From Nitrososphaerota archaeon (lineage in GTDB: Archaea; Iainarchaeota; Iainarchaeia; Iainarchaeales; GCA-2688035): a stretch of 40,962 nt of DNA. How positions within the stretch are numbered: the stretch's first letter is position 1; each line of letters starts with the position of its first letter. Shown piece by piece: positions 1-40,962 of the stretch. The notes below the pieces were generated by a model, which worked only from the letters and a program-made list of their open reading frames with translations, was not told the origin of the DNA and did not search any database. Where the stretch lies: contig JAFCCH010000002.1 in the NCBI GenBank assembly GCA_017610265.1, forward strand, positions 1-40,962, given 5' to 3'. Position numbers and translations under genes: made by a program.

Positions 1-36
1 ATTAAAAAAGGTTTTTGAAAGCCGTTTTTCAAAAAA
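1..36. repeat. AT-rich inverted repeat at window edge
   Basis: TTTTTGAAA and TTTCAAAAA form a 9-bp inverted repeat around a GCCGTT loop, followed by an A-run on the + strand (a T-run on the - strand). It could be a terminator for a leftward transcript or for a gene lying off the window. AT-rich palindromes arise easily by chance, so this is weak. Confidence 0.3.
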
Positions 37-40
37 AAGA

Positions 41-48
41 TTTATATT
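41..48 (+). promoter_or_regulatory. TATA box of orphan gene 1
   Basis: TTTATATT ends 30 bases before the ATG at 78, the spacing expected for an archaeal leaderless or short-leader transcript. The paralogous gene at 12210 has the same arrangement (AAATATATTA ending 29 bases before its ATG). Confidence 0.5.
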
Positions 49-77
49 GAATTAAACCATACTATTATCGTGAAATA

Positions 78-656
78 ATGACAGTAACAATCAAGAAAAA
101 CGTTGACGTGCAAGCTTCGATTGAAGCCAACCAGCTCAAATACCAAGTCAAAAGGGATTTAAGCGGAGACGTGCAATTCAAGAATGTTGGCGTTCCTTCA
201 ATAACGACCTCTTTTTCTGGAAGCACTACTAACACTATTTCAAATACTGCTTCAGCAGGCGAAGGAGCCAATTACATGGACAGAGGAAAATTAGTAGCAA
301 AGTTAGTAGTAGTTGCAACTGCTTACACTTCAACTACTCACTCTTTGTCAGCAGGAGGAAGTCTTAACTTTGCAGTAAAAGTTAATGGAGTTACTTTACC
401 ACAAAGTCTTACTGTTAACCTCAACAACATTACTTCTGGAACAGGATTAATATCTGTAAGTACCTCCTCTACAACTTCAACAACAATAAACCCTGCACAA
501 ACAACTAGCGCAAGAGCGTTAAATGTTACAATAAAACAAATACTTACCGCAGTAGGTTCCTATTCAGGTTCTTATAAAAATTATTTAAGCGTAAATGCTT
601 ACGGATCAATGAATCCACTACCCAGAATTAACCAAAAATACACAGTAATGAAATAA
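78..656 (+). CDS. Orphan beta-rich protein, paralog A
   Basis: 192 residues of unknown function; I recognise no family. The first 34 residues (TVTIKKNVDVQA.., then ..NQLKYQVKRDLSGDVQ) are nearly identical to those of the protein at 12210-12731, and both proteins end in an IN.K.TVMK tail. The centre is rich in Thr, Ser, Asn and Val with alternating beta-strand patterns; the two proteins share little there apart from a KVNGVT motif. There is no signal peptide, transmembrane segment or Cys. The ATG sits about 30 bases after a TATA box and has no clear Shine-Dalgarno, consistent with a leaderless mRNA. The ends look like a conserved assembly or targeting module and the centre like a fast-evolving beta domain, but that is inference. 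A structural or filament protein is one possibility. Confidence 0.8.
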   Translation: MTVTIKKNVDVQASIEANQLKYQVKRDLSGDVQFKNVGVPSITTSFSGSTTNTISNTASAGEGANYMDRGKLVAKLVVVATAYTSTTHSLSAGGSLNFAVKVNGVTLPQSLTVNLNNITSGTGLISVSTSSTTSTTINPAQTTSARALNVTIKQILTAVGSYSGSYKNYLSVNAYGSMNPLPRINQKYTVMK

Positions 657-719
657 CCGCTTTTCTCGTTTGGAGTCAATTATTAAATACTTTCAGAACT
701 TAATAGATACTGATTTTCA

Positions 720-1784
720 ATGGACTTGGAGAAAAGAATTGAGCTAATTGGGCAGGTAGAAATCATTACAGAGGACTCTCTTAGGGCCTTGCTTGAGAAG
801 AAGAAAAAGCCTGTTGCCTACGACGGCTTTGAGCCATCAGGCCAGGTTCACATTGCCCAGGGTTTGCTGAGGGCAATAAACATTGAGAAAATGGTTAAGG
901 CAGGCTGCGGCTTCAAAATGCTTGTTGCAGACTGGCATGCAATGGCCAACAAAAAACTCGGCGGAAACCTGGACGATATTCAGACAGCAGGCAAGTACTT
1001 AATCGAGGTCTGGAAGGCAACTGGCCTTGATACAAAAAAAGTAGACTTTGTCTGGGGATCAGACCTTGTAAAGGATCCTGATTACTGGAAAACAGTTATG
1101 CAGGTTGCAATGAACAATACAGTGAAAAGAATTACAAGATGCAGCCAGATAATGGGGCGGTTAGAGTCAGAGGCCTTGAGCGCTTCACAGATTTTTTATC
1201 CATGCATGCAGGCAGCAGACATTTTCCACTTGGGAGTTGACATTGCACAGCTTGGAATGGACCAAAGGAAGGTCAACATGCTTGCAAGGGAAGTCGGCCC
1301 AAAGATTGGTTTCTGGAAGCCTGTTGCAGTACACCATCATATGCTGATGGGATTGCAGCAGCCAAAGACAAATGCAGAGGGAGTTGACAGGGCAATTGCC
1401 TTGAAGATGAGCAAAAGCGTTCCTGATTCAGCAATCTTCATGACCGATTCAGAGGAAGAAATTAAGAGAAAGATTTCAAAGGCCTACTGCCCTGAAAAAC
1501 AGCTTGAGGAAAATCCGGTAATGGAATACTGCAAATTCATTGTGTTTGAAAAGCAAAAAAAGCTCAAAATTGAAAGGCCAGACAAATTCGGAGGCAACAT
1601 AGAGTATAGCAGCCTTGGAGAGCTTGAAGCAGACTTTACTGCAGGAAAACTGCATCCAATGGATCTCAAAAACGGCACTGCAGGCGCAGTAAACAAGATG
1701 CTTGAACCTGTCAGAAAGCATTTTTCGAAGGGAAAGCCAAAAAGCCTTTTGGAAAAAGTTCAGGCAATGAAAGTCACAAGATAA
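720..1784 (+). CDS. tyrS: Tyrosyl-tRNA synthetase
   Basis: 354-residue class I synthetase that charges tRNA-Tyr in the cytoplasm. The Rossmann core opens with YDGFEPSGQVHIAQG, which contains the HIGH-motif equivalent (HIAQG); MGLQQ, KMSKS and the tail LHPMDLKN...LEPVRKHF typical of archaeal/eukaryotic TyrRS follow. There is no bacterial S4 C-terminal domain, which agrees with the length. The motifs YDGFEPSG.HIAQG, GMDQRKVN and SHHMLxGLQQ-like (here HHHMLMGLQQ) recall, from memory, plant cytosolic TyrRS more than the compact Methanocaldococcus enzyme. It starts 63 bases after the orphan gene and is probably transcribed on its own. Assignment is secure; the plant-like affinity needs a tree. Confidence 0.97.
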   Translation: MDLEKRIELIGQVEIITEDSLRALLEKKKKPVAYDGFEPSGQVHIAQGLLRAINIEKMVKAGCGFKMLVADWHAMANKKLGGNLDDIQTAGKYLIEVWKATGLDTKKVDFVWGSDLVKDPDYWKTVMQVAMNNTVKRITRCSQIMGRLESEALSASQIFYPCMQAADIFHLGVDIAQLGMDQRKVNMLAREVGPKIGFWKPVAVHHHMLMGLQQPKTNAEGVDRAIALKMSKSVPDSAIFMTDSEEEIKRKISKAYCPEKQLEENPVMEYCKFIVFEKQKKLKIERPDKFGGNIEYSSLGELEADFTAGKLHPMDLKNGTAGAVNKMLEPVRKHFSKGKPKSLLEKVQAMKVTR

Positions 1785-1808
1785 CGCCTTTTTGGGGGGC
1801 GCGTTAGC

Positions 1809-1816
1809 TTTAAATA
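1809..1816 (+). promoter_or_regulatory. TATA box before membrane protein gene
   Basis: TTTAAATA ends 25 bases before the ATG at 1842, a textbook archaeal promoter position giving a leaderless transcript. Confidence 0.55.
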
Positions 1817-1841
1817 TTCCAATTTCTTATATATTGCAGAC

Positions 1842-2450
1842 ATGAACATAAACATTCTAAAGCCATCACAGGCAATTGAAAGCGCGTTTGAAAAGCCAAA
1901 CATTTTGCTTGCTTTGATTCTGATTGCAGTTCCAACATTTATTTCTCTTTTGGGCAGAATAGCCTTTGGAGCAGACATTCTTTCAACTGCCTTAGACGAA
2001 TTTGTAATTGCGTTTGTAACATTCTTTGTATTGCTAATTGTTGTATTCCTTTTAGGAATGGTTCTTGACGTGAAAAAGGCAAGAGGAAAATTCCTGGGCC
2101 TTTTCTCAGCATTGGCCCTGCTGCAAATAATTGCATTAGTTGTCGTAATTCTGTCAATTTTAACCATTAGCTTTGCTTTTTCACCGGAAGCAGTTCAGTT
2201 TGCAGTAAATTCTCAAAATGTTGCAAGCATTGAAATAATGTCAGCACAAACAACCGAATTCCTTGACACAAACCCTGACGCAGTAAACCTTCCAATTTTT
2301 GGACTGTTTATGCTGATCGGAATTGCAATAACTGTTTGGGGCATTTATCTTCTTTTCTTATGCATTAAGAAACTAACAGAGGGAAAAACCCTTACAGCAC
2401 TAATTGTAACAATTGTAACCCTGATAATAATGGGTGTAATTCCACTCTAA
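1842..2450 (+). CDS. Multi-pass membrane protein (Yip1-like)
   Basis: 202 residues with about five hydrophobic segments: around 20-42, 55-75, 88-112, 150-170 and 182-200. A soluble stretch with Gln/Asn/Thr lies near 115-148. The architecture (short cytoplasmic N-terminus, then clustered membrane spans of an integral inner-membrane protein) resembles small Yip1-domain proteins common in archaea, but I see no diagnostic motif and the family call is tentative. The ATG lies 25 bases after TTTAAATA. No functional link to tyrS upstream or the zinc ribbon gene downstream is evident. Confidence 0.75.
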   Translation: MNINILKPSQAIESAFEKPNILLALILIAVPTFISLLGRIAFGADILSTALDEFVIAFVTFFVLLIVVFLLGMVLDVKKARGKFLGLFSALALLQIIALVVVILSILTISFAFSPEAVQFAVNSQNVASIEIMSAQTTEFLDTNPDAVNLPIFGLFMLIGIAITVWGIYLLFLCIKKLTEGKTLTALIVTIVTLIIMGVIPL

Positions 2451-2508
2451 AAACACCTTTTTCTCCCAAAAAAACGCATTTCTGGGCAAATTTAGCAAAA
2501 AAACACAT

Positions 2509-2520
2509 TGATAGCTATCA
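2509..2520. promoter_or_regulatory. 12-bp perfect palindrome upstream of a promoter
   Basis: TGATAGCTATCA reads the same on both strands and sits just upstream of the TTTAAAAGG TATA element (2530-2538) of the zinc ribbon gene. Its position next to the BRE/TATA fits an operator for a dimeric regulator, but no second copy was found to support a regulon. Confidence 0.4.
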
Positions 2521-2529
2521 CAAATAAAC

Positions 2530-2538
2530 TTTAAAAGG
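2530..2538 (+). promoter_or_regulatory. TATA box before zinc ribbon gene
   Basis: TTTAAAAGG would place transcription start near 2560. That is downstream of the GTG at 2546 used by the long ORF call and upstream of the ATG at 2600, which argues for the ATG as the real start. Confidence 0.4.
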
Positions 2539-2599
2539 ATTTAGGGTGGAAAAAAATCTTACAGAAAGCCCTTCAAAAGGCTTCAAAAAGGGATTTTTT

Positions 2600-2797
2600 A
2601 TGAAAAAAGTAAGATGCCCGGACTGCAACGAAAGGTTCGAAATAGAAATGCAGGACTTTGACGAAGGAGATTTAATTAATTGCCCTGAATGCAACCTTGA
2701 ACTAATTATAGAGGTTATGGAAGGAAAAACCAAATTAAGGATTGCCAGAGAAAAAGTCATGGACGAAACAGACTTTGACGAATTCTACGAAGAATAA
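2600..2797 (+). CDS. LysW-like zinc ribbon miniprotein
   Basis: 65 residues from the ATG at 2600. The longer GTG start at 2546 in the ORF track precedes the predicted transcription start and adds a low-complexity leader, so I reject it. Two Cys pairs, CPDC near residue 6 and CPEC near residue 28, make a zinc ribbon, followed by a very acidic tail ending in FDEFYEE. The layout (two CPxC knuckles, about 60 residues, acidic C-terminus ending in Glu) matches LysW, the amino-group carrier protein whose terminal Glu is loaded with substrate in lysine/arginine synthesis. No lys/arg carrier-pathway genes are nearby, so it may be a LysW relative with another role or simply a transcription-type zinc ribbon. 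Confidence 0.7.
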   Translation: MKKVRCPDCNERFEIEMQDFDEGDLINCPECNLELIIEVMEGKTKLRIAREKVMDETDFDEFYEE

Positions 2798-2815
2798 GAA
2801 AACCCTGCGAAAAAC

Positions 2816-3721
2816 CTAGGGCGTTCCAAGCAAAACCTTTTCAGAAACCTGACCAGGCCTTGCGCCCTTTCCACTCAAACTAATTCCGGCAGCCCTGTTT
2901 GCAATTGCAGCACAATCAGGCAAAGCCTTTCCTTTGATAACTCCATAAACAAAAGCTGCAGCAAAAGCGTCACCTGCGCCTGTTGTGTCAAGAATTCTTG
3001 CCTTAACAGGCTTAACCACAAAACCCTTTCCATTAAAATAAACAAAACAGCCCTCTGACCCCAAAGTAACAACAATTGTTTTAATCAGGCCAGCCAAAGA
3101 CTTGCAGGATTCCTCAACATTGTCCAAACCGGTTAATTTTTTTAAGCCACCCCTGCTTGGGAAAAAGAAGTCAACGCCGTCAAGCAAATCCCTTAATTTG
3201 TCAACTCCTCTTTCAGCCAAAATATGCCCTGGGTCAAGGCTTACAAGAACATTGTTTTCCTTTGCAAGATTTTTTGCCCTAACACACGCCTTAAATGCAG
3301 AATCAGATGAAAGGCTTGTAATGTGAACAAGCTTTGCAGAGATAATTGCCTCCTCTGTGACCATTTGCTTTGACAAAAGATTGTTTGCCCCAACAAAGGC
3401 AGCCATTTCCTTTTCTCCAAGATCATTAACAATAATTACAACCCTGCCGGTCCTTGCCTTAATTCTTTGAACTAAGGAAGTGTCAACATTTGACTCATTA
3501 AATTCGTGCATTAGTTCATTGCCCTCAGAGTCTAGGCCAACGCAGCCCAAAAAGCGCGTTTTCAGGTTTAGCTTTGCACACCCCACAATAAAATTGGCCG
3601 CACTCCCTCCAAGCTTTTTGTCAATTGAAATTGCCTCAACTTCTTCATCAGGAACAGGCAGATTTTTCACATGAAAATAGAAATCCGAATTAGCGGCACC
3701 AATTGCAAGCACATCAAACAT
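2816..3721 (-). CDS. PfkB-family sugar/nucleoside kinase
   Basis: 301 residues, the usual length for ribokinase-like PfkB enzymes, which phosphorylate a sugar or nucleoside hydroxyl with ATP. The N-terminal substrate region has KLGGSAANF (the first PfkB signature, a GG hinge near residue 38) and the C-terminal signature DTTGAGDAFAAAF carries the catalytic Asp and the anion hole. Substrate cannot be read from the sequence; nucleoside, ribose or fructose kinases are all possible. Its ATG follows directly on the stop codon of the HAD gene at 3722-4621, so the two are almost certainly co-transcribed and may act on one phosphorylated metabolite. Confidence 0.9.
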   Translation of the reverse strand: MFDVLAIGAANSDFYFHVKNLPVPDEEVEAISIDKKLGGSAANFIVGCAKLNLKTRFLGCVGLDSEGNELMHEFNESNVDTSLVQRIKARTGRVVIIVNDLGEKEMAAFVGANNLLSKQMVTEEAIISAKLVHITSLSSDSAFKACVRAKNLAKENNVLVSLDPGHILAERGVDKLRDLLDGVDFFFPSRGGLKKLTGLDNVEESCKSLAGLIKTIVVTLGSEGCFVYFNGKGFVVKPVKARILDTTGAGDAFAAAFVYGVIKGKALPDCAAIANRAAGISLSGKGARPGQVSEKVLLGTP

Positions 3722-4621
3722 TTAACGCAGTCTCGCAATTTTCTTTGACCTAACCCTTGCCCTAAACAAAGCAGACTTTTTTGCAGCCTTTGCAACCCTT
3801 ACACCAGGCCTGAAAAGAAAAGGGCGTCCAACCATTGACATTGGAATGCCAATTGCTCTTCTCATCTTAATATTTCTGTCAACAATCTTTTTCACGCCAG
3901 AATGCCCTCCCAAAGAAAAGGCATTTATTAGGCCCAAAGCAGGCCTAAGGCTTCTGCCTGCATAAATAACGGTTGGATTTCGCTTTAACAGGTCATTGTT
4001 TGCATTGAAAGCAATTCCAAGGCCGCCTCCTTTTATAACGCGCTCCATCATTCCAATGTCAGTAATACTGTCTCCAACAACAGCCATTCTGCTAAGAGGA
4101 GTCTTGGTTGCAGTTGAAATCTTGTCAACAACAGCTGCCTTGTGAATGCCACCACAAGCCACCCCCCTTGTGCCAACAATTTGCCCATTTTCAACCTTTA
4201 AATTGGTGGCAAAAACATTTGCTTCAGGAATGCCAAGCCTTTTTGCAATCACGTCAGCAGCAGGCTTGTAAGTTGTGCTAATGATAAAAATATCCTTAAC
4301 ATTTTTGTTTGCTTTTAAGGAAGCAATCAGACTCTTGCTACCCCTCATAAGCTTTGCTTCAGACGCAAGCTTTCTTATTTCAGCTTCTGAAATCTTTGTT
4401 CCAAACCTTAAAGCCTTGTCCATTACAAACTTTACTGTCTGGCCAGCATAGGCCTTTTGCCCGTTGAAATCCTTTCCTGCATTAACAGCGTCTGCAATGT
4501 CACTACTTAATCCTTTGAAACGCTGGTCCCAACCATGAGCCTTAAACAAGTCAAAGGCAATATCCCTTGTAGCAAGAACTCCGTCCAAATCAAATAAAAC
4601 AGTTAATTTCTTTGTACGCAT
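3722..4621 (-). CDS. HAD-superfamily phosphatase with basic C-terminal tail
   Basis: 299 residues. HAD motif I is LFDLDGVLATRD near residue 10 (nucleophile Asp plus general acid Asp), motif II is the Ser/Thr in IISTTY near residue 115, and motif IV is VGDSITDIGMM near residue 182. The helical cap between motifs I and II suggests a phosphoserine-phosphatase-like (type I) HAD. The last 60 or so residues are unusually rich in Arg and Lys (for example RARVRSKKIARLR) and are not part of the HAD fold; they may bind RNA, DNA or membranes. It is co-directional with and directly abuts the PfkB kinase. Substrate unknown. Confidence 0.85.
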   Translation of the reverse strand: MRTKKLTVLFDLDGVLATRDIAFDLFKAHGWDQRFKGLSSDIADAVNAGKDFNGQKAYAGQTVKFVMDKALRFGTKISEAEIRKLASEAKLMRGSKSLIASLKANKNVKDIFIISTTYKPAADVIAKRLGIPEANVFATNLKVENGQIVGTRGVACGGIHKAAVVDKISTATKTPLSRMAVVGDSITDIGMMERVIKGGGLGIAFNANNDLLKRNPTVIYAGRSLRPALGLINAFSLGGHSGVKKIVDRNIKMRRAIGIPMSMVGRPFLFRPGVRVAKAAKKSALFRARVRSKKIARLR

Positions 4622-4635
4622 TGCTAAAATTAGGT

Positions 4636-4662
4636 TGAAAAAGGCTTATTAAATCTTTTTCA
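4636..4662. promoter_or_regulatory. Divergent promoter with inverted repeat
   Basis: TGAAAAAG and CTTTTTCA are perfect 8-bp arms around an 11-base centre holding TTATTAAAT, a possible TATA box readable in both directions. It lies between the divergent HAD gene (start 4621) and the cyclo-ligase gene (start 4677). It could serve both genes; a regulatory role for the arms is speculative because the arms are A/T-rich. Confidence 0.35.
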
Positions 4663-4676
4663 GCAGAATACTTGAA

Positions 4677-5234
4677 ATGAAGGACATTACCAGAATGAGA
4701 AACCTTGCAAAAAGGAACAGCCTCTCAAAAAACGAGGTTGAAGCAAAAAGCAGGCTAATTTGGGAAAAATTAGGGGCATTGCCAGAATTTCAGAAAGCAA
4801 AAACAATAATGTTCTACTACAGCGTAAACAATGAGGTTCAAACAAAAGGTTTGATAGAAAAGGCCATTAAAGAGGGAAAGGTTGTGGCACTGCCGGCAAC
4901 AGAATTTGAAAAAAGAAAAATGATTCCTGCAAAAATTGAATCAGTAAATGATGTGGAAAAAACTCCACAGGGACTTTTTGAGCCAAAAGAAAAAAAAGAA
5001 ATTAAAACAAAGGAACTCGATTTAATAATTTTGCCAGGAGTTGCCTTTGACAGACAAGGGCACAGGATTGGAATGGGAAAAGGATTTTATGATTCGCTTC
5101 TCAGAAAAACAAGCACAAAAATTTCATTGATTGGAATTTGCTTTGACGAAAATTTTGAGGAACTTATTCCGATTGAAAGCCATGATGTAAAAATGGATAT
5201 AATTGTTACAGACCGGCAGGTTGTAAGATTTTAA
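4677..5234 (+). CDS. 5-formyltetrahydrofolate cyclo-ligase
   Basis: 185 residues, the normal size for MTHFS/YgfA. The enzyme uses ATP to convert 5-formyl-THF to 5,10-methenyl-THF, rescuing folate from a dead-end form made by a side reaction of serine hydroxymethyltransferase. Seen: an N-terminal Arg/Lys-rich helix (RMRNLAKRNSL), FYYSVNNEVQT near residue 45, LDLIILPGVAFD near 120, and the signature GHRIGMGKGFYDSLL near 135-150, which matches the family GxGxGYYD motif. It fits the folate genes glyA, folD and folC elsewhere in the window. It ends two bases before the convergent HAD gene. Confidence 0.95.
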   Translation: MKDITRMRNLAKRNSLSKNEVEAKSRLIWEKLGALPEFQKAKTIMFYYSVNNEVQTKGLIEKAIKEGKVVALPATEFEKRKMIPAKIESVNDVEKTPQGLFEPKEKKEIKTKELDLIILPGVAFDRQGHRIGMGKGFYDSLLRKTSTKISLIGICFDENFEELIPIESHDVKMDIIVTDRQVVRF

Positions 5235-5236
5235 GA

Positions 5237-5887
5237 TTAGAACTTTTCTAAAACCAGACCGTCAACTTCTGAAAGGCTTTTCAACAAAAGCCCTGCCTTT
5301 GAAAAGTCTCCCTTCTCAGTAAACTTGTTTGGAATTGCAATGCAGTTGCAGCCGGCAGAAGTTGCGCTCTGAACACCTGTATCAGAATCCTCAAGCACAA
5401 GAACATCTTTTGCCGCAAATCCCAGTTTTTCAACAGCCTTTTGATAGGGCTCAGGATTTGGCTTTAGAAAAGCACAGTCCTCTGCTCCAATCACAAATTC
5501 AAAGTTTTTTTCAAGGTCAAACTTTTCCAAGCCATATCTTACATTGTAACCGTAATTTGAGGAAACAACCGCCAAAGGCAAATTCTTTTTCTTAAAGAAA
5601 GAAATAAGGTCAGCTGCCCCAGGCATTAGCGCTGCATCTTTTTCATAGCGTTCCCTGAAATCAATTCTTTGCTCTGCCAAAAGCCTTTCATAATCCTTTT
5701 CAAGGCCGTGAATTTTTGCATAATATTTAGTACCCTCTTTGCCTGTTTCAGGAGAAACCCAAATGTCAATAAACTCCTGCAAACTAGGAGCAATCCCATA
5801 TTTTGCAAAAGCATCTTTTTTAACATCAAAGTTTATCTGCAAAGTGTCGCAAATAATGCCGTCAAAATCAAAAATAACCGCTTTCAT
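5237..5887 (-). CDS. HAD-superfamily phosphatase/phosphomutase
   Basis: 216 residues, the length of beta-phosphoglucomutase/phosphoglycolate-phosphatase-like HADs. Motif I is FDFDGIICDT near residue 6, the helical cap follows, motif II is VVSSNYGYN near 110, the conserved Lys is in FLKPNPEPYQKA near 142, and motif IV is VLEDSDTGVQSA near 165. The Thr at the end of motif I suggests a phosphatase or mutase of the GPH/PGM branch. Substrate cannot be read. It stands alone, convergent with the cyclo-ligase gene and divergent from purD. Confidence 0.9.
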   Translation of the reverse strand: MKAVIFDFDGIICDTLQINFDVKKDAFAKYGIAPSLQEFIDIWVSPETGKEGTKYYAKIHGLEKDYERLLAEQRIDFRERYEKDAALMPGAADLISFFKKKNLPLAVVSSNYGYNVRYGLEKFDLEKNFEFVIGAEDCAFLKPNPEPYQKAVEKLGFAAKDVLVLEDSDTGVQSATSAGCNCIAIPNKFTEKGDFSKAGLLLKSLSEVDGLVLEKF

Positions 5888-5955
5888 TGAATGAAAGAAG
5901 GAAGGTAAGGATTAAAAGATTTTTTGCATTTTAATGGCTTTAAGGGGGTTTTTTT

Positions 5956-7233
5956 ATGAAAGTATTGATTGTTGGAAGTGGAGGACGCGAACACACTATT
6001 GCATGGAAGATTGCACAAAGCAAGGCAGTGGAAAAAATTTTTATTGCACCAGGAAACGCAGGTTCCGGCCTTGTTGGAACAAATGTTGACATTAAAGTCA
6101 ACGAATTTGAAAAGCTTGCAGAATTTGCCGCAAAGGAAAAGATTGGCCTAACCATTGTCGGACCAGAGGATCCCTTAGTAAACGGTCTTGTTGACTTCTT
6201 TGAAGAAAAAAACCTCAATGTCTTTGGTCCAAGCAAAAAAGCAGCCATAATGGAGGGCAGCAAAACATTTACCCGCGATTTGTTGAAAAAGTACAACATC
6301 CCAAGTGCAGAATATGCGGCATTTGAAAACGCAGAAGAAGCAAAAGCCTATTTGAAAGAAAAAGGCGCTCCAATTGTTGTAAAAGCAGACGGCCTGGCAG
6401 CAGGAAAAGGAGTTGTTGTAGCAGAAACAATTGAAGAAGCAGAACAAGCAATTAACGAAATGATTTTAGACAAAAGGTTTGGAGGAGCAGGGGCAAAAAT
6501 ATTGCTTGAAGAAAAGCTTTTAGGAGAAGAGGCAAGCTACTTAATCTTTTCAGACGGAAAAAACATTCTTCCAATGGTAAGCAGCCAAGACCACAAAAGG
6601 ATTTTTGACCAGGACAGGGGGCCAAACACAGGCGGCATGGGGGCTTATTCCCCTGCACCGATTGTGACAAAGGAAATGGAGCAGCGTGTTCTCAAAGAAA
6701 TAATGCAGCCAACAGTTGACGCAATGGCAAAAGAGGGAAGAACCTTTAAGGGAATTCTTTACGCTGGATTAATGATTACAGAAAACGGGCCAAAAATTGT
6801 TGAATTCAACGCCAGGTTTGGAGACCCAGAAACACAGGTCATTCTTCCAAGGCTAAAATCAGACCTTGCAGAAATAATGCAGGCATGCATTGACGGCAAC
6901 CTCAACGAAAAGGAAATTAAGTGGGGTGAAAAGGCCTGCTGCTGTGTTGTCATGGCTTCAGGCGGCTATCCTGGAAAATATGAGAAAGGCAGGGAAATAA
7001 CAGGTCTTGAAGAAGCAAATTCATTGCCTGAAACAGTTGTCTTCCACGCAGGAACAAAAGAAAAGGAAGGAAAAATCCTTTCCAACGGCGGTCGTGTTCT
7101 CGGAGTCACTGCCTTAGGAAACAGTATAAGAGAAGCAATTGACAACGCCTACAAGGCAGTTGAAAAGATTTCATTTAAAGGCGCGTTCAACAGAAAAGAC
7201 ATTGGGCAAAAGGCGCTTGTAAAGAAAGTCTAA
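5956..7233 (+). CDS. purD: Phosphoribosylamine-glycine ligase
   Basis: 425 residues, full length. GAR synthetase joins glycine to 5-phosphoribosylamine using ATP, the second step of purine synthesis. Seen: VLIVGSGGREHTIAWK at the N-terminus, the ATP-grasp core (VVKADGLAAGKGVVVA near residue 140, SSQDHKRIFDQDRGPNTGG near 205), NARFGDPETQ near 280, and a C-terminal region with GRVLGVTALG. All match the family. It has its own promoter region; its last four bases overlap the convergent gene at 7230. The next pathway enzymes PurN/PurT are encoded 4 kb away in the opposite direction. Confidence 0.98.
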   Translation: MKVLIVGSGGREHTIAWKIAQSKAVEKIFIAPGNAGSGLVGTNVDIKVNEFEKLAEFAAKEKIGLTIVGPEDPLVNGLVDFFEEKNLNVFGPSKKAAIMEGSKTFTRDLLKKYNIPSAEYAAFENAEEAKAYLKEKGAPIVVKADGLAAGKGVVVAETIEEAEQAINEMILDKRFGGAGAKILLEEKLLGEEASYLIFSDGKNILPMVSSQDHKRIFDQDRGPNTGGMGAYSPAPIVTKEMEQRVLKEIMQPTVDAMAKEGRTFKGILYAGLMITENGPKIVEFNARFGDPETQVILPRLKSDLAEIMQACIDGNLNEKEIKWGEKACCCVVMASGGYPGKYEKGREITGLEEANSLPETVVFHAGTKEKEGKILSNGGRVLGVTALGNSIREAIDNAYKAVEKISFKGAFNRKDIGQKALVKKV

Positions 7234-7616
7234 AGATTTTTTTTAATCTCTTCAAGCTGTCTTTTGGAAAACTTTATTTCAGAGTTTATTTGATTCAAAA
7301 GCCGGTGCCCTGCATTCCTTTTCTTTGCAAAGGCAAGAAAGCTCTTCCAGTAACGCAGCTGCCTGGACTCGTTCTTCAAATAAGAAGCCTTAAGCAGTCT
7401 AATATAAGCATCACTTTCCGGTTTGAATCGGAAATTCCTCAAAAGACCTTTTGCAATTTTGTTGGAACTCTTAATGTTGTTTATAAGAGCACTGCCAACC
7501 TTGCTTGCGTCAAACTCCTTGTAAAGATTGGCATGTCTTTTCTTTTGAAAAAATCGCATTGCCTTAATCCTTTTGGCAGCAGAAATGTTGCGCTTTCCAA
7601 AAGAGATGAAAAACAT
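7230..7616 (-). CDS. Small basic orphan protein, likely tandem paralog
   Basis: 128 residues, very rich in Lys, Arg, Asn and Ser; no Cys, no signal peptide, no recognised domain. It begins MFFISFGKRN, close to MIFISYGKD at the start of the next upstream gene (7620-8114), and both share a KEFD[KA]S stretch and a YW-containing helix farther on, so the two look like diverged tandem paralogs. The ATG at 7616 lies only three bases after the upstream stop, so they are co-transcribed. Its end overlaps purD by four bases on the opposite strand. Predicted mostly helical; nucleic-acid or ribosome binding is possible because of the charge, but this is a guess. Confidence 0.65.
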   Translation of the reverse strand: MFFISFGKRNISAAKRIKAMRFFQKKRHANLYKEFDASKVGSALINNIKSSNKIAKGLLRNFRFKPESDAYIRLLKASYLKNESRQLRYWKSFLAFAKKRNAGHRLLNQINSEIKFSKRQLEEIKKNL

Positions 7617-7619
7617 TGT

Positions 7620-8114
7620 TTATCGTCCTCTGCGCCTTTTTGACTTCTTGCCCAAACTTTTTGGATTAAGCTTGCTTAACACGCGCTTAACAAGAGGTTT
7701 CTTTTTTGGCTGGGCTTGTTCAACTCTGACATACATTTGCTCGGTCTTGTGAATCATTTTGTTAAGATACTTTAGCTGGCCTGCAGAAATGCCCCTGGTA
7801 AAAGCATAGGGTCCAAAATATTGCCAGTAAGCCAAATCCACAGCAGCCCGCTTGAAAGAAAGTTTGTTAATCTTGGCCGCGTTTTTTGCAACATCCTTTG
7901 CAACCAATTTGTTTATTTTTTTGTCAACACCGGCTTTTTTGCCAAGCAAAAACTTGCCTGTGCTGGTTTTGTCAAACTCTTTTTGAATTGTCTCAACAGG
8001 ATTGCCAATAATAGCGTCTGCAAGCTCTGCCGCAGAGGTAAATACCTGAATTTTCTGACCACGGCTCTTAGCCTTTCCTCTAGGAGCATCTTTGCCATAA
8101 GAAATGAAAATCAT
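7620..8114 (-). CDS. Small basic orphan protein, first of tandem pair
   Basis: 164 residues from the ATG at 8114; the ORF track starts two codons earlier at TTG, but the ATG gives an N-terminus (MIFISYGK) that lines up with the next gene. Unknown family. The middle has KEFDKTSTGKFLLGKK and a Lys-rich helix; YWQYFGPYAFTRGISAGQ near residue 110 is the least charged part and may be a folded core; the C-terminal 35 residues are strongly basic (ending GKKSKRRRGR) and probably disordered and nucleic-acid binding. It is followed three bases later by its apparent paralog. Conserved aromatic YW positions in both suggest a real small family. Confidence 0.65.
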   Translation of the reverse strand: MIFISYGKDAPRGKAKSRGQKIQVFTSAAELADAIIGNPVETIQKEFDKTSTGKFLLGKKAGVDKKINKLVAKDVAKNAAKINKLSFKRAAVDLAYWQYFGPYAFTRGISAGQLKYLNKMIHKTEQMYVRVEQAQPKKKPLVKRVLSKLNPKSLGKKSKRRRGR

Positions 8115-8179
8115 ACACAATATGCATTTTTGGGAAATTTAATCCTTTCCCCTGATGTTTTTTCCAATTCTTTTGCAGG

Positions 8180-8509
8180 CTATCCAAAATCCAGAACCAT
8201 GCCTTTTCGAACGTCATTTTTTTCAATACCCTCCAAACAAATGCCAACATTGTCGCCAATGTTTGCAACCTGTAGCTGCTGGTGGTGCATTTCAATTGAC
8301 TTAATTTTTGCAACCTTGCCATTAAGAGTTGTAGTTTGGCCAACAGAAATTGTGCCGTTTAAAACCTTGCCGACAGGAATCAAGCCTACGCCCTTTATAT
8401 TGAATACATCCATTACCTGAAGAGAACCAGAACCACCGGATGAAACATGAATATTGACCTCACCCTGCTTTCCCTCTTTCTTTCCAAAAAGTCCTGACAA
8501 AAAACCCAA
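8180..8509 (-). CDS. Stand-alone EF-Tu domain-2-like beta-barrel protein
   Basis: 109 residues starting at TTG; GGTGAT ends five bases before it, which supports this start. After a GFLSGLFGKKEG leader the body reads LQVMDVFNIKGVGLIPVGKVLNGTISVG, ..IKSIEMHHQQLQVANIGDNVGICLEGI, ..VRKGMVLDF: this is the pattern of domain 2 of translational GTPases (EF-Tu/EF-1A), including the H-x-x-x-x-x-A-x-x-G-D-x-x-G strand-turn. There is no GTPase domain. Such free-standing barrels occur in archaea with unknown role; they may bind tRNA, the ribosome or a GTPase. It lies just downstream of purH in the same direction (56-base gap), possibly with its own promoter. Confidence 0.8.
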   Translation of the reverse strand: MGFLSGLFGKKEGKQGEVNIHVSSGGSGSLQVMDVFNIKGVGLIPVGKVLNGTISVGQTTTLNGKVAKIKSIEMHHQQLQVANIGDNVGICLEGIEKNDVRKGMVLDFG

Positions 8510-8565
8510 AACAAATCACCGCAGAAGTAAGGGCATTCAAATATTTAAAATTGCCTTTTGGAAAA

Positions 8566-10116
8566 TCAGTGCTTGAAATGCCTTACACCGGTGAAAACCA
8601 TGGCAATATTGTGCTCATCAGCGGCCTTAATTACCTCTTTGTCACGGAGGGAGCCACCTGGCTGAATTATGGCTGTTATCCCTGCCTTAGCAGCAGCATC
8701 AACATTGTCCCTGAAGGGGAAAAAAGCATCACTTGCAAGAATCGCATCTTTGTGCTTGCCATTGCTTTTGTTAACGGCAATTTGCGTTGAATCAATTCTT
8801 GACATCTGGCCTGCTCCAACTCCAACAGTTGCAAGGCCTTTGGCAAGAACAATTGCATTGCTCTTAGCATGCTTTGCGGCCTTCCAGCCAAACAAAAGAC
8901 CCTGCATCTCTTTCTCAGAGGGTTTTCTCTTTGAAACAACTTTCAACAAGGAATCATCCAAAAGTTTTGAATCATAGTCCTGAACAAGAAGGCCAGAACC
9001 CACAGACCTTACCTCAAGTCTTGTGTTAACTCTTTTTTCAACAAGTTTTGGCAAAAGAAGAATTCGTAAATTCTTTTTTGTTTCAAGAACTTTTAAAGCC
9101 TCTTTGGAAAAAGAGGGTGCAATAATTATTTCGTTAAAGAAGGAAACGATTTGTTCAGCAGTTTCCTTGTCACATTCTCTATTCAAAGAAATTACGCTTC
9201 CAAAAGCGCTTGTACTGTCGCACTCAAGTGCTTTTTTGAAGGCAATAGCAAGCTTTTCGTCAGAGGCAACACCGCAAGGGTTTGCATGCTTAATTATTAC
9301 CACAGTGGGCTCGTCAAATTCTTTTACAAGCTCAACAGCAGCGTTTGCGTCATTAACATTGTTAAAGCTCATTTCCTTTCCATGAACCTGCTCTGCGTCA
9401 ACAATCCCCTCTTCACCTGAAAGAGGATGCCTGTAAAAGGCAGCCTTCTGATGCCAGTTTTCTCCATACCTTAGATCCTGAACTTTTTCAAATGAAAGGC
9501 TTAAGCTGGAGGGGAATTGCTCCTCTGGCAAGAACTTATTATGTAGAAATCCGCTTATGGTTGTGTCATATGCAGCGGTTGACTCAAAGGCCTTTGCAGC
9601 AAGCTTTTTCCTTGTTTCAAGCGAAATTTCGTTTTTTTCCTTGAGCTCTGCCAAAACCTGTTCATACTGACTTGAAGAAGTTACAACAGCTACTGCTTTG
9701 TGATTCTTTGCTGCAGCCCTTACAAGTGTCGAGCCGCCAATGTCAATATTTTCAATTGCATCCTCCAATGAAACATCTTTCTTTGCAATTGTTTCCCTGA
9801 AAGGGTAAAGATTTACGACAACAAGGTCAATTGGCCTGATTCCCTGCTCTTTGATTGTGGACATATGGTCTTTTTTAGACCGGTCTGCAAGAATGCCTGC
9901 ATGAATCTTTGGATGCAGTGTTTTTACACGGCCATCAAGCATTTCAGAAAAGCCTGTAAGCTTTTCAACCGGCGTAACTTTTACACCTGCTTTCTCGATT
10001 GCTTTTGCAGTTCCGCCTGTTGAAACAATTTCAAAGCCAAGGCCGTCAAGGCCCTTTGCAAATGCATCAAGCCCGGACTTGTCTGAAACAGATATTAAGG
10101 CAATTTTTTTGTCCAC
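8566..10116 (-). CDS. purH: Bifunctional AICAR transformylase/IMP cyclohydrolase
   Basis: 516 residues, full length for PurH, which formylates AICAR with 10-formyl-THF and closes the ring to IMP, the last two steps of the pathway. The N-terminal cyclohydrolase (MGS-like) domain shows [25 protein letters not shown] and [16 protein letters not shown]; the transformylase domain shows [27 protein letters not shown] and [15 protein letters not shown]. Start is GTG, with AGGAGTTGAT six bases upstream. It lies 12 bases after purT, so purN-purT-purH form one unit. Many archaea use PurP and PurO instead; the bacterial-type PurH fits the folate genes in this window. Confidence 0.98.
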
Positions 10117-10128
10117 TTAAATCAACTC

Positions 10129-11421
10129 CTAAAGAAGGTGTTTTTCTTTTAACTGTTGCTTTTTCCACTCGGCGATTTGCCTTGTCTGCATTTCGATCTT
10201 ATGGGCAACTCTTTCAGCTTTCTTCTTTGCATCCTCGACCTTGTCAGCTGTTGCAAGAACAACACCCATTCTTCTTCCGACATGGGCCTCTGGCTTTCCA
10301 AAGAAAAGCAGTGAGACTCCAAGTTCGTTGGTTGCATCATAAACATTGCCAAGCATTGCGTCATAGCCTTCACTTGGACTGGATATAACATGAGATGCTC
10401 CCGGTGTCAAAGCAGGAATCTTTCTAAAGCCCCCTTCCTCAATTGCAGGAACAGGCAATCCAGTTATTGCCCTGACATGCAAGCCCGCCTGGCTAAAACC
10501 AAGCTGGTGTGTCACAAAAGTAACCATTCCAGTGTCATGAGGCCTTGGGCTGCATTCGTTTGCGTAAACTTCATCTCCTTTTACAAAGAGCTCGCATCCA
10601 AACAATCCAAGCCCTCCAAGTTCGCCAGTAATCTTCCCAACAGCTTCGTAAATTCTTTTCTCAGCAAGCTCACTTACTTCCGCCGACTGCCAGCTACTGT
10701 GATAATCTCCATCAATTTGGTAGTGGCCAACTGGCTTTGGAAAACTTGTTACAATTTTTCCATCTTCATTAAAGTGCCTTACAGCAAGTTCAGTTACCTC
10801 AATGTCAAAGTCAACGTGCTCTTCGATAATAATTCTTGCTCCTTTAACACGACCTTCCTCTGTTGCAATCTTGAAGGCTTTTTCAATGTCTTCAGGACCT
10901 TTAACAAAAGCAGAACCGTGTCCAGAACTTGACATCATAGCCTTTGCCCAGCAAGGATAACCAACCTTTTCACAACCCTCTTTTAATTCGTCCAAAGATT
11001 CGGCGTAAGCATACTTGGAGGTTTTAACACCTGCATCTTCTGCAATAACTTTTCTGATTCTTTCCCTTTGCATTGTTGCATTGGTAGCCGCTGCATTTGG
11101 AATTACGTTAAAGCCCTCTTTTTCCAATTCAAAAAGTAAGTCAAGATTAATTGCCTCAATCTCGGGGATTATTACATCAGGCTTTTCTTTTTCAACTAAT
11201 GATCTAAGAAAACCAGCATTAGTCATGTTTCCAGTGTAAGACTTGTCTGCAACCTGCTGTGCAGGTGCACCCTGATACCTGTCAATTGCAACAGTTGTAA
11301 AACCAAGCCTTTTGGCTTCTATTACAACCTCTTTTCCAAGTTCTCCGCTTCCAAGAAGCATTAATTTTACTGCGTTTGCTGCGTTTGGTGAAGTTAATTG
11401 TTCAAGTTTTTTTCTCTCCAT
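10129..11421 (-). CDS. purT: Formate-dependent GAR transformylase
   Basis: 430 residues, slightly longer than the bacterial norm (about 390). PurT is an ATP-grasp enzyme that makes formyl-GAR from formate and ATP without folate. Seen: KLMLLGSGELGKEVVIEA near residue 18, AIDRYQGAPAQQVAD near 45, the ATP-grasp segment with AKAMMSSSGHGSAFVKGPEDI near 155-175, and ANECSPRPHDTGMVT near 290. The ATG is preceded by GGAGG at the right distance. It is read between purN and purH in the same direction, an unusual arrangement because PurN and PurT catalyse the same net step. Confidence 0.97.
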   Translation of the reverse strand: MERKKLEQLTSPNAANAVKLMLLGSGELGKEVVIEAKRLGFTTVAIDRYQGAPAQQVADKSYTGNMTNAGFLRSLVEKEKPDVIIPEIEAINLDLLFELEKEGFNVIPNAAATNATMQRERIRKVIAEDAGVKTSKYAYAESLDELKEGCEKVGYPCWAKAMMSSSGHGSAFVKGPEDIEKAFKIATEEGRVKGARIIIEEHVDFDIEVTELAVRHFNEDGKIVTSFPKPVGHYQIDGDYHSSWQSAEVSELAEKRIYEAVGKITGELGGLGLFGCELFVKGDEVYANECSPRPHDTGMVTFVTHQLGFSQAGLHVRAITGLPVPAIEEGGFRKIPALTPGASHVISSPSEGYDAMLGNVYDATNELGVSLLFFGKPEAHVGRRMGVVLATADKVEDAKKKAERVAHKIEMQTRQIAEWKKQQLKEKHLL

Positions 11422-11470
11422 GTAAAAATTCCTCCAATGAATTAAATTGAAAACAAATAAAAATGAATCA

Positions 11471-12091
11471 TTATTCCTTGGCTACATAAACCCTTTTTCC
11501 CTCAACTCTCAACTTTCCCTGCTGAAAAAGCTTTAATCCCTCAAGAATTGCTTCCTTTTCAACTGTTTGAACCCTTTCCTTCAAGGAGTTCACATTATCA
11601 GTTTCAAGAACTGGAACAGCCTTTTGAAGGATAATTGGACCGCCGTCCGGGTCCTCGTCCAAAAAATAGAGAGTGCAGCCTGTTTCCTTGACATTTGCTT
11701 CAAGAACGTTTTTGTAAACATCCTTATACCACCCCTTGAAGGCAGGAAGAAGGCTTGGATGAATGTTTACAGACCTGTTCTTAAAAGCCTCAAGAAAAAC
11801 ACTTGTCAGAAATTTGTTGTAACCAATTAGCTGGACAAATTCAACATTTCGCTTGTTCAAAATACGAACAAGCTCGGCGTCGTATTCTTCGCGCGAGACA
11901 AATTTCTTTGGATCCAAAAAGATGGCTTCAATCCCGTGCTTTCTTGCCCTTTCAAGCGCAAAGCAATCTTTTTTGTTGCTTGCAACGCATGCAATCTCTG
12001 CCTCAAGCTCACCTTGCTCAATTGCGTCAATTACCGCCTGCAAATCAGTTCCCAAAGTACTTGCAAGCACTCCTAAAACAAGCTTTGTCAA
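11471..12091 (-). CDS. purN: Folate-dependent GAR transformylase
   Basis: 206 residues, normal length. It transfers formyl from 10-formyl-THF to GAR. The catalytic Asn and His are in VNIHPSLLPAFKG near residue 105 and the catalytic Asp in LDEDPDGGPIILQ near 145. The phosphate loop near the N-terminus reads ASTLGTDLQA, a variant of the usual GSGSNLQA. The start is TTG, supported by GAGGAGTT a few bases upstream and the absence of a nearby in-frame ATG. It is first in the purN-purT-purH unit and divergent from the orphan gene at 12210. Confidence 0.95.
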   Translation of the reverse strand: MTKLVLGVLASTLGTDLQAVIDAIEQGELEAEIACVASNKKDCFALERARKHGIEAIFLDPKKFVSREEYDAELVRILNKRNVEFVQLIGYNKFLTSVFLEAFKNRSVNIHPSLLPAFKGWYKDVYKNVLEANVKETGCTLYFLDEDPDGGPIILQKAVPVLETDNVNSLKERVQTVEKEAILEGLKLFQQGKLRVEGKRVYVAKE

Positions 12092-12152
12092 ACAAACAAC
12101 TCCTCAAGTATTTTTAAATCAACAATTTATTAAAAACCCGACTCTTTTTGCA

Positions 12153-12160
12153 CCCCCCCC
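12153..12160. repeat. C8 homopolymer upstream of orphan promoter
   Basis: Eight consecutive C followed by T, C and an A8 run, ending 11 bases before the TATA box of the 12210 gene. A C8 tract is out of character for this A/T-rich intergenic DNA and could be prone to slippage. Confidence 0.5.
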
Positions 12161-12171
12161 TCAAAAAAAAC

Positions 12172-12181
12172 AAATATATTA
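12172..12181 (+). promoter_or_regulatory. TATA box of orphan paralog B
   Basis: AAATATATTA ends 28-29 bases before the ATG at 12210, as for paralog A at 78. There is no Shine-Dalgarno before the ATG, which suggests a leaderless transcript. Confidence 0.5.
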
Positions 12182-12209
12182 ATCCAAACGACATTTATTA
12201 TTCAGAAAA

Positions 12210-12731
12210 ATGACTGTTACAATCAAGAAGAATGTGGATGTTCAGGCAACACTCGAAGCAAACCAGCTTAAATACCAGGTCAAGCGCGATTTGTCAGGAG
12301 ACGTGCAATGGGTTAATGCTGCAAATGCAGGAGCACTTGCCATTAGTGCTTCAAGGTGGGGGGCAGGATTGACAACAGATACTGTGCAGACTGTTGGATT
12401 TAATTTTATTAAAATTCCAAAAGTCCAAATACAAGCCTATGCTTATTCCGGGAGTTCAACAAGCATTTCAGTAACAGTGGAAGGAAAGTTGAAAGTTAAT
12501 GGTGTTACCAAAGTATCAAGCATAATAACTGCAGCTACTACTAATGATTATACAAAAACAGTTACTAGCACCATTACACCGACTACCGTTACTCAAACAA
12601 TTACTGGCGCTTCTCCAAACACTTTTACTGCATGGGCTTCAGTAAAGTTAAATAAAGGTTTTTCAGCCGATGGTTTTGCCAGAAACAAAAGTGCTTTTCA
12701 AATAAACGACAAGGTAACGGTAATGAAGTGA
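12210..12731 (+). CDS. Orphan beta-rich protein, paralog B
   Basis: 173 residues; paralog of the protein at 78-656. Residues 1-34 match with only conservative changes (Ser/Thr, Ile/Leu) although the DNA differs at many third positions, so the N-terminus has been kept by selection over a long time. The end (INDKVTVMK) also matches. The centre differs in length and sequence: Thr/Ser/Ala-rich with beta alternation (SISVTVEGKLKVNGVT) and several Trp. No signal peptide, no Cys, no transmembrane segment. Function unknown. It is isolated between divergent purN and the glutaredoxin-like gene 33 bases downstream, with which it may be co-transcribed. Confidence 0.8.
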   Translation: MTVTIKKNVDVQATLEANQLKYQVKRDLSGDVQWVNAANAGALAISASRWGAGLTTDTVQTVGFNFIKIPKVQIQAYAYSGSSTSISVTVEGKLKVNGVTKVSSIITAATTNDYTKTVTSTITPTTVTQTITGASPNTFTAWASVKLNKGFSADGFARNKSAFQINDKVTVMK

Positions 12732-12764
12732 TGATTAAATAGGTTTCGCAACTTCTTTTCAGAT

Positions 12765-13034
12765 ATGAGTGTAATTGTTTATAATATAACAAACTGCCCA
12801 AAATGCGCTGCGGCAAAAGCATTGCTTAAAAGAAAGGAAATTCCGTTTGAAGACTTCAATGTCCAGGAAGACCAGGACAAAAACAAGGAAATGATTGAAA
12901 AATTGAAAGCGGCAAACCTGCTGAGAGACGAAGTAAACGCACCAGTCTTAGACATTAACGGAATAATCATTGAAGGCTTTGACAAAGAAAAAATGCTTGC
13001 GGCATTCAAAGAAAAAGGGCTTTTGAAAGAATAA
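12765..13034 (+). CDS. Glutaredoxin-like thiol-disulfide protein
   Basis: 89 residues with a glutaredoxin/NrdH fold: beta strand VIVYNIT, then the active site NCPKCAAAKALLKRK with CPKC near residue 12, then FEDFNV, then a conserved APVLDINGIIIEGF segment where the cis-Pro and the glycine of the family sit. It would reduce disulfides or carry electrons to a reductase such as ribonucleotide reductase; the partner is not in the window. Compared with ordinary glutaredoxins there is a small insertion (KLKAANLLRDEVN). It ends one base before the convergent folD stop. Confidence 0.88.
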   Translation: MSVIVYNITNCPKCAAAKALLKRKEIPFEDFNVQEDQDKNKEMIEKLKAANLLRDEVNAPVLDINGIIIEGFDKEKMLAAFKEKGLLKE

Positions 13035-13883
13035 CTACTTTGCCTGCACAGCAGAAAGCTTTGAAATGTTCTGCATAAGGCAAGCCACAGTCATTGGCCC
13101 AACCCCACCCGGAACAGGAGTTATCTGACCTGCAACCTCTTTTACTCCAGCAAAGTCAACGTCTCCAACTGTTTTGCCGTCTTTTTTGGAAATGCCTGCA
13201 TCAATTACAATTGCGCCTGGCTTAACCATTTCTTTTGTTATAAGGCCTGGCTTTCCAACCGCACTTACAATAATGTCAGCCTGTTTTGTGAAAGAAGCAA
13301 GGTCTTTTGTAAAGGCGTGACAGATTGAAACAGTTGCGTTTCTGTTCAAAAGCATTTGTGCAAGAGGCCTGCCAACCACGATACTGTGATTTACAATGCA
13401 AACATTTGCACCCTCAATTTTCACCTTGGTACTTTCAATAAGCTTCAAAATTGCCTTGGCAGTGCAGGAAGCAATTTCTTCCTTGCCGTGGTCTAAAAGA
13501 CCAAGGTTGAAAGCAGTAAAGCCATCAACGTCCTTTAATGGAGAAACCATGTCAAGCAAATTCATTGTCTTGAAATGTTTTGGCAAAGGCAGCTGTATAA
13601 GAATTCCATTAATGCCAACCTTGTAATTTAAAGCAGTTACAAGAGCCTCAATTTCACCTTGCTTTACATTGTCAGCAAATCTGAAAAGGTCAAAGGTTAT
13701 TCCAAGGGCTTCGGCTGCAATTTTTTTCTTCTCAACATAAATTTCTGAGGCAGTGTGTTTGCCTACAAGAATTACTGCAAGAGTTGGATGAATTCCTTTT
13801 TTCTTAAGGTTGTCAACAACCTTCTTTGTGTCCTCAAGAACAATTGCAGCAAGCTTGTCGCCCTTGATTAATTTTGCAGCCAA
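13035..13883 (-). CDS. folD: Methylene-THF dehydrogenase/methenyl-THF cyclohydrolase
   Basis: 282 residues, normal length. FolD oxidises 5,10-methylene-THF with NAD(P) and hydrolyses the product to 10-formyl-THF, the cofactor used by PurN and PurH. Seen: SEIYVEKKKIAAEALGI near residue 46 with the catalytic Lys, ILIQLPLPKH near 95, the nucleotide-binding segment IVVGRPLAQMLLNRNATVSICHAFTKDL near 165-190, and the C-terminal PVPGGVGPMTVACLMQN. The start is TTG with AAGGTG upstream. It follows glyA after 11 bases, so the two consecutive enzymes of one-carbon supply are co-transcribed. Confidence 0.97.
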   Translation of the reverse strand: MAAKLIKGDKLAAIVLEDTKKVVDNLKKKGIHPTLAVILVGKHTASEIYVEKKKIAAEALGITFDLFRFADNVKQGEIEALVTALNYKVGINGILIQLPLPKHFKTMNLLDMVSPLKDVDGFTAFNLGLLDHGKEEIASCTAKAILKLIESTKVKIEGANVCIVNHSIVVGRPLAQMLLNRNATVSICHAFTKDLASFTKQADIIVSAVGKPGLITKEMVKPGAIVIDAGISKKDGKTVGDVDFAGVKEVAGQITPVPGGVGPMTVACLMQNISKLSAVQAK

Positions 13884-13894
13884 TCAAAACACCT

Positions 13895-15157
13895 TTATTT
13901 ATAGAACGGAAACTGGTCGCAGAATGCCTTAACATCCTTCTTTATTGCAGCAAGCTTTGCCTCATCAGAATGAGCATCCAATGCCTTTACAATAAAGGAA
14001 GCAACCTCTTTCATTTCACTTTCCTTCATTCCCCTTGTTGTAAGAACAGGAGTTCCAATCCTTATTCCAGATGGATTCCAAGGGCTTCTTGTGTCAAACG
14101 GAATTGTATTCTTGTTACAGTAAATGGCAGCAAGTTCCAACGCGTGTTCAGCGTCCTTTCCTGTAATTTCCTTGCTTTTGAAAACATCAACAAGCATTAG
14201 GTGATTGTCTGTTCCGTTAGAAACAAGCCTTAGCCCCTGACTCATTAACTCTTCTGCCAAAGTTTTTGCATTTTTTACAATCTGCTTTGCATATTCCTTA
14301 AACTCTGGCTGAGCTGCTTCTTCAAAGGCAACTGCCTTTGCCGCAATCGTGTGCTCATGCGGACCGCCCTGCAGCCCTGGAAAAACGGCCTTGTCAATCT
14401 TTTCGGCAAACTCTTCCTTACACATTATTACCGCACTCCTCGGACCCCTCAAGGTCTTGTGAGTAGTGGTTGTGACAACATCAAAATAGGGAGCAGGGTT
14501 TTCGTGAACACCTGCAGCGCACAATCCTGCAATATGAGCAATGTCTGCCATGCAAAAAGCGCCAACCTCGTCACAAATTTCCCTAAATCTTTTGAAATCA
14601 ATTTCTCTTGGATAAGCAGTGTAGCCACTCAAAATTAATTTTGGCTTTACTTCCTTTGCCTGCTTTAAAATTGCATCATAGTCCAACATTTCAGTTTCCT
14701 TGTCAAGCCCATACTGAACACAATTATAATATTTTCCAGAAAAGTTTACAGGATGCCCGTGTGTTAAGTGACCCCCCTCGGTTAATTTCAAGCCCATGAA
14801 GGTGTCGCCGTAATTCATTAATGCATAATAGGCAGCCATGTTTGCAGGACTTCCAGAATTAGGCTGTACATTTGCATGCTCTGCTCCAAAAAGCTTTTTT
14901 AGTCTGGCAATTGCCTCAGATTCTATTATGTCAATGTGTTCGTTTCCACCATAATATCTTTTGCCTGGATAACCCTCACTGTATTTGTTAGTTGGAATAG
15001 AACCCATTGCCTCAAGTACCCCTTGACTTACAAGGTTTTCACTTGGAATAAGTTCAATGCCGTCCATTTGCCTCTTTTTTTCAGCCTCTATTGCGTCAAA
15101 AATTAGCTTGTCGTGTTCTTTCAAATAGTTCAAGTGCATTTCATACTTTGCATCCAT
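13895..15157 (-). CDS. glyA: Serine hydroxymethyltransferase
   Basis: 420 residues, full length. PLP enzyme that moves the serine hydroxymethyl group to THF, giving glycine (also the substrate of PurD) and methylene-THF (the substrate of FolD). Seen: [18 protein letters not shown] near residue 38, [17 protein letters not shown] near 57, [16 protein letters not shown] near 97, and the PLP-binding Lys in [13 protein letters not shown] near 230. It is first in glyA-folD and has a possible promoter CCTTTTAATTTC about 45 bases upstream. The sequence is close to the bacterial folate-using form rather than the tetrahydromethanopterin-specific one, judged only from motif similarity. Confidence 0.97.
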
Positions 15158-15217
15158 TCCAAAACCCCCGCAAAAAGTAATGTATGAAATAGTGCTTAAG
15201 AAATTAAAAGGCTTTTG

Positions 15218-15862
15218 TTAATTTGTCCTGCTGTTCTTTAGCCATTTTACCCCAAGATAGCAGAAAGGAGTGTCAAACAAGGCAAAACCAACCTTTACAA
15301 GCCAGTAAGGGATAATTAAGGCAAAAGTGTATTCAACAGTGAATTTTGGAGTCAAAGCGTAAAATGCAAGGAACATGAAAATGGTTGTGTCCAAAAATTG
15401 GCTTACAATAGTTGAAGCATTGTTCCTAAGCCAAAGGTGTTTTCCCTTGGTTTTTGCCTTCCAGAAATCAAAAGCCCAAACATCATGCAACTGACTAATA
15501 AAAAATGAGATAATTGAAGCTGCAAAAATTCTCAAAGTTGTTCCAAAAAGGTTTGAGTAGTCCTCTGCAGAAATAAAGCTTCTTTCAGCAGTTGGAAGCA
15601 AAACAGCAATGGTTGTAATCACCAAAATAAAAACGAGAGCAATTAATCCAATGTAAACAAATTCCTTTGCCCTTTTCTTGCCGTGAACTTCTGCAACAAC
15701 ATCAGTTATTAGAAAAAGAACCGGAAAAACAAGAATTCCAACGCTTGCCTCAAAGAATCCAAAAGTTGCAATCTTAAGGCTAATCAAGTTGGCTGTTACA
15801 AGGCATGCAACAAACAAGCCCAGCAAAAGGCTTGTCTTCTGTTCAATATTCCAGTTCAACAA
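15218..15862 (-). CDS. Queuosine-precursor-type transporter (YhhQ/VUT family)
   Basis: 214 residues with six or so transmembrane segments. The pattern SLLLGLFVACLVTANLISLKI near the N-terminus, FPVLFLITDVVAEVHGKKRAKEFVYIG near residues 45-72, and SQLHDVWAFDFWKAKTKGKHLWLRNNASTIVSQFLDTTIF near 120-160 is characteristic of the YhhQ/VUT family, membrane proteins known to import 7-deazaguanine precursors of queuosine. In an archaeon the likely use is preQ0 salvage for archaeosine in tRNA. The start is TTG or the adjacent TTG codon; no ATG is near. No tRNA-guanine transglycosylase gene is in the window. Confidence 0.9.
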   Translation of the reverse strand: MLNWNIEQKTSLLLGLFVACLVTANLISLKIATFGFFEASVGILVFPVLFLITDVVAEVHGKKRAKEFVYIGLIALVFILVITTIAVLLPTAERSFISAEDYSNLFGTTLRIFAASIISFFISQLHDVWAFDFWKAKTKGKHLWLRNNASTIVSQFLDTTIFMFLAFYALTPKFTVEYTFALIIPYWLVKVGFALFDTPFCYLGVKWLKNSRTN

Positions 15863-15913
15863 AAAGAATCACTTCAAACGATTTTGAAAGAAAGAATTAT
15901 TAAAAAGGTTACG

Positions 15914-17116
15914 CTACGCGGAAAAGAGTTGCAGTGCCTCGCCCACAACAAAGCAACTGCCGGTAACCAAGACAATATCTGCCTTTTTTGCAGCTGAAAA
16001 CGCAGCCTCAACCGCTTTTTTGACAGAAAAAGCCACTTCAACCTCAAAACCCTGTTCTGAAAATGCCTTTGCAACCTTGTCCAAAGTCATTGGCTTATAG
16101 CCCGCGCCTGAAACAAACACTTTCCCTGCAATTGGAGCAAGGGCAGCAGCCATTTTCTTAACGCGCTTGTCTTCACTAATGCCCACAACAAGCAATGCCT
16201 TTTTTCCAGGAAACTTTTCCCTAAAAGACTTTGCAAGCACAACACAGCAGGCTGGATTGTGAGCACAGTCAACAATTACAACAGGCTTTTTCTTCACAAT
16301 CTGAAAGCGACCAGGCCACTTAACCTTTAACAGGCCTTTTGCAACAGCCTTATCACTTATCTTAAAGTCCCCTTCATTCAAAAGTCCGATTGCCTTGACT
16401 GCAAGAGCCGCATTCCACTTCTGAAAAGAGCCAGACAAACCAATCTTTTTTGAAAAAGGCTTTTTCACAATATACAAAGGCGCATTTTTCTCCCTGCACT
16501 TCTTTCTAAAAACGCGAAGAACTGATTCCTTCCATTCGGCAGTAACAACAGGCTTTCCTTTCTTGATTATGCCGGCCTTCTCTCCTGCAATCTCAACAAA
16601 AGAGACCCCCAGCCTTTCCTCATGCTCTCTTTCCACGTTTGTGATAACACTTAGAACAGGATTAACCATATTGGTTGCGTCAAGCCTGCCGCCCAAGCCA
16701 ACTTCTATAACTGCAATCTCAACTTTCTGTTTTGCAAAATGCTTGAAGGCCATTGCAGTAACAAACTCGAAGTAAGTTAAGTCTACATCGCTTTTCTTCA
16801 CCTGCTTTCTTGTTTCTTTAACAAGAACCAACAAGGTGCGGTCACTAATGTCTTTTCCATTAACCCTAAATCTTTCATTAAAGTTTACTAGATGGGGACT
16901 GGTGTAAAGCCCGGTCTTATAACCTGCTTCTTGTAAAATACTTTCAATCATTGCAGCAGTGCTTCCCTTGCCGTTTGTACCTGCAACATGCACTACCTTA
17001 AACTGCCTTTCAGGATTTCCTGCAAATGCAAGGAATTTTTTTATTCTTCCAAGCCCAAGCTTGATTCCCTTGCTTTGCAGTTTATTCAAGAAAGCCATTG
17101 TCTGCCTTTTGTTCAT
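15914..17116 (-). CDS. folC: Folylpolyglutamate synthase/dihydrofolate synthase
   Basis: 400 residues, slightly shorter than the bacterial norm (about 420). A Mur-ligase-fold enzyme that adds glutamates to folate with ATP, keeping folate in the cell and raising its affinity for folate enzymes. Seen: VVHVAGTNGKGSTAAMIESIL near residue 40 (P-loop), GLYTSPHLVNFNERFRVNGKDI near 68-90, VIEVGLGGRLDATNMV near 135-150, and VDCAHNPACC near 285 in the C-terminal domain. With glyA, folD and the cyclo-ligase it completes a working tetrahydrofolate set. Own promoter likely. Whether it also acts on dihydropteroate cannot be seen. Confidence 0.95.
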   Translation of the reverse strand: MNKRQTMAFLNKLQSKGIKLGLGRIKKFLAFAGNPERQFKVVHVAGTNGKGSTAAMIESILQEAGYKTGLYTSPHLVNFNERFRVNGKDISDRTLLVLVKETRKQVKKSDVDLTYFEFVTAMAFKHFAKQKVEIAVIEVGLGGRLDATNMVNPVLSVITNVEREHEERLGVSFVEIAGEKAGIIKKGKPVVTAEWKESVLRVFRKKCREKNAPLYIVKKPFSKKIGLSGSFQKWNAALAVKAIGLLNEGDFKISDKAVAKGLLKVKWPGRFQIVKKKPVVIVDCAHNPACCVVLAKSFREKFPGKKALLVVGISEDKRVKKMAAALAPIAGKVFVSGAGYKPMTLDKVAKAFSEQGFEVEVAFSVKKAVEAAFSAAKKADIVLVTGSCFVVGEALQLFSA

Positions 17117-17157
17117 AAAAGAAAAAGAACTAGAAAACCATTATTTATGTTTCTAAT

Positions 17158-17631
17158 TTATTCCTGGCCGGTCATTTTCCGCATTTCGGCAGAGGCCTTC
17201 AAAAAGCTTGAAACAAACTTGTCTGCCTTTGACCTGGATCCAAATTCGGTCTTTAGCAAGCCCACTTGTTCAACAACTATAACATCTTTGAACCATGTTG
17301 GCCTTGTCCCAACCGCTGCAAGCCGTTTGACAAGGGTTTCAGTGATTTTGTGAATTCTTTGCCTTTTTTCACTGTCCAAAACACCCATTCTATCCAAAGA
17401 GTTCTTGACAGCCATTCTTCTGTTTACCTGATTGGCTTTTTGAAAAAGGTCTGCTCGACTAAAATTCCTTGCCATCTTTGTAAGGCCAACTGCAGTCCTA
17501 GCCAAAATTTCTTGAGAAATGCCTTGCTTGCCCCTTGCAATCATTTTCTTCTTTGCAGCCCTTTGCCTGCGAAAGTTTTCTATACCTGGCCTGCTTGTTT
17601 TTCTTGCAGGAAACTTTCTTTCAATTGCCAT
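17158..17631 (-). CDS. Basic orphan protein
   Basis: 157 residues, Lys/Arg-rich, no recognised domain, Cys, signal peptide or membrane segment. The N-terminal 50 residues are strongly basic and low in hydrophobics (KFPARKTSRPG, RRQRAAKKKMIARGK), probably disordered; the rest is predicted helical (ILARTAVGLTKMARNFSRADLF, KRQRIHKITETLVKRLAAVG) and carries a PTWFKDVIVVEQVG segment that could be a short beta hairpin. The ATG at 17631 and the downstream folC are 41 bases apart on the same strand. Possibly a nucleic-acid-binding protein; it is not obviously related to the basic pair at 7.2-8.1 kb. Confidence 0.65.
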   Translation of the reverse strand: MAIERKFPARKTSRPGIENFRRQRAAKKKMIARGKQGISQEILARTAVGLTKMARNFSRADLFQKANQVNRRMAVKNSLDRMGVLDSEKRQRIHKITETLVKRLAAVGTRPTWFKDVIVVEQVGLLKTEFGSRSKADKFVSSFLKASAEMRKMTGQE

Positions 17632-17685
17632 AATAGAAAAGGGAGCTTTTTAGTATTTAATTCTGCCCACTCAGCAAAGAAGCAA

Positions 17686-20600
17686 TTATGAAAGCAATCC
17701 AAGCAAATTGCCCCATATTGCCCTCGCATTGAATACTACAGGTAGATTAGTGCAGCTGCTGTCACAGGAACCGTCATTATTGCAGACATCAAGGGTATTT
17801 CCGTCTGCGTCGTCACATTCCCCGTCAATTGAACAGGTTACAGCGCATTCTTCTACAGGAGGCTCTTCTACCGGCAGATCCTCTACAAGAGGCTCTTCTG
17901 GCACAGATTCTTCTTTAACTGGAGGATCTTCCTCAACTGGAAGCTCTTCCACAGGTGATTTTTCAACCAGAGGTTCTTCTACAGGAAGATCTTGCACTGA
18001 TTTATTTTTCTCTTCAGCACACCAACTATGACTATTGTCTTTTGCACACAATTCATCCAATTTAGCGCTTAACTTTTGGTTTTTTTCATTTAGTGCTTTC
18101 ACTGCTTCTGTAAGCATTGTTATTGTTGCTCCAAGGTCACGTCCTATTGTTGCTTCATCTACTTCCACCGCGCCAGTTGAATCTGTTACTGCTATTGTTA
18201 TCATTGTGGTTGCCTTCATTGGTCCGCCTCTTTGATCTACCTTGCTTTCCTTGCCTGGCTTTGTGTAAGGCAATTTTACCCTTGTGAATTCCGGCAACGA
18301 ACTGTGATCAATTTCTCCGTCTTCCCCTGTTTCAACTAACAGCAATTGTTCTAGTGCTTCCTGGCTGCTTCCTCCCCATCCTGGTGTGTGGTCTACGTGA
18401 ATTGATGCAAATGACTTGCCTGTTATCATTAGGTCTCCAAGGAAGTTACTGTCACCAGTGACTTGCAGGCTACCATTTATGTCTAATGCCACTGTTGGAG
18501 ATGAACTTATACCCAAACCTATTCCAACAAAGCCGCCGCTTTTGGCTAGCAAAATATTTCCAAAAGAGCCATTTGCATTGTTTCCTATACCGCCAGATCC
18601 TGTTGTTAAACTAATGTCTCCACCATCTCCTCCATCACTCGGGATGTGTACACCCGCAGTTGATTCTCCACCCGCTCCTGTTAGTAATTCAATGTCTCCG
18701 CCGTTTCCTCCAAAACTAGTATCCCCAATAAATGCGGCTCCTCCGATTCCGGTTGTAATACTAAACAATCCTCCGTTTCCTCCAAAACTATACTCTGCGT
18801 CTTTGACTGCTCCGCCTTTTCCTGTTATTAATTCAATTGGCCCACCTGCTCCACCATAATTGATTCCGCCAGCAGAGCCATTGTGTCCTCCTGGTCCTGA
18901 TGCTATTTTTACTCCTCCTCCAATTCCGGCATTATCTGTCATATAATCAGCACCTGGCCCACCTACTCCGCCATTTACGTCCAAAACGCGGGCAGCGTTT
19001 TCTATATATCCAATCCCTAGTTGGCCAAATATCTTTGTTGCTCCGGCAATGTTCAAATCGCTTCCAATTTCAAGAGGACTTCCACCAAACAAGGTTCCTG
19101 AAATCTCTATATTAACAAAGTTTGCATCACCCAAAACGTTTAGGTCCTGCACCAAAACAGAGTTAGCATTGTAGTTTGTCAAATCCTTTCCAAGCGTTAC
19201 TGCTGCTTCTGCTAAAGATTTAACATTGTAACCCATAGCAATTGCTCCAGCTCCAACAGTGAAGGAATTGCTATCACTGTAACCCATTGTTATGCTGCCT
19301 TGTCCTGTTGACTTCAGTTCAGATCCATTTGCAGCCATTCCAAGAGCAATACTTCCACTATTAGTAGAATATATTTTACCCGCGGTTCCTGTGCTACCCA
19401 TTGCAATGCTTCCTGATCCAGTTGAAAAGAGTTCCCCTGACTTTCCAACAGTTCCCATTGCAATTGCCCCTGTTCCACTTGCAATAAGTTGTGCACTAGT
19501 AGAGTTTCCCATTGCAACAGAACCATTTGCTGTTGATTGAATGTAGGCAATATCCCACTTTCCATCAGAATATCCGCCTGCCATTGACCCCTTTCCACTT
19601 GCAGTTATGAATGCATTATCTCCATTGTTATAGCCATATCCCCAAGCAATAGCCCCCATATTTCCTGTACTGTTTTCTCCTGAAGAAGTTGTATTTCGCC
19701 CAATTGCAAGACTTCCGTTAGTATCATCCCAAATAAACTGGTTGCTTCCAGATATACTATACAATCCTCCTGAAATTCCCACATTTACAAAGTTGCTGTC
19801 GCCTGTTACGTTAATTCCGCCATTAATGAAACTAATCCCACTCACAGTGAAATTCGCAACATTCAAATCACCCAAAACGTTTAGGTCTTGCACCAAAACA
19901 GAGTTGGCATTGTAGTTTGTTAAATCTTTTCCTAATGTTATGCTTGCTTCTGCAATGCTTCTGACATTGTATCCTAATGCAATGCTTCCTTTTCCTTGTG
20001 TGGCCATATTTGAATCAGAGTAACCCATTAAAACTGAGCCTTCTCCATAAGACATTAAAGATCCTCCTTGCGATTGTCCAAAGGCGAAACTTCCAATTCC
20101 TATGCTTTTTAGTTGATTTGGTGATGACCATCCTCCTGCAAAACTATAATTTCCTTGTGCTACTGGATTACTTCCTATTGCAAGAGAAGCGTCCCCGAAA
20201 GCATCTGTTCCTCCTCCAAAAGCAACTGCTCCACTTCCTCTTGCAGTTACATCATTTCCTGCTGCAAATGATTCTGACCCACTTGCTGCTGAACTGTTAC
20301 CCATTGCCACAGAATATTGTCCACTTGCTGTTGTAAAAGTTCCAAAGGCTGCTGAACCACTTTGAGATGCTGTTGTATTCCAACCTTGTGCAAAAGAATA
20401 TTGCCCACTTGCCTTTGTGGTATTTCCTACTGCCATTGAGGTATCTCCCCATGCCATTGCATTGTTTCCTGCTGCAAAAGAATAGTCTCCTCTTGCTCCT
20501 CTTTCGTTTCCTGCTGCTTTTCCTGTTACAAAGGAACTTGTTCCAAAAGCAGTTACTCCCTCTCCAAAAGCTAAACTTGTATCATTACTACTATTTGCAT

Positions 20601-21684
20601 CTGCTGATTGTAGCCCTCCTCCAATCTTAACTGGACTTCCGCCAAAGATTGTTCCAGAAACTCCAATGTTTGCAAAATTACTATCTTCTGTTACGTTTAG
20701 TGTTCCTTTTATGTTTACAATTGTGTCTCCTGCTACTATGTCTTGTATTTGATATTGGCTTGCGTTCATTGTTATTAATTTTGCTGCTCCTGCGCTAATT
20801 GTTATGTTGTCATTTGCGTTAAGTTGGAAGGAACTTGATGAACCCATTTGAACTGCTGCTGCACTTGTAACAAATGACAACTGCCCTCCATGTGTTCCTG
20901 TAAAATTAACTGTGTCTGCTGCTGCTGCTTCTGATGAGAATGTTAGTGAGTCTATTGCTCCTCCATCTCCATAATTTATTTTTGCTGCGTTGTTTGAAAT
21001 CCAAGGTTCTCCACTTATTCCAATATTTGTAAAGTTGCTGTCGCCTGTGAAAGTTGGCGCAAACGTGCTTGCATACCAGGAGTTGAAGTCAGAGAATTGC
21101 ATAAATGCGTTCAGATCGATTGTCATTGCCTTTTTTGCGATGAAAGCTGAGGGGTGTGAGTTAAGTTTTACTCTTGGAACCTGGGTTGAACCGTCGACTG
21201 TTATCTGAACCCATCTTTCTGCATTGAAATCAGAAGTTGTAAGATACTGTGTTAAATTGTTGCTGCCGAGGTTTGCTGCAAAGACACCGTTGGTTACAGT
21301 TAAGCCATGGGTTTCAGTCCAAAGAGCAACTCCGCCGCTGTTGCTGTCAAAGAGTTCGAAGATAAATGTATAGTCACCTGAGAGGGCCTGACCACTGCTG
21401 TTGGTAAGCTTTCCCTGTAGAGTAATTTCCTCCGAGATTGCAAATGCGGCCGGAAGAATGGAGAGGAAGAGAATTGCAAGGCTTGCAAGCGCGAAAAGCC
21501 TTGTGAAGTTAATGGACTTATTATATATCACCCTGCTACATAATCTCTCCTTATTACTTGTGACTTTGCAGAGGAATGTAACTTCTTTTTCGGAGATCTC
21601 CTTTGAACTTGTTTCTTGAGGAATCACCTTACTTAGTAGAGTGTTTGCTATTGCGATAATTCCCGATATTTTGGAATCCCTCAT
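17686..21684 (-). CDS. Giant surface protein with YadA-like head repeats
   Basis: 1332 residues from the ATG at 21684, which has GGAGGTGA eight bases upstream; the ORF track's GTG lies inside that ribosome binding site and is not used. Order: a 60-residue charged N-terminus, a hydrophobic signal/anchor (FALASLAILFLSILPAAFA) near 64-82, a beta domain of tail-fibre type to about 190, then two blocks (roughly 370-600 and 650-835) of 14-residue-like repeats such as GDYSFAAGNNAMAWGDTSMA, the SxAxG pattern of YadA/Hep_Hag left-handed beta rolls. Collar-like motifs (GDSNFxNxGISG) recur five times. A Gly-rich block (900-1065), a VALDING-type element, a heptad coiled coil (1185-1215), a PVEE repeat stalk and a Cys-rich end follow. 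Likely a secreted trimeric fibre or adhesin; cell attachment at the C-terminus is unclear. Confidence 0.85.
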   Translation of the reverse strand: MRDSKISGIIAIANTLLSKVIPQETSSKEISEKEVTFLCKVTSNKERLCSRVIYNKSINFTRLFALASLAILFLSILPAAFAISEEITLQGKLTNSSGQALSGDYTFIFELFDSNSGGVALWTETHGLTVTNGVFAANLGSNNLTQYLTTSDFNAERWVQITVDGSTQVPRVKLNSHPSAFIAKKAMTIDLNAFMQFSDFNSWYASTFAPTFTGDSNFTNIGISGEPWISNNAAKINYGDGGAIDSLTFSSEAAAADTVNFTGTHGGQLSFVTSAAAVQMGSSSSFQLNANDNITISAGAAKLITMNASQYQIQDIVAGDTIVNIKGTLNVTEDSNFANIGVSGTIFGGSPVKIGGGLQSADANSSNDTSLAFGEGVTAFGTSSFVTGKAAGNERGARGDYSFAAGNNAMAWGDTSMAVGNTTKASGQYSFAQGWNTTASQSGSAAFGTFTTASGQYSVAMGNSSAASGSESFAAGNDVTARGSGAVAFGGGTDAFGDASLAIGSNPVAQGNYSFAGGWSSPNQLKSIGIGSFAFGQSQGGSLMSYGEGSVLMGYSDSNMATQGKGSIALGYNVRSIAEASITLGKDLTNYNANSVLVQDLNVLGDLNVANFTVSGISFINGGINVTGDSNFVNVGISGGLYSISGSNQFIWDDTNGSLAIGRNTTSSGENSTGNMGAIAWGYGYNNGDNAFITASGKGSMAGGYSDGKWDIAYIQSTANGSVAMGNSTSAQLIASGTGAIAMGTVGKSGELFSTGSGSIAMGSTGTAGKIYSTNSGSIALGMAANGSELKSTGQGSITMGYSDSNSFTVGAGAIAMGYNVKSLAEAAVTLGKDLTNYNANSVLVQDLNVLGDANFVNIEISGTLFGGSPLEIGSDLNIAGATKIFGQLGIGYIENAARVLDVNGGVGGPGADYMTDNAGIGGGVKIASGPGGHNGSAGGINYGGAGGPIELITGKGGAVKDAEYSFGGNGGLFSITTGIGGAAFIGDTSFGGNGGDIELLTGAGGESTAGVHIPSDGGDGGDISLTTGSGGIGNNANGSFGNILLAKSGGFVGIGLGISSSPTVALDINGSLQVTGDSNFLGDLMITGKSFASIHVDHTPGWGGSSQEALEQLLLVETGEDGEIDHSSLPEFTRVKLPYTKPGKESKVDQRGGPMKATTMITIAVTDSTGAVEVDEATIGRDLGATITMLTEAVKALNEKNQKLSAKLDELCAKDNSHSWCAEEKNKSVQDLPVEEPLVEKSPVEELPVEEDPPVKEESVPEEPLVEDLPVEEPPVEECAVTCSIDGECDDADGNTLDVCNNDGSCDSSCTNLPVVFNARAIWGNLLGLLS
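19127..19191 (-). repeat. 65-bp internal duplication, copy B
   Basis: This segment encodes KDLTNYNANSVLVQDLNVLG and matches 19868-19932 at all but about four positions, including silent sites. The two copies end the two head-repeat blocks of the surface protein and indicate a fairly recent internal duplication or gene conversion. Confidence 0.8.
19868..19932 (-). repeat. 65-bp internal duplication, copy A
   Basis: Partner of 19127-19191, encoding the same KDLTNYNANSVLVQDLNVLG peptide at the end of the first head block. Flanking sequences on either side have diverged much more than the repeat itself. Confidence 0.8.
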
Positions 21685-21692
21685 GTTTCTCG

Positions 21693-21700
21693 TCACCTCC
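21693..21700 (-). promoter_or_regulatory. Strong Shine-Dalgarno of surface protein gene
   Basis: GGAGGTGA on the minus strand, eight bases before ATG 21684. It decides the start codon: the in-frame GTG at 21696 lies within it, and the downstream in-frame GTG at 21531, which would leave a conventional signal peptide, has no comparable site. Confidence 0.75.
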
Positions 21701-21725
21701 GATGGCTATTAAGTTGGTTGTAACA

Positions 21726-21781
21726 CTACTTTTTTTCACGAAAAGTCACATTCCAACCGACTATTAATACAGTAAAGTAGT
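21726..21781. promoter_or_regulatory. Inverted repeat in divergent surface-protein/purE promoter region
   Basis: ACTACTTT (21726-21733) and AAAGTAGT (21774-21781) face each other across 40 bases; the right arm touches TTTATACTAC, a possible TATA box for the leftward surface protein gene. This would give a 5' leader of about 65 bases. The rightward purE promoter GTTTAAATT lies at 21841. An operator role for the repeat is only a suggestion. Confidence 0.3.
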
Positions 21782-21880
21782 ATAAATTGCTTTCCGGAAG
21801 GACGCCATTGTTTTTTTAAGGCAACAAAGCAGACATATTGGTTTAAATTTTCTTTAGCTCAAATGATTTAGGAGTTTTTT

Positions 21881-22597
21881 GTGGGATTACTGGTAATTTT
21901 CGGGTCTGATTCAGACAAGCCTGTTTTTGAGCCATTAATGGACAAATTAAAGGCAAAGGGAATTGAAGCAAAGCTTGAGATCTGTTCTGCCCACAGGCAA
22001 CCTGAAAAGCTAATGAAAATTCTTAAGAAAAGCAAGGAAAAGCTTGTTATTGGAGGCGCAGGACTTAGTGCTGCCTTACCTGGCTTTGTTGCATCACACT
22101 GCGACAAACTTGTAATTGGAATGCCTGTAAGTGCAAACTACAACGGCCTTGACGCATTTCTAAGCGTTCACCAAATGCCAAAGGGCTTTGCCGTTCTTGG
22201 AGTGGGAACAGAAGCAATTGACGAAGCTGTTGAGGCAGCTGAAAAGATTGAAAAGGGCAGGGAAAAAGTAATTATAATTAATTCAGAGCCAAGTGAAGAG
22301 GCTTTGAAGAGAATGGACGCATGCAAAAAGCAGTTGAATGCAAGCGGAATTGCTTTTGAATTGCAGGAAGACGATTCTTACACAGATAAAAAAGCAGTTT
22401 ACATTGACTTCATTGAAATTGACGAAGTTGAAGCAGTTGACTCAGAAGGCCAGCTGGTTATTTTTGTTCCAATAAAAAAAGGCAGTGACAAACAAGACGC
22501 TTTGAAGGTTTCTGCCCTTGCAGGAAAAGGGCTTTGGGTTGGGCTTGGCCGCGGGGAAAACGCCGCGCTTTGTGCAGCAAAGATTCTTGGGAAATAA
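21881..22597 (+). CDS. purE: PurE with degenerate second PurE-like half
   Basis: 238 residues, longer than the usual 160 or so. PurE acts on AIR to give CAIR in the purine pathway. The first 110-125 residues are a PurE domain: VIFGSDSDKPVFEPLMDKL, EICSAHRQPEKLMKI, VIGGAGLSAALPGFVAS, VIGMPVSANYNGLDAFLSVHQMP. The remainder repeats the fold in outline (KVIIINSEPSEEALKRMDACKKQL, then GLGRGENAALCAAKIL, which resembles the normal PurE C-terminus) but lacks GSDSD and SAHR, so it is probably a non-catalytic second half. GTG start with GGAG upstream. First gene of purE-purC-purB. Whether it needs PurK (class I) or takes CO2 directly (class II) is not decided by what I see. Confidence 0.92.
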   Translation: MGLLVIFGSDSDKPVFEPLMDKLKAKGIEAKLEICSAHRQPEKLMKILKKSKEKLVIGGAGLSAALPGFVASHCDKLVIGMPVSANYNGLDAFLSVHQMPKGFAVLGVGTEAIDEAVEAAEKIEKGREKVIIINSEPSEEALKRMDACKKQLNASGIAFELQEDDSYTDKKAVYIDFIEIDEVEAVDSEGQLVIFVPIKKGSDKQDALKVSALAGKGLWVGLGRGENAALCAAKILGK

Positions 22598-22626
22598 TTC
22601 TAAAAAAATTTAGGAGAGTGGAAAAA

Positions 22627-23589
22627 ATGGGAAGTGTAAAAGATTTAACTGTTCAAAGTAAAGCAAGTGAAACTTTGGAGGGCATAGGAGTATTCAAATT
22701 TACTGATGATTATTCTGTTTTTGATTATGGAAAAATGCCTGACACAATTCCAAGCAAGGGAGAAGCTCTTTGCAGAATGGCCTCATACAATTTTCAGGAA
22801 CTTGCAAAGCTTGGAATAAAAAGCCATTTCAGAAGGCTTGTTTCAGGAAACGAAATGGAAGTTGACATTGTACAGGTTTTGTTTCCACAGAAAGGAGAGC
22901 TTAAGGCAGGCATGACAAATTACCTTGTTCCACTCGAGGTAATTTTTAGAAACTCTTTGCCTGACGGAAGCAGTGTCTTCAAAAGGCTTGCAAAAGGACA
23001 GACAACACTTGAACAGCTTGGATTAAGCGCCCAGCCAACTCCAGGAGAAAAAATGGCAAACCCCATAATGGATGTCAGCACAAAACTCGAGCCAACAGAC
23101 AGATACTTGACCTGGGAAGAGGCTGCAGACATTGCAAAGATGAACCCGGCAGAGATTGCAGACTTAAAGGCAAAGGCTCTCGAAATAAACGACTTTTTAA
23201 CAAAGAGAGCAGAGCAAATTGGATTAGAGCACGCAGACGGAAAGGTTGAATTTGGAATGAACCCGCAAAGAGAACTCATTCTAGTTGATGTTTGCGGAAC
23301 CCTTGACGAAAACAGATTCTTGCACCAGGGCGTTCACGTAAGCAAGCAGATTCTGCGAGACTATTACAAAACAACGCCTTGGTATGATGTAATCGAGGCA
23401 GAGAAAGCAGAAGGAAAAGGCCACGGAGAATTTACAGTTCCAAGCCCGCTTCCTGCAGAGCTTATTGAAATAACTGCAAACATGTACAAATCTGTATGTG
23501 AGGCATGGACAGGAGAAAAGCATTGGAATGTGCCAAGCATTGAGGAAACAATGAATTCCTACAAGGCATTCCTGGAGAAAGGTAAGTGA
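22627..23589 (+). CDS. purC: SAICAR synthetase
   Basis: 320 residues from the ATG at 22627, which has AGGAG about ten bases upstream; the ORF track start at 22534 overlaps purE and is rejected. PurC condenses CAIR with aspartate using ATP. Seen: GVFKFTDDYSVFDYGKMPDTI near residue 20, NYLVPLEVIFRNSLPDGSS near 100, and LILVDVCGTLDENRF near 218, a variant of the DEV.TPDSSRF motif. It is longer than the compact bacterial enzyme (about 240) owing to additions in the middle and at the end. Its stop overlaps the purB GTG by three bases (GTGA), implying coupled translation. Confidence 0.95.
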   Translation: MGSVKDLTVQSKASETLEGIGVFKFTDDYSVFDYGKMPDTIPSKGEALCRMASYNFQELAKLGIKSHFRRLVSGNEMEVDIVQVLFPQKGELKAGMTNYLVPLEVIFRNSLPDGSSVFKRLAKGQTTLEQLGLSAQPTPGEKMANPIMDVSTKLEPTDRYLTWEEAADIAKMNPAEIADLKAKALEINDFLTKRAEQIGLEHADGKVEFGMNPQRELILVDVCGTLDENRFLHQGVHVSKQILRDYYKTTPWYDVIEAEKAEGKGHGEFTVPSPLPAELIEITANMYKSVCEAWTGEKHWNVPSIEETMNSYKAFLEKGK

Positions 23590-24962
23590 CTGAAATGGGC
23601 ACCTTTGACAATATTTCCCCACTGGATTACAGATATGGCAGCGAACGCCTTTCAAAATATCTAAGCGAAGAGGCAAGAATAAAGTATCAGGCAAGGGTTG
23701 AAGCAGCCCTTGCAACAGCTCTTGCAAAGCAAGGAGTTTGTGACAGAAAAATTGCCGAAGAGATTGCAAAGGCATCTGAAAAGGTTACTGCCGCAGAAGT
23801 CTACGCTGAAGAAAAGATTACAAGGCATGATGTAAGGGCCCTTGTAAACACGATTAGGGAGAAAGTAAGTGATGAAGCAAAGCCGTTTGTTCACTTTGGA
23901 GCAACCTCCTACGACATTGTTGACACATCAAACGCTTTGAGATACAAGGAAGCATGTGAAAAGCTTGTTGTTCCAAGCCTTGTAAAGCTTGAAAAGACTT
24001 TGATAACTCTTGCAATGAGGGAAAAGTCAACTTTGCAGATTGGAAGAACTCACGGACAGCATGCAGAACCAGTAACATTTGGTTTTGTCATAGCAGGATA
24101 TGTTAACAGGCTTGGAAACAGGATAAGGGCAGTTAACAATTCAAAAGAAGGGCTTGAAGGAAAGTTTTCAGGCGCAGTCGGAGCTTTTAATGGAAGCAGC
24201 CTTTTCCTGAAAGACCCAGAGGCATTTGAGAAAAGCATAATGCAGCAGCTTGGACTAAAGCAGTGCATGCACTCAACACAAATTGTTGCACCAGAGTCAT
24301 TGCTTGACTTGCTAAACGCACTTGTTGGAGCATTCAATGTGCTTGCAAACTTTGCAGACGACATGAGGAACCTGCAAAGAAGTGAAATTGCAGAGGTCGG
24401 AGAGGCATTTGGAACAAAACAGGTTGGAAGCTCAACCATGCCGCACAAGAGAAACCCAATAAACTTTGAAAATGTTAAAAGCATGTGGAAGGCATTTATG
24501 CCGCGTGTTGTAACATTCAATCTTGACACAATAAGCGAACACCAAAGAGATTTGACAAACAGCGCTTCGCAAAGATTTGTGCCAGAGCTTTTGGCAGCAC
24601 TTGTTTCAAGCGCAGACAGGCTCAACAGGGTTTGCGAGAAAATGGTTGTTGACAAAAAAAACATGCAGAAAAACTTTGACAAAAGCAGGCAGGGTATTAT
24701 TGCAGAACCGCTTTACCTGCTTCTGGCAGCAAAGGGACATCCTAACGCACACGAGTATGTCAGGGAAAAAACTCTTGAAGCAGAGAAGACAGGAAAGACT
24801 GTGATGGAACTTGTGCAGGCAGACTCTGACCTGAAAAAATTCTTTGAAAAGATTAGACCACAGCAACTTGCAATCTTAAACGATCCTGAAAAATACACAG
24901 GCGTGGCAGAGAAAAGAACTGTTTCAGTCTGCTCTTACTGGAAATCAGAATTCAAGCTTTGA
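23586..24962 (+). CDS. purB: Adenylosuccinate lyase
   Basis: 458 residues. A fumarase-superfamily enzyme that releases fumarate twice: from SAICAR to AICAR, and from adenylosuccinate to AMP. Seen: ISPLDYRYGS at the N-terminus, VHFGATSYDIVDTSNALR near residue 102, TLQIGRTHGQHAEPVTFG near 150 with the catalytic His, and the family signature GSSTMPHKRNPINFENV near 280 with the catalytic loop Ser. The GTG at 23586 overlaps the purC stop and has GGAG eight bases before it; an ATG nine bases later is the alternative. Last gene of the purE-purC-purB unit; hairpins follow at 24969-25012. Confidence 0.97.
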   Translation: MTEMGTFDNISPLDYRYGSERLSKYLSEEARIKYQARVEAALATALAKQGVCDRKIAEEIAKASEKVTAAEVYAEEKITRHDVRALVNTIREKVSDEAKPFVHFGATSYDIVDTSNALRYKEACEKLVVPSLVKLEKTLITLAMREKSTLQIGRTHGQHAEPVTFGFVIAGYVNRLGNRIRAVNNSKEGLEGKFSGAVGAFNGSSLFLKDPEAFEKSIMQQLGLKQCMHSTQIVAPESLLDLLNALVGAFNVLANFADDMRNLQRSEIAEVGEAFGTKQVGSSTMPHKRNPINFENVKSMWKAFMPRVVTFNLDTISEHQRDLTNSASQRFVPELLAALVSSADRLNRVCEKMVVDKKNMQKNFDKSRQGIIAEPLYLLLAAKGHPNAHEYVREKTLEAEKTGKTVMELVQADSDLKKFFEKIRPQQLAILNDPEKYTGVAEKRTVSVCSYWKSEFKL

Positions 24963-24968
24963 AAAAGC

Positions 24969-25012
24969 ATTCAGGCCCTGAATCAGAATTTGGGCTTTAG
25001 CGAAATGCTAAA
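24969..25012 (+). terminator. Two short hairpins after purB
   Basis: ATTCAGG-C-CCTGAAT (24969-24983) is a near-perfect palindrome, and TTTAGC-GAAAT-GCTAAA (24996-25012) is a 6-bp stem with a 5-base loop. They lie between purB and the next gene. There is no long T-run, so they may protect the mRNA end or be processing sites rather than an archaeal-type terminator. Confidence 0.35.
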
Positions 25013-25037
25013 ATAGGGCAAGCGCCACTAATTTACT

Positions 25038-25553
25038 ATGCTTAGAAAGCCAATGCCCAAATTGAAAAAGATTGGAAAGCCAGCCGCACTAAAGATTGTT
25101 GGAAAGCCCCTGGAAGTGAAGGCAGATGCTTCGCTGAAAAGAATTTATCCAAGGGCAAGGCCAAAGTTTTTTAGGGCAAAAGGAACGCATGTACTTGCAA
25201 TTGGAACAGCACCAGCAATGGGGCCCGCAAGTTTTGAAGCAGTAATCTCAAAATTTGTTCCTGAAAAAGGCCTCTTTAAGAAATTTGCAAAATGCACTTT
25301 TAAGAACACAAACGAGGGGCTTGCAATAATGAGTGTTGGAAAAATTCTAAAGGGCGGCGGGGTAAATGTCAGCAAACCGCAAAAAACAGGATTTAATGTT
25401 TTCAGGCTTTTTTTAAACGAGGCAATTGCCAAGGCAAAAGCCCTTGGAAGCAAGGAAATTCTAATTTACACCGCAAGTGAAAAGCTTGGGAAATACTATG
25501 AGGGCTTTGGCTTTACACCGGGAAAGCCCCACTATAAATTAAAGGTAAAATAA
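25038..25553 (+). CDS. Possible GNAT-fold acetyltransferase
   Basis: 171 residues. The C-terminal 60 residues look like the second half of a GNAT fold: FLNEAIAKAKALGSKEILIYTASEKLGKYYEGFGFTPGKPHYKL, with the characteristic strand-then-YYExxGF ending. The acetyl-CoA loop (Q/RxxGxG/A) is not recognisable in the middle, where GLAIMSVGKILKGGGVNVSK replaces the usual strand 4 and helix 3, so catalysis is uncertain. The N-terminal 50 residues are basic (KLKKIGKPAALKIVGKP). It lies 75 bases after purB and has no obvious functional partner. Confidence 0.6.
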   Translation: MLRKPMPKLKKIGKPAALKIVGKPLEVKADASLKRIYPRARPKFFRAKGTHVLAIGTAPAMGPASFEAVISKFVPEKGLFKKFAKCTFKNTNEGLAIMSVGKILKGGGVNVSKPQKTGFNVFRLFLNEAIAKAKALGSKEILIYTASEKLGKYYEGFGFTPGKPHYKLKVK

Positions 25554-25614
25554 GGGGCAGTCGGAAAAAACAATGCTTTTATTATTCTTTTAATTCATTA
25601 ATTAATTGGTTAAA

Positions 25615-27006
25615 ATGCTTAAATTATACAACACTTTAACAAGGAAAAAAGAGGAATTCAAGCCGTTAAAGGGCAAAAAAGTAAGTCTTTACACTTGCGG
25701 CCCAACTGTTTACAATTATATTCACATCGGCAACCTCAAAACATTCCTGACAGAAGACATTTTGAAAAGGTATTTGCTTTACCTTGGCTTTAGCGTAAAT
25801 CACGTCAGAAACATTACCGATGTCGACGACAAGACAATAAGGGATTCCCAAAAGGAAGGCGTTTCCTTGAAAAAATTTACCCAAAGATATGAAAAGGCGT
25901 TCTTTGAAGACCTTGAAGCAGTAAAGATAATGCCTGCAGACTATTATCCAAGAGCAACAGAACATGTAAAGGAAATGGTTGCGCTTGTCAAAAAATTAAT
26001 AAACAAAGGCCTTGCATACAAGGCAGACGACGGAAGCGTTTACTTCAGCGTTGCAAAATTTAAGGGATATGGAAAGCTCGCACATATTGACTTTAAGAAA
26101 TTGAAGACAGGGACAAGGGTCAAAAACGACGAGTATGAAAAAGGTGAAGCCCAAGACTTTGCTTTGTGGAAAGCATGGAGCAAAGACGACGGAAAAGTCT
26201 TTTGGGAAACCGAAATTGGAAAGGGAAGGCCTGGATGGCATATTGAGTGTTCTGCCATGAGCATGAAATACCTTGGCGACAGCTTTGACATACACGGTGG
26301 AGGAGAAGACCTGATTTTTCCACACCACGAAAACGAAATAGCGCAAAGCGAGGGAGCAACAGGAAAGCCGTTTGCAAAATACTGGGTTCACAATGCGTTC
26401 CTCCAGGTCAACGGCGAGAAGATGAGCAAAAGCCTGAGAAACTTTTACACTTTACGAGACTTGAAGGACTACAACCCAATTGCAATCAGATACTTAATGA
26501 TTTCAAGCAGCTACAGGCAGCCTCTGAACTTTATTTTTGAGGGATTGAGAGCCGCACAAAACAGCATTGACAGGTTAAACGAATTAATTTCAAGATTGAA
26601 AGAAGCAGAGGGAAAAGATTCAGGAGAAGAAAAGAAAACAATTGCAAAGGCCAAAGAAAAGTTTGAAAAGGCAATGAACGACGACCTGAATACAGCTCTT
26701 GCATTTGCAGCAGTTTTTGATTTTGTAAGGGAAACAAACGCCCTTCTTGACGCAGGAAAGCTTGGCAGAAAAGATTCAGAGGAAGCAATTGAATTCCTTA
26801 AGAAAATCGACTCAATTTTTGCAGTAATGGACTTTGAACAAAAGGCCGATATCTCAAAAGAAGACCTTGTATTGATAAAGAAAAGGGAACAGCTAAGAAA
26901 CGAAAAGAAATGGGAAGAATCAGACAAAATAAGAGGCAAATTAGCCGAAAAGGGCATTGAACTTAAAGACACGCCAACTGGCACAAAGTGGAAGCTTGCA
27001 AAGTAA
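25615..27006 (+). CDS. cysS: Cysteinyl-tRNA synthetase
   Basis: 463 residues from the ATG at 25615; the ORF track begins at an upstream TTG that gives only MVK extra. Class I synthetase charging tRNA-Cys. Seen: SLYTCGPTVYNYIHIGNLKTF near residue 25 (zinc Cys and HIGH motif as HIGN), MPADYYPRATEHV near 108, GWHIECSAMS near 205 (zinc Cys), HGGGEDLIFPHHENEIAQSEG near 225, and KMSKS near 268. The tail with LRNEKKWEESDKIRGKLAEKGIELKDTPTGTKWK is the usual C-terminal helix. Presence of CysS means Cys-tRNA need not be made by the SepRS/SepCysS route. Confidence 0.98.
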   Translation: MLKLYNTLTRKKEEFKPLKGKKVSLYTCGPTVYNYIHIGNLKTFLTEDILKRYLLYLGFSVNHVRNITDVDDKTIRDSQKEGVSLKKFTQRYEKAFFEDLEAVKIMPADYYPRATEHVKEMVALVKKLINKGLAYKADDGSVYFSVAKFKGYGKLAHIDFKKLKTGTRVKNDEYEKGEAQDFALWKAWSKDDGKVFWETEIGKGRPGWHIECSAMSMKYLGDSFDIHGGGEDLIFPHHENEIAQSEGATGKPFAKYWVHNAFLQVNGEKMSKSLRNFYTLRDLKDYNPIAIRYLMISSSYRQPLNFIFEGLRAAQNSIDRLNELISRLKEAEGKDSGEEKKTIAKAKEKFEKAMNDDLNTALAFAAVFDFVRETNALLDAGKLGRKDSEEAIEFLKKIDSIFAVMDFEQKADISKEDLVLIKKREQLRNEKKWEESDKIRGKLAEKGIELKDTPTGTKWKLAK

Positions 27007-27024
27007 CAAAGCCAATACACAAGC

Positions 27025-27032
27025 TTTAAATA
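27025..27032 (+). promoter_or_regulatory. TATA box of Kef-type antiporter gene
   Basis: TTTAAATA ends 30 bases before the ATG at 27063, implying a leaderless transcript and a promoter separate from cysS. Confidence 0.55.
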
Positions 27033-27062
27033 GAAAAAATCTGTTTTAATTACCTGATAAGC

Positions 27063-28847
27063 ATGGCCGACTTCACCCTATTGATAGACCTTGGAATGAT
27101 TGTTGTTGCAGCAACACTCTTTGGGTATATTGCACGATTATTGAAGCAGCCAAGCATGCTTGCATACATTCTTGCAGGAATCGCAATTGGACCAATCGGC
27201 CTTGGGGCAATGAGCTACTTCTTTGGAGGAACACACATTGGAATATCAGACGTTGACAATATCAGGGTTTTATCAGAATTCGGCATTGCAATTCTTTTGT
27301 TCAGCGTTGGAGTTGAATCAGATTTTAGAAAATTAATAAGCATTGGAAAAGTTGCCGCAATAGGCGCAACACTGCAGGTGGCAGCAGTAATTGGAGCAGT
27401 ACTATTGTTCAGTTATTTGTTTCCAATCCTTAGCTTTGAACAAGCCATTTACCTCGGAGTAATTCTTGCATTTAGCTCAACAATGGTTGTAATAAAACTT
27501 CTTGGAGACAACTACCAAATCAATACCTTGCACGGGCGATTGTTAATTGGATTTCTTTTGATTCAGGACTTTTTAGTAATTCTTGCGATCCCTCTCTTGA
27601 AAGACATTGGCTCTGCATTTGCACCAAACTTTTGGGCGTTAGTACTTGTAAAAACATTAATTCTAATTGCGGCTGCGGGAATAATCAACAGGCACATTCT
27701 GCCAAAACTGTTCAAGTTCAGCCTCAACTATCAGGAAGAATTCTTTTTGGCAGCACTAAGCAGCTGCATGATCTTTATAGGCCTTGCATACTTTTTGGAC
27801 ATGCCAATTGCAGTCGGAGCATTCATTGGAGGCTTGGCTTTGTCAACCCTGCCATACAATACAGAGATCTTCAACAAGATAAGGGGAATTAGAGACTTGT
27901 TTGTAATTGTTTTCTTTGTCTCGCTTGGAATGCAGCTCCAGTTCTCTTTTGCAACAGTGCCAATTGGACTAATCGTTTTCATGATTGCAATAGTTTTGCT
28001 TCTAAAGCCAATAATGTACTATGGAATAACACTGTTTTCAGGATATGGCAGCAAGGTAAGCGTGCTTGTAGCCCTGGGGCTGGCAAACGTAAGCGAGTTC
28101 AGCCTTATAATTGCACAGCAGGGCTTTGATCCCCTCAATCCCGAAACAAGCATTCTAAGCACAGAACTTTTCTCAGTTATAATTCTTACAATAACTATTT
28201 CGATGGTTATCGCCCCATACCTCATGAAGTCCTATGGAGGGATACACAAAGTATTTGAAGAAATGAGCAAGCACATTCCAAAAAAGCTGAAAAGAAAAAG
28301 GTTTAGTGCAAGGCTTTCAAACCTTGAAGCAGTGCCAAAAAAGCTCAGTGACCACATCCTGATTATTGGAGGAGGCACAATGGGCTTCAATATAGCAAGG
28401 ACAATGTACAAGCACTTTCCAACCCTGGTTGTAGACCAGGATTCAGAGGTTGTTTACAGCTGCATAAGGCAAGGCATTAAGGCAACATACGGAGACGTAG
28501 AAGAAACAGAGGTCTTAAAGAAAATAAACACAAAAAAAGCAAAACTTATAGTGCTTGCAATTCCAAACATTAAGGCAACACTAAGAGCGCTTTCATTTAT
28601 CAAAAAAGAAAACAAGAAAACCCCTGTTTTCGCAAGAGCCCACTACTACAGAGACGCACTTGCACTTTACCAAGGTGGAGCAGACTATGTTTTCATGCCA
28701 TATGTCATTGGAGGAAATGTTTTCCTAAAAGACATTGGAAGATTCCTGGATACAGGAAAGCTTTCAACAGTCATAAACCTTCAAGACGAATACTTAAAGT
28801 ATCTGAAAGAAAAGGCAAAAGAAGAAAAGCAGCACTTTGGCTTCTGA
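27063..28847 (+). CDS. CPA2 cation/proton antiporter with TrkA-N domain
   Basis: 594 residues. The first 390 or so form about 12 membrane spans of the Kef-type CPA2 family (LKQPSMLAYILAGIAIGPIGLG near residue 30, VLSEFGIAILLFSVGVE near 70, DFLVILAIPLL near 165, GLALSTLPYN near 255), followed by a cytoplasmic TrkA-N Rossmann domain (DHILIIGGGTMGFNIARTMYKH near 428) that binds NAD(H) or similar and gates transport. It would exchange K+ or Na+ for H+ across the cell membrane. The glutathione-gating residues of KefC are not recognised and there is no KefF partner. Lone gene between cysS and the convergent surface protein gene. Confidence 0.93.
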   Translation: MADFTLLIDLGMIVVAATLFGYIARLLKQPSMLAYILAGIAIGPIGLGAMSYFFGGTHIGISDVDNIRVLSEFGIAILLFSVGVESDFRKLISIGKVAAIGATLQVAAVIGAVLLFSYLFPILSFEQAIYLGVILAFSSTMVVIKLLGDNYQINTLHGRLLIGFLLIQDFLVILAIPLLKDIGSAFAPNFWALVLVKTLILIAAAGIINRHILPKLFKFSLNYQEEFFLAALSSCMIFIGLAYFLDMPIAVGAFIGGLALSTLPYNTEIFNKIRGIRDLFVIVFFVSLGMQLQFSFATVPIGLIVFMIAIVLLLKPIMYYGITLFSGYGSKVSVLVALGLANVSEFSLIIAQQGFDPLNPETSILSTELFSVIILTITISMVIAPYLMKSYGGIHKVFEEMSKHIPKKLKRKRFSARLSNLEAVPKKLSDHILIIGGGTMGFNIARTMYKHFPTLVVDQDSEVVYSCIRQGIKATYGDVEETEVLKKINTKKAKLIVLAIPNIKATLRALSFIKKENKKTPVFARAHYYRDALALYQGGADYVFMPYVIGGNVFLKDIGRFLDTGKLSTVINLQDEYLKYLKEKAKEEKQHFGF

Positions 28848-28886
28848 AAGCCTTCAAACTAATTCCAACTAAAAGTTTTATTTCAA

Positions 28887-30290
28887 TTACTCTGAAAAGT
28901 CTTTTCCGCCAACAGCCTGATTGGCAATATCGTCACTCATTCTGGCCTTCTCCTCAGGGGTCTTTGGCTTTTCCTTTTTTTTCTTCTTTTTGGCTTTTGG
29001 CTTTCTCTTTTTGGGCTTTGGCTTCCAGCCATGCTCTTCCAAGACCCTGTCCTTGTTCTTAATCTTAAACCTTGCCTTGGAAAGTTTTATTTCTGTCGCC
29101 ATTGCATCGGTCTTGGCCTTAAAGAAACTATAAACAGCAAACAAAACAGCTGCAATAAGCACAACAATTACTCCAATTGAAAGATACATGGAGAAGTAGT
29201 CAATTGTAGGTTCAGGTGTCTGAGGATCGGAAGGCGTTGGGTCAACCGGATCAACAGGACCAGGAATAATCGGAGTTGAAGGATTGGCGCACAAGCCGGT
29301 GTCAGGATTTACGTTCTTTGACTTGCATTCCTCTGGGCTGCAGGCAGGCTTAAAACCGTCTTCCAAAGAGCCCTTGGTTACACATCTTGTGTTGTCAAAG
29401 CACTGTGTTTCGGTTATTGAATCACACTCACAATCGTTGTTGAAACAAACAGGCAAACTGTTGCACCTGTCATTAATGCAGTATCCGCCACTGCAGTCAG
29501 AGTGAATTGAACAAAAATCCCCGTCTTTTTTGCTGCACTGCCCTGTGCTTAAATCCACAAAGCCAGACTTGCATTCGTCCACACTGCAAATTGGTGTTGC
29601 CCCAAGATCCAGGGAATCACGCGTTACACATCTGGTATTGTCAGAACATTGAACCTCTGTTACTGAATCACAGCCACAATCATTGTTATAACAGACTTCT
29701 GCAGCAGTGCATTTGTTGGCAATACAATAATTTCCACCACACTCTGCATTCAACGAACATTCAGCTCCATCGTTGAGGCACTGGACACCGAGGCAAATCG
29801 AGCACTCTGTGATATATTCATTTACCTCCTCTGTTTTAACAAAAACATCATTGTTGTCAATGAAATAAAATTCAAGCGAGGCAGGCAAAATCTTGAAGGC
29901 AGTCTGCAATCCAATCAATTCCTCTGAAATTTCCAATTCACCTTCTGCAGGAATCTCAACCTCTTCTCCCACACTAACCTGTTCCTCTACTGCATAGGGC
30001 AGCCTGTAAACGTAATCATAAGAAAGCACTATTGTCAAAGGAAGTTCAGCAGAATTGCTTATTGTGAAAGAATTTGAGTTAACCGGAATTCCCACGCCCT
30101 CAAAGGACAAGGCGTTTTCGTCCGACACAAGGGAATTGTCGTCCAAATTATAAAAGTTCACAACATCTCTTGTGTAAAGATTCCCTACTTTGTACTGGCA
30201 ACCCAGGTCTGATTCAGCATCAGCAGCAAAAACAGCCTGTGCCAAAAACAGGAAACAAACCATTGCCAAAAAAGCTTTTTTCAAATCCAT
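28887..30290 (-). CDS. Cys-rich surface protein with C-terminal membrane anchor
   Basis: 467 residues. Signal peptide LAMVCFLFLAQAVFA near 8-23; a beta-rich region to about 160; then two tandem Cys-rich repeats (roughly 165-250 and 250-335) of the form C..YCI..KC....C.NNDC.CDS[VI]TE.QC.DNTRCVT, each with about a dozen Cys and probably disulfide-bonded outside the cell. A Pro-rich linker (PGPVDPVDPTPSDPQTPEP) leads to one transmembrane helix near 365-388 and a very basic cytoplasmic tail (KPKPKKRKPKAKKKKKKEK). ATG with AAGGTGA four bases upstream; TATA at 30333. Unknown function; type I surface receptor or structural protein. The neighbouring upstream gene is an extracellular lipoprotein. Confidence 0.85.
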   Translation of the reverse strand: MDLKKAFLAMVCFLFLAQAVFAADAESDLGCQYKVGNLYTRDVVNFYNLDDNSLVSDENALSFEGVGIPVNSNSFTISNSAELPLTIVLSYDYVYRLPYAVEEQVSVGEEVEIPAEGELEISEELIGLQTAFKILPASLEFYFIDNNDVFVKTEEVNEYITECSICLGVQCLNDGAECSLNAECGGNYCIANKCTAAEVCYNNDCGCDSVTEVQCSDNTRCVTRDSLDLGATPICSVDECKSGFVDLSTGQCSKKDGDFCSIHSDCSGGYCINDRCNSLPVCFNNDCECDSITETQCFDNTRCVTKGSLEDGFKPACSPEECKSKNVNPDTGLCANPSTPIIPGPVDPVDPTPSDPQTPEPTIDYFSMYLSIGVIVVLIAAVLFAVYSFFKAKTDAMATEIKLSKARFKIKNKDRVLEEHGWKPKPKKRKPKAKKKKKKEKPKTPEEKARMSDDIANQAVGGKDFSE

Positions 30291-30332
30291 TCATTCACCT
30301 TCAAACACTCTAAAAAAGAAACAACTTAGAGG

Positions 30333-30340
30333 TATTTAAG
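30333..30340 (-). promoter_or_regulatory. TATA box of Cys-rich surface protein gene
   Basis: CTTAAATA on the minus strand, about 43 bases before the ATG at 30290, leaving a short leader that carries AAGGTGA at 30295-30301. Confidence 0.4.
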
Positions 30341-30355
30341 AGTTTCTGGGAGGCA

Positions 30356-31234
30356 TTACTCAAACCTTTTGGGGTAGACCAGCCTTTCAAGGGTTAGGCT
30401 TTTGTCGCCTGTGGCTTTCTGCATTGACTCAATCAAGACCCTGTTCTTCATAAGAACACTGCCCCTTTCCTGCGCCTGATACATTAAGCCAAGTGATTCT
30501 TTCAAGGCATCCTGACCATAGGTTTCAACAAAATTTTTGACAACAAAGTTTACATATCTGTAATTGATATTGTTTTCAATTACATCATCAACAAAAAAAG
30601 GCTCAAGATTTTCAATGCCTTCAACATCCCTTACAAGAGAAGTATCCCTGTTAAATGCAACATCAGACATGTGCTCTGCAAGCCCTTCCTCAAACCAAAT
30701 AGGCAAAGGAACTTCTTCAAGCGCACTGTGAACCATCTCGTGAACAATTGTGTACTGAAGGCCGGGAGCAGCAATCCCCTGACGAGTAAAAGTCATGTTC
30801 CCATTTCCGGAATACCATGCAATAAACCTTGGATCACTCTCAAAGGAAATAGTGTAATGCGGTTTTAATGGAAAGCCAAGACTTTCCTGAATTATTATTG
30901 CCTTTTCACAGGCAAGATCTACCTTGTATTCAAGCTTTTCAAAAAGCTCTTCGTCCTCAGGATCAAACACAAAAAGGCACTCCCAGTTTTCATTGAGATC
31001 AGGCAACTTGAAAGCAGGGGGTTTTGGAGGAGGAACGGTTGGTTCAGAGCATTTTCCAAAAACACAGTTTCCACCTGAGTCACAGGCTTTGTCAATGAAA
31101 CCAACATAGTTGTCACAGCATTCAAGGGCGCAGTTAACATCCCCGGCAGGTTCAGGCGTAACAAGTTCAAATGGATTAATGCAGCCACTTAATGCAACGA
31201 GAACAAAAAGCCCTGCTAAAACCTTTCCAAGCAT
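30356..31234 (-). CDS. Predicted lipoprotein metallopeptidase (HExxH)
   Basis: 292 residues. The N-terminus KVLAGLFVLVALSGCINPF has a lipobox (LSGC), so the mature protein is probably lipid-anchored outside the membrane at Cys18. A short Cys cluster follows (ALECCDNY, KACDSGGNCVFGKC). The zinc-peptidase motif is VHEMVHSALEEVPLPIWFEEGLAEH near residues 165-190: HExxH plus a downstream Glu in the FxEGLAEH helix, the gluzincin arrangement of the peptidase MA group. Substrate unknown; wall or surface protein processing is likely. Minus-strand TATA ATTAAATATAAG at 31254-31265 gives an essentially leaderless mRNA. It is read before the Cys-rich surface protein in the same direction. Confidence 0.85.
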   Translation of the reverse strand: MLGKVLAGLFVLVALSGCINPFELVTPEPAGDVNCALECCDNYVGFIDKACDSGGNCVFGKCSEPTVPPPKPPAFKLPDLNENWECLFVFDPEDEELFEKLEYKVDLACEKAIIIQESLGFPLKPHYTISFESDPRFIAWYSGNGNMTFTRQGIAAPGLQYTIVHEMVHSALEEVPLPIWFEEGLAEHMSDVAFNRDTSLVRDVEGIENLEPFFVDDVIENNINYRYVNFVVKNFVETYGQDALKESLGLMYQAQERGSVLMKNRVLIESMQKATGDKSLTLERLVYPKRFE

Positions 31235-31275
31235 ATGGCAAATAAAGAAGAAACTTATATTTAATGGCTTCTGGA

Positions 31276-31382
31276 TTAATCAAAAACAATGTCTTTGGGC
31301 TTTATAGCAACGCTTTTCTCGCCTTCTCTTACTACCCCAAGGTCAAAAGCTTTAATGCCATGGCGTCCCTGCTTTTCTGGGG
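31276..31382 (-). other. Detached purM C-terminus (frameshift)
   Basis: After the GGGG run at 31379-31382 (CCCC on the coding strand) the purM reading frame ends in an unrelated tail QKSRDAMALKLLTLG. Read one base out of frame, the same DNA gives PEKQGRHGIKAFDLGVVREG and on to EKSVAIKPKDIVFD, stopping at 31276, which looks like a normal PurM end. One extra C would restore a 352-residue protein and would account for most of the otherwise empty gap before the lipoprotein gene. Confidence 0.75.
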
Positions 31383-32333
31383 TGCAATGACTGCATAGCC
31401 AAGGCCCATATTCCAAGTAAAGTAAGCCTCTTTGTCAGTAACCTGGCTTTTTTCAACAAGGAACTTAAATAATTCAGACGGTTCTGGAACAAAGTCAATC
31501 TTGTAGGTAAAAGGCTTTTTTGCCCTCATGATTTTTTTCCAGCCGTGACCAGTAATCGGCGAAAGGTAGTTTACCTTGCACTTTGCAAGAATGTCCATCA
31601 AAACACGAGTGTAAAGGGTTGTGGGAACTAAAAGCTCTTCCCCAAAGACTTTTCCTGAAGGCAGTTCGGTAAAATAGCCGTCTGGCAAAGTTTCGGCAAC
31701 CCTTCTTGCAAGGGAAACACCGTTTGAGTGAATGCCTGAACTTTCAAGGCCAATAATTACGTCTGAATCGGCAATGTCTTTGCCATAGACAAGATTTTCC
31801 TTTGGCTTTATGAGGCCAACAGAGGCTCCGGCCATGTCAATTGTGTTGTCACAAACAACTCCCTTCAATGTAGGAGTTTCACCGCATGGAATTGCAAGCC
31901 CTATTTCGTTGGCTGCGTCGCCAAATCCCTTCAAAACAGCTTTTGACTTGTTAAAGTCTGCAAACCAATTGCTGTCACCGCTGCTTATAATGTCTCCGTA
32001 AACAAATGCATCTGCTCCGATTGCCGCAAGATCATTGGTTGACATTGCAAGGCAGTCTTTTCCAACGCTTTCATAATAAGAAACACCTTTTCCCCTTTTG
32101 TCTTCAAACATTGAGTCTGCAATCATGTTTTTTGTGCCAAGCCCTTCCACATTAAAGGCAAGCATAAAGTCTTTGTCTGGAAAGTCAAGCGCGATTGCCG
32201 GCTCACCCATTGTTTCAGTAACAACTTTTATTCCAAGCCTTTCAGAATTCTTTGTGCTTCCCGAAAAGCTTTCGATTGCAGCTTTTTTGACAGGGTCAAG
32301 TTTTTCATAATCAACTATATCGCTGTATTTCAT
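31332..32333 (-). CDS. purM: AIR synthetase, apparently frameshifted near its end
   Basis: 333 residues in the sequenced frame, starting at the ATG at 32333 with GGTGAT just upstream; the ORF track's start nine codons earlier overlaps purQ and is rejected. PurM closes the ring of FGAM to AIR with ATP. Seen: MKYSDIVDYEKLDPVKKAAI, GVSYYESVGKDCLAMSTNDLAAIGADAFVYGD near residue 85 (glycine-rich and metal-binding Asp), CGETPTLKGV near 150, SSGIHSNGVSLARRV near 195, SPITGHGWKKIMRAKKPF near 255. The last 15 residues do not belong to the family; the expected C-terminus continues in another frame (see 31276-31382). Third gene of purL-purQ-purM. Confidence 0.93.
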   Translation of the reverse strand: MKYSDIVDYEKLDPVKKAAIESFSGSTKNSERLGIKVVTETMGEPAIALDFPDKDFMLAFNVEGLGTKNMIADSMFEDKRGKGVSYYESVGKDCLAMSTNDLAAIGADAFVYGDIISSGDSNWFADFNKSKAVLKGFGDAANEIGLAIPCGETPTLKGVVCDNTIDMAGASVGLIKPKENLVYGKDIADSDVIIGLESSGIHSNGVSLARRVAETLPDGYFTELPSGKVFGEELLVPTTLYTRVLMDILAKCKVNYLSPITGHGWKKIMRAKKPFTYKIDFVPEPSELFKFLVEKSQVTDKEAYFTWNMGLGYAVIAPQKSRDAMALKLLTLG

Positions 32334-32337
32334 AACA

Positions 32338-33138
32338 TCACCTAAAAAATTCCACCGCATTTCTAAACAATTTCAAGCCGTCGCTTTCAATCGGCAAGGC
32401 TTTTCCTTCCCTCTTAAGCTTTTCAGCCTGCAAAGTCCAATCATCCTGCTGTGTAAAGAAAATGTTTCTCTCAGGATGAGGCATCATTCCAAGAATTCTG
32501 CCTGTCTTGTCACAGATTCCTGCAATGTCTTCTGCTGAGCCATTTGGATTCAAAGGGAATTTGCCTTTTGCAAGTTCCTCCGGATTTTTGGCATACCTGA
32601 AAGCCACTTGATCTGATTCGTTTAACTGCTTGATGGTTTCTTCAGAAGCAGAAAACTTTCCTTCACCGTGAGCAACAGGCATTCTAATGAAGTCAATGCC
32701 CTTTGTAAAAACACATTTCTTTGAAAAGCTTTTAAGCGAGACCCATCTGCACTCATATCTTGCAGAATTGTTGTGGCTTAAGGCAACTGTTCTCATAGGC
32801 TTTCGGTCCTGAATGCCTGGCAAAATTCCAAGGTTGGAAATAACCTGGAAGCCGTTGCATATTCCAAGAATGAGCTTTTCTGCCTCAGTAAAATCGGCAA
32901 TTTGCTCCCACAAATTGTTCCTTATCTTGTTTGCAAGGGCGTTTCCTGATCCTGTATCGTCTCCATATGAAAAGCCACCTGGAAATGCAAGAATTTGAGC
33001 TTCCTCAAGCCTTTTAGGAGAGGCAATAAGGTCGTTTACGTGAATAATCTCTGTTTCAGCCCCTGCTTTTTTGAACGCAAAGGCAGTCTCTTCCTCGCAG
33101 TTAATGCCATATCCAGTCAAAAGAATTGCTTTAACCAT
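32338..33138 (-). CDS. purQ: FGAM synthase glutaminase subunit
   Basis: 266 residues from the ATG at 33138; the preceding TTG in the ORF track is not needed. It supplies ammonia from glutamine to PurL. Class I glutamine amidotransferase: AILLTGYGINCEEETA at the N-terminus, FPGGFSYGDD near 53, the nucleophile Cys in ILGICNGFQVISNLG near 95, and the catalytic His-Glu in GMMPHPERNIFF near 235. It is at the long end of PurQ lengths. The purL stop and purQ ATG overlap as TGATG, and purM begins four bases after the purQ stop, so all three are translationally coupled. Confidence 0.97.
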   Translation of the reverse strand: MVKAILLTGYGINCEEETAFAFKKAGAETEIIHVNDLIASPKRLEEAQILAFPGGFSYGDDTGSGNALANKIRNNLWEQIADFTEAEKLILGICNGFQVISNLGILPGIQDRKPMRTVALSHNNSARYECRWVSLKSFSKKCVFTKGIDFIRMPVAHGEGKFSASEETIKQLNESDQVAFRYAKNPEELAKGKFPLNPNGSAEDIAGICDKTGRILGMMPHPERNIFFTQQDDWTLQAEKLKREGKALPIESDGLKLFRNAVEFFR

Positions 33139-36128
33139 CAATAATCCCTCAGTGTCTTTTTGTATGCCTCTTCAAGGTCAACAAGGCCCAGGCTAACAAC
33201 ATTGTTTCCCTTCAAACAGGTCATTTCAAGCTTGTTTCCGGAAATTACTCCAACTTCAGCAAATTCACTGCCTTCAAGGGCCTTTTCAAAGGCTTCCTTG
33301 TTGTCCGGCGCAATTGTTACAACAAACCTGCTTTGGCTTTCACTGAAAAGCATTGTGTCATTTCTGTCAAGACCCACATGCGGAACCTTTTTCAAATCAA
33401 TTTTTGCGCCAAGCATTCCTGCAATGCAGGTTTTTGCAATAGCAACAGATAAGCCGCCAAGGCCAACAGGCTGGACAGATGCAATAAGCTTGTTTCCAAT
33501 TGCGTTTGAAAAACTTTTGTATAATTTTGATGCCTTTGCAAGGTCAACCTGTGGAACAGCCCCGAGAATTTCGTCCTTGCTTGTTTTTTCAGCGTTCATC
33601 CTGTAATATTCTGATGCTCCAAGCTCGCCTTTTGTCAGGCCAAGCACATAAACAAGGTCTCCTTCAATCTTTGCATCCATTGAAACACATTTGCTGCTGT
33701 CCTCAATTGTTGCAAGAGACGAAATAAGCAAGGTTGGTGGAACAGAAATCTTCAATGCATTGTTTTCCTCATCAAAGCCCTTGAAGTCGTTGAACATACT
33801 GTCCTTTCCCGAAATAAATGGGGTTCCGTAACCGGTTGCATAATCATAACAGGCTTGTGCTGCCTTTTTTAACTGCCAAAGCCTTTCAGGCTCGTTGCTT
33901 GAGCACCAGCAGAAGTTGTCAAGCAATGCAATGTCTTCAAGCTTTGCTCCAACAGCAATAAGATTTTTAACAGCTGAATCAATTGCGCATGCAGCCATCC
34001 AGTAAGTGTCAATGTCTCCGTAACCAGGGTAGAGAGAGTGAGAAACTGCCGCGCCCTTAATGCTTTCAAGAGAAGGCCTTACAACCCCTGCTTCTGCGTT
34101 TACCCTGCCTTTTCCCTGCAATGGCTTTAGGACAGAATTCCCCTGAACTTCGTGGTCGTATTGCACTGAAACAAATTCCTTGCTGCAAATGTTTAATCTT
34201 GAAAGCATTTCAAGCAAGGTCTTTGAGAGATTGCCTGGCTCGTCAAATGTTGGGTTTTTCAAATGAATTTTCATTGGCTTTGTTTTAAGAGTTTTTTTGG
34301 GCAAGCCATCGTGCAAGAATTCCATGTCAAGGTCAACAATTGTTTTTCCGTTGGCGTTTACAATGCACCTGCCTGAATCGTTGAATTCTCCGATGATTGT
34401 TGCTTCAACCCCTCTTCTGTCCATTAAGTCAATGAATTTGTCTGCCTTGTCCTTTGGAATTGACAAAGTCATTCTTTCCTGGCTTTCAGAAACCCAGGTT
34501 TGCCAGGGAGCAAGGCCTGCATATTTTACTGGAACCTTTTCCAAGTCAACAGTGCATCCACCGCATTCCTTTGCCATTTCGGCAACCGAACAACTTAGAC
34601 CGCCTGCCCCGTTGTCTGTAATGCTGCTATAACTATTTATGTCACGCGCTTCTTTGACAATTGCGTCGGACATTTTCTTTTGGGTAATTGGATCACCAAT
34701 CTGTACAGCTGTTGCAGGGCTTCCTGAGGAAAGTGCTTCTGAGGAAAAGGTTGCGCCGTGAATTCCGTCAAGGCCAACTTTGCCTCCAACCATTACAATC
34801 TTGTCTCCTGGCAAAGCTTTTTTGTCCTGCCCTGGCTTTCTGTTAACAATTTTTGGCATTAGTCCAACTGTTCCAACAAAGACAAGGGGCTTTCCCTTGT
34901 ATCTTTCATCAAAGTACATAAAACCCATCGGGGTTGGAATGCCTGAACAGTTTCCGCCAACATTTACGCCGTCGATTACTCCAAGCATTATTCTTTCAGG
35001 CGGCAAAATTGAATTTTGCTTGTCTTTTGCCCTGTACAAAAGTTTTGCGTCCCTTGGATCCGCAAAGCAAAAACCATATCTGTTAATTACTGGTTTGGCC
35101 GCCATTCCAAAACCCATTGTGTCACGGTTTACTCCAACGATTCCTGTGATTGCCCCTCCGAAAGGGTCAAGGGCACTTGGGCTGTTGTGTGTTTCAACCT
35201 TGTCAGTAATCATTAAGTCAGCATCAAAATCAATTGCTCCGGAATTGTCAACGAAAACAGAGAGACAGTTGTCTTTGTCTCCCTTGTCTGCCCTAATTTT
35301 TGCGGTTGCGCCCTTAATCAAAGTTTTGTAAATGCCTTTTTCCAATTCATCCATCTTTGCGGCAAAGATTGTGTGCTTGCAGTGCTCACTCCAGGTTTGG
35401 GCAAGTGATTCAAGCTCTATGTCTGTCGGCTTCCTGCCCTCTTTTTTGAAATAGTCCTGAATTATTTTAATTGAGGGAAGATCCAAAGCAAGCGGGCCGC
35501 GCCTTATCTCTGAACCGTCTTTTTCAACGTGGTCAAGAATGCCTGCCTTGCCAATTTTTACAAGCTCTTCATCAGAAACATTGAGATTAATTGGCTCTGC
35601 TTTAAGTTCCTCATGCAATTTTACAATTGGAGCAATGGCGTCCATGCCTTTGTCTGCCTCAAATTGTTTCCTGCTTTTAATGTAAATACTTTGAATTAAA
35701 GAATTTGCAAACATTTCACCAATGTTTTTAGCACCTTGCTCTAAAAAGTTGCCTTTTAGAAAAAATTCCTGCGAACTAAAAACTTCAATGCCTTTTGCTT
35801 TTTCTCCAAAGAAATCTGAAAGGGTTTCAGCCGCTGTTTTTCCAACATTGTCTGTTACACCTGGCAAAAAGCCTATTTCAACAACCCAATCAAAGTCTTT
35901 GGCTGCAAGAGGTTTTCCAACAGAAAAAGACTGTGTTACAGGATTGTGAAGCAAATCAGCACATTGTGTTAATTCTTCCTCTGAAAAATTGCTTGAAATA
36001 GTGTAAACATCATTTAGGGAAACGGCTTTAATGCCCGAAAAACCGGCTTTTTCAAGGTTTTTCTTAGTTATTTCTGCCCTTGCGTCTTTTTGGAAAGATA
36101 CCTCTATCCTTGTAAGCCCCAAGCCCAT
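33138..36128 (-). CDS. purL: FGAM synthase with fused tandem PurS domains
   Basis: 996 residues. PurL uses ATP and ammonia to convert FGAR to FGAM. The first 155 residues hold two PurS-like repeats (IEVSFQKDARAEITKKNLEKAG and VVEIGFLPGVTDNVGKTAAETL), a covalent version of the PurS dimer that bridges PurL and PurQ. The catalytic region begins near 215 with IEIxSLAQTWSEHCKHT-like sequence (here LESLAQTWSEHCKHT), then DKVETHNSPSALDPFGGA, GMAAKPV, GGKVGLDGIHGATFSSE, SITDNGAGGL, and a second AIRS-like half with GKDSMFNDF and QPVGLGGLSVA. The glutaminase is separate (purQ), so this is neither the 1300-residue PurL nor the small PurL with free PurS. Minus-strand TATA at about 36151. Confidence 0.96.
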   Translation of the reverse strand: MGLGLTRIEVSFQKDARAEITKKNLEKAGFSGIKAVSLNDVYTISSNFSEEELTQCADLLHNPVTQSFSVGKPLAAKDFDWVVEIGFLPGVTDNVGKTAAETLSDFFGEKAKGIEVFSSQEFFLKGNFLEQGAKNIGEMFANSLIQSIYIKSRKQFEADKGMDAIAPIVKLHEELKAEPINLNVSDEELVKIGKAGILDHVEKDGSEIRRGPLALDLPSIKIIQDYFKKEGRKPTDIELESLAQTWSEHCKHTIFAAKMDELEKGIYKTLIKGATAKIRADKGDKDNCLSVFVDNSGAIDFDADLMITDKVETHNSPSALDPFGGAITGIVGVNRDTMGFGMAAKPVINRYGFCFADPRDAKLLYRAKDKQNSILPPERIMLGVIDGVNVGGNCSGIPTPMGFMYFDERYKGKPLVFVGTVGLMPKIVNRKPGQDKKALPGDKIVMVGGKVGLDGIHGATFSSEALSSGSPATAVQIGDPITQKKMSDAIVKEARDINSYSSITDNGAGGLSCSVAEMAKECGGCTVDLEKVPVKYAGLAPWQTWVSESQERMTLSIPKDKADKFIDLMDRRGVEATIIGEFNDSGRCIVNANGKTIVDLDMEFLHDGLPKKTLKTKPMKIHLKNPTFDEPGNLSKTLLEMLSRLNICSKEFVSVQYDHEVQGNSVLKPLQGKGRVNAEAGVVRPSLESIKGAAVSHSLYPGYGDIDTYWMAACAIDSAVKNLIAVGAKLEDIALLDNFCWCSSNEPERLWQLKKAAQACYDYATGYGTPFISGKDSMFNDFKGFDEENNALKISVPPTLLISSLATIEDSSKCVSMDAKIEGDLVYVLGLTKGELGASEYYRMNAEKTSKDEILGAVPQVDLAKASKLYKSFSNAIGNKLIASVQPVGLGGLSVAIAKTCIAGMLGAKIDLKKVPHVGLDRNDTMLFSESQSRFVVTIAPDNKEAFEKALEGSEFAEVGVISGNKLEMTCLKGNNVVSLGLVDLEEAYKKTLRDY

Positions 36129-36150
36129 AACATTAATTTAATTGGAAAAG

Positions 36151-36159
36151 GATTAAAAG
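36151..36159 (-). promoter_or_regulatory. TATA element of purL-purQ-purM
   Basis: CTTTTAATC on the minus strand, 23-31 bases before the purL ATG, with no Shine-Dalgarno near that ATG; a leaderless transcript is likely. Confidence 0.45.
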
Positions 36160-36194
36160 GCTTTTTTAGAGAAAAAAAGGCAAAAAAATGCACA

Positions 36195-36204
36195 ATCTTT
36201 AAAA
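36195..36204 (+). promoter_or_regulatory. TATA element of second LeuA-family gene
   Basis: ATCTTTAAAA/CTTTAAAAAG at this position predicts transcription start near 36226, about 96 bases before the ATG at 36322, leaving a leader long enough for regulation. Confidence 0.45.
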
Positions 36205-36226
36205 AGAACAGAAACAGAGGTTAATT

Positions 36227-36262
36227 ATGAGCTCAAGAAGGGATTTACGGATTCGTCCATAA
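36227..36262 (+). CDS. Possible 11-codon leader ORF (Arg-rich)
   Basis: ATG-started mini-ORF encoding MSSRRDLRIRP then TAA, in the leader of the second isopropylmalate-synthase-family gene. GAGGT lies six bases upstream but the predicted transcription start is close to the ATG. Four of eleven codons are Arg. The AGCTCAA at its start can pair with TTGAGCT at 36285-36291. It may be chance; it is recorded because the other leucine gene in the window also has a leader ORF. Confidence 0.25.
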   Translation: MSSRRDLRIRP

Positions 36263-36309
36263 GTTTTCTCTACTTTTAACTAATTTGAGCTTTGAAACAC
36301 TTTTTGAAA

Positions 36310-36314
36310 GGAGG
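36310..36314 (+). promoter_or_regulatory. Shine-Dalgarno deciding the start of the second LeuA-family gene
   Basis: GGAGG (within AAAGGAGGC), seven to eight bases before ATG 36322. It rules out the ORF track start at 36292, which lies upstream of this site. Confidence 0.75.
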
Positions 36315-36321
36315 CAAAGCC

Positions 36322-37851
36322 ATGAAAAAAACAACTATTCTTGACACAACATTAAGAGATGGAGAACAAACACAAGGGGTTTCATTTACCCCAAAGGAAA
36401 AGCTCAGCATTGCAAAAATATTGCTTTCAGAAGTAAAAGTTGACTGGATTGAAGTGGCCAGCACAAGGGTTAGCAAAGGAGAACTTGCAGCAGTGCAAAA
36501 GATTTCCAAATGGGCAAAAGAAAATGGGTTTCTTGAAAAATTAAGTGTTCTTGGATTTGTTGACGGCAACAAAAGTGTTGACTGGGCAGTTGAAGCAGGA
36601 GTTGAAACAATTTGGATTCTTGCAAAAGGAAGCCTGCTTCACATAAAAGAACAATTGAGAAAAAGCCCGGAAGAGCATCTGAAAGAGCTTGGCAAAACAT
36701 TTGATTATGCAAAAAGCAAGGGTTTGGAAGCCAACCTCACAATAGAAATATGGAGCAATGGAATGCTTGAAAACAAAGACTTTGTGAAAAAACTTGTTGA
36801 AACAGCCAAAGAAAAGGGAGTGAAAAAAGCAAGCCTCTGTGACACGCTTGGGATTTTAACACCGGAGGAAACAAAACAACTTGTCGAAGAAATGGTTTCA
36901 AACTTTCCAGACATGGCATTTGAGTTTCATGCACACAATGATTACGGTCTCGCCGTTGCAAACAGTCTTGCAGCAACAAAAGCAGGCTGTGCCACAATAC
37001 ATGCAACAGTGAACGGCCTGGGAGAACGGGCGGGAAACACACCTTTGGATGAATTGGCCGTTGTGTTAAACGACAAGACAGAGTTTGGCTGCAACATTGA
37101 AGAGAAAATGCTTTCAAAGGCAAGCAAAGTTGTTGAAACCTTTTCAGGAAAAAGAATTTCTGCAAACAAGCCTGTTACAGGAAGCAATGTCTTTACTCAG
37201 ACAGCCGGAATACATGCAGACGGAGACAAAAAAGCAGGGCTTTACAAAAGCAAGCTCAGACCAGAAAGATTTGGAAAAGAAAGGCAGTACGCTTTAGGAA
37301 AGCTCAGTGGAAAAGCAAGCATTGACCAAAATCTTGAAAAGCTTGGATTAAATCTTGGCAGGGGAGAAAAGGAAAAGCTGTTGAAGAGAATTGTTGAATT
37401 GGGAGACAAGAAAAAGGCTGTGACAGCAGAAGACCTTCCATTCATTGTGTCAGATCTTCTTGGAACACCAGAGAAAACTTTTTACAGAATTGCCAACTGT
37501 CAAGTCAGTTCAGGCACTGGAATAAAGCCAACTGCCTCATTCACACTCGAAGCCAATGGAAAGGAATTCAGTGAAAGTGCAGTGGGAGACGGCGGCTACA
37601 ATGCATTTATGAACGCCCTTGCAAAAGTTAGCAAAAAGGCAGGAATTAAACTGCCGAAACTTTTGGATTACGAAGTAAGAATTCCCCCAGGCGGAAAAAC
37701 AGACGCCCTTGTTGAAACAACAATCACTTGGAAAAACAATGGCAAAAGCTTTTCCACAGTGGGAATTGATTCAGACCAGGTTATGGCCGCAATAAAGGCA
37801 ACTGAAAAAATGATGAATATTGTTGCAAGAAAAAAGGAAAAAGGGCTTTAA
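36322..37851 (+). CDS. LeuA2-type isopropylmalate/citramalate synthase
   Basis: 509 residues. A DRE-TIM acyltransferase that condenses acetyl-CoA with a 2-keto acid. The catalytic barrel has [22 protein letters not shown] at the start, HAHNDYGLAVANSLAA near 205 (metal His pair) and [15 protein letters not shown] near 233; NVFTQTAGIHADGDKK near 290 and ALGKLSGKASI near 325 follow. The C-terminal 120 residues look like the LeuA regulatory dimer domain that senses the end product. The variant HADGDKK and LTIEIWSNG segments recall LeuA2-type enzymes rather than classical LeuA. Substrate may be 2-ketoisovalerate (leucine) or pyruvate (citramalate, isoleucine). It overlaps the convergent dehydrogenase gene by four bases (TTAA). 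Confidence 0.88.
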   Translation: MKKTTILDTTLRDGEQTQGVSFTPKEKLSIAKILLSEVKVDWIEVASTRVSKGELAAVQKISKWAKENGFLEKLSVLGFVDGNKSVDWAVEAGVETIWILAKGSLLHIKEQLRKSPEEHLKELGKTFDYAKSKGLEANLTIEIWSNGMLENKDFVKKLVETAKEKGVKKASLCDTLGILTPEETKQLVEEMVSNFPDMAFEFHAHNDYGLAVANSLAATKAGCATIHATVNGLGERAGNTPLDELAVVLNDKTEFGCNIEEKMLSKASKVVETFSGKRISANKPVTGSNVFTQTAGIHADGDKKAGLYKSKLRPERFGKERQYALGKLSGKASIDQNLEKLGLNLGRGEKEKLLKRIVELGDKKKAVTAEDLPFIVSDLLGTPEKTFYRIANCQVSSGTGIKPTASFTLEANGKEFSESAVGDGGYNAFMNALAKVSKKAGIKLPKLLDYEVRIPPGGKTDALVETTITWKNNGKSFSTVGIDSDQVMAAIKATEKMMNIVARKKEKGL

Positions 37852-38915
37852 CAACCCTTTTTCTCAATCCTTTCCAATGCAATGCCGTCTGCAATCTCTG
37901 TTGTTGGACTGTTTTCTGCCTCAGAACGCTTCAAAATGTCCAGAATTCTGTCAAATGTTGCGTCAGTTCTCTGCATTACCTCCTTCTTGTTGTAGGCTGA
38001 ACCAGTTACAACTACCTCATTGGCAACACTTATCAGTCCGCCGCAGTTTATGACATAGTCTGGAGCATAAACAATATTCTTTTCATGCAAGACACTGCCC
38101 ATTTCAAAGGAAGCCAATTGATTGTTTGCAGCCCCTGCAACAATCTTGCACTTCAAGTCCTTTACAGTGTCTTTGTTTATTATCTCTCCAAAGGCACAGG
38201 GAGCAAAGATGTCGCAGTCAACGCCAACAATTTCTTCAGGCTCAACAGACCTTACATTAAAACGCAAGTTAGCCATTTCAATCTTGGCTGGGTTAACATC
38301 TGAGACAACGATGTTTGCACCTGCCTTGCCAAGGTAGTGTAAGAGGCTGAAGCCAACATTTCCAATGCCTTGAACAGCAACAGTCTTTCCCTTCAATGAT
38401 TCAGAACCAAAAACTTGGAAACAACAGGCCTGCATTCCTCTAAAGACACTAAAAGCTGTTACAGGAGAAGGGTCTCCTGCCTCGCCTGGCACTCCTGTCA
38501 CAAAGTCTGTTTGCTTCCGAACATTGACCATGTCTTCTTCATTTGTGCCAACATCTTCTGCAGCAATGTACTTTCCATGCAATTGATCAATTGCTTTTCC
38601 AAACCTTTCAAACAACAGGGCTCTTTGGCCTAGATCCAAAGCAGCCGGGTCAATAAGAATAACGCTTTTTCCTCCACCCAGGTCCAAGCCAGCAACGCTT
38701 GCCTTAAAAGTCATGGCCCTGGCAAGCCTTAGGGCATCTTTTTCTGCAGCTTTCTCAGGCGAAACACCGTATGAATTTGTTTTGTAGTGAAACATTCGAA
38801 TTCCACCAAGAGCCGGACCCAATGCATTACTGTGAACCGCAATGAAAAAGCGCGCTCCTGTTTCCTCGTCTGAATTCACGTCAATGAACTCAAACCCTTC
38901 AATTTCTCTTTTCAT
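37848..38915 (-). CDS. Leucine dehydrogenase-like amino acid dehydrogenase
   Basis: 355 residues from the ATG at 38915; the ORF track TTG is one codon upstream. NAD-dependent Glu/Leu/Phe/Val dehydrogenase family: interconverts branched-chain amino acids and their keto acids with ammonia. Catalytic segment MTFKASVAGLDLGGGKSVI near residue 68-86 (lysine in MTFK and GGGK), DVGTNEEDM near 122, Rossmann motif VAVQGIGNVGFSLL near 185, and GAANNQLA near 262. The match to leucine dehydrogenase (MTYKAAAAGLxLGGGK) is close. Its ATG overlaps the leuA stop (TGATG), so it is coupled to leuA and probably performs the last, amination step of leucine synthesis instead of a transaminase, or the reverse. Confidence 0.93.
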   Translation of the reverse strand: MKREIEGFEFIDVNSDEETGARFFIAVHSNALGPALGGIRMFHYKTNSYGVSPEKAAEKDALRLARAMTFKASVAGLDLGGGKSVILIDPAALDLGQRALLFERFGKAIDQLHGKYIAAEDVGTNEEDMVNVRKQTDFVTGVPGEAGDPSPVTAFSVFRGMQACCFQVFGSESLKGKTVAVQGIGNVGFSLLHYLGKAGANIVVSDVNPAKIEMANLRFNVRSVEPEEIVGVDCDIFAPCAFGEIINKDTVKDLKCKIVAGAANNQLASFEMGSVLHEKNIVYAPDYVINCGGLISVANEVVVTGSAYNKKEVMQRTDATFDRILDILKRSEAENSPTTEIADGIALERIEKKGC

Positions 38916-40147
38916 CAAATCACCTCATTTTTATTGCCTTTAACAATTTCATTAGCAATCGCAACAATGTCCCTCTTTCGGACACTTTTTTTCACGTCCG
39001 CAACCTGCTTTATCCTGGCAGTGACTGCATCAAGCTCTTCTCCTGAAAAAAAGAAGCCCATTTCTTCAAGCACAGCTTTTGTGGCATGCTTTCCTGAATG
39101 CTTTCCAAGCACAAGCTTTGAGATTTTTCCAATTGTTTCAGGTTTCATTATTTCATAAGTTCTCGAATCAGCAAGCATGCCGTGCTGGTGAACGCCTGCT
39201 TCGTGGGCAAAAGCATTTTCTCCAACAATTGCCTTGTTTCTCTGCACAGCAATGCCTGTAAAGTTTGAAACCATTTTTGAAGCCGGATAAATTTCCTTAA
39301 AGTTAATGCAGGTGCCTGTTTCAAAAAACTCTTTTCTTGTGAAAAGATTCATTGCAATTTCTTCAAGTGAAGCATTGCCTGCCCTTTCACCAAGGCCATT
39401 TATTGTGCATTCAACCTGCCTTGCCCCGTTCATTATAGCAGCCATGCTGTTTGCAACAGCCATTCCAAGATCATCATGGCAATGAACACTGATTGCCGCA
39501 GCCTCAATATTTGGAACATTTTCTTTCACATGCCTTACAAGCCTGCCAAATTCATTAGGCTGGGAATAGCCAACAGTGTCCGGAATATTAATTGTTGTCG
39601 CCCCTGCATTGATGACTGCTTCAAAGATTTCGCAAAGAAATTCAGGGCTTGACCTGCTTGCATCCTCTGCGCTGAACTCAATGTCCTCACAAAAGTTTTT
39701 TGCAAAGCCAACCATTTCAACAGCCTGCTTTTTTACAGCAGCCTTTGACATTTTGAGCTTGTGCTTCATATGAATTTGAGAAGTTGCAATAAATGTGTGA
39801 ATCCTTGGCTTTTTTGCAGACTGCACTGCCTGCCAGGCTTTCTCAATGTCCTTTTCGAGGGTTCTTGCAAGCCCGCATACAATTGGCTTTCTCACAGTTT
39901 GAGAAACTGCTTTTACTGCCTTAAAGTCGTCCTGGCTTGCAATTGGAAAACCTGCTTCTATAACGTCAACATTCAGGCTTTCAAGCTTTTGTGCAATCTC
40001 AATCTTTTCACCGTGGGTTAAGGTTGCCCCAGGGCTTTGTTCCCCATCCCTAAGAGTAGTGTCAAAAATCCTTACCCTGCCATGGCTCTTAAAATTTCCG
40101 GCAACCGGGCCGACGGATGTCTGGGTTCTCAAAAAGCACATCTCCAT
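38915..40147 (-). CDS. leuA: 2-isopropylmalate synthase without regulatory domain
   Basis: 410 residues from the ATG at 40147 (alternatives TTG 40150 or ATG 40141; none has a good ribosome binding site). First committed step of leucine synthesis, acetyl-CoA plus 2-ketoisovalerate. Seen: [20 protein letters not shown] near residue 26, [15 protein letters not shown] near 60, [18 protein letters not shown] near 205 (metal His), [17 protein letters not shown] near 240, and [14 protein letters not shown] near 302. It ends about 50 residues after the GKHSGKHA segment, so the C-terminal leucine-sensing domain of full-length LeuA (about 510 residues) is absent. It lies downstream of a leucine-rich leader ORF, which may replace feedback at the protein level. 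Homocitrate or citramalate synthase is less likely but possible. Confidence 0.92.
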
Positions 40148-40160
40148 CAAAGAGTTTATA

Positions 40161-40190
40161 GTTGCTAGAGATGGCTTACTCTAGCAGCAA
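40161..40190 (-). promoter_or_regulatory. Hairpin at the end of the leader ORF
   Basis: On the coding strand UGCUAGAG, containing the last Leu and Glu codons, pairs with CUCUAGCA across a UAAGCCAU loop that includes the stop codon; with a 3-base bulge the stem extends to GUU/AAC. It lies between the leucine codon run and the leuA start. A competing pairing of CAUCUCU (40167-40173) with GGAGAUG at the leuA start is also possible. Confidence 0.6.
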
Positions 40191-40256
40191 CAAGGTCAAC
40201 AGAAGCAAAGCTGAAAGAACTGTAACAGATTTCTTAAAATTTACTGCTTTGCTCAT
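40176..40256 (-). CDS. Leucine-rich leader peptide upstream of leuA
   Basis: 26-residue ORF too short for the track. It starts with ATG, has AGGTGA exactly eight bases upstream, and lies about 45 bases after a TATA box. The sequence begins [13 protein letters not shown] and ends [12 protein letters not shown]-stop: nine leucines in all, eight in the last ten residues, using five TTG/CTG codons, CTT and CTA. The last leucine codons form the left arm of a hairpin, and leuA begins 28 bases after the stop. This is the design of amino-acid attenuator leaders such as leuL of enteric bacteria, here read by ribosomes short of charged tRNA-Leu. Alternative: a tiny membrane peptide, since KK followed by a hydrophobic run would also insert in a membrane. 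Confidence 0.7.
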
Positions 40257-40264
40257 TTTGATAT

Positions 40265-40270
40265 TCACCT
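40265..40270 (-). promoter_or_regulatory. Shine-Dalgarno of the leader ORF
   Basis: AGGTGA on the minus strand, eight bases before the leader ATG. It is better placed than any ribosome binding site in front of leuA itself, which shows that translation of the mini-ORF is intended. Confidence 0.65.
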
Positions 40271-40297
40271 ATTAATGTTAATACCTTTATTTTCCAT

Positions 40298-40308
40298 TAT
40301 TTATATTA
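40298..40308 (-). promoter_or_regulatory. TATA box of the leucine operon
   Basis: TAATATAAATAA on the minus strand predicts transcription start near 40275. This gives a roughly 130-base leader that contains the mini-ORF and the hairpin before leuA. Confidence 0.5.
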
Positions 40309-40361
40309 CTTGTGTTTGAATCCAAAATGCCTTTTTTAAAAATTAGGGAGTTTAACAGTAG

Positions 40362-40940
40362 TTATCTGCAGGCAGAGTAAAGGCTGTTTTCTTTGATATA
40401 ATTTACTACTTTTGAATCAAGAAAATTTGAAACATCTTCACATTTTTTCAGCTTCCCCCTAACCAGGGTACTGCTTAAGTCAATTTCATCGGCTTTTACC
40501 CTAATTGGATTGCTTGAATCGATAAGCTTGCTTTTTGCACAACCTTTGCCAGGAACAGGGAACAGGATAAGTTTTACTTCCTGCAAAATTTTTTTAGGAT
40601 TTTTCCATATAGAAAATTCCTCCATAAGGTTTGTGCCCATAAGCCAAAAATACTCATTTTTGAGAAAAAACTTTTTTGCCTTGAGAATTGTGTCAAGAGT
40701 ATATGTTGGATTGTCATTTAAGTCAACAACCTTTAAATCGGGCTCGCCCTCAATTGCAAGCTTAAGCATGTGCGCTCTGTGCTCCAAAGAAGTCAGAAAA
40801 GAATTTTCCTTAAAAGCATGCCATTGAACAGGAATAAACCAAACCTCGTCAACAATTCCCTGCTTTAAGACTTCTAAGGCGGCATTTACATGGCCATTAT
40901 GAACAGGGTCAAATGTTCCTCCAAAAAGTGCAATCTTCAT
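40362..40940 (-). CDS. nadD: Nicotinate mononucleotide adenylyltransferase (NadD type)
   Basis: 192 residues, the size of bacterial NadD. It makes the dinucleotide in NAD synthesis from nicotinate mononucleotide and ATP. The nucleotidyltransferase motif GGTFDPVHNGHVNAA is at residue 8, WFIPVQWHAFKE near 34, LMGTNLMEEFSIW near 98, and the C-terminal DLSSTLVRGKL near 155 corresponds to the ISSTxIR motif. Archaea generally use the unrelated-length NadM for this step, so the bacterial form is noteworthy. Lone gene; ends about 105 bases before the leader ORF, with a T-rich stretch in between. A pantetheine-phosphate or other nucleotidyltransferase role is less likely because of the NadD-like tail. 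Confidence 0.9.
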   Translation of the reverse strand: MKIALFGGTFDPVHNGHVNAALEVLKQGIVDEVWFIPVQWHAFKENSFLTSLEHRAHMLKLAIEGEPDLKVVDLNDNPTYTLDTILKAKKFFLKNEYFWLMGTNLMEEFSIWKNPKKILQEVKLILFPVPGKGCAKSKLIDSSNPIRVKADEIDLSSTLVRGKLKKCEDVSNFLDSKVVNYIKENSLYSACR

Positions 40941-40962
40941 TTAAATCACTTAATTAAATCCA

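What the first reader, a model, noticed from the sequence alone, without database searches (positions are those of the whole stretch)
17686..21684. YadA/Hep_Hag-type head repeats in an archaeal surface protein
Two long blocks of SxAxG 14-residue-type repeats, collar-like GDSNFxNxGISG motifs, a Gly-rich fibre block, a coiled coil and a PVEE stalk make a layout like bacterial trimeric autotransporter adhesins or phage tail fibres, but without the outer-membrane beta-barrel anchor, as expected for a cell lacking an outer membrane. It may mediate attachment to a host or partner cell.
Basis: partly seen in the sequence, partly recalled or inferred. Interest (0 to 1): 0.62.

Follow-up and report, generated by a model that had tools for sequence, protein, structure and literature searches.

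The report
Archaeal YadA-head fibre adhesin family
A small-genome archaeon of the Diapherotrites carries a lineage-specific set of 15-18 genes for long modular surface fibres built from the same head repeats as bacterial trimeric adhesins, a repertoire that would suit it to grip many different surfaces or partner cells.

Summary
The minus-strand gene 17686-21684 (1332 aa from its ATG) has a signal peptide, two YadA-type head blocks, GDSNF collars, a Gly-rich block, a helix, a PVEE stalk and a Cys-rich tail. Pfam YadA_head passes its cut-off here and reaches 1e-38 in a paralogue. The larger finding lies outside the window: this gene is one of 15-18 paralogues (12 complete N-domains plus 6 partial ones at contig ends; 22 gene fragments, at least 48 kb, 3.75% of a 1.28 Mb assembly). 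Most share a promoter and leader, a signal extension and an N-domain under strong purifying selection; eight share the Cys tail; the middles differ. Five congeners have one N-domain match each. The genome is archaeal: a paralogue shares a contig with archaeal 16S rRNA. It is not a trimeric autotransporter (no YadA_anchor in the genome). Its N-domain resembles, below the curated cut-off, that of Bdellovibrio mosaic adhesive trimers. Best explanation: secreted, probably trimeric, adhesive fibres expanded into a recognition repertoire. Trimerisation, anchoring, orientation and ligands are inferred, not shown.

The parts
21777..21786 (-). TATA-like element TTTATACTAC, shared (one mismatch in C36) by 8 of the 13 copies whose upstream was read
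21693..21700 (-). Shine-Dalgarno-like GGAGGTGA; invariant in the 11 aligned copies
21505..21684 (-). ATG start and about 60-residue extension before the signal segment, with an invariant Leu-Cys pair; found only in this family in the six genomes of the genus
   Evidence: alignment A4, genus search
21439..21504 (-). hydrophobic signal segment ending in AxA (LPAAFA); the only strongly hydrophobic segment of the protein
   Evidence: hydropathy; last Ala invariant in all 16 aligned copies
21082..21438 (-). conserved N-terminal beta-rich domain, weakly matching NF053851 Bdello_MAT_N; dN 0.063, dS 1.02 between paralogues
21010..21045 (-). collar motif GDSNFTNIGISG
   Evidence: family pattern
19966..20589 (-). 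YadA-type head block 1, period 14
19867..19965 (-). neck module ending LGKDLTNYNANSVLVQDLNVLGD; near-identical module in 21 places in 13 of 16 family sequences listed
19768..19803 (-). collar motif GDSNFVNVGISG
19225..19734 (-). head block 2, longer repeats of period 19
19126..19224 (-). second neck module (85% identical in DNA to the first over 119 bases)
18517..18984 (-). Gly-rich block GGxGG, period 24; the same module lies at other positions in paralogues
18091..18456 (-). C-terminal domain (HVDHTPGWxGSSQEALEQLL...GRDLGATITMLTEA); six copies, all in this genome
18040..18156 (-). predicted helix, possible coiled coil
17848..17988 (-). PVEE-rich stalk or spacer
17752..17847 (-). six-Cys module CSxDGECDDADGNTLDVCNNDGxCDSSC, dN 0.065, dS 1.06 across eight copies
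17689..17751 (-). conserved terminal tail TNLPVVFNARAIW...; no membrane span by hydropathy

Best explanation
The gene encodes one member of a lineage-specific family of modular, secreted surface fibres in a Diapherotrites (Iainarchaeota) archaeon. Shown from sequence: a signal segment with a conserved AxA site and a conserved extension; a conserved N-domain; variable middles made of YadA-type head blocks, collars, Gly-rich blocks and, in some copies, tail-fibre-like modules; a shared Cys tail in eight copies; 15-18 copies against one N-domain match per congener. Inferred: the chains leave by Sec, trimerise through the head rolls, necks and C-terminal helix, and are held at the cell surface by a conserved end (more likely the N-domain, because copies that lack the C-terminal modules keep it). 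The variable heads then bind partner cells or other surfaces, and many differing copies widen the range of targets.
For: YadA_head at E<0.001 in the window protein and in 9 of 11 other family proteins scanned. All eight PDB matches at E<=1 are adhesin or invasin heads. Block 1 matches annotated YadA-like proteins on Burkholderia, Salmonella and E. coli plasmids. 18 N-domain matches here (12 complete, 6 partial) against 1 in each of five congeners. N-domain tree: 11 own copies form one clade at 100/99, C38 plus C17 another at 100/100. Low dN/dS in the N-domain and the Cys tail. Shared promoter and leader; a DNA search with one leader found only family genes. C38's copy directly follows a giant with five LamG domains, and G005's copy a LamG giant. 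A paralogue start shares contig C57 with archaeal SSU rRNA, 833 bits, best of its clan.
Against: No trimer was modelled. Foldseek of the N-domain-plus-head model gave no PDB match below E 0.001. The C-terminal model is poor (mean pLDDT 46), so fold and role of that domain are unknown. No anchor was identified at either end. Copies C92a and C7 lose frame before the Cys tail and C47 loses it before the signal segment. Most copies are cut by contig ends, so few full architectures are known. Congener counts come from draft genomes that may collapse or lose repeats. Function as an adhesin rests on homology of the heads alone.
Confidence: 0.64

Rival explanations
1. C-terminally anchored fibre in the orientation of bacterial trimeric autotransporters: heads on the outer, N-terminal side; helix, PVEE and Cys tail hold it to the cell. 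(This competes with the orientation in the best explanation, not with the adhesin reading.)
For: Order head, helix, Pro-rich spacer, conserved tail; the tail is under strong purifying selection.
Against: C38, G001, G003 and C76 end in short caps without these modules yet keep the N-domain; the tail has no membrane span.
Confidence: 0.35
2. The proteins form a structural coat or sheath rather than recognising partners.
For: Many copies, both ends conserved in several, Pro-rich spacer and Cys-rich tail that could cross-link.
Against: Middles differ strongly between copies while ends are conserved; head repeats match adhesins; congeners have one N-domain match each.
Confidence: 0.17
3. The gene is a virus-derived tail-fibre remnant.
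For: Head, Gly-rich and YAGYF modules resemble tail fibres; BFVD has two matches below E 0.001, one annotated as a YadA-like head; weak PHROGs matches of unknown function.
Against: No relative in phage records or viral contigs at the sensitivity used; the window neighbours with Pfam matches are mainly purine, folate and amino-acid genes; shared TATA-like promoter across dispersed copies.
Confidence: 0.04
4. Bacterial DNA was binned into an archaeal genome.
For: Head repeats are typical of bacteria; one same-genus record is labelled Candidatus Falkowbacteria.
Against: A paralogue start and archaeal SSU rRNA share contig C57; family members occur in five congeners and in a Candidatus Diapherotrites record of the same family.
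Confidence: 0.02

Closest known systems
Mosaic adhesive trimer (MAT) proteins of Bdellovibrio bacteriovorus (Caulton et al. 2024, PMC10769870)
   Different: N-domain matches NF053851 only at about 22-36 bits against a cut-off of 60; no S74 domain; here the C-terminal end is also conserved in several copies; YadA is not mentioned in that paper's text; archaeal host.
Trimeric autotransporter adhesins (YadA, UspA1, BpaC; type Vc)
   Same: Head repeats at family-level significance; order of head, neck-like module and helix.
   Different: No YadA_anchor barrel in the protein or genome; different signal extension; different conserved N and C domains; no outer membrane expected in an archaeon (general knowledge).
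Archaeal proteins already noted as YadA-like or TAA-like (nanohaloarchaeal SVXNc_0803, PMC10266531; Methanomassiliicoccales, PMC7883539)
   Same: YadA or TAA resemblance in archaea; in the nanohaloarchaeon also in an operon with LamG proteins.
   Different: Those passages report one protein, or 0-1 YadA-like domain per genome; no expanded family with shared N and C modules is described in the passages read.
Phage tail fibres with a Peptidase_S74 chaperone
   Same: Collar, Gly-rich and YAGYF-type modules (resemblance by eye).
   Different: No S74 match; no viral relative found.

Membership tests
Trimeric autotransporter adhesin (type Vc) | YadA-type head repeats | tested here: met
   PF05658 over its cut-off, 1.1e-38 in paralogue C19
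Trimeric autotransporter adhesin (type Vc) | C-terminal YadA_anchor beta-barrel | tested here: not met
   No PF03895 match in the genome at E<=0.01; the E. coli control rings; the genome is 82% complete but the window protein itself is complete and has none
Trimeric autotransporter adhesin (type Vc) | Homotrimer | not testable with these tools
   Only monomer prediction available
Trimeric autotransporter adhesin (type Vc) | Left-handed parallel beta-roll head | tested here: inconclusive
   Strands 14 residues apart, pLDDT 75-95; handedness not given; no PDB match at E<0.001
Mosaic adhesive trimer (MAT) | Conserved N-domain of about 130 aa directly after the signal peptide | tested here: inconclusive
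   A conserved domain is there in the 12 complete copies; NF053851 E 2e-6 here, 6.4e-9 in G005, none over the 60-bit cut-off, no match in 14 control genomes
Mosaic adhesive trimer (MAT) | Large repertoire in one genome with diversified fibres | tested here: met
   15-18 copies, differing middles
Mosaic adhesive trimer (MAT) | Variable C-terminal tip (S74 or another adhesive fold) | tested here: inconclusive
   Several endings: DHTPGW domain, HPLDEDK domain, EMYIDYNGTA cap, C76 short end; the first two are followed by one conserved tail
Mosaic adhesive trimer (MAT) | Trimer displayed on the cell surface | not testable with these tools
   Needs experiment
S74 tail fibre | Peptidase_S74 domain | tested here: not met
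   No Pfam match in the window protein or in the paralogues scanned

The most novel reading that the evidence does not exclude
An archaeon has a MAT-like recognition repertoire: 15-18 trimeric fibres with a conserved docking domain and shuffled, perhaps switchable, heads that select partner or prey cells.
Probability: 0.25. Interest if true: 0.82.

Novelty: new variant of a known kind. Interest (0 to 1): 0.55.

Why it matters
How small-genome DPANN archaea recognise partners is largely open. A multigene family of fibres taking at least 3.75% of the assembly, with conserved ends and variable heads, gives named domains that can be expressed and tested. It also suggests that bacterial-type adhesin heads can work without an outer-membrane barrel, and raises the question whether the MAT-like N-domain is an old or a transferred docking module.

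Tried and rejected
Diversity-generating retroelement: no RVT_1 in the genome at E<=0.001. Structured leader RNA: one six-pair stem without compensatory change, single-sequence z from -0.2 to -1.6; the leader is conserved DNA but not shown to be a folded RNA. A leader pattern search with zero mismatches found nothing and was replaced by a DNA search. PDB profile searches with the N- and C-domains gave nothing significant. Plasmids with the N-domain: no match. S74 and YadA_anchor not found. The idea that the N-terminal extension is a general signal extension of large surface proteins was dropped: in six genomes of the genus it occurs only in this family.
Full report
WHAT IS IN THE WINDOW. The frame 17686-21696 (minus strand) is 1336 aa from a GTG. 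Residue numbers below count from the GTG. In order: an extension (5-64), a hydrophobic signal segment ending AFA (65-86), an N-domain (87-205), a collar (218-229), head block 1 (370-577) and its neck (578-610), a second collar (632-643), head block 2 (655-824) and its neck (825-857), a Gly-rich block (905-1060), a C-terminal domain (1081-1202) overlapping a predicted helix (1181-1219), a PVEE run (1237-1283), a six-Cys module (1284-1315) and a short tail.

ARE THE REPEATS REAL. Pfam YadA_head gives E 3.8e-7, 30.8 bits, over its cut-off of 25. The eight PDB matches at E<=1 are all adhesin or invasin head proteins. Period 14 in block 1, 19 in block 2 and 24 in the Gly-rich block exceed shuffles (0, 0 and 3 of 2000 reach the observed value). 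Plasmid records annotated YadA-like in Burkholderia, Salmonella and E. coli match block 1. Of 11 other family proteins scanned, nine match YadA_head at E<0.001 (best 1.1e-38, C19), C62 only at 0.0066 and C47 not at all. In the phylum, 7 of 87 genomes have YadA_head at E<=0.001: this genome, four congeners, G006 and one distant genome.

WHOSE GENE IT IS. The genome (1.28 Mb, 95 contigs, 82% complete) is archaeal. Contig C57 carries a partial archaeal SSU rRNA (833 bits, best of its clan) and, at its other end, the start of a family member. The window genes with Pfam matches are mainly purine, folate and amino-acid enzymes.

A FAMILY, NOT A GENE. The protein matches 80 places in its own genome. 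I reduce these to 22 gene fragments totalling 48.0 kb, 3.75% of the assembly, many cut by contig ends. The N-domain profile finds 18 matches here: 12 complete, one two-thirds long and five halves at contig ends. Three partial matches are N-terminal and three C-terminal, so they may pair up, which gives 15 to 18 genes. Five congeners have one match each, and 17 of 87 genomes of the phylum have at least one, five of these weak. In the N-domain tree 11 own copies form a clade (100/99) beside G005 and G006, and C38 with C17 form another (100/100). I read this as a lineage-specific expansion. Draft assemblies can lose repeats, so the ratio is an estimate.

WHAT IS CONSERVED AND WHAT VARIES. Between paralogues mean dN and median dS are 0.063 and 1.02 for the N-domain, 0.145 and 0.848 for the C-terminal domain, 0.065 and 1.06 for the Cys tail, 0.307 and 0.598 for the extension. 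Middles differ in number and kind of blocks. The neck LGK(D/N)LTNYNANSVLVQDLNVLG, with small changes, recurs 21 times in 13 of the 16 sequences listed. The Gly-rich block sits near the C-terminal end in the window protein but mid-protein in C94 and C92a, which suggests module shuffling; recombination was not tested formally. The C-terminal domain is found in six copies, all in this genome. C62 and C66 carry another domain (HPLDEDK...) before the same PVEE and Cys tail, and C47 has that motif too. A plasmid protein of Aureispira anguillae resembles this alternative domain (37%, E 2e-9).

EXPRESSION AND TARGETING. Eight of 13 copies share a TATA-like TTTATACTAC (one mismatch in C36); the 11 aligned copies share a leader and an invariant GGAGGTGA. 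A DNA search with the C92b leader found only family genes. The leader shows no convincing RNA structure. The extension before the signal segment occurs in all five congeners, always in this family; its weak codon-position bias means it is little constrained apart from Leu-Cys. C76 lacks it.

SETTING OF THE OLDER-LOOKING COPY. In C38 the adhesin frame begins 8 bases after the frame of a 2016-aa protein with five LamG domains and Cys-rich modules. In G005 the adhesin follows a 1707-aa LamG protein; in G001 it follows a 1609-aa protein with Hint and Ig domains and no LamG match. In G006 a giant with Cys-rich modules and no LamG match lies in one 2230-codon frame with the adhesin, without a stop between. 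In G003 a LamG frame lies at the contig start, with other genes between; in G002 and G004 no such giant is seen in the sequence held. So a giant surface gene directly upstream is seen in four of these loci, and LamG in two. C38, G001 and G003 (second contig) end in a short EMYIDYNGTA-like cap instead of the C-terminal modules; C76 ends in another short stretch.

STRUCTURE. AlphaFold2 on residues 60-640 gave pLDDT about 80 for much of the N-domain and 75-95 for most of head block 1, with strands every 14 residues, but below 50 between the two. PDB Foldseek gave nothing below 0.001; BFVD gave two matches, one annotated as a YadA-like head of an uncultured Caudovirales phage. Residues 860-1230 modelled poorly except for the helix. 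No trimer could be run.

HOW IT PROBABLY WORKS. Sec export with cleavage at AFA (inferred from the conserved motif); trimerisation through rolls, necks and helix (inferred from known heads); attachment of one conserved end to the envelope (inferred; the N-domain is favoured because copies with and without the C-terminal modules share it); binding through the variable middles (inferred). The repertoire logic follows the published MAT family (PMC10769870), whose N-domain model matches here only weakly (27.7 bits; 35.5 in G005; cut-off 60). It works like a MAT or an autotransporter head; it is not an autotransporter, and membership in the MAT family is open.

PRIOR KNOWLEDGE. YadA- or TAA-like proteins in archaea have been mentioned before, as single proteins. 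In the searches made I found no description of an expanded archaeal family; the library holds open-licence papers only.

Noticed in passing
L010 6640-7060 (C92a); L020 744-1300 (C7); L016 2600-3060 (C47): Three family copies have frame breaks; the Cys tails after the breaks in C92a and C7 are still intact, so the breaks are recent, variable or assembly errors.
   Followed up: partly
L021 3005-9052 and 9060-12179: A 2016-aa gene with five LamG domains directly precedes the older-looking adhesin copy; G005 has the same order, G001 a Hint/Ig giant instead.
   Followed up: partly
L094 3-6692 (G006): A giant Cys-rich protein and the adhesin lie in one 2230-codon frame with no stop between them.
   Followed up: partly
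L081 / G005: A contig labelled Candidatus Falkowbacteria belongs to a genome placed in the same genus as this archaeon; the record name looks wrong or the bin mixed.
   Followed up: no
L025 14680-16176, L026 2-757: Alternative C-terminal domain (HPLDEDK) with 37% identity to a plasmid protein of Aureispira anguillae.
   Followed up: partly
L023 1578-10046 and 12268-19998: Frames of 2823 and at least 2577 codons after a family fragment on C91; probably giant surface proteins, not scanned.
   Followed up: no
L016, about residue 213 of the frame 3-2891 (C47): A carbohydrate-binding-module-like motif NGTFDNGSNW inside a family member (by eye).
   Followed up: no
L021 800-1642: Pilin-like start (KKAQAGLEYLMTYGWALILV, by eye) joined to an F5/8 type C domain, near the LamG gene.
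   Followed up: partly
L089 2-4828: Giant protein of G001 with Hint-type domains in two places, just upstream of the adhesin.
   Followed up: partly
window 17158-17631: 157-aa ORF just downstream of the adhesin with no Pfam match over cut-off and no NCBIfam match.
   Followed up: partly

Follow-up and report, generated by a model that had tools for sequence, protein, structure and literature searches.

A leucine-rich ORF in front of an archaeal leuA

Leader-peptide attenuation is a textbook mechanism of bacteria. The locus described here raises the question of whether the same logic may govern an amino-acid operon in an archaeon: in the stretch of 40,962 nt that we analysed (the window), a short open reading frame (ORF) with a leucine-codon run towards its end stands at the head of a leuA operon. 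According to a paper of 2021, neither transcription attenuation nor antitermination was known in archaea, attenuation goes unmentioned in a review of archaeal coupling (PMC8116511), and one tool paper mentions control by upstream ORFs in archaea in general terms only. Our search of the openly accessible literature, with subscription papers outside it, found no archaeal amino-acid leader attenuator.

The leader ORF occupies positions 40176..40256 of the reverse (-) strand, on which all features of this locus lie, and comprises 26 codons, nine of which are leucine codons (ATG AGC AAA GCA ... TTG CTT CTG TTG ACC TTG TTG CTG CTA GAG TAA, read from 40256 to 40176). Eight of the last ten residues of the encoded peptide are leucine. 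The sequence upstream contains a TATA box, TATAAATA, at 40298..40305, which would serve the leader/leuA transcript, and a Shine-Dalgarno-like AGGTGA at 40265..40270, 8 nt 5' of the leader ATG. All of these elements, as well as the position of the ORF upstream of leuA, had been reported in a preliminary description of this DNA and were confirmed by the sequence; the host, which was thought there to be an archaeon, proved to be one by its 16S rRNA, and its lineage is probably a DPANN one such as Iainarchaeota/Diapherotrites. Comparable signals accompany the leaders of relatives: AT-rich TATA-type boxes (TTTAAA and similar) are found about 30-55 nt 5' of the leader start in nearly all of them, and GTGA-type motifs are similarly placed in many.

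The chance background for such a leucine run was taken from the genome of a relative (G028), which is nearly complete with 1.25 Mb in two contigs. Of the 1058 short ORFs of this genome that terminate between genes, the leuA leader alone has seven leucines in its last 12 residues; six were counted in one ORF, five in one and four in 26. Other single-residue leaders were also sought in this genome, and nothing else convincing was found.

Leaders of leuA operons in the order and beyond

The sample of the phylum consisted of 87 genomes, 75 of them belonging to the order of the window, in draft assemblies. Eighteen leuA loci of the order had enough upstream DNA to be evaluated, and a leucine-run leader was present at the head of the leuA-carrying operon in all of them (18/18). 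Outside the order, seven more loci with a leader were found (G341, G270, G355, G287, G398, G399 and one copy in G389), so that the ORF is kept as a leucine-run ORF in 25 archaeal leuA loci. No leader was seen at three leuA copies of a second phylum that are embedded in other operons, behind ilvC or leuB (the second G389 copy, G391 and G397). The preliminary description had proposed examining relatives for a leucine run that is kept while other codons drift. This is the pattern observed: across the loci the frame and its leucine run are retained, the peptide having otherwise changed completely, and the order yielded no leuA lacking a leader at the operon head.

Absence of the leader from G023 and G287 was considered and rejected, the leader being found at the head of a longer operon. 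In G023, leuA is internal, and the leader, MQAGKNSPQKITFSQNKRLISSLSLLNLLLLK*, precedes a small gene heading an ilvE-leuA-leuB-leuC operon. Judged by eye, this small gene may encode a winged-helix regulator; no Pfam family matched it.

The leuA and dehydrogenase genes

The leuA gene of the window (38915..40150) encodes, according to Pfam and NCBIfam, a 2-isopropylmalate synthase with the catalytic HMGL-like part and HCS_D2 and with no LeuA_dimer domain. Its end is overlapped by a gene for an ELFV-family (Leu/Val/Trp-type) amino-acid dehydrogenase (37848..38918; Pfam/NCBIfam). If the ATG at 40147 is used, the distance from the leader stop to leuA is 28 nt. The true start of leuA in the window is uncertain: translation from the first ATG gives LeuA a longer N-terminus than relatives have, and the 3' arm of the hairpin described below lies within this part of the reading frame. 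Relative to a 10-residue LeuA segment, the start lies 6-10 residues before in most relatives, and the only in-frame starts in the window lie 22-28 residues before. The window does have an ATG at the relatives' start position (ATGGCAGGGTAAGG), but it misses the frame by one base; this places either the start codon or the assembly in doubt. As read, positions 40075-40150 encode an N-terminal extension that is not present in relatives.

The preliminary description had remarked that this LeuA lacks its leucine-sensing domain and had argued that control by the leader would make sense for that reason. The domain is indeed missing in the window, whereas the LeuA proteins of most leader-bearing relatives are full-length and contain the allosteric LeuA_dimer domain; compensation for the missing domain was therefore rejected as an explanation of the leader.

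A gene for a CimA-like citramalate synthase is convergent to the leuA-dehydrogenase pair (window 36292-38918). In the genome to which the window belongs (G000, 82% complete), no acetolactate synthase was found, and the only KARI_N matches were weak and not IlvC-like; 2-ketoisovalerate may thus be made from valine by the dehydrogenase in this organism.

Alternative hairpins at the end of the leader

Directly 3' of the leader stop, the RNA of the window can form a hairpin, H2 (40136..40175), with its 5' arm at 40175-40162 and its 3' arm, GATGGAGATG, at 40150-40136. The window H2 is significant against shuffled sequences (p=0.010), and the combined value across leaders, with one locus per family, is p=1e-6. 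Compared with 838 other short-ORF stops in G028, the post-stop hairpin stands out, with p=2e-7 when every leuA leader is counted and p=1e-3 when each family contributes one. H2 is possible in nearly every locus, and the sequences of its arms differ between families yet remain complementary, as in GCACTTCC/GGAAGTGC, CATCTCTAG/TGGAGATG, GCAGCAGAAA/TTTCTGCTGC and GTGTATT/AATACAC. This predicted hairpin is well supported by the comparison. Because H2 begins 0-3 nt behind the leader stop, its 5' arm would stay under a terminating ribosome until that ribosome is released, a point against the attenuator reading proposed below.

A second hairpin, H1, which excludes H2, was predicted by RNAfold in the window (z=-2.8, p=0.014). 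Its 5' arm, TGCTAGAG (40179..40186), lies in region 2, the last leucine codons, and its 3' arm, CTCTAGCA (40163..40170), overlaps region 3, which is the 5' arm of H2. In an arm-swap test, in which leader tails and post-stop sequences were exchanged between families, the native combinations paired better, with p values of 0.011-0.027. H1 is clear in G000, G010, G011 (GCTAGGA/TCCTAGC), G014, G015, G072, G070 and others; it is weak or absent in G009, G030, G062 and G043 and weak in family f15. We regard H1 as a moderately supported candidate for a competing antiterminator hairpin. One genome, G019, was excluded from the combined values of the shuffle test on H2, the arm-swap test on H1 and the short-ORF-stop test.

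In the window, a U5 tract at 40131..40135 directly 3' of H2 is a candidate terminator tail. Archaeal terminators have been described as U-tracts of 4-7 U that are read by aCPSF1, with a hairpin usually unneeded (PMC8716108).

A proposed mechanism and its alternatives

Taken together, the comparative evidence supports the proposal of the preliminary description that attenuation logic of the leuL type operates in an archaeon, and we consider it likely that the leader is a ribosome-mediated attenuator that senses charged tRNA-Leu (and tRNA-Val). The transcript would start just 5' of the short ORF, whose last third is a leucine run, joined by valine codons in operons that serve valine synthesis too. 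Under a shortage of charged tRNA-Leu, the ribosome would stall early in the leucine run and leave region 2 free to pair with region 3 as H1; H2 would then not form, and RNA polymerase would continue into leuA. With leucine in good supply, the ribosome would reach the stop, cover region 2 and then leave, and regions 3 and 4 would form H2, upon which transcription would end at the U-rich stretch or close to it, probably with help from the archaeal termination factor aCPSF1/FttA. The operon would accordingly be on when leucine is scarce, the sense of control expected for a biosynthetic operon. Against this reading stand the weak or absent H1 of some members, the lack of a U4 or longer tract at about half of the leaders, and the three leuA copies of the second phylum at which no leader was seen.

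The same leader and the same stalling could also act on translation, with H2 masking the downstream gene's ribosome-binding site or laying the mRNA open to decay. In a few members, H2 extends with its 3' arm into the ribosome-binding region of the following gene: in the window this arm overlaps a possible leuA start and Shine-Dalgarno sequence, and in G023 it contains GGTGG just 5' of the ATG of the first gene. The output in these two cases may therefore be translational. About half of the loci, moreover, have no U-tract after H2. In most relatives, however, the first gene starts about 40-130 nt 3' of H2, so that its start is left uncovered, and about 11 of 24 leaders do have a tract of U4 or longer behind H2. 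As a general account of the leaders, translational attenuation seems to us rather unlikely.

It is quite improbable that the RNA structure alone senses leucine or tRNA in the manner of a riboswitch or a T-box, the ORF being incidental. Such a reading would draw on the conserved hairpin and on a motif resembling AGAAGTC(T/A)TTAG, which recurs 15-25 nt after the hairpin in several families (L006, L004, L007, L119, L012, L015 and L217). However, Rfam gave no match in the window up to E=1 and none in the leader loci of relatives at the gathering threshold, the arms are unrelated in sequence from one family to another, and nothing resembling an aptamer core is conserved; what is conserved is the frame of the ORF and its amino-acid content. 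By eye, the AGAAGTC-type motif can pair in some families with CTTCTG in the loop of H2, in a pseudoknot-like manner.

Leader codons follow the content of the operon

An attenuator that reads tRNA charging would be expected to carry codons for the products of its operon, and the valine codons of the leaders were compared with the presence of ilvB, which encodes acetolactate synthase, an enzyme needed for valine and leucine. All 12 leaders of operons with ilvB have at least two valines in their last 14 residues (G009, G010, G011, G013, G014, G015, G031, G034, G043, G062, G067 and G341), and all ten leaders of operons without ilvB have at most one (G000, G019, G023, G028, G030, G070, G072, G270, G287 and G355). 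Fisher's test gives 1.5e-6 for this association if the loci are taken as exchangeable; the loci are related. The threshold was set on 17 loci, and the five added later (G341, G270, G355, G023 and G287) all fitted it. By our reading of the LeuA tree, linkage to ilvB has switched about six times, and the valines have switched along with it.

A covariance model built from the leuA leaders found valine-rich leaders, MFSAMPSKVLLPVAVLVVLVVALVA and MFEKSTIRFYVALLVAVVAVLAA, before ilvB in G019 and G037, and these have the same post-stop hairpin as the leuA leaders. Leaders containing valine and leucine also stand at the separate ilvB genes of G070, G073, G066, G030 and G028, the start codons in the last two being uncertain. 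Separate ilvB operons with valine/leucine leaders of their own occur in genomes whose leuA leader has no valine run. Four weak matches of the leader model (E 1e-3 to 3e-3), at G034:C11:4576, G046:C38:14574, G002:C9:9798 and G040:C49:10961, may be leaders or chance.

These observations also bear on the possibility that the ORF encodes a hydrophobic membrane microprotein that lies beside leuA by happenstance. The peptides are short, and they often have a basic N-terminus and a hydrophobic C-terminus, as such a protein might. Their sequence, however, is not conserved; the leucine and valine content tracks the operon; the ORF heads operons with leuA or ilvB and has a hairpin behind it; and in the model search, no conserved copy at any other place scored comparably. 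The preliminary description had itself named a membrane peptide conserved irrespective of its neighbours as an outcome that would speak against a leader. The valine content follows the adjoining genes, which argues against a fixed membrane peptide, and we judge this explanation very improbable.

Origin of the leader

In the LeuA tree, the 18 sequences of the order and four other archaeal sequences form one clade apart from the sampled bacteria (support 98/86). The leader is present in all 22 sampled members of this clade, so that a single gain in the ancestor of the clade would be the simplest history. It has been kept down to about 53% LeuA identity and through rearrangements of the operon, with matching changes in its codons. 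Among the closest bacterial leuA loci, 78 could be scanned, and an upstream ORF with at least six leucines in its last 12 residues was found at two of them (2/78); we therefore rejected a carry-over of the leader with leuA from bacteria. That the leader is a non-working relic brought in with a bacterial leuA is hardly credible: the LeuA is of bacterial type and its nearest outside matches are bacterial, but the rarity of such leaders at the nearest bacterial loci, the archaeal TATA boxes in front of the leader, its retention over this divergence and the correlation between codons and operon all speak against it.

With the attenuator as the preferred reading, we lean towards a broader interpretation, in which amino-acid attenuation works in archaea of at least three groups (two phyla plus G341) and is probably ancestral to one archaeal LeuA clade. 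The codon mix of the leader would be tuned to the products of the operon, leucine or leucine plus valine, and ribosome stalling would be turned into a transcription decision by the archaeal RNA polymerase.

Other observations

Histidine and tryptophan leaders were sought near hisG and trpE, and no residue run was found. At three trpE loci, L326 (G009), L331 (G013) and L332 (G015), a tRNA-Trp(CCA) gene lies directly upstream of trpE. About 130-200 nt further upstream, behind a TTTAAATA box, these loci have a conserved ORF of 9-11 codons with one tryptophan codon, encoding MQGDSLWLR, MQGDSLWLQ or MTSKGDSLWLQ and followed by a conserved CTGATTTAACTAGCC. This may be a trp leader or a small RNA.

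Two further features of the window were noticed. A surface-type protein of 1336 aa encoded at 17686-21696 (-) contains many SxAxG-type repeats that by eye resemble the head repeats of YadA and other trimeric adhesins, and such a protein is unusual for an archaeon. Two paralogues at 78-656 and 12210-12731 (+) have near-identical N-termini (MTVTIKKNVDVQA..EANQLKYQVKRDLSGDVQ), similar C-termini and dissimilar middles.

Comparison with known systems

If the attenuator reading is true, small-genome archaea use bacterial attenuation logic with a different RNA polymerase and different termination machinery, which would imply tight transcription-translation coupling in these organisms and a regulated termination step. 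The leader region, a few hundred bases long and movable into a cultured archaeon, is a ready test system.

The leuL-leuABCD system of E. coli and Salmonella resembles the archaeal leaders in having a short ORF rich in leucine codons before leuA and alternative hairpins overlapping the end of this ORF, which in the archaea are predicted ones; many archaeal members also share a terminator-like hairpin with a U-tract. The archaeal leaders differ in their host, in their TATA promoter and in showing no detectable sequence relation to leuL. Their terminator-side hairpin begins immediately behind the stop, and the U-tract is often short or missing; archaeal RNA polymerase and aCPSF1/FttA would take the place of bacterial intrinsic termination. 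The match between leader codons and the amino acids made by the operon recalls the ivbL-ilvBN and ilvGMEDA leaders of E. coli, with valine and leucine before ilvB, whereas in the archaea the valine content varies with the presence of ilvB in the leuA operon. The T-box riboswitches of bacterial leuA and ilv operons likewise exert upstream RNA control by tRNA charging; unlike them, the archaeal leaders match neither the T-box nor any other Rfam family, and a coding leader is conserved instead.

Among the systems described from bacteria other than proteobacteria, the LEU element that precedes leuA in actinobacteria comes closest; in it, leucine codons pair with the leuA Shine-Dalgarno sequence and a pseudoknot has been proposed (PMC1262725). 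Both have a leader ORF with a run of leucine codons, and these codons take part in RNA pairing in the LEU element and are predicted to do so in the archaea; in the latter, by contrast, the predicted partner of these codons lies just after the stop, in H1, and usually far from the leuA start. As judged from these comparisons, the proposed control would be of a kind known from bacteria, and what would be new is the archaeal domain, the termination machinery and the tuning of the leader to the content of its operon.
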